The notes beneath the pieces are model-generated. The model ran no database searches. It saw nothing but the letters and a program-made list of their open reading frames with translations, and was not told the DNA's origin. 64,000 nt of DNA. Source: Siphonodentalium dalli (taxonomy: Eukaryota; Mollusca; Scaphopoda; Gadilida; Siphonodentaliidae). The translations under genes were made by a program, and so were the position numbers. Location: positions 193,657,948 through 193,721,947 of the forward strand of contig CP136064.1 of NCBI GenBank assembly GCA_032622095.1. The letters run 5' to 3'. Below are positions 1 through 64,000 of this stretch, in pieces. Each line of letters begins with the position of its first letter. Position 1 is the stretch's first letter.

Positions 1-545
1 ACGAAGATCAACAATTCTGGCCTGATTATTATTCTGCATGCTATTTTCACGCACTATATAGGCCTCTGTCTCAATAGAAATATTCGAACAAATAACAAAG
101 AAAGGATACCTGCATGCCAGCCGAAAACAATTCAAATGTAGTATAAGAGAACCGAGAAACTATAGGCCTGTTTCAAACGGCGGATTTTTGTCGACTCGAA
201 TCTAATACCAAACACAAAATTGTATTAAATGCGTCAAAGATGCGACGTATGAAACAATTAGACCCGTGTCAGACGCACAATGCAGACGAATATCCGTCCA
301 TTTCAGATGCATCTGAAATCCGTCTTCGTTTCATACGACGGATTTTTAACGACTCGAATTTAATATATGTTACAGGAAAAGCCGAAAGCTGCTGAAGTAC
401 CGAATGGAAATGATATGAGAATGATATCATAATGAGGGAGTTTCCCATATATGCTGAAATACCAACACAATCATGACGCCATGTTTGTCCCCGCGTACGT
501 TCAGAGCGTCGTTGTCTTTTTCGATGCGTTTTGGGGCGTTTCTGA
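1..545. repeat. Degenerate repeat, possible DNA-element remnant
   Basis: No gene is recognisable. Two direct copies of a motif of the form 'cggatttttnncgactcgaat' lie near 180-210 and 338-362, and 'gacgtatgaaac' near 243 is inverted as 'gtttcatacgacgg' near 328. This mix of direct and inverted copies resembles the end of a decayed DNA element. No TSD was found. The short ORFs here look like noise. Confidence 0.3.
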
Positions 546-657
546 CACAGGTCCCGGAACAAAAATTTACACCACTCCCAATAATACTTAATCCTATAAT
601 ATAGATTGGATTAAGTATTATTGTGGTGGGGTCAATTTTTTTTTCTGGGAACCTGTG
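546..657. repeat. Foldback (inverted-repeat) element
   Basis: Two arms of about 45 bp face each other. 'ccaataatacttaatcc' at 578-594 is inverted at 608-626, and 'aggtcccggaacaaaaat' pairs imperfectly with the reverse of the stretch near 635-655. The loop is about 13 bp. This looks like a small MITE or foldback. The TSD is not clear. Confidence 0.55.
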
Positions 658-1352
658 GTTTCCGATGAGTCTTAAAGATACGGGCGGCGTTGGCGCTGGG
701 TATGCTGTTAAAATATTCACATCCGTCAAAAGCCACCATAAACAGAAAGAATAGTAAAATATAGACAGACCTTGTTCTTATACCAATCAGAAATATGACA
801 CAAACAGTATGTTATTGTCAATTTCCCCCCTTTGTTATGTAAACAAAGGCAAAAAAAACGTTACGGTTCCTGTCTTTTGTTTAGATCCGGATATGGTAAA
901 CATAAAGAGCGTTATTTGTTACTGTTTTCCCGATATGGAAATAATAAAGAGCGTTTATATAATTTGTGTAGTGATTAACCAATATAATTGCGCTGTGTTA
1001 TGTAAACAGAAGCACAACTTCTGTAACACGAACAGGCTCTTGTTTACGTAAAACATCGTACGTCTTGACGACAATATACTATTTACACGCTTATTATGTT
1101 TGGCATATGAACAAAAACTATACATATTTTAAGATTCCTTCTGTTGATGGCGATTTGAACAAATATGAATATTTCTGCAACGAACGCCGCCCGTGCCTTT
1201 AAATTGCCTCTACGGGATAAATGTGTTCTGTTTAAAATAATTTGATGATAAAACGATAATCCTATTTGTTGCACAATATCAACGTATATGTTAGAATGCT
1301 TTAAACCAACAAATAGGTTAGACTAAAAATAAAATAAGATTGTTCTGATATT
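658..1352. other. Unannotated AT-rich stretch
   Basis: No convincing coding sequence. Two copies of 'ataaagagcgtt' lie at 903-962 and recur at about 3672. The reverse form 'aacgctctttat' recurs near 59320-59420. The copies are too short to classify. Confidence 0.3.
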
Positions 1353-3705
1353 TAAATTTTCAACAAGTGCAATTTGTGAAATATACGTTTCTACCTCTAA
1401 TAAAATGGGACTATATTGACAGTGGGCACGTCCCTTGTGCCATAATGGTATCATGCACGTTGTACTGCCACATGCATTCATATAAATATACATATAAGTT
1501 GTTTGGTGGACTCAAAATTCGGTTACTTAAATTCACCATCAGCTTAATTAAAAACACCCGGCTCGGGGATACTAGATGAATTCGTTAAGTTGGACGAAAA
1601 CGCCAAAAACAAGGACAGACCTCTAAACCAGAGATAAATGCTGAAAATACAAAATTGTCACACTGAAATAGCTTAATAAACCGAAAATTTGGGTGAAAAC
1701 TTACTTAATTATTGGGTCAAATAAATGTTCCCACATATCTTCTGAGCTGATAATAAACGCTCTGCATTGGCCATCTATATTCAAATAATTGATTAGCCCC
1801 ATTTTAAGTCATCTGAGACAAAAGGCATATGGCCTGGAATTCCTTAAATGGACGGGTCTCGTTTTAAAATTCGAAATTATTTTTGTTCTATATCCATATA
1901 ACGATCATACAAACTTAATATACCATATTCAAGTTATATTTTGCTGCATTAAGAGCACCGGAGACTTATTGCTTAACATTTTTGTCATGCTCTGAAAAGT
2001 ATGATGGTATTCTGTATATGTTTTCTCCGTTACCACAGACACAATTATATCTGATAGTGAGGATTGGCTATGATCCGGATTTTAGTATTGTGTATTTCAT
2101 AGCTATATCATTATATAGCTATCTGTTTTTTCCCCCTAAATGTGCAAATACTATTAATTTTTGCGTATATATGAATGTTGTATATATGCTCTCCAGTAAT
2201 GGAGGTTAACAATAAATATATAACTTGACCATCTATACTATTAAAACTAAATTAAGTTTGTTTGTCTGTTGGGCTATATAACCAAACGGCTGGACCCTCG
2301 GAGCTGAACATTTACAAATGTACAAATCGGTCAATTGATCCGGGTAGTGTCATGGTGTAGGTACCGTTGAAATCAGGTGTCTTAAAATTGCAGGGAATTA
2401 CACAATTTATATGATCGTAAGCCACTCTGGTTCGTTTAATCTCGACATACAAAGGGCGTTTCCAGTTCCAAGTCAACAGGTTCTCTTCTCAAAATTTACT
2501 TTCAGTTTATATATAGAGAGAGCCCACTTCGATCTGGTTCGTTTGACTTCGGCCTGCAAAGAGTGTTTCGAGTTCAGAGAAAACTGGATCTCTTCTCAGA
2601 ATGTACTTTCGATTTCTATATATAGCTGATATTAATTTTTATTTACCAACACTAATAACAGGAAAAAATATATATTATCAGCTTAGATGTTATGAACGAC
2701 AATTGGTACACAGAAATTATATTTGTTCATATATACATATAACGATCATACAAACTTAATATACCATATTCAAGTTATATTTTGCTGCATTAAGAGCACC
2801 GGAGACTTACTGTTTAACATTTTTGTCATGCTCTGAAAAGTATGATGGTATTCTGTATATGTTTTCTCCGTTACCACAGACACAATTATATCTGAAAGTG
2901 AGGATTGGCTATGATCCGGCTTTTAGTATTGTGTATTTCAGTGGTAGATATATGGCACTAGACTAATCAATAATTTTGACAATGGGCACACACCATGTTC
3001 TTCAAATTTCTTTGATATTGGTGACTGTGAATGGTGATTTATGGAAGTCAATTTCCACGTTAGTATGCCATTATTATTATTTCAATTTCCTAACAAACCA
3101 TGACATATAGATGGCATGGCGTTCAGATAATTGTGCAATGTACATTCTATTGGGTATGAAGTGTCTTGGTAGATTTTATCGGTCATAATTTAAACTACTG
3201 ACACAAAATACGGAAAATCTAAAACACAACAGGTACGGTAATGGAGAAAACGCGTATAGTTTTAATATATAGTTGAAACAATTGTTATCTACTACACAAG
3301 ATTGATGCTTTTATCATCGAATTGTGGACGACATGTTTCAAAGTATTTGGGCAGATTTGGGAGTCATATAGCTGCATCCGTGATCAAAATATATGTCGTA
3401 AGCCACTCTGGTTCGTTTAATCTCGACATACAAAGGGTGTTTCCAGTTCCAAGTAAACAGGTTCTCTTCTCAGAATGTACTTTCAGTTTATATATAGAGA
3501 GAGCCCACTTCGATCTGGTTCGTCTGACCCCGGTCTGCAAAGAGTGTTTCGAGTTCAGAGAAAACTGGATCTCTTCTCATAATGTACTTTCGGTTTCTAT
3601 ATATAGCTGATATTAATTTTTATTTACCAACACTAATAACAGGAAAAAATATATATTATCATATATGAGCAATAAAGAGCGTTCCTTATCAGCTTAAATG
3701 TTATG

Positions 3706-4881
3706 TACCGTAAACCGGGGTAACTTTGAACACGGGGGTAACTTTGAACGTTTTTTTTTTTTTCAAATCAAGTTTCAATATGGTCCGGTGAATGAAAAAT
3801 ATTTAAAGTAAATAGTATGTCCATTTGTTATGTTTTTATCTTTTTGTTCTGCATTGAAATGTTTCATTTCTCATATTTTTATTTATCATTGTATATTATA
3901 TGGCCAAAATATTTTCTTTTGCGGTAAAATTTGATTTTTGATAACTTTTTGAAAATGTTTATATCCTGGAAACTTTTATGTGGGCAGTTGATAATTAATT
4001 GCTTCTGTCACTCACCATTCACACAATGAATTTAACCCTCATTTTAAATATTGTGACTGCATAGTGGTGTTTTCCTGTTTACATCATCTCATTGTGGTCA
4101 CAAATCTTATAGTGAATAAAAAAATGCTGTGGACAGATTTAACCTGGTGTATGTGTGCTGATGCAATAAGTCTGAAATCTGGCTCACCTAAATTCGTAAT
4201 TATAAACCTGGCTATTCGTAATAATTTAGGTTTCCTGACAAATAATTAAAACGTGTTTATCTGTGGTCAGATTTAATGATCTTGAATTATGTTTCGCAAT
4301 GTTCTAAGATGAATATGTGCATTTCACTGAGAATACCAACAACGTTTTTTTTCTTCTAAATTCCGTTTTTCATACTGGTCAGGCATTGACACAGTGATTG
4401 TGCCATTATTGGAATCTTGCTATTTTAGCTCAAAAATGTATTCTCATTGTGGGGACGCCGTACATACTATAAGAACCATAAGCTCTTAAACAGCATGATA
4501 CATCAGTTGAAACATCTCAATTACGTGTCACAAGTGCATGTACAACGAGGACAGCTTCCAAAACATAGCTTATAACCCCTCAGTGGAAGGTTTTTGCAAT
4601 GAGGGACCGTATATTATGTGTTTAAAGAAAAAAAAAATTCATCGTGATTGTTGTGTGCATGAAACAATGTGCGAATTTTACCTATGGTGTAGGTAATTGG
4701 TTACATAGCGTGCAAACAATACATGTACATCAAATACCATAGTTATATGTTTATGATTTGGTGCGAGATATTTAAGCAATGTCATCACATTGAGAAATGA
4801 GGAATACTCTTTATAACAGGTTGAAAATGATACTTTCATATGACACATTCGTGAAAGAGAGAGAGTGTTCAAAGTTACCCC
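3706..4881. mobile_element. Putative TIR element with repeated ends (copy A)
   Basis: The left end carries 'ggggtaactttgaac' twice in tandem (about 3717-3750), and the right end carries its reverse complement 'gttcaaagttacccc' at about 4867-4881. Between them lie about 1.1 kb of AT-rich non-coding sequence. The arrangement matches elements whose TIRs contain short spaced repeats. The flanks 'aaatgttatg' and 'aaatatatg' are at best an imperfect TSD, so the exact edges are uncertain. The copy at about 16509-17678 is part of duplicated block B. Confidence 0.45.
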
Positions 4882-4883
4882 AA

Positions 4884-4990
4884 ATATATGACAATATATG
4901 TCGATCACAAGACGACAGAAAAGAGGTCCGGTGTGTATTCTGTGACATAAGTAAAGCGTTCGATAAAGTCTGGCACCGCAAGGTTAGTAT
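4884..4990 (+). pseudogene. Non-LTR reverse transcriptase fragment (copy A)
   Basis: A reading frame here gives RKEVRCVFCDISKAFDKVWH. This is the conserved RT motif A region (F-x-D-x-S-K-A-F-D-x-V-W-H) of non-LTR retrotransposons of the Jockey/CR1 type. Only about 35 residues remain. The frame runs directly into the repeat tract that begins near 4995, so the catalytic (Y/F)xDD region is missing. The C-terminal part of a similar ORF resumes at about 6080. The copy at about 17690-17795 differs by one residue (DTSKAF). Confidence 0.7.
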
Positions 4991-4994
4991 TAGG

Positions 4995-6078
4995 CCCACG
5001 TCTGTTTTTAATTTATATCTATATCTATATTTGCGAATGTCTGTCTGTCTGTCTGTGTTCTATAGCAATTCACAGGGGACCACCTAGATAGCACATAGGG
5101 GTCTAATAGAGGTAACCTTTTACGAGAAAGATAATGGCGAGTGTTAGAATTTTCTAAAGTGACGCCGTTGTTGTCAGGGGCAGAAAAGGGGGAGGTGCAG
5201 AAACAAAATGTGTCGCCGATTGCCACCAAACTTATATATAATAATCCCCATAATATGAGGAATCTGATGCTGTGGTTTAAATATGTCAAAAGGCGCGCCG
5301 TTCGCATCAGGGATGCCCGGAAGGGGAGAGGGGCATCAACATTTATCAAAAATAATTTTAGCGCCGAATTCCACCAAATTGATGCACATTCTTCTGAGAT
5401 CTTCTCCATGATACAAGGAATCTTATTGTGTGATTTAAAGACGCCAAATTGGTGTCGTTTGGATGAGAGATTTGGGGGGGGCGGTGGGTGGGTACTAAAT
5501 CTGATCAGAATTGGTTTAGTCGCCGATTGCCACCAAACTTATACAAATTCATCCCCATGGTATGTGTCTAATGGCGTGGCTTAAAGCTGTCAAAAGTGGC
5601 CTCATTCGAGGCAGGGGTGCACTGAAAGGTAGAGGGGCACCAAAATTGATACACAATATTTTTAGCGCCAATTTCCACCAAATTGATACACATGCATTCT
5701 TATCCATGATATGAGGAATCTAATCGTGTGATTTTAAAGACGTCATATTGGTGCTGCTTTGGTGAGAGATGGGGGTTGGGTGGGGTGGGCACTAAATTTG
5801 ATATAAAAAAATGTTAGTCACGGATTAGCTTACAAACTTACAAATAATAATCTCCATGATATCAGGAGTCTAATTGTGTGGTTTAAAGATGTCAAAATTG
5901 GGGCCATTCGAGTCAGGGGTGCCTAGAGGGTGAGAGGGACACACACATTGTTAAACAATATGTTTAGCGCCGATTTCCACCTGATTGATACATATTCTTC
6001 TCCGTGATACGAATAATCTAATCGTGTGGTTTACATGCGCCAAATTGGTGCTTTTTGGGTGAGAGATATGCAAATGGT
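4995..6078. repeat. Repeat tract with ~300 bp units (copy A)
   Basis: Diverged units recur about every 300 bp. The anchors are 'cgccgattgccaccaaactt' at about 5214 and 5521 and a degraded form at about 5818. Each unit also carries 'gtgtggtttaaagatgtc' and 'ttagcgccgatttccacc'. The tract opens with a short (GTCT)n run. The same tract is at about 17790-18880 and, in longer form, at about 21130-22880. In A and B it separates the two LINE fragments. Confidence 0.75.
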
Positions 6079-6670
6079 GGCCCTAAGATGGCTCGAGCTA
6101 TTTATTGTATCAACAAAGTTAAAAAGTTCTTTCCGGGTGACGCACTGCGAACTCTATATTACGCACTTATCAACAGTCATATGGTATACGGCATTCAGGT
6201 ATGGGGTCATGTGGCGACCACTAACAAGATATTTTTATTGCAAAAAAGGGCGATTAGAACAATAACCAATGCTAGATACAACAGTCACACAGAACCAATT
6301 TTCAAAAAAATGAACATTCTAAAATTCTGTGACATTTATACATACCAAACGTCAGTATTCATGCATGACTGGGCTTATAATAGACTGCCAGGGACCTTCA
6401 AAGACTCATTCGGTGTTAAACTTGGAACCAGCAGTAGACAGGCAGCCGCAGGAAACATTAGACCAAAAGCAAAACCAAGAACAAAATTTTCAGAAAATCT
6501 CCCAGAACATTCATATTCGAATATATGGAACTCAGTTCATAAAAAACAAAAAACTAATAGGAATCGAGATAACTATAAAAAAACTGATGAGTGTAGAATT
6601 GATCAACCAGTATTCCAACAAAATTGAATGCAAAAACAAATTTTGCCCTGATTGCACACACAAATGATAA
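6055..6670 (+). pseudogene. LINE ORF2 C-terminal fragment (copy A)
   Basis: The translation includes MVYGIQVWGHV, LLQKRAIRTITNARY, HTEPIFKKMNILKF and a tryptophan-rich tail. This is the post-RT region typical of CR1/Jockey-type ORF2 proteins. The catalytic part of the RT is absent upstream. Relative to copy B, copy A has one extra A in a poly-A run near 6577-6583. That shifts the frame and ends the ORF early (190 residues against 203 in B). The ATG used is not a natural start. The fragment cannot be active. Confidence 0.75.
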
Positions 6671-7235
6671 AAATGATAAAAATGTTCTGAATATATTTAG
6701 TCTATTGGCTACTTACCCTAAATGCTAAAATTGTCTCACATTAAATTACCAGAGTACTACGACTTGTATCCTGCAAAATCTCGTCCAACGCATGGCTATA
6801 TATACTAAGGAAATTTAACTGTAACAGTTATAAACACAGTGTGTGAGCAAATCTTTATAAATTCCCTTAGTAAATACAGCCAAACAAACTCCAAATATTT
6901 TAGAACGTTTGACCGTTGCATATTCATTCATATCCATTTATATCCAAACAACTAAAAATATCTGTTTATTCACTGGTATCAATATCTATAATTAAATTCA
7001 ATATAAATATTAATATAATCAGGAAACTATAGTGAAATACTTCAAGTCTTTATATAGCCATTACTGCTTGTATTCTGTCAGTCAGGGGTGCCGGGTAGAC
7101 GGCCATCATTGGCCACGGCACTCCACACAATACATATACAAATTGACATGTATTATATAATGTATTAATGTATAATGTATTGTATTGTGGAATAAAATAT
7201 TATCCTATCCTATTATCCTATCATATCCTATAAGT
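6671..7235 (+). mobile_element. LINE 3' UTR and repeat tail (copy A)
   Basis: Non-coding sequence follows the ORF2 fragment and ends in an imperfect repeat of 'tatcctat' at about 7197-7232, after 'ggaataaaatatta'. Short repeats at the 3' end are usual for CR1/Jockey-type LINEs. Copy B has the same tail at about 19990-20037. Confidence 0.6.
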
Positions 7236-7358
7236 TTGTTGCAGCCTGAATTCGGGCTGATTTTGAACCGAAACTGGAAATTGTTAACGTTGCAAAAGGT
7301 TTGTTAAATACACTCTAGAACGTTACAAAATATTTGTTCAAGACTTCCAAATGTAAAC

Positions 7359-7810
7359 CCTTTCTATACCAAATGGATTTCCCCTCTCAGAGTCTCAGAT
7401 ATAAAAGTATATATACATTGGAATGATCTAGAATTCATATGGATGGGTGCCGTGTAATAAAAACAGACAAAAAGATTATGTGCAGTAATGCCCTAAATAA
7501 TCGACTCCTTAATCACAGCAGAATTATGGGTGACTTTTCATGATTTAGTCGGAAATATGGCTTGTTGCCATTCATCGGAAAGCTCTCCCCGAAAGCTTTC
7601 CGATGAATGGCAGCAAGCCATAGTTCCAACTAAATCCTGAAAAGTTACCCATATTTCTGATGCGGTTAAGGAGTCGGTTATTTAGGGCCTTACTGTAGAT
7701 ACAAGTGCAGAAGGATTTACTTTCATTCGTGGGAATGTTTGTTAGATGATAAGTTCAACAAACGACCTATGTTGAACTTATTGTTGAATTTATTATCCTG
7801 AACGAACTCG
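7359..7810. mobile_element. Degenerate S-family MITE carrying an insertion
   Basis: The left end 'ccctttctatacc' and right end 'gagtatttagtacag' match the TTAA-flanked MITEs at 44859-45103 and 51659-51914 ('S family'). The TTAA sites are eroded ('gtaa' at the left). A palindromic mariner-like MITE (7483-7695) has been inserted within it. Confidence 0.5.
7483..7695. mobile_element. Palindromic Tc1/mariner-like MITE (M family)
   Basis: The ends 'cagtaatgccctaaataa' and 'ggccttactg' form an almost full-length palindrome of ~213 bp, with arms of about 100 bp that meet at the 'gaaagctctccccgaaagctttc' hairpin region. Family members at 46194, 36855 and 63858 are preceded by TA, and the intact copies are also followed by TA, as in Tc1/mariner. 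Here the left flank reads TG. Copy B keeps only the first ~75 bp, cut at 20357. Confidence 0.75.
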
Positions 7811-7915
7811 TCAATGAGTATTTAGTACAGAAATTGTTCCTTTGTATATATGGGGCCTCACACTGACCCAAGCAGACAACAGTCATCAATGCATCGTTTT
7901 CCCTGCAGCTGTTAT

Positions 7916-8079
<164 letters not shown>

Positions 8080-8504
8080 GGCTCCATATAGGTGTGTAGT
8101 CAATTAGTATGTATTAAAGAAAGGATTGAACATTTCCAAATGTGTTTTTGCAATAACAGTTGACACGTGAATTTAACCCTTTCACGACGGGGGCTGCGCT
8201 GGTACAGCATTAAAGATAATGTGCCAGTGCATTTTCTTACGTATGCGAGTCTCCCATAGGAAGACGTGGATATATCTGAGAATGAACTGTCTTACAAGGG
8301 CAAGGTAAATATTGTTGGGCCATGTATTATTACGCCACCTGTGGTGTATCTAGCTGCTGAGATTTTGATATTGCGTGGTGGACAGAATTCTTGTGGGGCT
8401 TTTATTTATAGAGTTGGAAATTCCGTTTATTTAAAAGTCGGAACTACGCGACCAGTAGGTCAAGTCCAGTAAAACGGTTCGTTATAGGTGCTGGTTGTTA
8501 TTGT

Positions 8505-8590
8505 TATTTTAACGGAATTCTGAGTTGGTCATTCGCGAAACCAATATATTTTATATTCTATAATTAAAACCGTGGGTATAATATATGATC
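8505..8590 (+). repeat. Dispersed repeat Q, copy 1
   Basis: 'aacggaattctgag' followed by 'aaccaatatattttatatt' recurs at 9770-9850, and the first part also at about 13630. These are diverged direct copies of an unclassified repeat. Confidence 0.5.
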
Positions 8591-8663
8591 CTCTTTATGG
8601 ATATTGTAGGAAGGTAAATTTAGCTAAAGCGGTGGGATATCTTGCAAGACAACACATTTCGGT

Positions 8664-9372
8664 TTGCGCTATAACTGCTCAATGTTTTAAAGTGTTACAC
8701 AACGTCTGATAAAAAGAGTTCTATCTGGAATATTCACACTATTTTTTCAGAGAACATGCATAGGGTAAACATAGTCCTATCGGACTATCGTAAAGTAGTT
8801 CCGTTTAATTCGGGATTAATTAACCCTCAGACTGCCGAAACTGCCGACAATAAATTCGCTTGTTCGTGTCCCCCGAAAATAAAACTTGCCTGTTTAGAGG
8901 TCCCATTTTCGTGGCTAATGGTGATAGAATCACAATTTTTCAGTCAAGTTCATGGATAAATTACATTACACTTAATCGGCTTATGTCCGCGGCCATAAAC
9001 CTGCGTTTTGATAACAATTTATTTGAGACAAACTGTTGCGCGGGTATCAGTCGGCGCTTATCGGTTGAAGTTATTATGATCGTGCAGCCTGCACGTGCAA
9101 CAAGTGTTCAAATACAACAGAATAAAAATACTATGTCAAATAAATAACGTGATCAATGGACAGACAAGTTTCATTTCCGTGGGACACGAAAAAGCGAATT
9201 TAATGTCGTCAGTTTCGGCAGTCTGAGGGTTTTAATTAATCTCCTTTACGATATCCCGATAGGACTATGTTTACTCTATGTTCTCTGAAAAAAAATGGTG
9301 TGAATATTCCCGATAGAACTATTTTTATCAGACGTTTTGTAACACATTAAAACATTGAGCAGTTAGCGCAAT
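8664..9372. repeat. Large foldback with ~220 bp arms
   Basis: Arm 1 (8664-8892) and arm 2 (9162-9372) are inverted copies. Paired landmarks are 'ctgctcaatgttttaa' with 'ttaaaacattgagcag', 'acatagtcctatcgg' with 'ccgataggactatgt', and 'ctcagactgccgaaact' with 'agtttcggcagtctgag'. The loop is about 270 bp. The foldback lies inside the enlarged P-family element. No TSD was identified, and its ORFs lie in the arms and are not conserved proteins. Confidence 0.8.
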
Positions 9373-9659
9373 TTTCTGAAATTTCGGACTATTTCGTCTA
9401 TAAAAATACGATGAGCAACTAAAAATGTTTTTCAACATTCTGGAAGGGGTATATGTCCATGGTATATATGTTTAAAATTTCACGCATAAACTATGACAGA
9501 TAACAAAGTTATAATTAGTTTTATAGGCCCACCATAAATCCCCTATAATAAACGCATGCGGCCGTAAGCACATGGCTTTGCTGTGGATACTTTCGTTCCC
9601 AGCATGCATCATTCTCGCTATCTGTAAAATGTCTATGAACAATGGCTGTGCCATGCACT

Positions 9660-9860
9660 CTTAGCTTTGATCCGCATTTAGAAGCATTCTGGTGTGGCGA
9701 ATGAGAAACCTGCAGTAATTTATAAGCCGTATAGTTCATTGTAGTAATTTGAAGAATTACTTATCTTAACGGAATTCTGAGGCGGTCCATTCATGTAACC
9801 AATATATTTTATATTATGATTTATATTTATGGCTAATAATATGATCTTGGTGGCGTTACC
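9660..9860 (+). repeat. Dispersed repeat Q, copy 2
   Basis: It shares 'tccgcatttagaagc' and 'gaatgagaaacctgcag' with the copy at 13540-13660, and 'aacggaattctgag' plus 'aaccaatatattttatatt' with copy 1. No coding potential is visible. Confidence 0.5.
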
Positions 9861-9987
9861 ATTTCTGACTATGGTTTTCTTGTCTTATGTATGCGAGGCG
9901 TCTTATGGGACACTCATATATATAAGAGAATGTATTGGCACAATGTTTTCGCATAATTTTAGGAAGCTCCGGTCACGGAAGGGTTAA

Positions 9988-10659
9988 AATGCGTTTAATT
10001 AAAGGGACACAAGGCCGTTAATTCGAGGTGTATAACCCACGATAGAGCCCCACATAGACTGGAGCAGACGACATTCCATAGTGCATGCTAACATATGTGT
10101 GAGGCTCCCCGTGGGTTTATGCGAAAAAAAACTAAATTTTAAAACTACCTCAACAAGTACATGAAATATAGATTGACTTATTTTCCTTATCAATAAATCT
10201 CCAGAAATGCGAGTTCGCATGTCAAAACCATTGTTATGTAAACATTACTGTTACAGTGGAATTACTTATACAGATTAATTCAATTAATCCAATAACATAC
10301 ACACCAACGTTTAATCAACACTTGCATTGGAAATGGTCAAAGAATTAAAAATATAAAATCACATTAAAACTAAAATATTTGAACTTACCGGTACATGTAT
10401 TACACGGTTAGTTGTGTTTGTGGACAAACCACACGTGACAGTTCTGTTTGCATAACAATGGTTTTGACACATGAAATTTCGTTACTGAAGAACTAACAAT
10501 AGAACAAAGTCTATTTCTCGATTTCTTTTTATTGGTGATGTTTTTTTTTACAGAATTAAGTAGGTATGTTTTACACATACCCACTGTGAGTAAATTGGGT
10601 CCCTTTAAATGTTGTTGTTGTTGTCGAAATGCTGCAAAACCATGAAGCTTTGGTGTCCG
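9988..10659. other. Unannotated stretch
   Basis: No gene or bounded element was found. A weak inverted pair ('gagccccacatagac' near 10046 and 'gtgtgaggctcc' near 10097) resembles small hairpins near 7850 and 34515. The 105-residue minus-strand ORF (10408-10725) has no recognisable features and runs into the minisatellite. Confidence 0.3.
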
Positions 10660-10930
10660 AGCCACGTTGCAGAATATAGTGCGGAGATCACTCCGCCATG
10701 TTACATAATATTTTGTGGAGATCACTGAGGCATGTTACTGAGTATAGTGCGGGGATCACTGAGCCATGTCACAGAATAAAGTGCTGACATCACTGAGTTG
10801 TCTTGCATAATAGAGTGCTCAGTTCAGTGATCCATGTTACATAATATAGTGCGGAAATCATTGCGTCATGTTGCAGAATATAGTGTGGAGATCACTGAGC
10901 CACGTCACATAATATATATATGGCGGAGAT
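10660..10930. repeat. 34 bp minisatellite
   Basis: About seven diverged tandem units with the core 'ggagatcactgagccatg', then 'ttacataatatagtg'. Anchors at 10683, 10717, 10751 and 10785 give a 34 bp spacing. Units differ by several substitutions, so the array is old. Confidence 0.8.
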
Positions 10931-11014
10931 AATTGTTTAGCATAAGAAAATAAAGAAATCTAAAGTATGATCTCACAGTAGGGTGGAGATTGAAAGACAT
11001 AATTATATCAGTAT

Positions 11015-12102
11015 TAGTGATGTTCCGATAATCGGAATCGGAATCGGCCATCGGCCGATAATAGCCCATCGGAAATTAATCGTACCTCGCAGTTGAACAT
11101 CGGCTTTTACCGATTGTCAAAATAAATAAAAACGTTCTAGTATCTAAGCGCAATGTGCACGCTTTAATAAACATACGCAATACAACTGTAGTATTGAATG
11201 TAAAACGCAGTTGTAACAGCCTAAAAAGAAGCCATTGGCATCATCAAAGCAGTCTGATGTGATGATGTATTATAAGAATGGCAATACACATGCCCGACAT
11301 CCCGTGTAATATGAAGTTATTGGTTCAATCGCGTTGACACGAAATAGATTCAAAGAAAGCTTTAATTAAAAAGCTGACCTGATTACAGTGAGGCTTCCTC
11401 TAGAGCACGTGTCATGTGACGTCACATGCTATGTCAATAACTTGAAGCACACACTGAATGAATTAATACAGTTGTTATCAGAACTGTCTTCAATAACGAT
11501 CAACGTTAGTAGGGGCATAATTAGCTTTTTCGTCTGTACAACGTATGCTATGAAATACGCTTTGCTCCACGTTGAACTTGCGAAACAAAAATTGAGCAGG
11601 CGGAACTATAAAAGCTTCCGAGTTGTTAAAAGATAAAAGGTGTGACCAATGGAAACTTGGGAAATCTCAGACAAATATGACAGCAATTATTATCCATCAA
11701 TCAAAATTTAGTTAATAATCATCGCCATTCCATACATTGTTGCAACTTACAAGTATTCAATCAAGACTTTTACTCCGCATGCAAGTGTTCCACACATGGT
11801 CATAACGTTACTCTGAGTCGGCACCTTTGATCTCTTTGTCAAAACAACTACCGGTATACATCAAAGGAAGCACACAACCGACGTCGGCAGAAATACTGTC
11901 ACGACAGTGTGTATATATTTCTTTGATGTATTTAGCTTTGAAACTATGCGGGATATGGAGTGCATTGGGTGTATATAAGTCCATTATAGGAACAAACGCA
12001 CAATATATATAAACATCGGAATCGGAAACGGAAATCGGCCGATTGTGCCTCCAGTTATCGGAAATCGGTCCGATAAGCTTTTTCATTATCGGAACATCAC
12101 TA
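11015..12102. mobile_element. Non-autonomous hAT-type transposon
   Basis: A perfect 8 bp TSD, ATCAGTAT, flanks the element (11007-11014 and 12103-12110). The ends are inverted: 'tagtgatgttccgataatc' and its complement 'gattatcggaacatcacta' in slightly diverged form. Subterminal regions repeat 'atcggaatcgg' and 'ccgataa'. TSD length and TAG..CTA-type ends fit the hAT superfamily. The 1,088 bp interior has only short ORFs with no transposase similarity that I recognise, so it must be moved in trans if at all. Confidence 0.88.
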
Positions 12103-12336
12103 ATCAGTATAATGTGGTTAATTTAATATTACATATATTATATGTACATGTACAACACAAATTCACAAATAGCACTGGTACATTAAATTTTACTCAACTT
12201 TGACTATAGGATTGTTGAATTTCAAACAGGGTCGCACTATAAATGTCCACATTTCTAAATTGTGTCCAAAGTTTGTGCATGTATAATTCCCTGTTTCACA
12301 GTGATCCTACACATCGAAAATGCTTTGCTGGTTGTT

Positions 12337-13134
12337 CTACATGATTGTGCAGCAACATGCGCGCCTTGGTTGTCCATACAGACGTCCGACGTCAGCAGCA
12401 TATATTTGGGTGCCCTGCGCGTACCTCGTTTCCGGTACTGAATGGTGTGCAGTGCCAGTGAATTGTGTAATGTCCCTATCATAGTTATCTATACCCGATC
12501 GACATAGAGAGCTTGAATTCGACCCAACGCTTCTGTTTGGTGCACGTATCACGGGTGTGTGTTTATCAATATGGTAACCAGGGGTAGATACATCTACATG
12601 TATATCGGACATGACACGTGTTGCAGTGTTCTGGCTGGCTGGTTTTGGAACAGTTGGTCCACGCCCATAATTCGGTTTCGAATTCGCAACTTTCGGTTTC
12701 GAATTCGCAACTTTCGGTTTCGATTTTATTACCACGATTGTTGATGATTTGTGGTGCCACATACCGGTGATTCGACCGCGCACGAGCACATCAACACCAT
12801 CACAATCAGTCGTCATCTTATGATCTGGCATCCAGTCTTTTATTATTACAGGAATGGAGTTGCATTTTCCCAGACTTTCCAGATTCCTGAACACCCACAA
12901 CCTCCTGTTGTCTGACGTAAACCAGAGGTTGTTCCGTTTAACAACCCTGATTGGTGGAATGTCACTAACGTCAATGACCCCATTCGCAAGCCGGTCTAAC
13001 GACGCGCCTAAATTGACGTCACTGTGGGCAGACTGCTTGTCAAATAAGAAACAAACAGAATCCTGGCAGAACCGTATATCCGAGGGCTTCATATGTTGAT
13101 ACATTTTGTCCGAGAACGAGAAAGGTATACACAC
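12337..13134 (-). CDS. ParB/sulfiredoxin-like domain protein with CaaX-like end
   Basis: An intronless 265-residue ORF. Residues about 17-100 contain PSDIRFCQDSV, then IDVSDIPPIRVVKRNNLWF, TSDNRRLWVFRNLESLG and IPVIIKD. The order 'IRFsQDS ... ip.i.VV ... DNRRLW.F' is what I recognise from eukaryotic ParB/sulfiredoxin-superfamily proteins, so the N-terminal half is probably that fold; the substrate is unknown. The middle is low-complexity and basic, with an 8-residue repeat (SKPKVANSKPKVAN, from a 24 bp DNA duplication at about 12673-12720). The protein ends CCCTIM: CTIM fits a CaaX prenylation box, and the two upstream cysteines could be palmitoylated. Start: M1 at 13134, although M15, just before PSDIRF, is also possible. 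There are no frame breaks. Neighbours are repeats only. It could be a retrocopy, since no intron is seen. Confidence 0.6.
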   Translation of the reverse strand: MCIPFSFSDKMYQHMKPSDIRFCQDSVCFLFDKQSAHSDVNLGASLDRLANGVIDVSDIPPIRVVKRNNLWFTSDNRRLWVFRNLESLGKCNSIPVIIKDWMPDHKMTTDCDGVDVLVRGRITGMWHHKSSTIVVIKSKPKVANSKPKVANSKPNYGRGPTVPKPASQNTATRVMSDIHVDVSTPGYHIDKHTPVIRAPNRSVGSNSSSLCRSGIDNYDRDITQFTGTAHHSVPETRYAQGTQIYAADVGRLYGQPRRACCCTIM

Positions 13135-14148
13135 AAAACACCAGCGATGATGAACGTGAATAATATGTAAATTGCTTCTAATCTGATTTCACTTTCACGA
13201 TGTTCGTCAAACTCCATGCAGCGCCCTCTACGTTATCACTGCGATGTTCGTTACCTTATATCAACTTTCAGTTTCGTAACGTGAATTACATGGGAAGTCA
13301 CAGCTTTCAGTTTATCGCGCTTTCGGTTTCGATTCGGAAGTGACGCAATAAGTATTGTTATCTAGCTCTAAAAATATATCAATGAGATTCTAAAATCAAT
13401 ATAAGTTAGAAATGTCAATCTCTACTGGTCAGAGCACACCAGTCATTTTATTGCACGTGCATACTGCCGGGCATATATACTGGCGCTGTCATAGGAGCTA
13501 TGTAGAAAACGTGATTAAAATATGTACTCGCTATTGTTGGTCCGCATTTGGAGTCTTTTTGGTGTGGTTAATGAGAAACCTTCAGCGATAAGCAGCAGTT
13601 TTTGTAATAAATTGAATGATTAGTTGTTTTGACGGAATTCTGAGGTGGTGCATTCATGAAACCTTGAACGAATTATGAATAATTTGTCTCCATTATAGGA
13701 ATCCATGGATTCTCTCAACCATTTAGTTGTTTTATTAGTAGGTGGTGAATGAAACGTCGGAATTACACAGGTTGTACCTTTGGTCAGATCATTATGAGAT
13801 TTGTCATGGCTGTTGATATTGACATGACGTAGATGGGAACGAGTCATTTTGGGATCGTTCGAACAAAAAACATGGCCACCAGGCACCAGCGGTCATCTTG
13901 GATTTCAAAAATCAATCCATTAGCATGGGCTACAGTCTCCAGATTGTTTGTAAATATCATTCAGTATTCAACCGTATGTCTGTCAGGATATGCTCGTAAC
14001 TGTTCACACGCTAGATGTATGATCCGTCAATATTGTCGTCTGTTTCAACAACCGACTTCATAATTCCATTATGGATGGGTTTTCAGAATCGCCGCCGCTA
14101 GAAGGTTTCCGTTGACGGGGGATGTCCACGCAATTTCCAACCGCACCC
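13135..14148. other. Flank of the ParB-like ORF and repeat Q, copy 3
   Basis: The promoter of the minus-strand ORF would lie in the first few hundred bases; no firm motif is visible. A third copy of repeat Q is at about 13540-13660 ('tccgcatttggagtc', 'gacggaattctgag'). A stretch near 13876-13915 resembles the repeats at 47735-48680. The segment ends exactly where duplicated copy B starts. Confidence 0.4.
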
Positions 14149-17100
14149 GTTTAAATTTTCAACAAGTGCAATTTGTGAACTATATTGACAGTGGGCACGT
14201 CCCTTGTGCCATGATGGTATCATGCACGTTGTACTGCCACATGCATTCATATAAATACATATAAGTTGTTTGGTGGACTCAAAATTCGGTAATTCACCAT
14301 CAGCTTAATTAAAAACACCCGGCTCGGGGATACTAGATGAATTCGTTAAGTTGGACGAAAACGCCAAAAACAAGGACAGACCTCTAAACCAGAGATAAAT
14401 GCTGAAAATACAAAATTGTCACACTGAAATAGCTTAATAAACCGAAAATTTGGGTGAAAACTTACTTAATTATTGGGTGAAATAAATGTTCCCACATATC
14501 TTCTGAGCTGATAATAAACGCTCTGCATTGGCCATCTATATTCAAATAATTGATTAGCCCCATTTTAAGTCATCTGAGACAAAAGGCATATGGCCTGGAA
14601 TTCCTTAAATGGACGGGTCTCGTTTTAAAATTCGAAATTATTTTTGTTCTATATCCATATAACGATCATACAAACTTAATATACCATATTCAAGTTATAT
14701 TTTGCTGCATTAAGAGCACCGGAGACTTACTGTTTAACATTTTTGTCATGCTCTGAAAAGTATGATGGTATTCTGTATATGTTTTCTCCGTTACCACAGA
14801 CACAATTATATCTGATAGTGAGGATTGGCTATGATCCGGATTTTAGTATTGTGTATTTCATAGCTATATCATTATATAGCTATCTGTACTCATATCCATA
14901 CGCATGCGAGGTGTACTTATAATATGTTTTTTCCCCCTAAATGTGCAAATACTATTAATTTTTGCGTATATATGAATGTTGTATATATGCTCTCCTGTAA
15001 TGGAGGTTAACAATAAATATATAACTTGACCATCTATACTATTAAAACTAAATTAAGTTTGTTTGTCTGTTGGGCTATATAACCAAACGGCTGGACCCTC
15101 GGAGCTGAACATTTACAAATGTACAAATCGGCCAATTGATCCGGGTAGTGTCATGGTGTAGGTACCGTTGAAATCAGGTGTCTTAAAATTGCAGGGAACT
15201 ACACAATTTATATGATCGTAAGCCACTCTGGTTCGTTTAATCTCGACAACAAAGGGCGTTTCCAGTTCCAAGTCAACAGGTTCTCTTCTCAGAATTTACT
15301 TTCAGTTTATATATAGAGAGAGCCCACTTCGATCTGGTTCGTTTGACTTCGGCCTGCAAAGAGTGTTTCGAGTTCAGAGAAAACTGGATCTCTTCTCATA
15401 ATGTACTTTCGATTTCTATATATAGCTGATATTAATTTTTATTTACCAACACTAATAACAGGAAAAAATATATATTATCAGCTTAGATGTTATGAACGAC
15501 AATTGGTACACAGAAATTATATTTGTTCATATATACATATAACGATCATACAAACTTAATATACCATATTCAAGTTATATTTTGCTGCATTAAGAGCACC
15601 GGAGACTTATTGCTTAACATTTTTGTCATGCTCTGAAAAGTATGATGGTATTCTGTATATGTTTTCTCCGTTACCACAGACACAATTATATCTGAAAGTG
15701 AGGATTGGCTATGATCCGGCTTTTAGTATTGTGTATTTCAGTGGTAGATATCTGGCACTATAGACTAATCAATAATTTTGACAATGGGCACACACCATGT
15801 TCTTCAAATTTCTTTGATATTGGTGACTGTGAATGGTGATTTATGGAAGTCAATTTCCACGTTAGTATGCCATTATTATTATTTCAATTTCCTAACAAAC
15901 CATGACATATAGATGACATGGCGTTCAGATAATTGTGCAATGTACATTCTATTGGGTATGAAGTGTCTTTGGTAGATTTTATCGGTCATAATTTAAACTA
16001 CTGACACAAAATACGGAAAATCTAAAACACAACAGGTACGGTAATGGAGAAAACGCGTATAGTTTTAATATATAGTTGAAACAATTGTTATCTACTACAC
16101 AAGATTGATGCTTTTATCATCGAATTGTGGACGACATGTTTCAAAGTATTTGGGCAGATTTGGGAGTCATATAGCTGCATCCGTGATCAAAATATATGTC
16201 GTAAGCCACTCTGGTTCGTTTAATCTCGACATACAAAGGGTGTTTCCAGTTCCAAGTAAACAGGTTCTCTTCTCAGAATGTACTTTCAGTTTATATATAG
16301 AGAGAGCCCACTTCGATCTGGTTCGTCTGACCCCGGTCTGCAAAGAGTGTTTCGAGTTCAGAGAAAACTGGATCTCTTCTCATAATGTACTTTCGGTTTC
16401 TATATATAGCTGATATTAATTTTTATTTACCAACACTAATAACAGGAAAAAATATATATTATCATATATGAGCAATAAAGAGCGTTCCTTATCAGCTTAG
16501 ATGTTATGTACCGTAAACCGGGGTAACTTTGAACACGGGGGTAACTTTGAACGTTTTTTTTCAAATCAAGTTTCAATATGGTCCGGTGAATGAAAAATAT
16601 TTAAAGTAAATAGTATGTCCATTTGTTATGTTTTTATCTTTTTGTTCTGCATTGAAATGTTTCATTTCTCATATTTTTATTTATCATTGTATATTATATG
16701 GCCAAAATATTTTCTTTTGCGGGAAAATTTGATTTTTGATAACTTTTTGAAAATGTTTATATCCTGGAAACTTTTATGTGGGCAGTTGATAATTAATGGC
16801 TTCTATCACTCACCATTCACACAATGAATTTAACCCTCATTTTAAATATTGTGACTGCATGGTGGTGTTTTCCTGTTTACATCATCTCATTGTGGTCACA
16901 AATCTTATAGTGAATAAAAAAATGCTGTGGACAGATTTAACCTGGTGTATGTGTGCTGATGCAATAAGTCTGAAATCTGGCTCACCTAAATTCGTAATTA
17001 TAAACCTGGCTATTCGTAATAATTTAGGTTTCCTGACAAATAATTAAAACGTGTTTATCTGTGGTCAGATTTAATGATCTTGAATTATGTTCGCAATGTT

Positions 17101-20100
17101 CTAAGATGAATATGTGCATTTCACTGAGAATACCAACAACGTTTTTTTTCTTCTAAATTCCGTTTTTCATACTGGTCAGGCATTGACACAGTGATTGTGC
17201 CATTATTGGAATCTTGCTATTTTAGCTCAAAAATGTATTCTCATTGTGGGGACGCCGTACATACTATAAGAACCATAAGCTCTTAAACAGCATGATACAT
17301 CAGTTGAAACATCTCAATTACGTGTCACAAGTGCATGTACAACGAGGACAGCTTCCAAAACATAGCTTATAACCCCTCAGTGGAAGGTTTTTGCAATGAG
17401 GGACCGTATATTATGTGTTTAAAGAAAAAAAATGTTTATCGTGATTGTTGTGTGCATGAAACAATGTGCGAATTTTACCTATGGTGTAGGTAATTGGTTA
17501 CATAGCGTGCAAACAATACATGTACATCAAATACCATAGTTATATGTTTATGATTTGGTGCGAGATATTTAAGCAATGTCATCACATTGAGAAATGAGGA
17601 ATACTCTTTATAACAGGTTGAAAATGATACTTTCATATGACACATTCGTGAAAGAGACAGAGTGTTCAAAGTTACCCCAAATATATGACAATATATGTCG
17701 ATCACAAGACGACAGAAAAGAGGTCCGGTGTGTATTCTGTGACACAAGTAAAGCGTTCGATAAAGTCTGGCACCGCAAGGTTAGTATTAGGCCCACGTCT
17801 GTTTTTAATTTATATCTATATCTATATTTGCGAATGTCTGTCTGTCTGTCTGTCTGTCTGTGTTCTATAGCAATTCGCAGGGGACCACCTAGATAGCACA
17901 TAGGGGTCTAATAGAGGTAACCTTTTACGAGAAAGATAATGGCGAGTGTTAGAATTTTCTAAAGTGACGCCGTTGTTGTCAGGGGCAGAAAAGGGGGAGG
18001 TGCAGAAACAAAATGTGTCGCCGATTGCCACCAAACTTATATATAATAATCCCCATAATATGAGGAATCTGATGCTGTGGTTTAAATATGTCAAAAGGCG
18101 CGCCGTTCGCATCAGGGATGCCCGGAAGGGGAGAGGGGCATCAAAATTTATCAAAAATAATTTTAGCGCCGAATTCCACCAAATTGATGCACATTCTTCT
18201 GAGATCTTCTCCATGATACAAGGAATCTTATTGTGTGATTTAAAGACGCCAAATTGGTGTCGTTTGGATGAGAGATTTGGGGGGGGCGGTGGGTGGGTAC
18301 TAAATCTGATCAGAATTGGTTTAGTCGCCGATTGCCACCAAACTTATACAAATTCATCCCCATGGTATGTGTCTAATGGCGTGGCTTAAAGCTGTCAAAA
18401 GTGGCCTCATTCGAGGCAGGGGTGCACTGAAAGGTAGAGGGGCACCAAAATTGATACACAATATTTTTAGCGCCAATTTCCACCAACTTGATACACATGC
18501 ATTCTTATCGATGATATGAGGAATCTAATCGTGTGATTTTAAAGACGTCATATTGGTGCTGCTTTGGTGAGAGATGGGGGTTGGGTGGGGTGGGCACTAA
18601 ATTTGATATAAAAAAATGTTAGTCACGGATTAGCTTACAAACTTACAAATAATAATCTCCATGATATCAGGAGTCTAATTGTGTGGTTTAAAGATGTCAA
18701 AATTGGGGCCATTCGAGTCAGGGGTGCCTAGAGGGTGAGAGGGACACACACATTGTTAAACAATATGTTTAGCGCCGATTTCCACCTGATTGATACATAT
18801 TCTTCTCCGTGATACGAATAATCTAATCGTGTGGTTTACATGCGCCAAATTGGTGCTTTTTGGGTGAGAGATATGCAAATGGTGGCCCTAAGATGGCTCG
18901 AGCTATTTATTGTATCAACAAAGTTAAAAAGTTCTTTCCGGGTGACGCACTGCGAACTCTATATTACGCACTTATCAACAGTCATATGGTATACGGCATT
19001 CAGGTATGGGGTCATGTGGCGACCACTAACAAGATATTTTTATTGCAAAAAAGGGCGATTAGAACAATAACCAATGCTAGATACAACAGTCACACAGAAC
19101 CAATTTTCAAAAAAATGAACATTCTAAAATTCTGTGACATTTATACATACCAAACGTCAGTATTCATGCATGACTGGGCTTATAATAGACTGCCAGGGAC
19201 CTTCAAAGACTCATTCGGTGTTAAACTTGGAACCAGCAGTAGACAGGCAGCCGCAGGAAACATTAGACCAAAAGCAAAACCAAGAACAAAATTTTCAGAA
19301 AATCTCCCAGAACATTCATATTCGAATATATGGAACTCAGTTCATAAAAAACAAAAAACTAATAGGAATCGAGATAACTATAAAAAACTGATGAGTGTAG
19401 AATTGATCAACCAGTATTCCAACAAAATTGAATGCAAAAACAAATTTTGCCCTGATTGCACACACAAATGATAAAAATGATAAAAATGTTCTGAATATAT
19501 TTAGTCTATTGGCTACTTACCCTAAATGCTAAAATTGTCTCACATTAAATTACCAGAGTACTACGACTTGTATCCTGCAAAATCTCGTCCAACGCATGGC
19601 TATATATACTAAGGAAATTTAACTGTAACAGTTATAAACACAGTGTGTGAGCAAATCTTTATAAATTCCCTTAGTAAATACAGCCAAACAAACTCCAAAT
19701 ATTTTAGAACGTTTGACCGTTGCATATTCATTCATATCCATTTATATCCAAACAACTAAAAATATCTGTTTATTCACTGGTATCAATATCTATAATTAAA
19801 TTCAATATAAATATTAATATAATCAGGAAACTATAGTGAAATACTTCAAGTCTTTATATAGCCATTACTGCTTGTATTCTGTCAGTCAGGGGTGCCGGGT
19901 AGACGGCCATCATTGGCCACGGCACTCCACACAATACATATACAAATTGACATGTATTATAATGTATTAATGTATAATGTATTGTATTGTGGAATAAAAT
20001 ATTATCCTATCCTATTATCCTATCATATCCTATAAGTTTGTTGCAGCCTGAATTCGGGCTGATTTTGAACCGAAACTGGAAATTGTTAACGTTGCAAAAG

Positions 20101-20357
20101 GTTTGTTAAATACACTCTAGAACGTTACAAAATATTTGTTCAAGACTTCCAAATGTAAACCCTTTCTATACCAAATGGATTTCCCCTCTCAGAGTCTCAG
20201 ATATAAAAGTATATATACATTGGAATGATCTAGAATTCATATGGATGGGTGCCGTGTAATAAAAACAGACAAAAAGATTATGTGCAGTAATGCCCTAAAT
20301 AATCGACTCCTTAATCACAGCAGAATTATGGGTGACTTTTCATGATTTAGTCGGAAA
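14149..20357 (+). repeat. Duplicated mosaic block, copy B
   Basis: Second copy of 1353-7559, in the same orientation. It contains the same parts: internal repeats, the putative TIR element at about 16509-17678, an RT fragment, the ~300 bp-unit tract, a LINE 3' end, and the first ~75 bp of the M-family MITE. It stops inside that MITE after 'gatttagtcggaaat' and joins directly to copy C. Its left edge is the point where a head-to-tail repeat of 1353-14148 would begin. Confidence 0.9.
18860..19471 (+). pseudogene. LINE ORF2 C-terminal fragment (copy B)
   Basis: A 203-residue frame matching the copy A fragment but without the poly-A frameshift. It therefore reads on to a cysteine-containing end (NKFCPDCTHK). 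It carries the MVYGIQVWGHV and LLQKRAIRTITNARY motifs of CR1/Jockey-type ORF2 C-termini. RT and endonuclease domains are missing. The 3' UTR and 'tatcctat' tail follow to about 20037. Confidence 0.75.
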
Positions 20358-22230
20358 TTTCAGTGGTAGATATCTGGCACTATAGACTAATCAATAATTT
20401 TGACAATGGGCACACACCATGTTCTTCAAATTTCTTTGATATTGGTGACTGTGAATGGTGATTTATGGAAGTCAATTTCCACGTTAGTATGCCATTATTA
20501 TTATTTCAATTTCCTAACAAACCATGACATATAGATGACATGGCGTTCAGATAATTGTGCAATGTACATTCTATTGGGTATGAAGTGTCTTTGGTAGATT
20601 TTATCGGTCATAATTTAAACTACTGACACAAAATACGGAAAATCTAAAACACAACAGGTACGGTAATGGAGAAAACGCGTATAGTTTTAATATATAGTTG
20701 AAACAATTGTTATCTACTACACAAGATTGATGCTTTTATCATCGAATTGTGGACGACATGTTTCAAAGTATTTGGGCAGATTTGGGAGTCATATAGCTGC
20801 ATCCGTGATCAAAATATATGTCGTAAGCCACTCTGGTTCGTTTAATCTCGACATACAAAGGGTGTTTCCAGTTCCAAGTAAACAGGTTCTCTTCTCAGAA
20901 TGTACTTTCAGTTTATATATAGAGAGAGCCCACTTCGATCTGGTTCGTCTGACCCCGGTCTGCAAAGAGTGTTTCGAGTTCAGAGAAAACTGGATCTCTT
21001 CTCATAATGTACTTTCGGTTTCTATATATAGCTGATATTAATTTTTATTTACCAACACTAATAACAGGAAAAAATATATATGTGACATAAGTAAAGCGTT
21101 CGATAAAGTCTGGCACCGCAAGGTTAGTATTAGGCCCACGTCTGTTTTTAATTTATATCTATATCTATATTTGCGAATGTCTGTCTGTCTGTCTGTCTGT
21201 CTGTGTTCTATAGCAATTCACAGGGGACCACCTAGATAGCACATAGGGGTCTAATAGAGGTAACCTTTTACGAGAAAGATAATGGCGAGTGTTAGAATTT
21301 TCTAAAGTGACGCCGTTGTTGTCAGGGGCAGAAAAGGGGGAGGGGCAGAAACAAAATGTGTCGCCGATTGCCACCAAACTTATATATAATAATCCCCATA
21401 ATATCAGGAATCTGATGCTGTGGTTTAAATATGTCAAAAGGCGCGCCGTTCACATCAGGGATGCCCGGAAGGGGAGAGGGGCACCAAAATTTATCAAAAA
21501 TAATTTTAGCGCCGAATTCCACCAAATTGATGCACATTCTTCTGAGATCTTCTCCATGATACAAGGAATCTTATTGTGTGATTTAAAGACGCCAAATTGG
21601 TGTCGTTTGGATGAGAGATTTGGGGGGGCGGTGGGTGGGTACTATAAATCTGATCAGAATTGGTTTAGTCGCCGATTGCCACCAAACTTATACAAATTCA
21701 TCCCCATGGTATGTGTCTAATGGCGTGGCTTAAAGCTGTCAAAAGTGGCGTCATTCGAGGCAGGGGTGCACTGAAAGGTAGAGGGGCACCAAAATTGATA
21801 CACAATATTTTTAGCGCCAATTTCCACCAAATTGATACACATTCTTATCCATGATATGAGGAATCTAATCGTGTGATTTTAAAGACGTCATATTGGTGCT
21901 GCTTTGGTGAGAGATGGGGGTTGGGTGGGGTGGGCACTAAATTTGATATAACACAATGTTAGTCACGGATTAGCTTACAAATTACAAATAATAATCTCCA
22001 TGATATCAGGAGTCTAATTGTGTGGTTTAAAGATGTCAAAATTGGGGCCATTCGAGTCAGGGGTGCCTAGAGGGTGAGAGGGACACACACATTGTTAAAC
22101 AATATGTTTAGCGCCGATTTCCACCTGATTGATACATATTCTTCTGCGTGATACGAATAATCTAATCGTGTGGTTTACATGCGCCAAATTGGTGCTTTTT
22201 GGGTGAGAGATATGCAAATGGTGGCCCTAA
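20357..22230 (+). repeat. Partial duplicated block, copy C
   Basis: 20357-21080 matches 15738-16460 of copy B (2936-3655 of A). It then jumps at 'aaaaaatatatat|gtgacataag' to the sequence matching 4943 onward of A, and runs to about 22230. The putative TIR element and most of the RT fragment (A 3656-4942) are absent. At about 22230, after 'ggtggccctaa', A and B continue into the LINE 3' end while C continues as repeat tract. Confidence 0.85.
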
Positions 22231-22880
22231 ATATGATATGAATTTGTATACTCGCCAATTTGTATATATATTCATCTCTAATAATCTCTATAATGAGTCT
22301 ACGTGTTTAGTGCCAATTACCATCAAACTCATACACGTTCTTCTCAAATGATACAATGAATTAAATATTTGCCAATATCTGTCTGTATTCTATATATAGC
22401 TGTAATGGTACAATCGAGATGGCACCGAGGCGGCCTAACAGGGGTAACTTTTCACGAGTAAGATAATGGTGCGGGTTAAAATGTTCTAAAGTGACGTTGT
22501 TGGTGTCAGGGGAAGAGCTATTTTTAGCGCAGATTTTGACCAAATTGATATATTATTCTTCTCCGTGATACGAGGAATATAAACGTGTGATTTAAATACG
22601 CGAAATTGGTGCCATTTGGGTGAGAGATGGGGGGGGGGGGGTAATAACTATGATAAGAAATTTGTGTAGTTGCTGATTACCACCAAACTTATATATAATC
22701 ATCTCCATTATATAATGCATGCATGAGTCTAATAGACGTGGTTTAAATATGACAAAAGTGGCGCGGTTCAAGTCATGCATGAGGGGAGTTGCACCAAAGT
22801 TGATACAAATATATTTAGCACTAATTCCACCAAATTCATGCACGTTCTTCTCTAATGATATGCTGAATTAAATCACATTT
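22231..22880. repeat. Continuation of the ~300 bp-unit tract
   Basis: Further diverged units follow copy C. The leader 'tgccaatatctgtctgtattctat' near 22370 repeats the leader at about 21165-21215, giving a higher-order period near 1.2 kb. A G homopolymer lies at about 22629-22641. Confidence 0.65.
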
Positions 22881-23280
22881 TGGGTGGTTTGGGTCATGGA
22901 TGGCGAGAGAAGATTCACTAGCATTTATAAGATTGTCCAATTCGCCGATATCCAACAAAGTTATATAGTCATCTCCAAGGCCATATCTCCATGTCGTTCC
23001 AATGAGTTTTTGGCATTCCAATTTCATAATCTTGACATATATATATATATGGTGACCGAATTAAGTCACTTGAACAATTATATCTTCTCAACTGTCAAAT
23101 TTATATGGGGATGGAAATCAGGGAATTCCTATAATGATCTAGCAACACAGATACATAGAAGAAAGCATTAAAAGTATATTTATGTCAATCTGTTTAAGAG
23201 ATACATATATTCATTCATACTGAGGGACATTGAATCGTCAGAGCCGGAGGATTGCATATTAGAATGGCTCATGAATATAT
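22881..23280. other. Unannotated stretch
   Basis: No recognisable gene or element. A short AT run lies at about 23037-23050. Confidence 0.3.
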
Positions 23281-23870
23281 TATAACACGATTGAGTCTGC
23301 CCCATTCCATATAGTTTCCACACAAAAAGAGCAGGCCTGTTCAAAAATAGTGGCACAGTGTGCAGTCAAATGTGGTTACTAAGTTCTGAGATAAAGGAAA
23401 ACGCAGTCCGTATACCGTTTGATATATATAGTCCAAGTCTTCTCGTACTAAAACCGGCTAAGATATTGGGATGGAGGTGCCGGTCTTTAGTACGAGAAGA
23501 CTTGGACTAGATATATAATGCCTTGTTGTCACCATTAAATTATGTACCAAAAAGGGATAGCTCGGATAGGCGAGTAATTTTGGATTTAAGCTTCCCTGAA
23601 GGTGATAGTGTCAATGATTTAATTCCCCCAAAAAAATGTATTTGGGAGAAAACTACAAATTAGTGTAAACTGGCTACAGTTGATAGTTTGGTAAATTTGA
23701 TAAAATAGGGGAAAAAATAATCTCTGTTTACCAGGGATCTTAAGTGTTGTTATAGACAAATTCCAGTTGACGCAGGATTACCCATGAGGTGTAACATGAT
23801 GATGTGTGACACCCATGCAGAGCATGAAGTTGCCACCTGAATCATTTAGTGAATGGCCAGATATCGGTCT
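23281..23870 (+). pseudogene. DIRS/Ngaro-like reverse transcriptase remnant
   Basis: In the + strand frame from about 23520, translation gives LLSPLNYVPKRDSSDRRV, then ILDLSFPEGDSVNDLI, and after stops SLFTRDLKCCYRQIPVDAG. The order 'SPLN.VPK...RRVILDLSFP.G.SVND ... DL..aYRQIPVD' is the RT fingers/palm start typical of tyrosine-recombinase retrotransposons of the DIRS/Ngaro kind. The frame has several stops and lacks the catalytic xDD box. A small MITE interrupts it at 23429-23509. The 5' limit is uncertain; upstream to 23281 is assigned by position only. Confidence 0.6.
23429..23509. mobile_element. 81 bp hAT-type MITE
   Basis: A perfect 8 bp TSD, GATATATA (23421-23428 and 23510-23517), flanks an 81 bp hairpin. 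The arms are 'tagtccaagtcttctcgtac' and its inverted copy. The length of the TSD and the TAG..CTA ends fit hAT. It lies inside the DIRS-like RT remnant, with 'accgtttgatatata' and 'atgccttgttgtc' on either side. Confidence 0.85.
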
Positions 23871-24493
23871 CTATACCAAGACAATGACCTATTCAGCGTT
23901 AGCTAGGTAGTTAGTTGTGCATGCAGCTGACCCAAACATGAATTTAGTGAAGAAATTCAAGTTCAAGACGAGGCCGGCCTCGTGGTTACTCTTGGGGAAT
24001 GACATCATCATATTGTCGGGATACCACGTGGAGAACGATACAAAAATTCTCCATAATAATTATTAAATCAGAGGTACGAAAAACGAACGGTACGAAAATA
24101 TTTATCTAGCGACAGTGTAAACAACTGGATGGAATATTGCTAATATCTTGCTATTATTTCAAGTTCTACAAATACTACGCATTTCAATTTATTCGTATGT
24201 ATTATGTGAATGATCAGAAAGTTTTGTTTGATTCATTAGTGGAACACATCCAGTATACTGGCATTCACACTGAAGATGTCGCTTATTTTCGAGCCATGAT
24301 TATGATAATTCACGGTGGGTAGTCACCGTCCGTAGGCATAATGCATTGTGCAGTAGACCTGTCCCTATATTTGCATAGGATCTCGTTAATGAAAATACAT
24401 CCTTTATTGACTAAGCAATGCATAATATTGCCAATAAGTGAACATTGTATACTCATGTCAGCCCCAGACACATCGTGGACTGTTTTGGACATG
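23871..24493. other. Unannotated stretch before a nested element
   Basis: No gene is recognised. 'gacctattcagcg' near 23880 is identical to the end of the inner element at 25858 and may be a relic of that family. The sequence just left of 24494 is the pre-insertion flank of the 2.5 kb element and may be 5' sequence of the LINE that resumes at 27042. Confidence 0.3.
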
Positions 24494-24645
24494 GTACTTT
24501 GGGAATACAGGAGAAGTCGGCCCCGCTACGAAGTAGGCCCCATACGAAGTCGGCCCAGCTACTAACATTTAGCATTATATCTATGTATATCAATATACTA
24601 TAATACTATACTATAAGTATAATATGTGTCAGCACTAGATAGTGG

Positions 24646-25858
24646 GGCTGAATGGGAACGGGACTACCCGCCCCCGAGACAACCCACCCCTATGCTATTT
24701 TGGGGGCGGGTTGTCGCGATAAATGAGGGCCGGGTTGTCCCGAAATTGTTAATAGTGATTATGTTCTTTTATGTTCTTTGATGATATATTATTAATGATT
24801 TTGATCAACAAAACATGTGTTTATTCATTAATTATGTCAATGCGTGGACTGAGATAAAGAATGACACAATGTTTTGACAACTGAACGGCACTTAAGGTAA
24901 GTGAAGACTAATTAAAAGGGGTGCTTTCAAAACAAACGTTTTATGCAAATGGTTCATTATCACAGTGTGTTATCACAACACATGTCCGATCCACCGAGGT
25001 TAACAACAGCCAGCTGTCTGAAGATGTGCTCAAACGTCTACGCAACGAAGAAGAGACCGGCACAGTGCAGACAGACAACAGCAGCAGCAGCGACAGCTTC
25101 AAATTAATCATTGTTCGTTAAACTTATTAAATTGTGTTTTTAATCTTCGTTCATATTCATTCGTTCCGTTTTTAAATTTCGTTCATTAAACTTCGTAATA
25201 AATAAACATATTATCGTTGATGCATTTTTGTGTTCATAAGTTATATTATATTACATGTGTATTTATTGTGGTCTATGTTGTTAAATCAAATAAAAATCTA
25301 TAAAAAAAACAACCCAGTTTCGTTAAACAAACTTCTTGTAATCCCGTCACACCCTCCTAATTAGCCACTGATTACCGCTAATTGATTTTTGGGGGCGGGT
25401 TGTCCGGGGGCTGGTTGTCTCAGAGTGAACAGGGGCGGGTTGTCTCGGGGGCGGGTAGTCACGGACCCCGCTGAATAGGTCACTCTCACCGGTTTTCTGT
25501 GATAAATTTACCCAGATTCCTGAAATTCTGATAAAGTTACCCAGGTTGGAGAGAATTGTGATAAAGTTACCCAGGTTAAGCAAATCTCACAATAAGAACT
25601 TGATTTAAAAGTTACTGAGGGAAATACTGTTCAGTTTTGGCAAGTAAAAGCCCATATTAAGTACACATTAAGATATATTAGTACTATAGCTCGTCATTTT
25701 GATCGCAAAAATGAATAATTTGTTGCTAAACATTAAATATTCTTAACCTGGGTAACTTTATCACAATCCTATCCAACCTGGGTAACTTTATCACAATTTC
25801 AGGAACCTGGGTACCAGTAACTTTATCACAGAAAACCGGTGAGAGTGACCTATTCAGC
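24646..25858. mobile_element. TIR element E1, interrupted by E2
   Basis: GATAGTGG occurs at 24638-24645 and 25859-25866 as an 8 bp TSD. The right end '..gtgacctattcagc' is the inverse of 'gctgaataggtcac', which is found at 25470 after the E2 insertion; only 'ggctgaat' precedes E2 on the left. The TIR is about 38 bp (through 'tctcaccggttttctgtg'). Subterminal 'gtgataaagttacccagg' is repeated two to three times at each end. No ORF of note. Confidence 0.75.
24654..25468. mobile_element. TIR element E2, innermost of the nest
   Basis: The TSD is GGCTGAAT (24646-24653) and CGCTGAAT (25469-25476), 7 of 8 bases identical. The ends are GC-rich inverted repeats built on 'actacccgcccccgagacaa', with extra spaced copies of 'gggcgggttgtc' on both sides. 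The 815 bp interior is AT-rich. A 66-residue ORF at 24921-25121 (with a Ser-rich end) is not recognisable. Confidence 0.75.
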
Positions 25859-26075
25859 GATAGTGGCATCTTTACTCAATTGAGTAACATATAATCTGGT
25901 CACGGAAACCTCGTTTAACTCTATATGACTTTATGTTTATCTGTATCGCTGACTGCTTCTGTGTGGAAATGCCTCTGGCGCGACGCCCATTATATTATGA
26001 CGAGACATTGTTTATGAATATAGATTAATTGGCTAACTCAGTGTGTCAGAGGGTTCATATCTAGTCTAATATCTT

Positions 26076-26438
26076 GTGTCGTATATATGGCTATTTTTTC
26101 CGGTACAGATTTGTATTTCAATTTCAAATATGCCTGTCACACAGCCCTGTTATGTGTGTTCACAAGTGAACAATCAATGCAATTTTGATTGCAATGTTAC
26201 AACTGAGCTTTCGATTATGGAATCCACCAGGCTGTCAATGGACAATATTCAGCAACCTCCTGATTTGCCCGCTAAGCGTGTTTGTCGACAACGTCAGGTG
26301 TATACACCATCCGATTACGACCGAGTTCGGCGACATCGCCCCAACCAAGAAATAAACCAGCTTCATCAAATTATTGATGAGCCGGTCCAAAGCCCGGGTA
26401 AATGGTTGTTGTGTAGTTTCCGGCCGCAGGCCGGGTAG
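26076..26438 (+). other. Exon-like ORF inside the MULE-like element
   Basis: The open frame includes MPVTQPCYVCSQVNNQC, KRVCRQRQVYTPSDYDRVRR and IDEPVQSPG. It starts after a plausible acceptor ('ttttccggtacag' near 26108) and has a possible donor 'ccggg|taaat' or 'cccgg|gtaaat' near 26398. Paired cysteines (CYVC) and a basic QRQVYTPSDYDRVRRHR segment suggest a real protein fragment, but I do not recognise the family. It could be a host exon captured by the element or part of an accessory gene. Confidence 0.35.
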
Positions 26439-27041
26439 GATGGTCGGAACGCATTGTGCTATTCCCTTCACCCTTTCTTGATATGTTCGATGAAAATCGA
26501 TTGTTGAGGCTGTTGATGTTGTTCAGATGCGGAGGCTGACCGGAGGCAAAGTGAGGTTGGGATGTTTAGCTTTTGCTGGTTGCTTTTAGCTTTTAGGGTA
26601 AATGGTGATGGGAGTTTTCTAATAAGTTTAGTTTTCTAACACCGATGTAACACTATATTTCCTGTGGCTTAAATTCCCCTTTAACGAACCCTATGGACAT
26701 ATTTGCGAAAAGCCATGGCAGTGTGCGATAAGCAAATGGAATGCTATGTGATGTAATCCCCTTTGACACCATGTGGTGTAAACATGGTCACATAGAATGG
26801 ATGCAACGAGGTGATATAATCCCTTTTGACATCATGTGACGAAATGTTGGTCACCTTTGCGTAATGTAAACACTGTGACCATAAACTATATAAACATCTT
26901 TTTGTGCCACATGCATTAAAAAGCAGTAAAAAAATTTATAATGGGGCCGACTTCTCTTGAGCAATCTTTAATTTACCCGGGCCGACTTCTCTCTGGGGCC
27001 GACTTTGTTTTGGGCCGACTTCTCCAGATACCGTACTTTGG

Positions 27042-29285
27042 TAAGCCTACGCTTGTGGCTGTGCCAAGTTATGGTATGCCAAAGTTCTCAACAACGCTCT
27101 TCGACATCACCTCATAAAGTATCACTGTAGACTCTGATACAAATTGCAGCTCTACATACAACTTCGATCAAGATTTAGGATCAGCTAGTGCAAATGACCC
27201 AGGACTCCCTATCCATAGTTCAACCCCGAAGTAGGACCATACAATAATACCATAAGAACTGAGGGTTCTGCTAGTCAACTTCTAGAGTGTGATGAACAAA
27301 CAAGCAGAACTAGACAACCTCCTCTCTACTAGCTCGTTGCCTGACATCATAATTGGCACCAAAACTTGGCTGAAACCACACACCACCAACTACCGGTATG
27401 AAATATTTCCAGATGGTTACAGCATAATAGCCAGGAAAGACGGATATGGCGGAGTGATCATTGCCACAATTGGCACAAAGACATCAATCCCATGTCACGA
27501 ATTAGCCATCAAGAAGAATGATGTGGAGATATCCGCAATTAAACTGTGCTGCCAGAACAAACAGGAATTGGTGATAGCCAGTATTTACTGCCGAACTGAC
27601 GACGACATTAACTACAACCAGGACTTGTGTGGGGCCATACATATACATATGTGGCTGACCTAGTGAACTCCAACCAACAGGCTGCTATATGGATTGGTGG
27701 AGACACAAACCTGCCAGATATTAACTGGGAGTAGATGTCTATAAATGGAAATTAGTATAACAAGAATATCAACAATGAATTCATAAATACTATTGAAGAT
27801 TGTGGACTCAAACAAGTGGTCACATTTTCAACCAGGGGCAAGAACATGCTGGAAACATTCTTCACAAATAGACCATCACATACCATCTTATGCAAACCAG
27901 TGCCAGCTAGGGCTTGGTGATCACGACATCATATTCATCTCATCAAGTGTGGCAGCTCCACACCGAAGACCAGTCAGGAGAAAGATCTACCTGTGGTCTC
28001 AGGCTGACATGTCAGAACTATCATTGGCAGCTAGAATACAAACAGAGTATTTCCGGACTCAAATTAAACCCGCTGATGACATTAATTTACAATGGACGAC
28101 AATCAAGGACATATGTAGTCAGCTATTACAACTGATACCAACCAAAATGACCAGCACACGTTTTAACCAACCATGGATAACAACTGAAATCAGGCGTCTC
28201 TCAAAACGTAAACACTGTGTATACAACAGGGCAAGACAGACTGGTAAACAACAATATTGGAAGTACTACAAAAAGCTCAAGATGTTGAGTCAAAAAACGT
28301 GCAGAACAACAAAACAAAGTACATTTCAAACATGGTCTCAGATATCAGCGGAAACAAACCATCAAACCGACTATGGTCCTACATCAAAATCATGAAGAGT
28401 GATAGCTCAGGAGCATCACCTCTTAAGAGAGATGGGATTCTTCGTAGTGACCCATTAACAAAGGCAGAAATCTCAAACAGCCAATTTTCATCTGTCTTTA
28501 CACAAGAGGATATCGAAAATATTCCAAACATCGCTGACATGGGTATCCCATCACTGCCGAACATCACAGTGACAGAAAACGGAGTTGAAAAACTTCTAAA
28601 AAACATCAACATCCACTCAGCCACTGGACCCAATGGAATACCCTAAAGGCTCCTGAAAGCAGTCGCAACCGAGATCATGCCGATGCTAACAAAGCTGTTT
28701 CAGGCATCCATCGACCAGGGGAAGGTTCCATTAGACTGGAAACAGCCACTCCATAAGAATGGGGACGGGACAGCAGCATCAAAATATCGGCCAGTCTCAT
28801 TGACCTCCATCTGCTGTAAACTAATGGAGCATTTAATACACAGCTGTATAATTTAATATCACATCTGGAGTCACATGACATTCTCTCCAAGTACCAACAT
28901 GGCTTTAGAAAGAAACACTCATTCGAGACACAATTACTCTCAACTGTGGATGATATCCCCAGAGGTATCTTTGAGCAGGAACAGATTGACGCTGTATTGT
29001 TGGACTTTTCGACATGGTGCCTCACCAACGACTTCTGCTCAAATGTGAGAAATATGGCATCAGAGACAATACCTTAGACTGGATAAGTGATTTTTATCGG
29101 AAAGAACTCAACACTCAATACCTTAGACTGGATAAGTGATTTTTATCGGAAAGAACTCAACACTCAACACTCAAGCTTAGTAAATGTAACATTTGGAGTG
29201 CCCCAAGGAACTGTGATGGGACCGTTGCTTTTCTTGATATATATCAACAACTTAGCTAAACACGTGACAGTAACAATTCCATGAA
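27042..29285 (+). pseudogene. Broken non-LTR retrotransposon (endonuclease and RT)
   Basis: Pieces of one ORF2 lie in order in different frames. 27289-27663 is an APE-type endonuclease start (SLPDIIIGTKTWL, YGGVIIAT, ELVIASIYCR). 27793-28395 and 28257-28646 are the linker and RT entry (SNRLWSYIKIMKSD, HSATGPNGIP). At about 28650-28860 are the RT motifs 'QASIDQGKVPLDWKQPL' and 'KYRPVSLTSICCKLMEHLIH'. 'KYQHGFRKKHSFETQLLSTV' lies near 28900, and '[20 protein letters not shown]' at about 29190. Motif A (LLDFS) is damaged, the (Y/F)xDD region is gone, and several stops and shifts are present. A 49 bp direct duplication at 29067-29164 shifts the frame. The type is Jockey/CR1-like. The left edge abuts the TSD of the nested element, which probably split a longer copy. 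Confidence 0.8.
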
Positions 29286-29574
29286 ATTATATAGATATTT
29301 GTTTTTGCAATTATTAGTTATGTCAGTTGCCACCTCCTCAATTCAATTTGAAGAACTATTTTTTCGTATCGTATTATTCCCAACTATAATGTAGGTAGAT
29401 CACTTTCCATTGAGAAATGCGTCGGAATTTATACATGTAACCTATAGTACTTAGACAGTTTTTTGATTTACAGTAAAAAGTTGTTATACGTACCCATAGT
29501 AATGTGGTGTTATACCTGAAGTAGAGTACACACAATTAATGTAGTGGGCTATTGACGATATAGCTACCCAGACT
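29286..29574. other. Unannotated stretch
   Basis: AT-rich; nothing recognisable between the retrotransposon remnant and the tandem-repeat field. Confidence 0.3.
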
Positions 29575-30480
29575 CTCTCGGGCTTTTCTGGCCAATGTCG
29601 TCATTTAAGGGACAAATTTGAACCCAGCCATGAAGGAGATGATGAGTCAATCTTCACAGTTTACGTTTAGTAAGTGTCTTGCTACCATTAGTCATCAATA
29701 TATAGTTTGATCCAGTCTGTGGGTGACTGTGGATGACTCTCTAAAGGGTTAATAAAACGCTGGTGGATGACACAGCAAGTCAATTTTCACAATATATGCT
29801 TAGTGTGTATCCTACTACGATATGGCATCATATGCAGTATACTGACTGGGCCCATGGAGCCGCCCAGGCTCTCCCGAGCTCTCTTCTGGCCCATATCATC
29901 ATTTAAGGGGTTAATAAACTGGCCGTGAACGAGACGGTGAGTCAATCTTCACTTTTTACGTTTAATAGGTGTCTGGATACAACTAATCATCAATATATAG
30001 TGTGATAGTGTCTTTTATTGGCATTTAAAGGGTGAATAAAACTGGCGGAGGGTGACACAGCAAGTAATTGTTTACAACCTATGCTTTGTATGTATCCTGC
30101 TACCATAAGGCATCTTATTATACTGTCCGCGGGCTCACTGCCGGGGCTCTTCTGGCCCATATCGTCATTTATGGGGTTAATGAACCTGGCCGTGACGAGA
30201 TGGTGAGTCAATCTTCGCCGTTTACATTTAATAGGTGTCTGGCTACAATTAGTCATCAATATATAGTGTGATCGGGTCTCTGGGTCTGCCCGAGCTCTCC
30301 GGGGTTCTTTTAGTCAATATCAATATTTAAAGGGTTAATAATAAACCCGCCAGTGGATGACACAGCAAGTCAATTTTCACAACCTATGCTTTGTATGTAT
30401 CCTACTAACATAAGGCATCATATTATACTTCCCATGGGCTCATGGGTCTGCCCGGGCTTACCCGGGTAGTAATTAGTCAC
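29575..30480. repeat. Tandem repeat with ~270-295 bp units
   Basis: Three diverged units are anchored by 'gagtcaatcttc' (29646, 29940, 30206) and 'catcaatatatagt' (29693, 29988, 30257). 'gatgacacagcaagtcaatt' and 'taaggcatcatattatact' also recur. The unit length varies, so the array is old. Short ORFs on both strands follow the repeats. Confidence 0.7.
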
Positions 30481-31140
30481 ACCGAAAGGCACCATTGCCA
30501 GACCAAAGAATGGAAACTGAGTGCACACATTTAGAGCGAGCCCGAGGATTGAATACCATACTATATAATAGGTGAGAGACAGCCATCAACAAGAAAGCCT
30601 CCGGCCTATAGCTAGTAACCATATGGCAGATATTAATTATCACCTATCAGCCAACAGATTAGTCCATGGCAGAAGATTGTGTTTGGCTTTTCGATGCTGA
30701 TCACAAACACGTTATACAAAAATCTAATAAAACACCTAATTATTTACCCAAATTCCAGCAAATTTTGTGTAGTAATAGTGAACATGAATACATATGCTTA
30801 TGACTATGAGGACCGGGTTTATAATTATGCCCAGGCAGATTAATTTCAACATACTAGAAAGAATTTGCTTACATGATCTGACCCTTATTCCATTCATTAA
30901 ACCTATTCTATAATAATGTAATGATATATACAACTGTAGTTGTATAACAGGAAATAGTGCCAGGCGTACCAAAATGTATTATTGTTGTGCAAATGTGACC
31001 TTTGACTTCCAGTTTGTCGTCTGTTGACATTCCCTATGCTATGGACGAGGAATGAAGAAGAATCGGTGTCTGTGACTGATATTGATATAGTTTGAAAGTT
31101 ATTTCATTAAATAAGTCAAAGAGTCTTATTTATCTGGGTC
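30481..31140. other. Unannotated stretch
   Basis: No gene, bounded element or tandem repeat was recognised. Confidence 0.3.
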
Positions 31141-31980
31141 TATTTCTTTATGCGGACAAACAATGAATACTTACTTGAAACGTTGTTGCAGGCTTTATAG
31201 AAGCTGCTGTTACTTTCACACCCCATAATACGTCCATGCGTCCGTTGATCCGTCCGTCCGTCTGTCCGGAGTTATAACTCCAGTAATGATCATCCGATTT
31301 GATTGAAACTTGGTATGTAGGTGTCTCAACCAAGAACACAGGTGCTCTGCAATTCTGGGGTTGACCCGATGTTCTTTTATGGAGTTATTTCCCTTTTTTC
31401 AACTTTTTTTTTACTTAGAAAATTTCTCACTTTTTCGGTTTCCGGATGATATCTCAAGTTAGAATCCTTTAATTGCAAGTACTGTTTTTATGTTGATCAG
31501 TCATATCAAGATACAGGTTAAGTTCGAATTTGAGTTTGATCCGATGATTTTTCCTAGAGTTATGGACTTTTTTTTTCGACTTAGAAAATTCAATTTTCTA
31601 CTTTTTTCTTTGGTTTCCGGATGATAACTCAAGTTTTGACTGTTCAATTGAACATTCTGTTTTTTTTGTGAGTCATTGATATCAAAATACAGGTCAAGTT
31701 CGAATTTGAGTTTGATCCGTTGATTTTTCTCAGAGTTATGGGCTTTTCGACTTAGAATATTCAATTTTTCTTGTTCTTTCTTTGGTTTCCGGATGATAAC
31801 TCAAGTTTGGATTGTTTAATTGGAAATTCTGTTTTTTTTGTGGGTCGTTCATATCAAAATACAGGTCAAGTTCGAATTTGAGTTTGATCCAATGATTTTT
31901 CCCAGAGTTATGGGCCTTTCGACTTTGAATTTTTTTTTTTATAATTTTCTGTATGAGGGTACCTTCATGGTGTAATCAAC
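31141..31980. repeat. Mollusc-style repeat field with ~175 bp units
   Basis: It opens with a TCCG-rich tract (about 31225-31268) and 'atccgatttgattgaaact'. Three units follow at about 31500, 31677 and 31848 with 'aagttcgaatttgagtttga', 'gagttatgg' and 'cggatgataactcaag'. Related units occur at 60420-62290. Confidence 0.7.
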
Positions 31981-32698
31981 TCCTCCTACAGTTTTGATCG
32001 TAGATATTGAAACTTCAGAGTATTGTTACCCACATTATTAACCCTTTCGACTTAGAACATTTCAACATTTTTTTTAATTTCTTTAACAAAGCGGCATCGA
32101 CTTGCCACGTTGTCGGGGGACACTGTGGTCGGCCGACCTTTTATTGATTTAAGTATGTTTTATGGAGGTTTTGGAACAATTAATACATAGAATATACAAA
32201 TCGTCCCCATGCAGTTTTAGCAAAACTTACAAAACTCGTCCAGTAACTGACATAATTTACTGGTCTCGTTTTGTATATTTCACTATAAACTGGGGATGAT
32301 CGAGTTGTAGATCCTCTATATCTCAAATCTGTCTGTTGCAAAAAATCACAATTCCAGTTCAAGTTTGAATGATTGGACAAAATGTTATACATGAAGGCCA
32401 ATTTTTCCAAGGAAGAAAATGTGCGATAAAAGTTCAAGGCAGCTGAAGTCAAGATCGACTTGAACATAAACACAATGAAAATGATACGGAGGAACAGCTG
32501 ACATAATAATAATAAAGCAGCTGAGCTTTCAATTTATCTATGGCAGAAGTTAAAATTTTGAACTTGGTGTACGAAGCTGTGTTGACCGAATATACCATTT
32601 AGATATGGTATATATTGTCCTAGCTAGCAAAAAAATTGCTTGTGTACGATTATATTTTAAATATATTAATTTCTCATTATACCCTTATTCCTACACAG
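31981..32698. other. Intergenic stretch before the LRR gene
   Basis: No element was bounded. It ends with a good acceptor, 'cttattcctacacag', for the first visible exon of the LRR gene, so an upstream non-coding exon is likely in or before this stretch, but I cannot place it. Confidence 0.35.
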
Positions 32699-32853
32699 GT
32701 GTTTCCTGAGACTGTTGAACATCTCTTTGATTTTAACTAAGGAACTGATGAGTACAGGGGTATCACAGAAGCATGGCATCCAAGTCTCTGATGGTTACAT
32801 CTGCCTACAAACATAAGAGAATTCTTAGTGAAAATTCAAGCAAGTTACCAGAG
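32699..32853 (+). CDS. LRR-protein gene, exon 1 (5' UTR and start)
   Basis: The acceptor 'ttcctacacag' ends at 32698. The start codon is at 32773 in a strong context (A at -3, G at +4), and two in-frame TGA codons lie just upstream, which fixes the start. Coding bases 32773-32853 give 27 residues beginning MASKSLMVTSAYKHKR. The donor is GAG|gttagg, phase 0. This is the first coding exon of a gene that continues at 34878, 38056, 41067 and 44750. The N-terminus has no signal peptide and is basic, so a cytoplasmic or nuclear protein is likely. The full gene is not identified. Confidence 0.7.
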
Positions 32854-32965
32854 GTTAGGATCAAAATGGATTTAAATTAAGAAATTTATAGTGTCATGAT
32901 TCATCTAATCTACTGAGGTTATAAAAATTACAAATTGATTGGGAAGGATTTGGCTTTGCAACTTA

Positions 32966-33078
32966 TAGTAATGCCCTAAATAATCGACTCCTTAACCACA
33001 GCAGAATTATGGGTAATTTTTCAGGATTTAGTCAGAAATATGGCTTGTTGCCATTAATCGGAAAGCTCTCACCGAGAA
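32966..33078. mobile_element. M-family MITE, half copy
   Basis: The sequence from 'agtaatgccctaaataatcg' to 'ggaaagctctcaccgaga' matches one arm of the palindromic mariner-like MITE. The second arm is missing. It lies in intron 1 of the LRR gene, 110 bp after the exon. Confidence 0.8.
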
Positions 33079-33612
33079 TACAGGGAATTACTGTATACCA
33101 CTCTTTCTGCTTCCTCAAAGAAGTTGTTATAATTATCAAGACTCACAATAAATGTTGTAATTTATCACTTATATGACATTCCATCAATGAAAACAGGTAG
33201 AAAAATATTTGATATTCTAATACATGTAGATAGATGTTATCTATATATGATCAATCACCCTCTGCATTCACACAATTAGCTTCTGTAAGAATCGGTACAA
33301 ATCTCGATATGGTTACACAAACTCTTCCGACGTTCATCAAGCAATAACTGAAGTCAACACTTCTAAAAAAGTAATGAACACCTACATCGCTTCAAGCTGC
33401 ATGGTGTCCACTTCACAAAAAGCAATTAACCACCTACATCACTTCAAGCCGATCATGTGCATGAGCTCGCTGCATGTTGTTATTGGGAGACTGTTGGAAT
33501 TTGAACAATATACATGTATGTTGCTTACAAAATTAATGTTGTGGTACATGTAGTTTTGAAAAGTTGTTCAAATTATTACTGTTCTATTAAAATGTTCTGG
33601 TATATGATTATA

Positions 33613-33747
33613 AGAAATGACTTGCAGATCGATTGGGGGGTCATTGGTTTTGACCAGCAGAGTAATTAAACAAAGTTTGTGTGAATCCTGAAGGGATTCG
33701 TTATTTAATTACACTGTTCATCCAATGACCCCAATCTATCTGCCATG
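33613..33747. repeat. Foldback element
   Basis: 'cagatcgattggggggtcat' at the left pairs with 'atgaccccaatctatctg' at the right, and 'taattaaac' with a 'ttatttaatta' segment inside. It lies in intron 1 of the LRR gene. No TSD could be assigned. Confidence 0.6.
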
Positions 33748-34159
33748 TCTTAAGTACCATGATAATAGAAATTTATCATTTGTTTTAAACTTTCGGCATA
33801 GAAGTGAAACAAATGCTTTGTATTAATACCATGTCAGGAAAAGACTGACAAGGAATGCACTTTATTGTTCCATGCGCAAGGAATTCTGGATTAAACAGTG
33901 GGATATGTTCAAAGCTACGGTATGAGCATAATACAATTGCGTTTAAGTACAATTCAATTTCACTTAATCACAATTACTCTCAACTATACCCAATTGCCTT
34001 TGATTTTTAAGTGCAATTGCTACCCACATTATTGAATTGCATTTAAGGGCAATAACCCACAATTAAATTACACTTAAGTACAATTATTTAATAAATGTGA
34101 AAACGGCCTCCCATACATAGCAGTTAGTTTTCTATCACGTAATGGACACCTCTAAGCTT

Positions 34160-34829
34160 ATGCAGCGTTAAAGATCCTGTGTCAGTTCATGCTCTTATAT
34201 ATGCGAGTCTCCCAAAGGGAGCTTCACATATATAAGAGACTGCACTGGCTTGAAAGGTCATGGTAAATATTGTTAGCCTAAAAAATTCCTATGGGAAACT
34301 TGTATATATGTGACCCGCCATACCAAATCCAGTCGGAAGTCGGGATTTTTTTACCCTGTGCCAATGCATTCTCTTATATATGCGAGTCGATCATAGGTCG
34401 CCTCGCATATATAAGAGAATGCATTGGCCTAACAATTTTTTATCATGTTTTTTAAATAAATGTTTCTTACAATTTTTAGGACATAAAATAAAAAACATCC
34501 ATTACCCTGCAGGGAGCCCCACACATATATAGAAACATATAGAAGAGTGTCGTCTGCTCATGTTTGTCTGGGGCTCTGTATGGGTGAAATTATAAAATTG
34601 TTAAAGAATACAAGAACAAATTATTAAAATTGTAAAAAATTGTTAGGCCAATGCATTCTCTTATATATGCGAGGCGACCTATGGTCGACTCGCATATATA
34701 AGAGAATGCATTGGCACAGGGTAAACAAATCTCGACTTCCGACTGGATTTGATATGGCGGGTCACATATATGAGAATACATTGTCACAGGGTTTTCGCAA
34801 ATTTTCAGGAAGCTCCAGTCATGGACGGG
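34160..34829. mobile_element. P-family hairpin element with a nested inverted pair
   Basis: The right terminus 'ctccagtcatggacggg' is followed by TTAA (34830-34833). The left terminus is eroded, but 'gttaaagatcctgtg' and the hairpin with 'cttatatatgcgagtctccc' are present. Within it lies a second inverted pair: 34312-34440 and 34645-34770 begin 'tgtgacccgccataccaaat', and each contains its own 'cttatatatgcgag' hairpin. The ends of the inner element are flanked by 'tatatatg' and 'catatatg'. Confidence 0.65.
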
Positions 34830-34877
34830 TTAATAACATACCTGTGATTCAGAATTTGAATTTGATTGTCTTTTTAG

Positions 34878-34971
34878 CTCCCATCTTACAAACTAAAATA
34901 TACAGTATGGCATGAGCTCAGAGAGTCAGATTTGAAAGGTGATGATTTGAAGGCACCAAGAGTCAGAAATG
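34878..34971 (+). CDS. LRR-protein gene, exon 2
   Basis: The acceptor 'gattgtctttttag' ends at 34877 and the donor is AATG|gtgagt. The exon is 94 nt, enters in phase 0 (matching exon 1) and leaves in phase 1. It encodes 31 residues that include LKYTVWHEL, RESDLKGDDLKAPRVRN. The P-family element ends 48 bp upstream. There are no stops in this frame, whereas other frames close. The segment is charged and has no recognised domain. Confidence 0.7.
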
Positions 34972-35089
34972 GTGAGTTTAATGTGTAAGATTTCCATCTA
35001 TTTATCCAGAAGACATGTCATTAAACAGAACATTGGAATATTATTCTATACATGCCTGTTATTGTATTTCTACTTTTTGTACGTCTGTT

Positions 35090-35216
35090 GTCTGCTCATT
35101 TTTCATTGACACCCCTCCGAATGAATGATAGATCGTTCCAATATATACTTTTATATCTGTGTGGGAGAATCCATTTAGTATAGAAAAGGTTAATTACGAG
35201 ATAGCTATACAAATTA
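35090..35216. mobile_element. S-family MITE fragment
   Basis: 'gtctgctcatttttcattga' to 'gtatagaaaaggttaa' matches the right half of the S-family copy at 44859-45103, including the terminal TTAA. Confidence 0.6.
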
Positions 35217-35260
35217 AAGAGATTCCTACTAAATAGCCTTTTTATCTTATTTTCAGTGTA

Positions 35261-36610
35261 CAGTAAATCCTCTCCAAACTGAACACCCTTCGGACTGGCC
35301 CTTCTGTTCGGTTTAGAGAGGTGTTCATTTTATAGAAAACCACACAACAATCGGAATGTATTGACATCATTACTAAGAGTTGTCGAAGCGCAACCAACTC
35401 ATTATTGAATTTAACTTAATTCAATAAAGTACTGAATAAAATATACATAACATAGATATTAAAAACACGGTATAATAAGAATTTAAACATGGTTTATAGA
35501 AAATTGCACTACGATTGGAGTGTATTGACGTCGTTACTACGAGTTGTCGAAGCGCAACCAACTCATTATTGAATTTAACTTTATTCAATAAAGTACTGAA
35601 TAAAATACACATAACATAGATAAAACATGGTATAATAAGAACTAAAACATGGTTTATAGAAAATTGCACTACGATTGGAATGTATTGACGTCGTTACTAC
35701 GAGTTGTCGAAGCACAACAACTCATTATTGAATTTAACTTTATTCAATAAAGTACCGAATAAAATATACATAACATAGATCAAATATGGTATAATCCTGG
35801 TATAATAAGAATTTAAACATGATGTATTAATAAGACATAATACATGTACTGGTATATAGATAAGACTGTAAACAATAAATTTTACGGTGATTCGAAAATG
35901 TCACTGAAAATATTATTGTAGCGCATGTATTGTAGTTTCATACTGCTGAATAAGCGTACAGCTGGATTTAATAAGCGTATATTTGTTGGGCGAACTCTAT
36001 GAACCGGATTATAACAGCAGGTGTCATAATAGATATCTGTGCTTATTTCACACATTGAGTGAACAATGGTGACTTCACGGAGAATAGTGCACCGACACTA
36101 TGTTTTTACATCAATCATCCTGCTGAGGTCGACTCAAATTTTTACGACCACTGTATGTCCAAACAAAACACTAATGAAGCTTGCTAAAAGTGCACGATGG
36201 CAGTGTATTGTCATTAATACAGTTTAATAATAAAGGATCCCCAGTTTTCACCAAAGCCAATGGGGTGCAGGAGAAGATCGCTTGAACGTTTCGACCATTC
36301 AGGGCACTTTGCGCCCAACTCCTTTCTCTCTCTCTCCAAAGCCAATAACAGCTCAGCATCAAGTATGTCAAATCTACAGCACATGCATGCGGTTGTTGTC
36401 GATTTCCGTGTTCGGATTTCGGAATTAAAAAATAATGTATTTGTTCACTTATGGACCAGAAAAGCTGTCCGATGTTCGGAATAGAGAGTTTGCAGATTAT
36501 AGAGGTAATTTTTAGTGAGAATGCACTTGGGTGAATTCGGGACTGGACAAATTGTTCGGTATGGAGAGGGATTCGGTTTATAGAGGGTTCGGTTTGGAGA
36601 GGTTTTACTG
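35261..36610. mobile_element. Non-autonomous Tc1/mariner-like transposon
   Basis: The ends 'cagtaaatcctctccaaact' and the inverse of 'gtttggagaggttttactg' match and are flanked by TA (35259-35260, 36611-36612). CAGTAAAACCTC-type ends with a TA duplication are usual for Tc1/mariner (pogo/Tigger-like) elements. Inside, about three tandem units of 158 bp (35342-35800; 'gaaaattgcactacgattgg' at 35500 and 35658) are present. No transposase was seen; the 158-residue minus ORF at 36171-36647 is not a recognisable protein. It lies in intron 2. Confidence 0.82.
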
Positions 36611-36854
36611 TAATTAATACTTTTCCTGATACTGGTGCGCCATGCATGATGTTGATTTTAAGAAATTGCTGCCTAGTTATGATTTTGTCTGCCTATATTT
36701 TTAGAATAATATGGTATTGAGGATGTGAGCTCTATATTGGTGTTTGAAACTGATTTGACAAAATTTTGTGCCATTATTTATGAAAGTAATCTTTGCATAT
36801 GGAAACTTCTTGAACTGAAATAACTCAGTAGCAATTTTGTAGTTTGCCTATATA

Positions 36855-38020
36855 CAGTAATGCCGTAATAATAATCGACTCCTTAACCACAGCAGAATTA
36901 TGGGTAACTTTTTAGGATTTAGTCGGAAATATGGCTTCTTGCCATTCATCGGAAAGCTCTCACTGAGCAACAAGCAACAAGCCATCTTTCCCACTAAATC
37001 CTGAAAAGTTACCCATAATTCTGCTGTGGTTAAGGAGTCGATTATTTAGGGTAGAGGTGCCACAATTATTGATTTTGATAATCGATAATCGATTGTCAAT
37101 AATCGACTTTAATCGATTAATCGTACCTAATATTAATAACATCAGTGGAAGTGTTCTGTAATATGGCCTATTGCTATATTGGCTGGATGCTGGTTAACTG
37201 CTATCGCTGCTTGTTTGAGGCATCGGCTGATGCAATTTTTATGTTAATAAAGTGCATCATAAACCACCAGTAATGACTAATGAGCACAATGTATCCAATA
37301 CAAGCACAGTTCTCGGCGATGTCATGGTTATAATATTTGTGAGTTCATTGGTACGAACGTAGCGATTAATTTAATAGCCAAACATACAAGCAATATAAAA
37401 GTAGGAATGCACGACGGACTGATGGTGGTTCCCAAAAAAAAAGGAATCTAATGTTACGAAAACTATAAGTTTCAGCAAACTTCCAGAGCGTGGATAACAA
37501 TTACAAAGGTGGGCCCCCGCCCGCAAATTTCAGGACTCAGAACAAGTTAAGTATTTGGTAATAGTCAATTTCATTTAGCAGTCACCACACTATGTGAAAC
37601 TATAAGCAATAGCCTGTACTAGTAACAAAGTAGCCTGTACAAAGTATACTTGCTGCAAATGACACCACAGAGAATATCGCTGATTAAAATGCCGTAGGTT
37701 CCCTGATTTCGAGAGAATGTCAATCAACTCCCGAAGAGTAACCATGTCATCAAATGAACTGCCGGCTGTTTGCAACATATACTAGTAGTACTCAAGTTGT
37801 CGGAATCTCTTTGATACATGATAAAATGTTGTTAACCCCTCGGTTGTAGATTAAACTGTGTAAAACAATCAGGGTATTCAACAATTACTGGCATTTTCCA
37901 ACATTACGAAATAAATAACGCAGATTAATCGACGACGGAAATGGTAATCGATTATCGGCTTAATCAACGGTTCATCGATTATACGATTAATCGTGGCACC
38001 CCTAATTTAGGGCATTACTG
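36855..38020. mobile_element. M-family MITE split by a hAT-type element
   Basis: The outer ends 'cagtaatgccgtaata' and 'ggcattactg' are flanked by TA (36853-36854, 38021-38022). The palindrome is interrupted near its right end at 37051 by a 953 bp insertion. Without the insertion and its duplicated 8 bases, the MITE is about 205 bp, like its relatives. It lies in intron 2. Confidence 0.88.
37052..38004. mobile_element. Non-autonomous hAT-type transposon
   Basis: A perfect 8 bp TSD, ATTTAGGG (37044-37051, 38005-38012), lies inside the M-family MITE. The termini are TAGAGGTGCCAC and GTGGCACCCCTA (11 of 12 matching). Subterminal 'aatcgattaatcg' motifs are repeated at both ends. The interior has no transposase. 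TSD length and ends fit hAT. Confidence 0.92.
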
Positions 38021-38055
38021 TACTTGTGAAGTGTAAACTTCTCTACTCATTTCAG

Positions 38056-38183
38056 GTCCAGGTGAAAAAGAGGAAGAGTTCTATTCAGTGAGAGGGGATG
38101 AGGGCCATCTAATTCATCATTCTCTCCATGGGAAACCAAGAAAACACCATAGAAATGATCTAGAGAATTGGGAGAATGCAAAG
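38056..38183 (+). CDS. LRR-protein gene, exon 3
   Basis: The acceptor 'ctctactcatttcag' ends at 38055 and the donor is AAAG|gtgggc. The exon is 128 nt, enters in phase 1 (joining exon 2's last G as a Gly codon) and leaves in phase 0. It encodes GPGEKEEEFYSVRGDEGHLI and a His/Lys-rich end with NDLENWENAK. The hAT and MITE insertions end 35 bp upstream of the exon. The residues form an acidic then basic linker before the LRR part. Confidence 0.8.
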
Positions 38184-38226
38184 GTGGGCAACCTATCTTT
38201 AACATTCATGACGAGAACTGCGCTAG

Positions 38227-38405
38227 TGCAGCGTTAAAGATCCTGTGCCAGTACATGCTCTTATATATGCGAGTCTAATAGGGAGCCTCGCATATATAAG
38301 AGAATGCACTGGCTTACAACTTAAAGTTAAGGTAAATATTGTTAGGCCAATGTATTCTCTTATATATGCGAGGCTCTCTAATTTCAAGGAGCTCCAGTCA
38401 TGGAA
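38227..38405. mobile_element. P-family hairpin MITE
   Basis: Contains 'gcagcgttaaagatcctgtg', two hairpins of the 'cttatatatgcgag' type and the end 'ggagctccagtcatgga'. The TTAA sites are eroded. It starts 43 bp after exon 3. Confidence 0.75.
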
Positions 38406-38684
38406 TATATTCATATATTCACTGCATCAAGTGAAATTATACTTCTGCTTGCCGACCTTCTGTTTTTGGGACCAGGATGTTTGAAGAAGAAACTTATTGA
38501 CAACAATTGAAACTATTGTGATAATATTAAATATTACACTTGATATGTGGTCCAGCCCAATTCTGATGGTGTTATGCCCCTTTTTGACTTAGAATTTGTG
38601 ATTAATTTTATGTCCTTATGATAACCTTAGCTATTGTTATTTGATAGCTCTCAGTTATGCCCATTTTTGCTGACTCAGAATTTG

Positions 38685-38880
38685 TTGTTATAACCCCACT
38701 TTCGAAGAAAATGGGGGGTATACTGGATTGACTGCGTCTGTCTGTCCGTCCGTCCGCCCGTCTGTCCATCCGTCACGCTTTCTCCATCCGTTTGTCCGTC
38801 TGTCCGTCCGACCTCATAACTCGAACAATTATGAACCGATTTCAATAATTTTTTGTATGCAATCTCCTTAGGACAGTCTC
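38685..38880. repeat. TCCG-rich mollusc-style repeat
   Basis: A run of (TCTG/TCCG) tetranucleotides at about 38725-38812 lies between 'ggggggtatactggattg' and 'cataactcgaacaattatga'. The same arrangement is at 31225-31290. Confidence 0.7.
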
Positions 38881-39481
38881 TCCGCATGATGCTAATTGCG
38901 GTTGCTTAAAATTATATTTAGTTTGTGGACTATCACATGATAATGCAGATTGAATTTTGTTCCAGTCCAATAATTTCTAACAGAAATGTGCCCATTTTAG
39001 ACTAATCTATTTAATCCACATATAGTTATAAACCATAGTTTTAGCAGCTGATTTTAGGGAAATACATTAGATTTAGTACCATACATGCATGTTTGAATAC
39101 CATGTGTGGTTTCAACTTTTTGTAAAGTTAAAGGTACTCAATCCGATTCGATGGTCCCCATATCATCATATTCCAACAACAAATTTGTTTTTGAAATGCC
39201 GCTTCTGTTATCAGAATCGATTAATTTCCAAAAATAATACTAACCACACTCAACTATAGTATAAAATTGTCCAAAACCTGTTATTTATCAACATTTTGTT
39301 CAACAAAATTTTGCCAATTTGTCAAATATCTGACACAAAAAAGCCACTTGATTTTAGAGTTATCCATCTTCATCCGCAGTTTGGTCCGAGACAATCTTCT
39401 CATCGACCTTTACTGGGCCACTAACTATTCCAGGAGGTGAAAAATAATTGATTTAAAAAATTGATATCTGATCACTCTGAT

Positions 39482-40929
39482 GGTATGCGGCTTATACGGA
39501 CCCTGGCTCTTACGGACCCTGGCTTATACGGACCACTGGCTGATACGGACCCTGGCTTATACGGACCCCGGCTCATACGGACCTCAATGCAATTTTCAAA
39601 CTTATATTTATGAATTTAATATATAATTATGATTGTCTTTTCACACATATATCTGTATTAATTGAGAATTTCGGTGATGTTCTGGCTTGAAAAAACATTT
39701 ATTGAATCGTGTTAATAATATATTCACCGTTGTATAAACACACGTGTGTGATCCCTTTATGTCGTTGTATAAACAGATACACGGTGATAAATGGTCAGTG
39801 AATGGTGATTAGGATGAATCCACTGAGCTTGATTTGTTATGAAAACATGTTTGTAAAAACACAACTTGCTTCAACTGATTTATTGTCCATTGTATAAACA
39901 CTCGTGTATGATCCCTTTATGTTGTTGTATAAACAGACACACAGTGATAAATGGTCAGTGAATGGTGATCAGGATGAATCCACTGAGTTTGATTTGTTAT
40001 GAAAACATGTTAGTAAAAACACAACTGGTATATATTCAACTGATTTATTGTTGACTGGCATAATTCCACAATGTCTAACTGTGCTTCATGTGGAGATATC
40101 ATTCTGCTTCGTCAGGAGGTTATTGTTAATATTATATCTTTATTTCCTCCAGTATATGAAGATTTATAAAGCATGTAACTAATAATCATTACCCGAAAGT
40201 CATACTCGTTTATTTATATGTGATTATAAATTTATGATCCACAAGACCTTTCTTTCGAGATCGACGAACCCTACATGTCATCATTACCAGAGAAGGAGTT
40301 CTTACGAAAAGAGGTGCGAGTTGGCAATTAATGACACCTGGTGTTTGCATCACAGAAGCAGCGATCGACGTGGATGGATTTGACCGTCTGGCCTGTTGAT
40401 ACGTGGACAGTTTTCGGCAGAAGTATCCGCACGAACAACGACTGCGAAGGATGGCACAATCGACTCAACCATGCGGCGAAAAAGGGAAATCCGTCATTCT
40501 ACGTCCTAGTCGCCCTACTCAACGAAGAGGCAGCTGATACGCCAACCAACGTTAGGATGGTTTCCGAAGGGAAGATACGTCGACGACAGGAGAGGAAAAC
40601 GAGGGAGATGACCGGAAAGTTGATAAGGATAACTGCAAGCAAACTACTGAAAGAAGCTGCCAAGCTGTACGCCCCAGTGTAAATAATGTTCGTCTGATGT
40701 AACGTTGTTCCATTTTTGTTATCATCATATTTTTGTTATCTCAGTACGTATGTTGTCAGTATTTTAATTTATTTAAATAAAGATAAAAAATAAAATTGTA
40801 TATTTTAATTGAGGTCCGTATAAGCCGAGGGTCCGTATAAGCCAGGGTCCGTATCAGCCGGAGGTCTGTATGAGCCAGGGTCCGTATGAGCCAGGGTCCG
40901 TAAGAGCCAGGGTCCGTATCAGCCGGCAT
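39482..40929. mobile_element. Mutator-like element (MULE)
   Basis: A 10 bp TSD, TCACTCTGAT (39472-39481, 40930-40939), flanks inverted ends. The left end has 'ggcttatacggaccct' or near copies six times between 39488 and 39595. The right end has the inverse 'ggtccgtataagcc' and near copies seven times between 40812 and 40925. The TSD length and the MULE transposase fragment inside (40341-40682) agree. A ~155 bp tandem pair lies at about 39733-40050. It lies in intron 3 of the LRR gene. Confidence 0.9.
40341..40682 (+). pseudogene. MULE transposase C-terminal fragment
   Basis: The 113-residue frame contains RTNNDCEGWHNRLNHAAKKG and FYVLVALLNEEA. The 'TNN.cEgWHnrln' block is the C-terminal signature I recognise from animal MULE-type transposases of the FLYWCH-associated group. 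It normally follows the DDE core, and none of that core remains: only about 100 bp separate the frame from AT-rich repeats. The ORF ends at a proper stop 125 bp before the right TIR, so this is a deletion derivative that kept its 3' coding end. It is not active by itself. Confidence 0.75.
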
Positions 40930-41066
40930 TCACTCTGATAGCTTTGATGGGTGGGTTCCTCGACTCGAATCAAATATTTTTTATGCAAGAAGCCAAATAA
41001 ATAGTAATTGAGGGGAACTTAATCAGATTGAGTAACTTTTATATGTTTGCAATATTTATATTTTAG

Positions 41067-41209
41067 TCTGTGAACCTATCACATCAGGACTTGGGTCATA
41101 ATTATCAAAGGAAGAACACACAGAGAATTTTCAAGAGACTCTTCAATGTTAACCACCTTACCCTGATAGATAATGGTCTGACAAGTCTGTCTGCATTGGA
41201 TATACCACA
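41067..41209 (+). CDS. LRR-protein gene, exon 4 (first LRR)
   Basis: The acceptor 'aatatttatattttag' ends at 41066 and the donor is CCACA|gtgagt. The exon is 143 nt, phase 0 in and phase 2 out. It encodes SVNLSHQDLGHNYQRKN, then FKRLFNVNHLTLIDNGL, TSLSALDIP. The spacing 'L..V..LTLIDNGLTSLSAL' is a leucine-rich repeat. The MULE ends 127 bp upstream and a long palindrome begins 16 bp downstream, so both flanks of this exon are crowded by repeats. No frame break. Confidence 0.85.
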
Positions 41210-41224
41210 GTGAGTGATATAGAG

Positions 41225-41353
41225 AGTAATCAATTGGTTCCGATAATTACGTTAAATAATTCACGAGAGTAAGAAACGCGCACAAGTTTCTTACCCAAAC
41301 ATCTCTCGCCTTGAGTGAATTTTTAAACATAATTCTCGGAACTAATTGATTAC
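41225..41353. repeat. Near-complete palindrome just after exon 4
   Basis: The arms 'agtaatcaattggttccg' (from 41225) and 'cggaactaattgattact' (to 41353) pair, and so do 'cgagagtaagaaac' and 'gtttcttacccaaacatctctcg' inside. About 60 bp per arm. It is MITE-like; no TSD was assigned. Confidence 0.7.
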
Positions 41354-41597
41354 TTTATTTAGAACACTTCTGCATCAATTTGGTTTGCCAAATATGATTA
41401 AAACATGAAATGACATAATTCACTAGTGACATTACCATTTTTAATTAACAGCGTTTTCAATGGAAATCGCGCATAGGAGTGTAATAAAATAAATTATCAA
41501 CATATGACATGTAAATCAGATATTGAACAGCAAAACATGGTACAGTGTGAGCAAGCTATTAATTTGTTCAATTGACTGTGAGTCAGAGATTAATATT

Positions 41598-41725
41598 ATC
41601 CATCATGACCTGGGGTGTGGGATGGAAAAATCTCACCTGAGGGGCCAGATATTTGGGCCGTCCGGACCAAATATCTGGCCCCGAGGGTGAGATTTTTCCA
41701 TCCCACACCCCAGGTCATGATGGAT
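41598..41725. repeat. Long high-identity hairpin
   Basis: The arms 'atccatcatgacctggggtg' and the inverse pair almost perfectly over more than 55 bp, meeting at 'gccgtccggac'. A second, weaker inverted segment with 'gtgtgagatag' and 'ctatctcacac' lies at 42536-42595. It lies in intron 4. Confidence 0.85.
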
Positions 41726-42599
41726 CATTTTTCTCCTAACCCAAGAGCCTCATTCCGATATTTTGTTTTATACCAATCTTTGGGACATTCCAGTAACAGT
41801 ATATCTGGGGAGATATCTGATGCGATATTCGTGATTAACTGGGATGATTTCGGTATATACCAAAGGTATATACTGTAAAATCAAAGCGCGTTACCCGTGC
41901 GCGCAGGGTTAATACGTTAGAGTGAAATCGACACAGTCTTGTGAAAACGACATGGATATGTCACATCGTTGCACCTGCATAAATTCCGAGAAACGCGCGT
42001 ATTGATAGGAAGTATATATACAACTGGACTAATCGTGTTTGTCATCGGAAATGACCATATCAATACCATAAGAAAAGGAAACATGTGAATATATGACAGA
42101 CAAATGTTTGTTAGATGCGTTCGACGATTTATTGCAATGAGGACAACTGTTCGCATGTGGAATTATTTCGTTCGTCATTTGTGAAGCGGCTATTGTTTAC
42201 CTGTTACGACGAAATGTGCCAGTGGTGCCAGTTTCGCTTGGGGTCTTCCGTTTTATGGAATATGTTCGCAAATTAGTCGTTTATATTTCATGTTATATAT
42301 GCAACTCTGTGTCTGCAAGTGAGGTTATGTTGAAGGTTTTTCGTGATTAACAGTTGAGGCTTATCTTCATTTGTATTAGCGTCCACGAATTCGTCCGTAT
42401 TTATTTACTTGAAACGCGAAGCGTAACTGGTTGGTCGCCATTGTTTTGATCTGTTTTTGTTCACACAAAACATGATGACGGATTGTTAAATTAGTTCCGG
42501 CTCTTAATTAAATAGGTAAAGCAGTCACATGGGTGGTGTGAGATAGATGGTCACGTGTTATGTGAGACAGGGAAATCTCACCAGCTATCTCACACTGGC

Positions 42600-43168
42600 T
42601 GCCTGTGCTAAAGTGTGTAGGGGGTGGGAGAAAAAACCTGGCACATAAGGGTGGGCATGAGTAAGAGATTAATTTATCATCCCCAATCTCTACAACACCT
42701 TAGATGATGACATCAGGTGCAAATGCATGTGTGTGAGACTGTGCTCTTGCGACTGTGTGATAGTTCCCCTCACTTTCCTTGAAATATCTTATTCTAAATT
42801 CTATGTATGATATTCGTTGTATGTTTTGTTATTCAATAAAAAAGACAAAGAAAAAAGCGATTAATTTACTTAATTAATATGGTAGGCCCCTGCAGATTCA
42901 AATCTGATATCAAAACGGGAGTCCGCTGTCAATATCGAATCAAATCGACCAGTTGCCTTGCATACACTGTAGTATAGCGTCCTCAAAGTCTGTCTGATTT
43001 TGTCAATACAACATGTCGGTTAATTTCAGTTTAAGTATTGTGAATGAAAATCGCATCGCATGTGTAATTCTCGATAGGCTTATATAAGTGATATATTTTA
43101 CGATCAAGTTTTATAATTGAATCAAATGGTTCAAAGTATAATAATGAGCATAATCTAGTCTGCAAAAT
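42600..43168. other. Unannotated intronic stretch
   Basis: No bounded element or exon-like segment recognised. Confidence 0.3.
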
Positions 43169-43172
43169 TTAA

Positions 43173-43426
43173 CCGTTCCATGACTGGGGCTTCCTGAAAT
43201 TTTTTGAAAACCATGTGCCAATGCAATATCTTATATATACGAGTCTCCCATAGGGAGCCTTGCATATATAAGAGAACACATTGGCCTAACAGTATTTGTC
43301 TTCAACTTGTAAGCCAGAGCATTCTCTTATATATGCGAGGCTCCCTATGGGAGACTCGCATATATACAAGAATGCACTAGCACAGGATCTTTAATGCTGC
43401 ACCAATGCACTCCCTTCATGAAAAGG
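43173..43426. mobile_element. P-family hairpin MITE with TTAA TSD
   Basis: TTAA at 43169-43172 and 43427-43430. The ends are 'ccgttccatgactggggctt' and 'cccttcatgaaaagg'. Two hairpins of the 'cttatatatgcgaggctccc' type lie inside. The element is 254 bp. It is piggyBac-like by TSD and ends. Confidence 0.85.
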
Positions 43427-43848
43427 TTAATCATTTTATTGAACATCTCAAATATCACGGTCAAAACAGAATGCTCGATGCCTATAGGAGTCAGTTGTCA
43501 ACCCTATATAGATATTGCATCTGACCATAGTGATGATTAGCATTCAGTATACCAGGTGACTATGCTCCAACTATCCCAAGGAGACTCAATGTGATATTTT
43601 GGTGTAAACAATATTTATTTTCCAAAATCAAACATTTTACACAATACACATATAGATAAATAGTGATTTAGAAAGAGGATTGGACAACAAGCAAAATGCT
43701 TCTTTAAATCCTCTCCTCGTGGAATAAATGTTACCTCATATGACGGAAATATCACTTGAGGTAAAGCAGACGGGATCTATAGTTTTTGTTTGATTGGAAT
43801 GTTATTACATATTTAGAATTGAGATATGGGTAATACGGGAGCTAAGGG

Positions 43849-43908
43849 AGAGGGTGAGAGAGAGAGAGAGAGTGAGAGAGAGTGAGTGAGAGAGAGGGAG
43901 GGAGATGG
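43849..43908. repeat. Imperfect (GA)n microsatellite
   Basis: GAGA/GTGA/GAGG run of about 60 bp. The minus-strand ORFs across it (43805-44022) come from the repeat. Confidence 0.9.
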
Positions 43909-44749
43909 GTTTGACACAACATACATTAGATACAAAACAACACAACAACATCCGTGATATTTGCAGTTTGCAAATATAGGCCACATACATACTCGACTGG
44001 GTAATGAATGGGTAACATTCATTACCCAGTTACCAGTTAATGATCAAATGCTAGGCCTCTTAGCACAGTTTTTGTTTTTTCATTAATCAAGACCAATGAA
44101 AGAGTGAGAGAATGGGAGTGTTTGTTGTGAGTCGGCTGGAATAAAAAGGAATGAAAGAATTTAAAAATTATTATTGCTACTAGTTATCATTAAATGTTTA
44201 TTTGACTAATAAAAATGATAAAAAAGCACAGTTTTTGTTGTTACATGTACTTAAGAGAACCAACACTGAGAAGTTAACACATCAATCATGTTGCGACAAG
44301 TATCTCACATTCATCATTCATATTTCATCATCACTCATTTTAAATATGTCTGAATTATTGTTCAAGTCTGCAATTCAGGTTTAAAATTCCTTTGTTGAAT
44401 TTTTGTTTCAAAATTTATAGCATATTGGTATAATACCTAATATGAAAAATAACATTAAGATGAGCTACAGTACAGAGTCCTAAATAATAACATTTTGCTA
44501 AAATCCGAAGAAGTACTGTTCCCATGTTAACAGAGATGAGATGGATGGGCTTTTGATGACAAAGAATAGAGTTATTTCTCTTCAGCTGTGTTGAGTCTGA
44601 TTTCATGTTCTGTTCATTCAGGACAAATGAATTTGCCTTTTGATGGGCTGATTGTTGAGACTCAAACTTTCAAGTATCCGGCATGAAATAGCACACCATT
44701 TATTACTATGTAAATGCCTTATTGATGATAATAACTCTTTCAATTTCAG

Positions 44750-44795
44750 ATGTGAAGTACTTGATGCGAGCCAAAATTTCTTGTCATCATTTAAG
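44750..44795 (+). CDS. LRR-protein gene, exon 5 (microexon)
   Basis: The acceptor 'ctctttcaatttcag' ends at 44749 and the donor is TTTAAG|gtttgt. The exon is 46 nt, phase 2 in (joining CA of exon 4 with A as Gln) and phase 0 out. It encodes CEVLDASQNFLSSFK. 'C.VLd.SqNfLssf' is half of a leucine-rich repeat that continues exon 4 exactly in register ('LDIPQ-CEVLDASQNFL'). It is too short to appear as an ORF, and was found by splice-site and phase matching. Confidence 0.8.
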
Positions 44796-44858
44796 GTTTG
44801 TAGATCAAAATTTCATTTTGTATTATTGTACTCCGAAAAGAATTATTTAACTATTTAA

Positions 44859-45103
44859 CACTTTCTATACTAAAGCATCATTGACGAGTAGTTATCCCAT
44901 AAGAAATGTTCAGATAATAAGTTCATAGGTCATTAGTTGAACTTATTATCTGAACATTTCCTTTAAATAAATAGGACTCATTCTGCATTTATATTATCTG
45001 CCGTCTGCTTATTTTTCCTGAACACCCCTCCAGATGAATAATAGACCATGCCAATGTATAATTTTATAAGTGAATGGGAGAATTCCATTCAGTATGGAAA
45101 GGG
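44859..45103. mobile_element. S-family MITE with TTAA TSD
   Basis: TTAA at 44855-44858 and 45104-45107. The ends are 'cactttctatactaaag' and the inverse-like 'cagtatggaaaggg'. A central hairpin ('gaaatgttcagataataag' and 'cttattatctgaacatttc') is present. The element is 245 bp and begins 64 bp after exon 5. Confidence 0.85.
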
Positions 45104-45391
45104 TTAAATTACCAATGTTTGGTATGTGAACATTTTGTTTAGGGTTTCAGCTCAAATTAAAATATGAATGCCATCTGCCTATTCTTACGAAGTTATGGTC
45201 CTTGTCAACTTAGAGTTTGCAAATTGTTCTTCTTTTAACGGGTTATCAACTTGTCTTCTGATTTTGTATGGGGTTATTCACATGAAAAAATACAGGTCAA
45301 CCTCTGGTTTCCCCAGGCACAGGTACCCCAGTATACACAGAACTAGTACCACAGTATAATAGGGGACTATTATTGTAGTGTTTACCCCTAA

Positions 45392-45410
45392 CCCCCCCCC
45401 CCCCCCCCCA
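45392..45410. repeat. Poly-C tract
   Basis: Homopolymer of about 18 C. Length is likely to be unreliable in any assembly. Confidence 0.95.
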
Positions 45411-45489
45411 TCTTTCAGATGTATGGTGTTTACATAATTAGATCATTCAATTCAAACTTTCAGTTTTTATGCAGCGGTGAAGGTCAGAT

Positions 45490-46170
45490 ATACATATACT
45501 ATATATGCTAGTATCCCACAGGGAGCCTTACATATATAAGAAAATGCGTTGGCCTAACAATATTTATCTTGACCTCGTAAGCCAGTGCATTCTCTTATAA
45601 ACGCTAGTCTCCCACAGGGAGCCTTACATATATAAGAGAATGCATTGGCCTAACAATATTTATCTTGACCTTGTAAGCCAGTGCATTCTCTTATATATGC
45701 TAGTATCCCACAGGGAACCTTACATACATGTATATAAGGGAATGCATTGGCCTAACAATATTTATCTTGACCTCGTAAGCCAGTGCATTCTCTTATATAT
45801 GCTAGTATCCCACAGGGAGCCTTACATATATAAGAGAATGCATTGGCCTAACAATATTTATCTTGACCTCATAAGCCAGTGCATTCTCTTATATGTGCTA
45901 GTATCCCACAGGGAGCATTACATATATTAGAGAATGCATTGGCCTAACAATATTTATCTTGACCTCGTAAGCCAGTGCATTCTCTTATATATGCTAGTAT
46001 CCCACAGGGAGCCTTACATATATAAGAGAATGCATTGGCCTAACAATATTTATCTTGACTTTGTAAGCCAGTGCATTCTCTTATATATGCTAGTATCCCA
46101 CAGGGAGCCTTACATATATAAGAGAATGCATTGGCCTAACAATAGTTATCTTGACCTTGTAAGCCATGCA
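45490..46170. repeat. Tandem array of the P-family hairpin
   Basis: About seven head-to-tail units of 94-102 bp. Each has 'gccagtgcattctcttatat', 'gctagtatcccacagggagc' and 'aagagaatgcattggcctaa', then a linker 'caatatttatcttgacctcg'. Every unit is itself a hairpin. Many units are 96 bp, so open frames run through several of them (45640-45930, 45934-46176) as repeated peptides; I treat these as by-products. It lies downstream of exon 5. Confidence 0.9.
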
Positions 46171-46193
46171 TTATGAAAGAGTTAAAAGGAATA

Positions 46194-46406
46194 CAGTAAT
46201 GCCCTAAATAATCGACTCCTTAACCACATCAGAATTATGGGTAACTTTTCAGGATTTAGTCGGAAATATGGCTTGTTGCCATTCATTGGAAAGCTCTCAC
46301 TGAGATCTTTCCGATGAATGTCAACAAGCCATATTTCCAACTAAATCCTGAAAAGTTACCCATAATTCTGCTGTGGTTAAGGAGTCGATTATTTAGGACA
46401 TTACTG
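46194..46406. mobile_element. Intact M-family palindromic MITE
   Basis: TA flanks at 46192-46193 and 46407-46408. 213 bp, ends 'cagtaatgccctaaataatc' and 'gattatttaggacattactg'. The arms of about 100 bp are nearly perfect inverses meeting at 'gctctcactgagatctttcc'. It is the best-preserved copy in the window. Confidence 0.9.
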
Positions 46407-47734
46407 TATCTTGCGAGAATCTGTGTTTACAATCATTAATCACTAGCCGAAACAGGCTCCCTTCAGAAGCCTTGATTTAGCGTCAGAGGGGCCTGTGGAT
46501 GTGGCCCCAGTGTGCACTTCACACACATGAAAGACAGATAATACTCTGTTATATTTATATATATATTTATTATGCTTCTTCAATATATCCTTGTGCAAAT
46601 AGGTTCATATTGGACCTAATTATTGTCATTTGTTCATATTGGACTTATTTAATTCTGGAATAAGCCCATAGTGGACTTATACCCGTTATTCCGTTGGATG
46701 GCACGGGCCTGAGTGAAAACACATATATAAAGTGCGTACATACCTGCTGCAACATATCCCCATGCAAATAGGTTCATATTGGATTTATTTGATTTGCATA
46801 TATAAGAGAATTCACTGGTACATGATCTTTAAAGTGATGTGAAACACTCCAGCAGGGTGATCAGATAGAAATGGAGAATAATCTTGCTCAAAGTAGTATT
46901 TTTTACAAATATTATATCCAAATTGAATACAAACACCGTCATTCTTATATATTAATTAAATACAGTGACTCTCGATGGCAAAATCTTTTTTGTTAGCTTA
47001 TCGCAGAATAGTAGCGTCCCGAATCGAGAAGTAAATATTTACAATTGCGCATAGTTCAGACGATGTTTTCTATGGAGTGGTATGGTCGATTTGATTGAAA
47101 TTTTCGGTGATGTTACTAGAATGCTATATTCCTCCAGTTGGCATAGCGCCCGATTACTAACTTATTAATTCCACACACCCAAATAAGAACATAATATGTC
47201 TTTAATGATGCACCAGCACAGCTCCTGTCATGAAAAGGTTATGTCAACTTGATATTTTACTTTACTAGTAAACAATCAATAAACATTTAGTTTTATAACC
47301 TGAACAACAAATATATTTTTTATGGCCTCATGTTAAATACACTCGGTTGACACCTGTCGATTATCAATATGCATATGAGTGAGCTATTGTCTAGGATTGG
47401 GATTAGAGAGCTGTTTCTCATTTTTGGATCACACTCATTTTATCATGTTATTGATAAAACAACAATAATCGGTGAAACAAACCAGTGAAACAAGATCAAT
47501 CTTGTTTGGGCAGTGTTAACACATTCACTGAAGTCTTCAGTGTGCCTTGAAACTGTCACATGACTACAACTAACCAATCAATGACACTCGAGGTACATGG
47601 GACTCTGGCACTGATCTGCCAGTGTTGATTAGACTTCATGGTGTGCACATCATAAATGGGTGTTAAATTAATAATTAATAAATTACAACCTGTCAGAGCA
47701 ATATTTCAAAATCATCACGAATCAGTAGTGCTAT
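46407..47734. other. Unannotated stretch with weak repeats
   Basis: 'caaataggttcatattgga' recurs at about 46598 and 46763. Short P-family remnants appear at about 46795-46835 and 47205-47240. No exon-like segment is recognised. Confidence 0.35.
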
Positions 47735-48680
47735 CCTTTCCTTTGGCACACACTACAGGCCACATCCCTCATCCAATCATCACCAAACTTTATATGTGGA
47801 TCTATGGGGTGACCTCTAGATGGGACCCATTGATTTTTTTTTGAAAAACATGGCCGCCGTCAGCCATCTTTTATTTTGAATTTAATTCCTTTGGCACACC
47901 TTGCAGCCCACATTTATTGGAGAAATGTTTTGAAAAATTACAAGCATGTTTAGGATCTTCTCTAGATGGGAGGAGCTATCAAATGTGAACAATTTTCAAT
48001 GAAAAACATTGCCGCCGGCAGTCATCTTGTATTTTACTCTTTGCATCACTAAATCCTTTGGCACATCCTACAGACCACATCCCTCGTCCGATCATCACTA
48101 AACCTCATATGGATCTTTGGCATGACCTCTAGATGAGAGCCATCAAACTGACCACATCCCTTATCTGATTATCACCAAAATTCATATGGATCTTCGGGGT
48201 GACCTCTAGATGAGCACCATCGATTATTCCCTAAATTTGTTAAATAACATGGTCGCCAGCAGCCATCTTGGATTTCAAATTTGAATCCATTGGCCTACTA
48301 TGCACCCCACATTTATCGGAGAATTATTTAAAAACTTTACAGGTGTGTTTAGGACACCTCCAGACAGGAGCTATAGAAATTTTCTGTTGAAAAACATATC
48401 TGCCGGCAGCCGTTTTGGGTTTTACCCTTTGTATGACTAAATCCTTTGTCACAATGACCACATCCTTCATACGATCGACGCCAAACTTCATATGGATCTT
48501 CTGGGTGACCACTAGATAGAGCCATAATTTTTTTCTGAACTCCATTATTAAACATGGCTGCTAGATGAGAGCTGTCAATTTTTTCCCAAATTCATTAAAA
48601 AAAACATGTCGCCAGCAGCCATCTTGCATTTGACTTGTGAATCCATTGGCACACCCTGCAGCCACATTTATTGGTGAAAT
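47735..48680. repeat. Diverged tandem repeat (~300 bp units)
   Basis: Three units with 'cctttggcacaccttgcag', 'ccacatttattggagaaat', 'ggtgacctctagatg' and 'gccagcagccatcttg'. The same words appear near 13876-13915. Open frames here are not conserved proteins. Confidence 0.7.
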
Positions 48681-49707
48681 GAAAATAATTTAATCTGCAC
48701 TATACAAGCCCATTACTGAAACTTTTTGACTTTTGTTCTCCTTTGTCATTCAATTGACTGCTCATGCATACCGGGTAACATTAGTGCCTCCCCAAGTTGA
48801 GCTGCAGTGTCATTAACACTTTCATTATTATAGTTATAAAAAAATCTTTTTTATGTTGAAATTTGACACAATTATTGAGGAAATAAATGGAAGAATACAG
48901 GAACTATATATCTCTATTCTGCGGATGGTGATGTGAACAGGCAGCCATCAGCTGTTGGCTTTGTATATGGTGAATTTCTATGGAAACTCGTATAATAAAT
49001 AGAATATCTAGTGTTTTTGAGTGGATACCAAAAATTATATCATTTGTCAACGAAGTCGGAAATATCCAAGAGTTGAACAGCTTTCCCCTTAGTCATGTCC
49101 TGCACATAATTCTACTCAAGAGAATGAATTACTTTGCCTTTGCTTGACTTGTGCCCCCACAAATCGGCACATTGGCTTAATTCCCAGCAGAAATGGAATA
49201 GCAAAAGGTCTATTGACAAGAAAATTTACAGATCTGTGGATATCAATTAGATTGATATTTATAGTTATAATGGGCCCAGACGGTAATAACACAATCACAA
49301 CGGATTACACTCTGGAGGATGATATATCTTGTGATTGTTACATATATTTGACATGAGATGACTGATGATTCTCTATTCCCGTGACAGCTGACTCCACAAG
49401 GGTTCAAAGAAATGGATGTATGGCCAATACTGCCCAGTGTGTACTTTTGCTGACTATTTATCCATTCATTTAAAAAAAATGGATGTGCTTTGTATTTATC
49501 CATTCATTTAAAAAAATGAATATACATTTATACTGATTAGATCATATCATAAATCTCTACTCTTGCTAATCCCATAGATATCATTTTCTACCAGTTCAAA
49601 ATCTGGGAACATTTTGAAGATCTGATAGGATCTGAACACTGAAACAATAATACAAGTAATATATTACTTAGTCAATACCTGTTCCTTAATAATGTATTTC
49701 ATTGCAG
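48681..49707. other. Unannotated intronic stretch
   Basis: No bounded element. A candidate exon with acceptor 'attcccgtgacag' near 49389 was considered and not kept because its phase does not fit. Confidence 0.3.
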
Positions 49708-49739
49708 ACGATGACCCAGCTCAAGATTGCATTATTTAA
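49708..49739 (+). CDS. LRR-protein gene, probable exon 6 (microexon)
   Basis: The acceptor 'aatgtatttcattgcag' ends at 49707 and is good. The donor AA|gtgact is moderate. The exon is 32 nt, phase 0 in (matching exon 5) and phase 2 out. It encodes TMTQLKIALF plus a split codon completed as Asn by exon 7. 'mTQLKiaLFN' fits the next half-repeat of an LRR. Reading through the donor meets a stop at once, so splicing there is needed. Evidence is phase and pattern only. Confidence 0.45.
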
Positions 49740-51545
49740 GTGACTTTTGTTAGCCCGGGATTTTTTCGCAACAAGGAAGTCACATTTTTTTCTCGAAAAA
49801 GTCCTCTCGCCTGAAAATTTTAATAACATGGTACATTGTATACTGTAATTTATATGTTACATCACACATACGTACGTCTGTTACCTATACATGAGCTGAA
49901 CTGAGCGCTGTGTGATGAACAGGGTCATTATTAAATGCCACGCATGATCGAACAAGTGAATCTTGCCAGATTTTGTAAGGCTAGTTTCCAGCAAATGTTT
50001 CCAGGGTGGAAGCATGTTAAAAATTCTCACAGAAAAAAGAGGCAATAATTATAAATTATCCAAATGCCTGGAAGTGCAACAACTTAATAACAACAATTCC
50101 ACATGCTCTTGTAAGAATGCTAAGATGTTTGTCTCGTGACCGCCACTTTGAGAACCAATATATTCTGGTATTTTATTTGCATCAGCAGCCATTATGGACA
50201 CCGTCGAGCCATCAATTATCCCGAAAACATGTAGACCCGAATAAGCATCATGCAGGGTGGAATTTTTTCATAAAATTAAAAACGTACATGTATGTTTATT
50301 TGGCACATCAGTGTACTTGTTTGCCAATGTTTTGTCTATTCACATGATAGCCTTTTCTGCGTGTTACATGTACCTATTACTGTTGGTGGTCAAACATTTT
50401 CTATTCCACAGCATTAATGCACACATGGAAGCATTTATTCATGTTGTGTACATATAACTATGTATTTTTTTGATCATAGATATACCATATGCCATCAACA
50501 CTAAGATAATATAAAAATTCTCTGGTTAAATCTTAAGTATTGATATAATATACATGTATATCCTAATTTTGAACTTTCAAATACAAGATGCAATAATATT
50601 TCAAATTCAGGCCCAAGCATGGTGATTCAACATCAATTATGTGCTCAAAAGGCCCATCAACATTTACATATATCTAATAATTCCATGCCAATTCTCAAAA
50701 CTTTTCAAAGATATAGTCATTTTAATAAAAACACCTAACTGATTGAATGATTAATGTGCCAGAAAATTCTTGTATTTTCATTGTTAAAATATGGATTACC
50801 AGTATCTGAATAGGCACCTTAAAACTGTTTTCCTGCATGCTAGCTTTCACCTTTAATGTCCACATAGTGATGCAGCACCCACATAATTAATTTCCTGTGA
50901 AGTGAAGAAATATACATCATTGATCATATGAGAGGGATATAAAACTCCTAATTTGTGTCTGAATGGTACATCCATTACCGTGGAATTGCCCTGCTATCCG
51001 AGACCTATCCCCAGCAATCTGCCCACCTCAACGAGACATGATGTGTCGTTACGAATTAACTCACTGCTATGATCAAAAGTTTATTATATGATGCCCAGTT
51101 TACAATAATAACCATTTAATTTGAGATGTTTTTACTTGAGCAGTTTCATCTCGGGAATTTCCATAGGAGTGTGATCTGATTTGATCGAGGGATTTGATCT
51201 CAGTGTGATCCGATGATTTAGATCAGATCGCCAAACAATAGTGGTATAGACATAGTCATATAATAACAATATTTTCCATAATTATGTGGTTATATTAATG
51301 TAACACCATTAAAGGATCTATATAGTTTTTATTCGTTTGATATCACGGTGGGGAATTAATCACGTGGTGTTGAATTAATGAGGATCACGCATTCAAATTG
51401 GCCGAGCCGATCTAAAACCCGACCAAAAACGAGGAAAAAATGTAATACTGTAGTATAATTATATATTATAGTATTTTGGCAGCTATGTGCATATGCTATA
51501 CTATATTTCAAACAAGCTGATACCTCGTGTCCAAATTCACAGTAT
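49740..51545. other. Unannotated intronic stretch
   Basis: AT-rich with no bounded element or recognised protein. Short ORFs at 50117-50457 look like noise. Confidence 0.3.
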
Positions 51546-51643
51546 AACATTCTGACCAAAGTTGTTAGTCGAATGATTCTTCTATATGTATGGACTGGTG
51601 TATTCCATGAACCTCCGACTGGCAACTTTGGTCAGAATGTTCT
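51546..51643. repeat. Short inverted pair
   Basis: 'aacattctgaccaaagttg' at 51546 is inverted as 'caactttggtcagaatgtt' ending at about 51643. The loop is about 55 bp. It sits just before an S-family MITE. Confidence 0.6.
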
Positions 51644-51658
51644 AGAAAACATCTTTAA

Positions 51659-51914
51659 CCCTTTCTTTACAAAGTGGATTCTTCAATTCAGTTATAAAAA
51701 GGTATACATTGGAATGGTCTATTATTCATCAGGTTGGGTTTTCAGGAAAAATAATCTGACGACAGATAATACAAGTGCAAAAGGATTCTTATTTATTGGA
51801 GGGAAATGGTCAGATAATAAGTTCAACAAACGACATGTGGTTGTTTGTTGAACTTTTTATCTTAACATTTCCTAAAGGATAACTACTCCTCAATGAGTAG
51901 TAGTAAAGAATGGG
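51659..51914. mobile_element. S-family MITE with TTAA TSD
   Basis: TTAA at 51655-51658 and 51915-51918. The ends are 'ccctttctttacaaagtg' and 'gtagtaaagaatggg'. It has a central hairpin 'ataataagttcaacaaac' with its inverse. 256 bp. The second well-bounded copy of this family in the window. Confidence 0.85.
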
Positions 51915-51918
51915 TTAA

Positions 51919-53666
51919 TATCAAACATTTCACATTGGATACATTCATTTTGTTGGTATTACTGTTATTGTATCCAGATGAAAGCATGGATATGGATATG
52001 AAGACAACTCTTCAAAAACTTTGGCCAAGATGTATCAATGGTTGAAAATTTCATGCCTGACACAACATCTGTTGGAAATTTCATGCCCAAAATTAGGTTG
52101 AATTTGTTCTAATACTAGTAGTTTGATATTCCAACCAGTAGTTAGTGAGAAATTTGTTGTCTTTTGATCAAGATTGGACTATTTCCCAACGTTCAGTCAT
52201 TTTATTGCACTGAAATGACAATTGGTTGGAAATTTCCTACCATAGAGGGATGTTACTTGAATTTTCCAACAGTTGGAAAGTATGAGGGACCAGATGTAAA
52301 ATTCCAACACAATTCCGATACAGGAAGGGTGTGCACCTGAATGGCCCATTTAATTTTCGAACCCCCAGATCACATCTATAAAATATATCACATGAAACCC
52401 CTATATTATCATTGAAAAATCTAAAAATATATTCTTATCTCTCACTAGTGGGTAATCGCCGAGTGCTTCCCGGGATACTTGGCATCGTGCCAAGTAAATT
52501 ACTGCGTGCTTTAATACTATTTGGAAAAGCCATGCTTGACACCAATACCAGACATTGCAAAATGATTGCTTCGTTCATTAAAGTTCAGTTATTGTCCAAC
52601 TTCATTGCACTAATGAAAGAAGCAAAAACAAAGAAACAAATTTGGGGACTATATGGTTCGTCGCAAGGCAGAGGCGCAATACTGTCCTTTACGGTTGTGA
52701 AGCGTCTCAGCCAATGCCATGCATGTATGCATTTTACATGCATTTTTCAGCTTCTTTTAAGGATTTTGATTTGTTAAAAAGGCATAAAGCTCTAGTTTTT
52801 TTCATGTGATATATCTTCAACTATTTCGTCTACAACTCATTGTGAATCAAATTTATCAAACTCATTTTGTAAAATCTTATATCCCAACATAACTCATTGG
52901 AGATCCTCTATATATACCATGTTATATACCATTTGAAAGAGGAACCTCCAAAACATTGTATTACCAACTTATCCGGTGTAATAAAATGTGAACATGTTGT
53001 TTTTGTTAAGTTACCAACATGTTTTTGTGCTTAAATTTCATCTGGTTCGTAGTGCAAGGTGTATTATTTTCTATGCAGGGGGAATAACACTAAATCTTAG
53101 AGATAGATTTATTCCCCTTCCATTAAAATACAGTTTTAGTTTCAATTCTGTTGCATTCTGGGAGCCACAACGGGGGGAATCTTTCCATGATTTCAGATGT
53201 TTTCTATATCTCTATGGGCATCTTCTGAGACACAGATGTTTAAAATGGTGATGAATTATAGTATTTTAATCATATTTTATGGCATAGATCGTTATAAAAA
53301 CCATATATCAAGGCACTACAAGAAAAATAATAGGTGACCCAAAAATTAAGTGGGTCTTCAATGGAATTTCTCAGACTTGGAGTTGGAAATTTTAGTCTGC
53401 TTCAAGGGGGTGCTGTTGGAAATTGCAAGGTGGACATTCCCCCAACTGAGAGTCTATAGCTGTACATGTAGCTGTATCCCTGGATACGGTGGTCCCCTCT
53501 GATGACTTCTCTCTCCACATGCTATTGCATAGTTAATGATCGCTATGGGAATCTTGGGAGCGGACTAATTTCCTGTGTGTACAACCATGATTTCTATCTT
53601 TAAGTATCACTATGCAATACTTTGGTTGGGAGCCTTATCATTTTATTATAAAGGCATATAATGTGT
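51919..53666. other. Unannotated intronic stretch
   Basis: Repeated 'ttggaaatttcatgcc' words near 52040-52090 suggest a weak old repeat. The 121-residue ORF at 52412-52777 has no recognisable domain. No exon could be placed in phase. Confidence 0.3.
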
Positions 53667-53670
53667 TTAA

Positions 53671-53950
53671 CCCTTTCAGTGCCAGGGGCCGATCTCATCG
53701 GTCCTAATTCACGGTCTGTAAAATCGGCCCTAAAAAAATTAAAAACCTTTTCTTTTCTTTTTTTAGATTTAAAAATAATTATTAAAATTGTAAAAAATTG
53801 TAAAAAGTAATAACAAATGATGAAAAATTGTTAGGCCAATGCATTCTCTTATATATGCGAGGCGACCTATGGTCGACTCGCATATATAAGAGAATGCATT
53901 GGCACAGGGTATATGGGTTGATACAAAAATCGGACCTGACACTCAAAGGG
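53671..53950. mobile_element. P-family hairpin MITE abutting a splice site
   Basis: TTAA at 53667-53670 and 53951-53954. The ends are 'ccctttcagtgccagg' and 'cctgacactcaaaggg'. The central hairpin 'cttatatatgcgaggcgacc' with its inverse is almost perfect. 280 bp. The right TTAA lies 21 bp before the AG of LRR exon 7. Confidence 0.9.
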
Positions 53951-53975
53951 TTAATGTGTGTTATCATCTCTCTAG

Positions 53976-54037
53976 TTACCTGAAACCAATTCAGGCATTT
54001 CCTCATTCTCTGAAGCACCTACAGCTAGTCACTTTCG
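53976..54037 (+). CDS. LRR-protein gene, probable exon 7
   Basis: The acceptor 'ttatcatctctctag' ends at 53975 and the donor is TTTCG|gtgata. The exon is 62 nt, phase 2 in (matching exon 6) and phase 1 out. It encodes YLKPIQAFPHSLKHLQLVTF. 'i..FP.SLkhLqL' is the usual consensus of a leucine-rich repeat. The same frame stays open past the donor for some residues, so the donor is less certain than the acceptor. Later exons were not found; the gene probably continues past the window or beyond the element at 55196. Confidence 0.55.
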
Positions 54038-54397
54038 GTGATAAATATTTTTTAAATATAATAAAAGAGGCACGCATATACAAGCAGCATACAAGACTAG
54101 GTTTTTAAAAAATAATAAACAGGTACTGAAACACAGATTCTACTGATAGCTCAGTATCTTTTAAAATTATAAAATATTGAGGGAAAATCTATATTTTTTG
54201 GAAGTAATCTACATTGATTGAACAAAATTAAAAAGCCTTCAGGGTTCCAAAACTCAATTTATAACAACAACATACACATTCTAATTTTGTATGACCATTG
54301 GCTTTGTTCCACTCAAAATAAAGGTAAAAAAAAACAAATGTGACAAAAAACTAGACTTATAAAGACCAACAGTACAATTTTTTTATTCAAAAGTTAA
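54038..54397. other. Unannotated intronic stretch
   Basis: AT-rich; no element recognised. Confidence 0.3.
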
Positions 54398-54600
54398 CCC
54401 TTTCATGATGGTGTAGCATTAAAGATCTTGTGCCAGTGCATTCTCTTTATATGCGAGTCTCACATAGGGCGCCTCTAATACATAAGAGAATGCACTGGCT
54501 TACAAGGTCAATGTAAATATTGTTAGATCAATGTATTCTCTGATATATGCAAGGTTCCCTATGGGAGACTCACATGTATAAGAGAATGCATTGAAAATTT
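54398..54600. mobile_element. P-family hairpin MITE, right end lost
   Basis: TTAA at 54394-54397, left end 'ccctttcatgatgg', two hairpins with 'agagaatgcactggctta' and 'agagaatgcattg'. The right terminus is missing after about 54600. Confidence 0.8.
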
Positions 54601-55081
54601 AAAGATGCTCTATCTCTTCCTGCACCACTGCAAACAACAAAATTCCTGATGTGAATTATGCACATTTGCATTATATAACCTAAACATGCAAGCGAAACAT
54701 CTGGTCTTACACAAGAGTTCATTTAAACGTGCTTTAAACGATAGATTTTCAATCGAAAAAAAAGACATACACACATTGCAATTGAGCAGTGTAATATTAC
54801 AAAAATTCTCAAAATATAGCCTTTTTTTTTTTAAATTGGGAAAAAAATGATTTCCTGATAACAGAAGCTCCTTTGGACTGGTCACAGAATTATTATTTTA
54901 TTCCCCGGTGTCTTCACAGAAAGTTTAGGGAAGAGATACACCATCTTTATAATGCAATAATTATTGTGGTACCTGTAATAATAAAAATTAGATAAAATAA
55001 ATTGATAGAAATCTCCATTTCAACTAAGATGTGTCTTGCAGATGACACATACTTCTTGGTCAAAACATGTTATTTTATATG

Positions 55082-55195
55082 CTAGAATCTAAATAACCCT
55101 ATGTGAGTCTCCCATAGGGAGCCCCGTATATGTAAGAGAATACATTGGCCTAACAATATTTACCTTGACTCTCTTATATATGTGAGGCTCCCTAT
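55082..55195. mobile_element. P-family MITE, left half split by a 4.9 kb element
   Basis: It contains 'tgagtctcccatagggagcc' and 'ttggcctaacaatattta' and stops in the hairpin centre at 'gaggctccctat'. The other half resumes after the insertion at 60132 with 'tatgggagactcgc' and runs to about 60213 ('catcatgaaaggg'). Confidence 0.8.
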
Positions 55196-55806
55196 TAGTG
55201 TGGTCGTGGGAGAGTTGAACCCGGAAGAAATTGGATACAAGCTGATTTTGGTGTCATTCGACGCGGAAAAACACCAGGAACAACATATCCAAAATCCGCA
55301 AAAATCCGCTCATGGGAAAATTCAGGATCCAAGATGGCGTCCAATATGGCTGACACAATACGTAAATTTCCCATTAGTGCCCAATAACACATGAAACCTC
55401 GGTAATTATGGAAAATTACGCACCAAAACATATTCCGCATTGAAAGTAGCACATGTCAGAACACGCATACTGTTAAGCTTGTTGTCTTTGGGGGCAGATG
55501 GCTATCAATATGGCCGCTGAATTCGGGAAAATTATAATTTTTAAGTGTATACAAATATTCTTCTAATAAAAATGTCTATTATTAGCATATCCTACATTTC
55601 AATACAAGCAGTTTTGGTACATTTTGACGCAGAAAGGAACCGAGACCAACATATAATTTTTTTTTTAAATAGCACAAGCAGTCAGGATACAAGATGGCTT
55701 CCAAGATGGCGGTCAAATGGTGATATTTCGAGTCAGTGCCCATTAGCACGCAAACTCCGGGTTATATGGAAACTATTTAACCAAAACGGAAGCTACATTG
55801 ACTTAG

Positions 55807-58800
55807 TCATGATACAGATGATACATAAATGTCCTTCTCGCGTTGTGCAATTGCTATCAATCGTGAGAATAGCACAGTCGGGTTGAATTGCATTCGATCA
55901 TTCTCGACTCTGATCCCAGGATATAAATGGTCAAGAGATTTTATTTGATCCTTCCGATTGATCGAGGCATCTGTGATACTCATGCTGTTGAGCTTTTGGT
56001 GGATCTCGAAACCGACACGTTCAGAGTCAATACAGTTAACACCGTCCCCATCACTAGATGTTAACCCAGACGACAGGGAGCGTAGTTTACCTTCACTCAA
56101 ATCAAAAGGTTCATGTTCGTCAAACCAACGTTGTATGATTATCAAATCATCAGAGTCACGTTTGCTCCTACTTGCCCCGAACTCCGCGTGCTAAGTTTGG
56201 TTAATTCGGTCATGGCATCATGAATCTCGGCAGACCTATGCTATATATCCATTGCATTCGGACAGATTCGGTCATTCCCCTACCTCTTGTCAGACCCCCT
56301 CTGCTTTTGATAGAACGCATAAGGACTTGTTCTATTATGAGATCTGTTGATAATCCTGCCCATAATCTATTGCTTCTACGTACAGCATGAAACCCATTTT
56401 CGGCGAAACATTTGTACAGCCAAGGGTGTTTATTAGGTAGTTCCAACATTTGCTGTAGATAGAGTCGACAGCTCTTGGCATAGTTGGCGTGGCCGGTTGC
56501 CGCAAATAGATTGAGCATTTGCCCCACAGTAGCGAGATGCAGACTCCAATTTCCTGTCCTCTCTGCTCTAATGAAATTCTTCAACGTTTGCACATATTCC
56601 AAATACTGAATCCACAACTTTGCTGTCGGAGATTTCTCAATAAGCAACGATTTATACTTGTTCAAACATTCCTCGAGTTTCATCAATGGTTGAGACCCAG
56701 AAACAGCACTTGCAGGAATTACTCTACTTTCAATAGATTTGTACAAATCACTTATTGCGTTCATCTCATCCTTCTCGATTCTAAGTATTGTTTTTTCTTG
56801 AGACTGATTTATAGCTACTGTGGCATCAGGCGAAGCATCGAGCACCTTCTCAGTCTGCACTGTTCGGCCACCCCAATGGCTTGTCGGACTTGTACTTGTT
56901 TCTGTAGATGGCACAATGTCTGATATCAGCTTAATTGTAAGAGTAGCATCAATTAAGAAATGTCCACGCATTGCATTTGATATTGCCTTCCCAGAAATCA
57001 TATGTGTAACTGCGTTAGGGCCTTAGACATTCTCCAGAGCCTCTTCCAAACCCGAACCCTTCATTAGTGAACCAATACTGCCCATGAAACTCATAATGGT
57101 ATGAAAGCCACCCAGTCTGCAGACTATATTCATGGACTTGGTCATTATAATATTCGTGGCCTTTATCCACAATGGCTGATCAAATGTGATACATAGTGTC
57201 AGGATGTTTAGTTTCGTCGCTTGACCCTGAACATAAAGGAGAGTTGAATATATACAATCTTCATCGGACGGATTCAAATCTATAATCGGCAAAAACAGAA
57301 CGTCAGACTTCGTTGGGCACTTCTGGTCATCAGTCGTAATATATTACATGAAGCCCGACCAATTTGTCCGAGGCTTTGTAGATTGGTTCACAAACCACCC
57401 TGAATGCCACAGTAGATCAGTGTTGAGCTCTGGCGGCAATGTGTGTGGAGCAATCAGTTGAAGCAAAGGTTTGTAAGACAACGATGAAAGGCCTTTACCG
57501 GGAGAATCAACATAATGGCATATCTGGACTCCTTTACCTCGAACTAGCTCATCAACCTTCGAACGCTGGCACCTGTTAATGGTGTGTGGCCTGAGGCTAA
57601 GCTGTTTTTGATCTTTTGGAGTAGAGATTGCTATCATGCCCATACCATGGAATGTTCCTTGACCATCTAAAGTTGCTATGTTATGGTCTACATTGTCGGC
57701 AACCCACTGTGTACATGTTCCGGGGAAATAGTCCGTTAGAATATCGTCAGGACGTTCGGTTTGGATGACAGACTGTTTGTATCTTTCTACTTCGTCATGT
57801 GTAATGGAGAACCCCAACCTAGATAACTCATTCACCAACCATTTTGAACCGAACACGTGATCCATCTCCACACCCACACCAAAGAGCGTTGGTGTTATAA
57901 CAGATCGAGGTCGAGCAGATTGAATTATGGAGTGCCCAATGCTATTTATCTTCAAATCGGATAGAATCAGAACACTTAACATCGTGTGCAAATGATGCGG
58001 AACCCACTGTCGACCCCGATCAATGGAAGATATATCTTCACTGGTTGGGTATGAATTAGTGTCATATTCAGTCTCTTATTTCTGCTCGTAATGTCCTTGC
58101 TGCTGTCAACATTATCCTTTCAGTTTCCTCTTCAATACTATCTATCTTATCACAGTACAATTTTTCGTTTATGATAAACTTTGCCATGTTCTGAAAACAC
58201 ACTATATTGTTCCGTCCCTCAACTTCGGCGAAAAATATAAACTCCCTGTAGTGGTCCTGCAGTTTCTCTTTGAGCCATTTCATACTACACGTATACACAT
58301 GACAATCACCCGCACACTCAATCATTTTGTCATGTAACTCCCCCAGAGTATATAATTCTGCACCAGCTTCGAGCCAACTACAAACCATCTCAAACCATTG
58401 CTGCACTCCCTGGTCCGATCTCCTACCACTTTTCGCCTTATCGACCAATGTTGGATTTTCTTTATCCTTCTGGAAATCAGTATAACAACGTGAGTGGTAG
58501 ACATATTCTGCTGCTACCAAGTCTATACAACCATACAACCGATCCTGAACATCGGATGCCCATTTGGTCCCACTTTTATCACATAATTTTAGGATATTGT
58601 CCCGCATTGGGAGGGTTGTTACTTGCCTCACACCTGATCTGTCGGGATGTCGAGGATCTATAGTGGCAGGCGTACCACAAAACATAGTCTGTCTTGAAAT
58701 CAAACGGTCACACATCAGATCTCAGTTGTTTATTTGGAGGTACTTCGGTAGTTATTTCAACAGAACGGTGTCGCCTTTTTGGATCTGTGAAATCTCTACG

Positions 58801-59025
58801 ACAATTCGAATGGACAAGAACTTTACCGACTGGTGTCATCTGATAGCGCTCATTCAGATAATCTTTCAGGTCGTGCCTCCCACGTTTATCACAGAAATTG
58901 ATCAATGTCAAAATGCCTTTCTTAGACACGATGACGGGAGGTTTGTCATCAAAACCCGATGGGCATAAAACACACATGTCATCCCGAAATTGCGTAATTT
59001 CTTGCGGCTCGCAAAATTCTGCCAT
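55807..59025 (-). pseudogene. Large decayed gene of the 4.9 kb element, putative transposase
   Basis: Minus-strand pieces in order: 59025-58708, 58715-58068, 57991-57344, 57292-57023, 57001-56210, 56145-55807. They form one protein of over 1,000 residues. The N-terminus has two similar modules: CVLC with VHSNCRRDF, and FCG with YHSRCYTDF (C-x2-C ... H-x2-C-x3-F, zinc-binding type; the first Cys of module 2 is lost). Later blocks are WVADNVDHNIATLDGQG, ITFDQPLWIKATNIIM, LGGFHTIMSFMGSIG with GSGLEEAL, FIRAERTGNWSLHL, and RSNRLWAGLSTDLIIEQVLM. I recognise these as a widespread uncharacterised invertebrate family. The D of DNVDHN, the D of FDQPLW and a later E are candidate DDE residues (inference). 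Breaks are frameshifts near 58710, 58070, 56215 and 56180, and in-frame TAA stops near 57343 and 57022. The C-terminus is missing. The gene is dead. Confidence 0.75.
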
Positions 59026-59880
59026 AACTATATATTCAATACAAGACCAACTGATATATGGACTGACACTACATTTAAATGATAGAAATATAGAATATGT
59101 ATAGTAACAGGTCTCCTGCGTACGTTGGCACCGTTAGGTTTCAACAGGAGAAAGTTATAAGCCTTCAATCCAGTGGTTTGCAAATCAAAGTATTACTACT
59201 TGAACATACACAGCCGGAATGAGACAATACAAGCAACGAAGCTATATGCGAAAAAGCAGCCGATATGCGAGACCTTTTATGTGCATCTGCGAGAACAAGC
59301 ATATAACACGTGTTCTGTTATAAACGCTCTTTATGTTCTGTTATATACACGCTCTTTATGACATTTCCTGGAAAGGTATAGCAAAACACGTGTTCTGTAG
59401 CAAACACTCTTTATTGTTGAACGAACCGACATTGCCAGCCAGCTAATATAGATATCAGTGATACACATAAACTTGGTTTATTCGCTGTATGGACTTACAA
59501 ATAGCAGTTATAGTAAATTATATAAACACATTAAGCACATAAATTCGTCAATGTTCATAACTGGTTGAATAAATTGATAAAAACGGCATTTGAGAGTCAA
59601 ACATGTGTTGTATTTCAAAGTGCTCTGAAATCCTTGTCCATGTGCAGATTTTGGCAAATTTTGGATATGTTGTTTCTGTGGCTTTATCGGTTAGATTGAT
59701 ACCAAATTTAACATGTATTCCAGAAAATATGACATGCCAATATAATTGACTGTTGTCTTAGACAAATATATACTTGAAAATTATAATTTTCTCGAATTTG
59801 GCTGTTATATTAACAGAAGTATGTCCCAATTGACAACAAAATTGTTTATATATATGTTCTAACATATGTTACTATCAATG
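59026..59880. other. Subterminal region of the 4.9 kb element
   Basis: Non-coding. It has repeated words 'cacgtgttctgt' and 'acgctctttat' at about 59310-59420, and a diverged TIR-like copy near 59640-59720. The promoter of the minus-strand gene would be near 59030-59150; no firm motif. Confidence 0.4.
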
Positions 59881-60213
59881 TGGAATCCGTTTTTGGTGAG
59901 ATTTTTCCATATTCACTGAGTGTTTGCGTGTCAATGTGCGTTGACTGGAAAATTATTCATTTGGCGGCCATCTTTTACGCCATCTTGGATCCTGAATTTT
60001 CCCATGATCGGATTTTTGCAGATTTTGGATATGTTGTTCCTGAAGCTTTTCCGCGTCGAATGACACCAAAATCAGCTTGTATCCAATTTCTTCCGGGTTG
60101 ACCCCCAAATTCAGCTTCAACGACCATACTATATGGGAGACTCGCTTATATAAGAGAATGTACTGCCTCATGATCTTTAATGCTGCACCAGCGCAGCTCC
60201 CATCATGAAAGGG

Positions 60214-60419
60214 ATAAAGAGCAAGACATGTTTTGTAAAGTTTGCACAGGAACCCTGAATACATCTTTAAGACTTGTGTGTTCTTTATGTGCTAGACATA
60301 TATCAGTACCCCCATATGACTAACGATATTCCATCACACTCATGTGAACTACTTCCCAAGTACATTTTTTGGAGGACTATTATAATCAGCATATCTGTTT
60401 GTGCATGCAAGCATGCATG
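60214..60419. other. Unannotated stretch
   Basis: No recognisable gene or element. Confidence 0.3.
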
Positions 60420-61481
60420 CGGGTTGTCCGGATCATAACATTTAACCATATTAATCAGATTTCTATGGGATTTGGTATATTGTTGATATTTGAGAATGCA
60501 CAAGTCATATTCGAATTTGGTAACGGTCCGATGATTTTTGATGGAGTTATGCCCCTTTTTCGACTTTGAAATTGCTGTTTTGGGGTTTTTCGGATGATAA
60601 CTTGAGCAGTATTCAACTGAATGTCCTGGTACATGGTTCACATTTGAGAAGACACAGCTCACGTTTGAATAGTCATGGTGCAATGATTTTTCAGAAGTTA
60701 TGACCCTCTTTTTACTTAAAAATCATAGTTATTGGGTTATTTGGATGATGACTTGAGAAATAGTCAACAGAATTTCTTGTTATTTTGTATGTGGTTCACA
60801 TTTGAGAAGACACAGGTCAAGTTCTATTTTGGTCATGGTCTGATAATGTTTGATGGAATTATGCTCCTTTCTGTCTCACTGTCCATCATTATACAGGTCA
60901 AGTTCGAATTCAGGTTCCGCCCGCCAATTTTCTCCAGAGATACATGTATGGTCCTATTTGCAGGAATTTGCACTCAATTTCCGTTTCCTGATGATAACTT
61001 TTATTATTAAACTGAATGGAATTAAATTTGGTATGTGAGTTTACAAGCCCAAAATACAGATGAAGTTCGAATTTGGGTTCTGCCTGCCAATTTTCACCAG
61101 AGTTATGGCCCTTTGTTGCAATTACCACGGGCGTATTTTCCACACCCTAGCAATGCTCTTAATTTTTGAGTTGTCCGGATGATAACTTGAGGAATATTTA
61201 ACTTAATTTCTCGTTATTCGCTATGTGGTTCAAATTTTAGAAGAGACTGGCCAACTTTTATTAGTCGAGTTTTTTTCCAAAACTCGACTTATAGTTTGAT
61301 GAGGGACGGTGGGCGGCGGCGGACGGGCAGGCGGGCGGGCGGGCGACGTGTTTTGCTTATAACTCAACCGTTTATTGATGGAAAAATTTGGTGTGTGAGT
61401 ACATATCCATGCACGTAAGCTGCAGACAAAAAATTGGGTTCGTCCGCACATTTATTACAGAGTTATGGCCCTTTGAATTTT
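60420..61481. repeat. Mollusc-style diverged repeat field
   Basis: Related but diverged units with 'aagttcgaatt', 'gatgataacttgag', 'cacatttgagaagacacag' and 'gagttatggccct'. A GGGC-rich minisatellite lies at about 61305-61348, next to 'tcgagtttttttccaaaact' and its inverse-like 'actcgactta'. Related to 31141-31980. Confidence 0.7.
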
Positions 61482-62286
61482 CAGCTCGTTAGCGCGATAA
61501 CTTCAACAAACGTTATCCGATTTGATTGAAATTTGGTATATAGGTGTCTCCCAAGAATATCTCGGATGAGTTCGAAAACCAGTCTGGTCCGATAAAATTT
61601 GATAGAGTTATGGCCCTTAATTAGTCATTTTTCACGAATTTTCAGCTCGTTAGCGCGATAACTTCAACAAACGTTATCCGATTTGATTGAAATTTGGTAT
61701 ATAGGTGTCTCCCAAGAATATCTCGGATGAGTTCGAAAACCGGCCTCCTCCGATAAAATTTGATAGAGTTATGGCCCTTAATTAGTCATTTTTCACAAAT
61801 TTTCAGCTCGTTAGCGCGATAACTTCAACAAACGTTATCCAATTTGATTGAAATTTGGTATATAGGTGTCTCCCAAGAATATCTTGGATGAGTTCGAAAA
61901 CCGGCCTGGTCCGATAAAATTTGATAGAGTTATGGCCCTTAATTAGTCATTTTTCACGAATTTTCAGCTCGTTAGCGCGATAACTTCAACAAACGTTATC
62001 CGATTTGATTGAAATTTGGTATATACGTGTCTCCCAAGAATATCTTGGATGAGTTCGAAAACCGGCCTGGTCCGATAAAATTTGATAGAGTTATGGCCCT
62101 TAATTAGTCATTTTTCACGAATTTTCAGCTCGTTAGCGCGATAACTTCAACAAACGTTATCCGATTTGATTGAAATTTGGTATATAGGTGTCTCCCAAGA
62201 ATATCTCGGATGAGTTCTAAAACCAGCCTGGCCCGATAAAATTTGATGGAGTTATGGCCCTTAATTAGTCATTTTTCGATTTTACC
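61482..62286. repeat. 161 bp satellite, five units
   Basis: 'cagctcgttagcgcgataac' starts at 61482, 61643, 61804, 61965 and 62126, an exact 161 bp period. Units contain 'aacgttatccgatttgattg', 'tgtctcccaagaatatct' and 'agagttatggcccttaatta' and differ by only a few bases each. Recent amplification from the older repeats just upstream is likely. Confidence 0.95.
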
Positions 62287-63780
62287 TATTAATTAGTCTA
62301 CCGATACTGATGCACACCAATTGGCGGTAGCCACCGGCGGTAAGCCACCGAAAACGAGACACAGCATCTCTGATGCCACCTCTTGTTTTGTTGATTGTCC
62401 GATGAATTCTGACTGAGCTACCTGCATGTATGCTCCTTCTTTGACTTAGAAATCTTATTTTTTGAGTTCTCCATTTGATAACTTGAGCAATATTCAACGG
62501 AATATCTTGATATTTGGTATGTGATTCACATTTGAAAAAATGCAGGTCAATGCAGTTCGAAAATGGTCACAACCTGATGTTTTGACAGAGTTTTCTCTCT
62601 TTTTTTGACTCAGAAATAATTAACTTTTTGGTTGTCCTGATGATAAATTGATAAATGATTTCTTGATTTTTGGTAAATGGTTCAAATCATAAAACGTCCC
62701 AAAAGCCTCCTCGTATTTGGGGGACGTGGGGTCTGTGAACTGTTTATTCAAATTGTAATAGACATTATGCAGTCTATTGTGATTATGGCATCTGATGTTA
62801 GGCCTGTGGTGCGATCTAATGCACTTTTCTGCTCTGATCTTTAGTTCATAGCCCTCTAAATTCCCAATCCATTCAGGTAGTGACACATTTAATTGTAATT
62901 ATCTAGAACAATAATTGAATACTTCAGTCTTTCTCTCCAATAAAGATTCATTATTAGTTGTGAGTGGTCTGTGTGGTTTCAATGAATGCAATGTCACCCC
63001 AATGTGTGCATTCAGGTCATCGGTTTCACTCCTTTACTTTGCTATTAATCATGTTTTCTGTTGACATTCTTTATCTCATGCATTATATACATTGTATACA
63101 CAGGTACGTAGCAAAACAATGTAAAAAATGTTACTGACATGGCCATTAGTTCGAAAATTTTGAAACAAAAAAGGGGATGTCAAGTTTGAAATAAAAAAAT
63201 ATTGAAAAGATTGAGGTACAAGTTGAGAAATTCCAACCAAAGGGGAGTGCATGTGGAATTTCGTGAAATCCAACTTGATTTGTTATATTGGTTTGAGATA
63301 TTTATCTGTATGTACATGCTCATGTGTGCAAGAATTTAGCATGATAGCTTGTGCAATGGCTGATTGACAGATTTCAATGTCATTTGGTATATTATAAGTC
63401 ATAATCATGCTGGCGGTACACTGTCAATGTGGTGAACATTATCACACAAGCTTGTTATAGCACAACATTACAAAGAGAGCCATCAGGCTCAAGTTTTAAC
63501 TTGCAGAATTACAAACAGTTGTGATACAGTTCACCCCTTACACATGTCTTTGTGGTTCTGTATTTATTACACACCAGCATATATTCAATACTATGTAGTA
63601 TCAAATAATTGTTTTGTTTGGTTCCATGATTGCTAGTTAGTCATCTACTCTATATGATAAGATGTTGAGTTAATGTTGTAGTATCACTTTGGTTCTCCTG
63701 CATGACACCATTTACATCACCCGTTGCACTGTATCTACTACAGTCATATTAAATTACCACAAATGCAAAATTTATACCTT
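62287..63780. other. Unannotated stretch, partly old repeat
   Basis: 62440-62660 continues as diverged mollusc-style repeat ('tgataacttgagcaatattc'). An 88-residue minus-strand ORF (62886-62620) reads plausibly (for example IRCHNHNRLHNVYYNLN) but I do not recognise it and it ends in repeat. No exon of the LRR gene was found here. Confidence 0.35.
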
Positions 63781-63857
63781 TCTATACAAAATATTCATTG
63801 ACAAGTAACTCCCATAGGGAATGTTCAGATAATCAGTTCAAAAACGACCTGACCATA
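63781..63857. mobile_element. S-family MITE fragment
   Basis: 'ctttctatacaaaatattca' to 'aatgttcagataatcagttc' matches the left half of the copy at 44859-45103. It is cut by the following M-family MITE. Confidence 0.6.
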
Positions 63858-64000
63858 CAGTAATGCCCTAAATAATCGGCTCCTAAATAATCGATTCCAG
63901 AAATATGGCTTGTTGCCATTCATCGGAAAGCACTCACTGAGAGCTTTCCGATGAATGGCAACAAGCAATATTTCTGACTAAATCCTGAAAAATTACCCAT
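63858..64000. mobile_element. M-family MITE, cut by the window end
   Basis: Preceded by TA (63856-63857). It begins 'cagtaatgccctaaataatc' and has the centre hairpin 'catcggaaagc' with its inverse. An internal stretch of the left arm is deleted ('ctcctaaataatcgattcc'). The right arm runs off the window. Confidence 0.85.

Follow-up and report, generated by a model that had tools for sequence, protein, structure and literature searches.

An internally deleted, probably AcademX-like DNA transposon in the genome of the scaphopod Siphonodentalium dalli

Results

Positions 55196-60131 of the window, the 64,000-nucleotide stretch of Siphonodentalium dalli contig CP136064.1 analysed here, hold a DNA transposon that ends in long inverted repeats (terminal inverted repeats, TIRs) and is flanked by a TAT/TAT target site duplication (TSD). 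It is likely a cut-and-paste element of AcademX-like type, present here as a non-autonomous copy with an internal deletion. It belongs to a nuclease-less derivative of single origin, a new if modest finding.

The boundaries of the element are precise (Table 1). The inverted arms 55218-55355 and 59962-60099 are 138 nt long and 93% complementary. In an end-to-end alignment of the two ends from TAGTRTGGTCGT, identity over columns 1-50, where there is a 10-base gap, is 68%; it rises to 94-96% over columns 51-150 and falls to 64-70% over columns 151-400. The terminal letters read TAGTGTGGTCGT at the left end and, inward, TAGTATGGTCGT at the right end, and among the copies compared the first base of the left TIR is constant beside unrelated flanks. 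In addition, the flanks of the element, joined with a single TAT, match empty copies of the target repeat at 43241-43430 (79%), 38205-38380 (77%), 34161-34239 (89%) and elsewhere; these copies carry small differences of their own, and one of them shows a gap of 2 bases right next to the junction. An earlier note on this DNA had described a bounded DNA transposon with TIRs and a 3-bp TSD, and the inverted arms, the TAT/TAT pair and the empty target copies bear this out exactly.

Table 1. Features of the element and its target site (positions in the window)
Feature	Position	Strand	Remark
Target repeat, left part	55106..55195	+	joined flanks match uninterrupted repeat copies across the junction
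Left target site duplication, TAT	55193..55195		identical to 60132-60134
Left terminal inverted repeat, high-identity part	55196..55355	+	weaker similarity extends inward to ~55590
Gene block	55828..56190	-	matches P0003 residues 986-1106; nuclease part expected next is deleted
Junction of the 1,505-bp internal deletion	55829..55830		positions 638-2142 of fuller copy L015 missing
Gene block	56237..58075	-	matches P0003 326-962; single frame with internal stops
Gene block, N-terminal Cys/His-containing part	58071..58685	-	matches P0003 123-326
Gene block with start codon	58687..59025	-	matches P0003 1-121
Right terminal inverted repeat, high-identity part	59962..60131	-	weaker similarity extends inward to ~59750
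Right target site duplication, TAT	60132..60134		identical to 55193-55195
Target repeat, right part	60135..60218	+	same repeat as 55106..55195

The window is rich in other repeats. The insertion-target repeat is scattered at 8172-8328, 34161-34239, 38205-38380, 43241-43430, 45500-46172 and 54409-54575, and also forms a 96-bp tandem array of seven copies. A 172-bp tandem repeat lies at 31430-31930, and the joined flanks of an element copy on another contig (L025) match 31601-31985 (91% over 399 columns). A 161-bp array of five copies (97% matches) occupies 61475-62277. Near-identical open frames at 5008-6627 and 17822-19471, 12.8 kb apart, mark a long direct duplication; judged by eye, these frames, which are on the plus strand, resemble the end of a LINE reverse transcriptase. 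Related tandem repeats of about 300 bp are found at 5212-6067, 18017-18872 and 21360-22211.

Copies of the element were collected from the same genome (2.23 Gb, 9 contigs) by a search with the left end, in which the best 40 of 3,411 first-look candidates, window included, were scored and the other 39 were fetched with their flanks. Because the query end came from a deletion-class copy, these 40 best matches are not a random sample. Both ends lie inside the stretch read in 30 of the 40, the right end not being found in the stretch read for the other ten. An exact 3-bp TSD flanks 26 of the 30 two-ended copies, the exceptions being L020, L026, L027 and L046; the duplicated triplets are ATA and TAA (five each), TTA and TAT (three each), AAA, GTA and TGA (two each), and CAA, GAA, AAT and TTG (one each). 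Since the members of two pairs, L018/L029 and L040/L041, share flanks and are thus duplications, the independent count is 24 of 28. The link between gene and TIRs on which the earlier note relied is sound, as all 40 copies contain the coding sequence, 11 of them with its nuclease half. When at most 2 mismatches are allowed, the genome contains 119 matches to the right terminus and 0 to its reversed control. Many genome-wide matches carry a variant right terminus, GGGGATCAACC (e.g. G000:C2:28643607-28643648), which is present at the right end of none of the 30 two-ended copies and possibly marks another subfamily or a short derivative.

In the window copy, the minus-strand gene is split into four blocks and interrupted by frame changes and internal stops, in agreement with the decayed long gene and the peptide blocks recorded earlier. 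The block matching P0003 residues 326-962 is the probable DDE transposase core (DNVDHN, TFDQP, FIRAERTG, IEQVLM), a role assigned by inference. Compared with the fuller copy L015 (6,468 bp), positions 638-2142 are absent from 28 of the 40 copies, window included, with the junction the same within a few bases; L039 carries a different, larger deletion. A tree of the 30 two-ended copies, built from their last 3,000 bp, places the 23 deletion copies in one clade (support 0.857), within which 20 group together at 0.987; mean identity among the 23 is 97.4%. Both the shared junction and the tree indicate a single origin of the short form, followed by its multiplication.

The fuller elements reveal what the short form has lost. 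L015 has frames of 315 aa (counted from the first Met) and 1,212 aa, and a tblastn search with the latter, in which 38 of 5,298 candidates were scored, gave a list of 44 matches that includes families with long open frames at 60-69% identity. Specifically, L048 encodes 1,547 aa without a stop (the intact relative, protein P0003), and open pieces of 1,181 aa and 480 aa are present in L049 and L050, respectively. These open frames are under purifying selection: between L048 and L049, the differences per codon position amount to 0.348/0.206/0.652 upstream of residue 1067 and to 0.353/0.226/0.650 downstream of it, and selection maintains both halves of the protein.

Judged from the intact relative, the gene product of about 1,550 residues opens with a Cys/His-containing part at its N-terminus, continues with a probable DDE core, which has a helical insertion, and then a FEN1/XPG-family 5' nuclease, and closes with a Cys-rich tail at its C-terminus. 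The predicted fold and the conserved acidic motifs indicate that the fuller elements encode a nuclease of the FEN/XPG type. The earlier description of a bounded DNA transposon stands, yet it had missed both this nuclease and the internal deletion of the window copy. From the behaviour and the class of the element we infer that the N-terminal part is a DDE transposase, with D455, D592, D625 and E931 as candidate acids of the putative core; the structure model of the N-terminal 1,039 residues is of low confidence (pLDDT 34.8), and a fold search on it was uninformative. Among the protein pieces tested, no Pfam family scores below E 0.0065, and no Pfam transposase family is listed up to E 10 with filters that drop most weak matches. 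What is new, though modest, is the set of intact relatives, the structural support for a FEN/XPG domain and a conserved protein that has no Pfam match.

Discussion

The nuclease of AcademX elements is of the XPG type. According to PMC10045372, AcademX TSDs measure 3 or 4 bp and those of AcademH 9 or 10 bp, in relation to the encoded nuclease or helicase, respectively. Our element fits both of these AcademX traits as described there, with a 3-bp TSD (26 of 30 two-ended copies) and a nuclease encoded by the fuller copies, as predicted from its fold, and differs in that the nuclease half is absent from the window copy. Judged by the published description, it is most likely of AcademX kinship, and the "uncharacterised invertebrate protein" of the earlier note is then most likely the AcademX protein. 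In line with this, the length of the element is near the mean Academ consensus of 5,565 bp in bivalves, where, according to PMC10294476, Academ is common, and PMC8905726 and PMC11370458 list Academ-1 in a clam and in corals. The group singled out earlier for first comparison was the right one.

An unlikely alternative is a separate superfamily outside Academ, one whose DDE transposase acquired its FEN/XPG nuclease independently and makes 3-bp TSDs by coincidence. It could draw on the lack of a Pfam family below the E value given above, on an Academ comparison made by description, and on a terminal TAGTR tied to no named family. However, a nuclease together with 3-4 bp TSDs already describes AcademX (PMC10045372), so the new superfamily envisaged in the earlier note is improbable, and the same rare fusion arising independently is unlikely. 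If this alternative were true, the abundance of the nuclease-less derivative would show that short elements either move with the nuclease acting in trans or do not need it.

Less probable still is the capture of a nuclease by an element of the CACTA/EnSpm (CMC) or PIF/Harbinger group. The TSDs of these groups measure 2-3 bp, and TAGTG and CATACTA are indeed present at our element's ends. Yet CACTA/CMC termini read CACTA...TAGTG, whereas the element starts TAGTG and finishes CATACTA (TAGT...ACTA), the opposite sense; PIF/Harbinger makes TWA-type 3-bp TSDs, whereas CAA, GAA, GTA, TGA, AAT, TTG and AAA also occur here; and the Pfam search to E 10, filtered as stated, lists no transposase for either. 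Both groups were rejected. A repeated host gene family spread by segmental duplication only, to which the selected open frames and the flanks common to two copy pairs might point, is refuted by precise ends, differing flanks, 3-bp TSDs and empty sites, and its probability is close to negligible.

Under the AcademX-like reading, which explains a large repeated protein without any Pfam model match, we propose the following course of events. The fuller element, 6.4 kb with one gene and long TIRs starting TAGTRTGGTCG, would be excised once its transposase binds the TIRs, and a 3-base stagger at its joining to the target DNA would give rise to the TSD. The probable role of the fused nuclease is in excision or end repair, where it would process a strand intermediate, either a flap or a flanking 5' end. 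A single ancestral deletion removed the nuclease half, after which the 4.9-kb element, of which the window holds one copy, multiplied, presumably in trans on protein supplied by fuller elements. This single-origin lineage is a natural experiment on the transposase's need for the nuclease, and the open-frame relatives could help test why a transposase needs a repair-type nuclease; L048 (full) and L049 (the 1,181-aa piece) are usable for profile building.

Among other known systems, AcademH likewise encodes an additional DNA-processing enzyme, but according to PMC10045372 it combines a 9-10 bp TSD with a helicase, in contrast to 3 bp and a nuclease here. AcademH was rejected on this 3-bp TSD and on a Pfam search of the intact protein that listed no helicase family. 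KDZ elements (Kyakuja, Dileera and Zisupton) resemble ours in having large transposases with Cys-rich tails, but were rejected on their 8-bp TSD. Zator, with a 3-bp TSD, fits in TSD length, the one trait compared. Finally, the cellular FEN1/EXO1/XPG 5'-nucleases carry an ExD motif, whereas the nuclease described here lies within a transposon protein and has DAD in its place.
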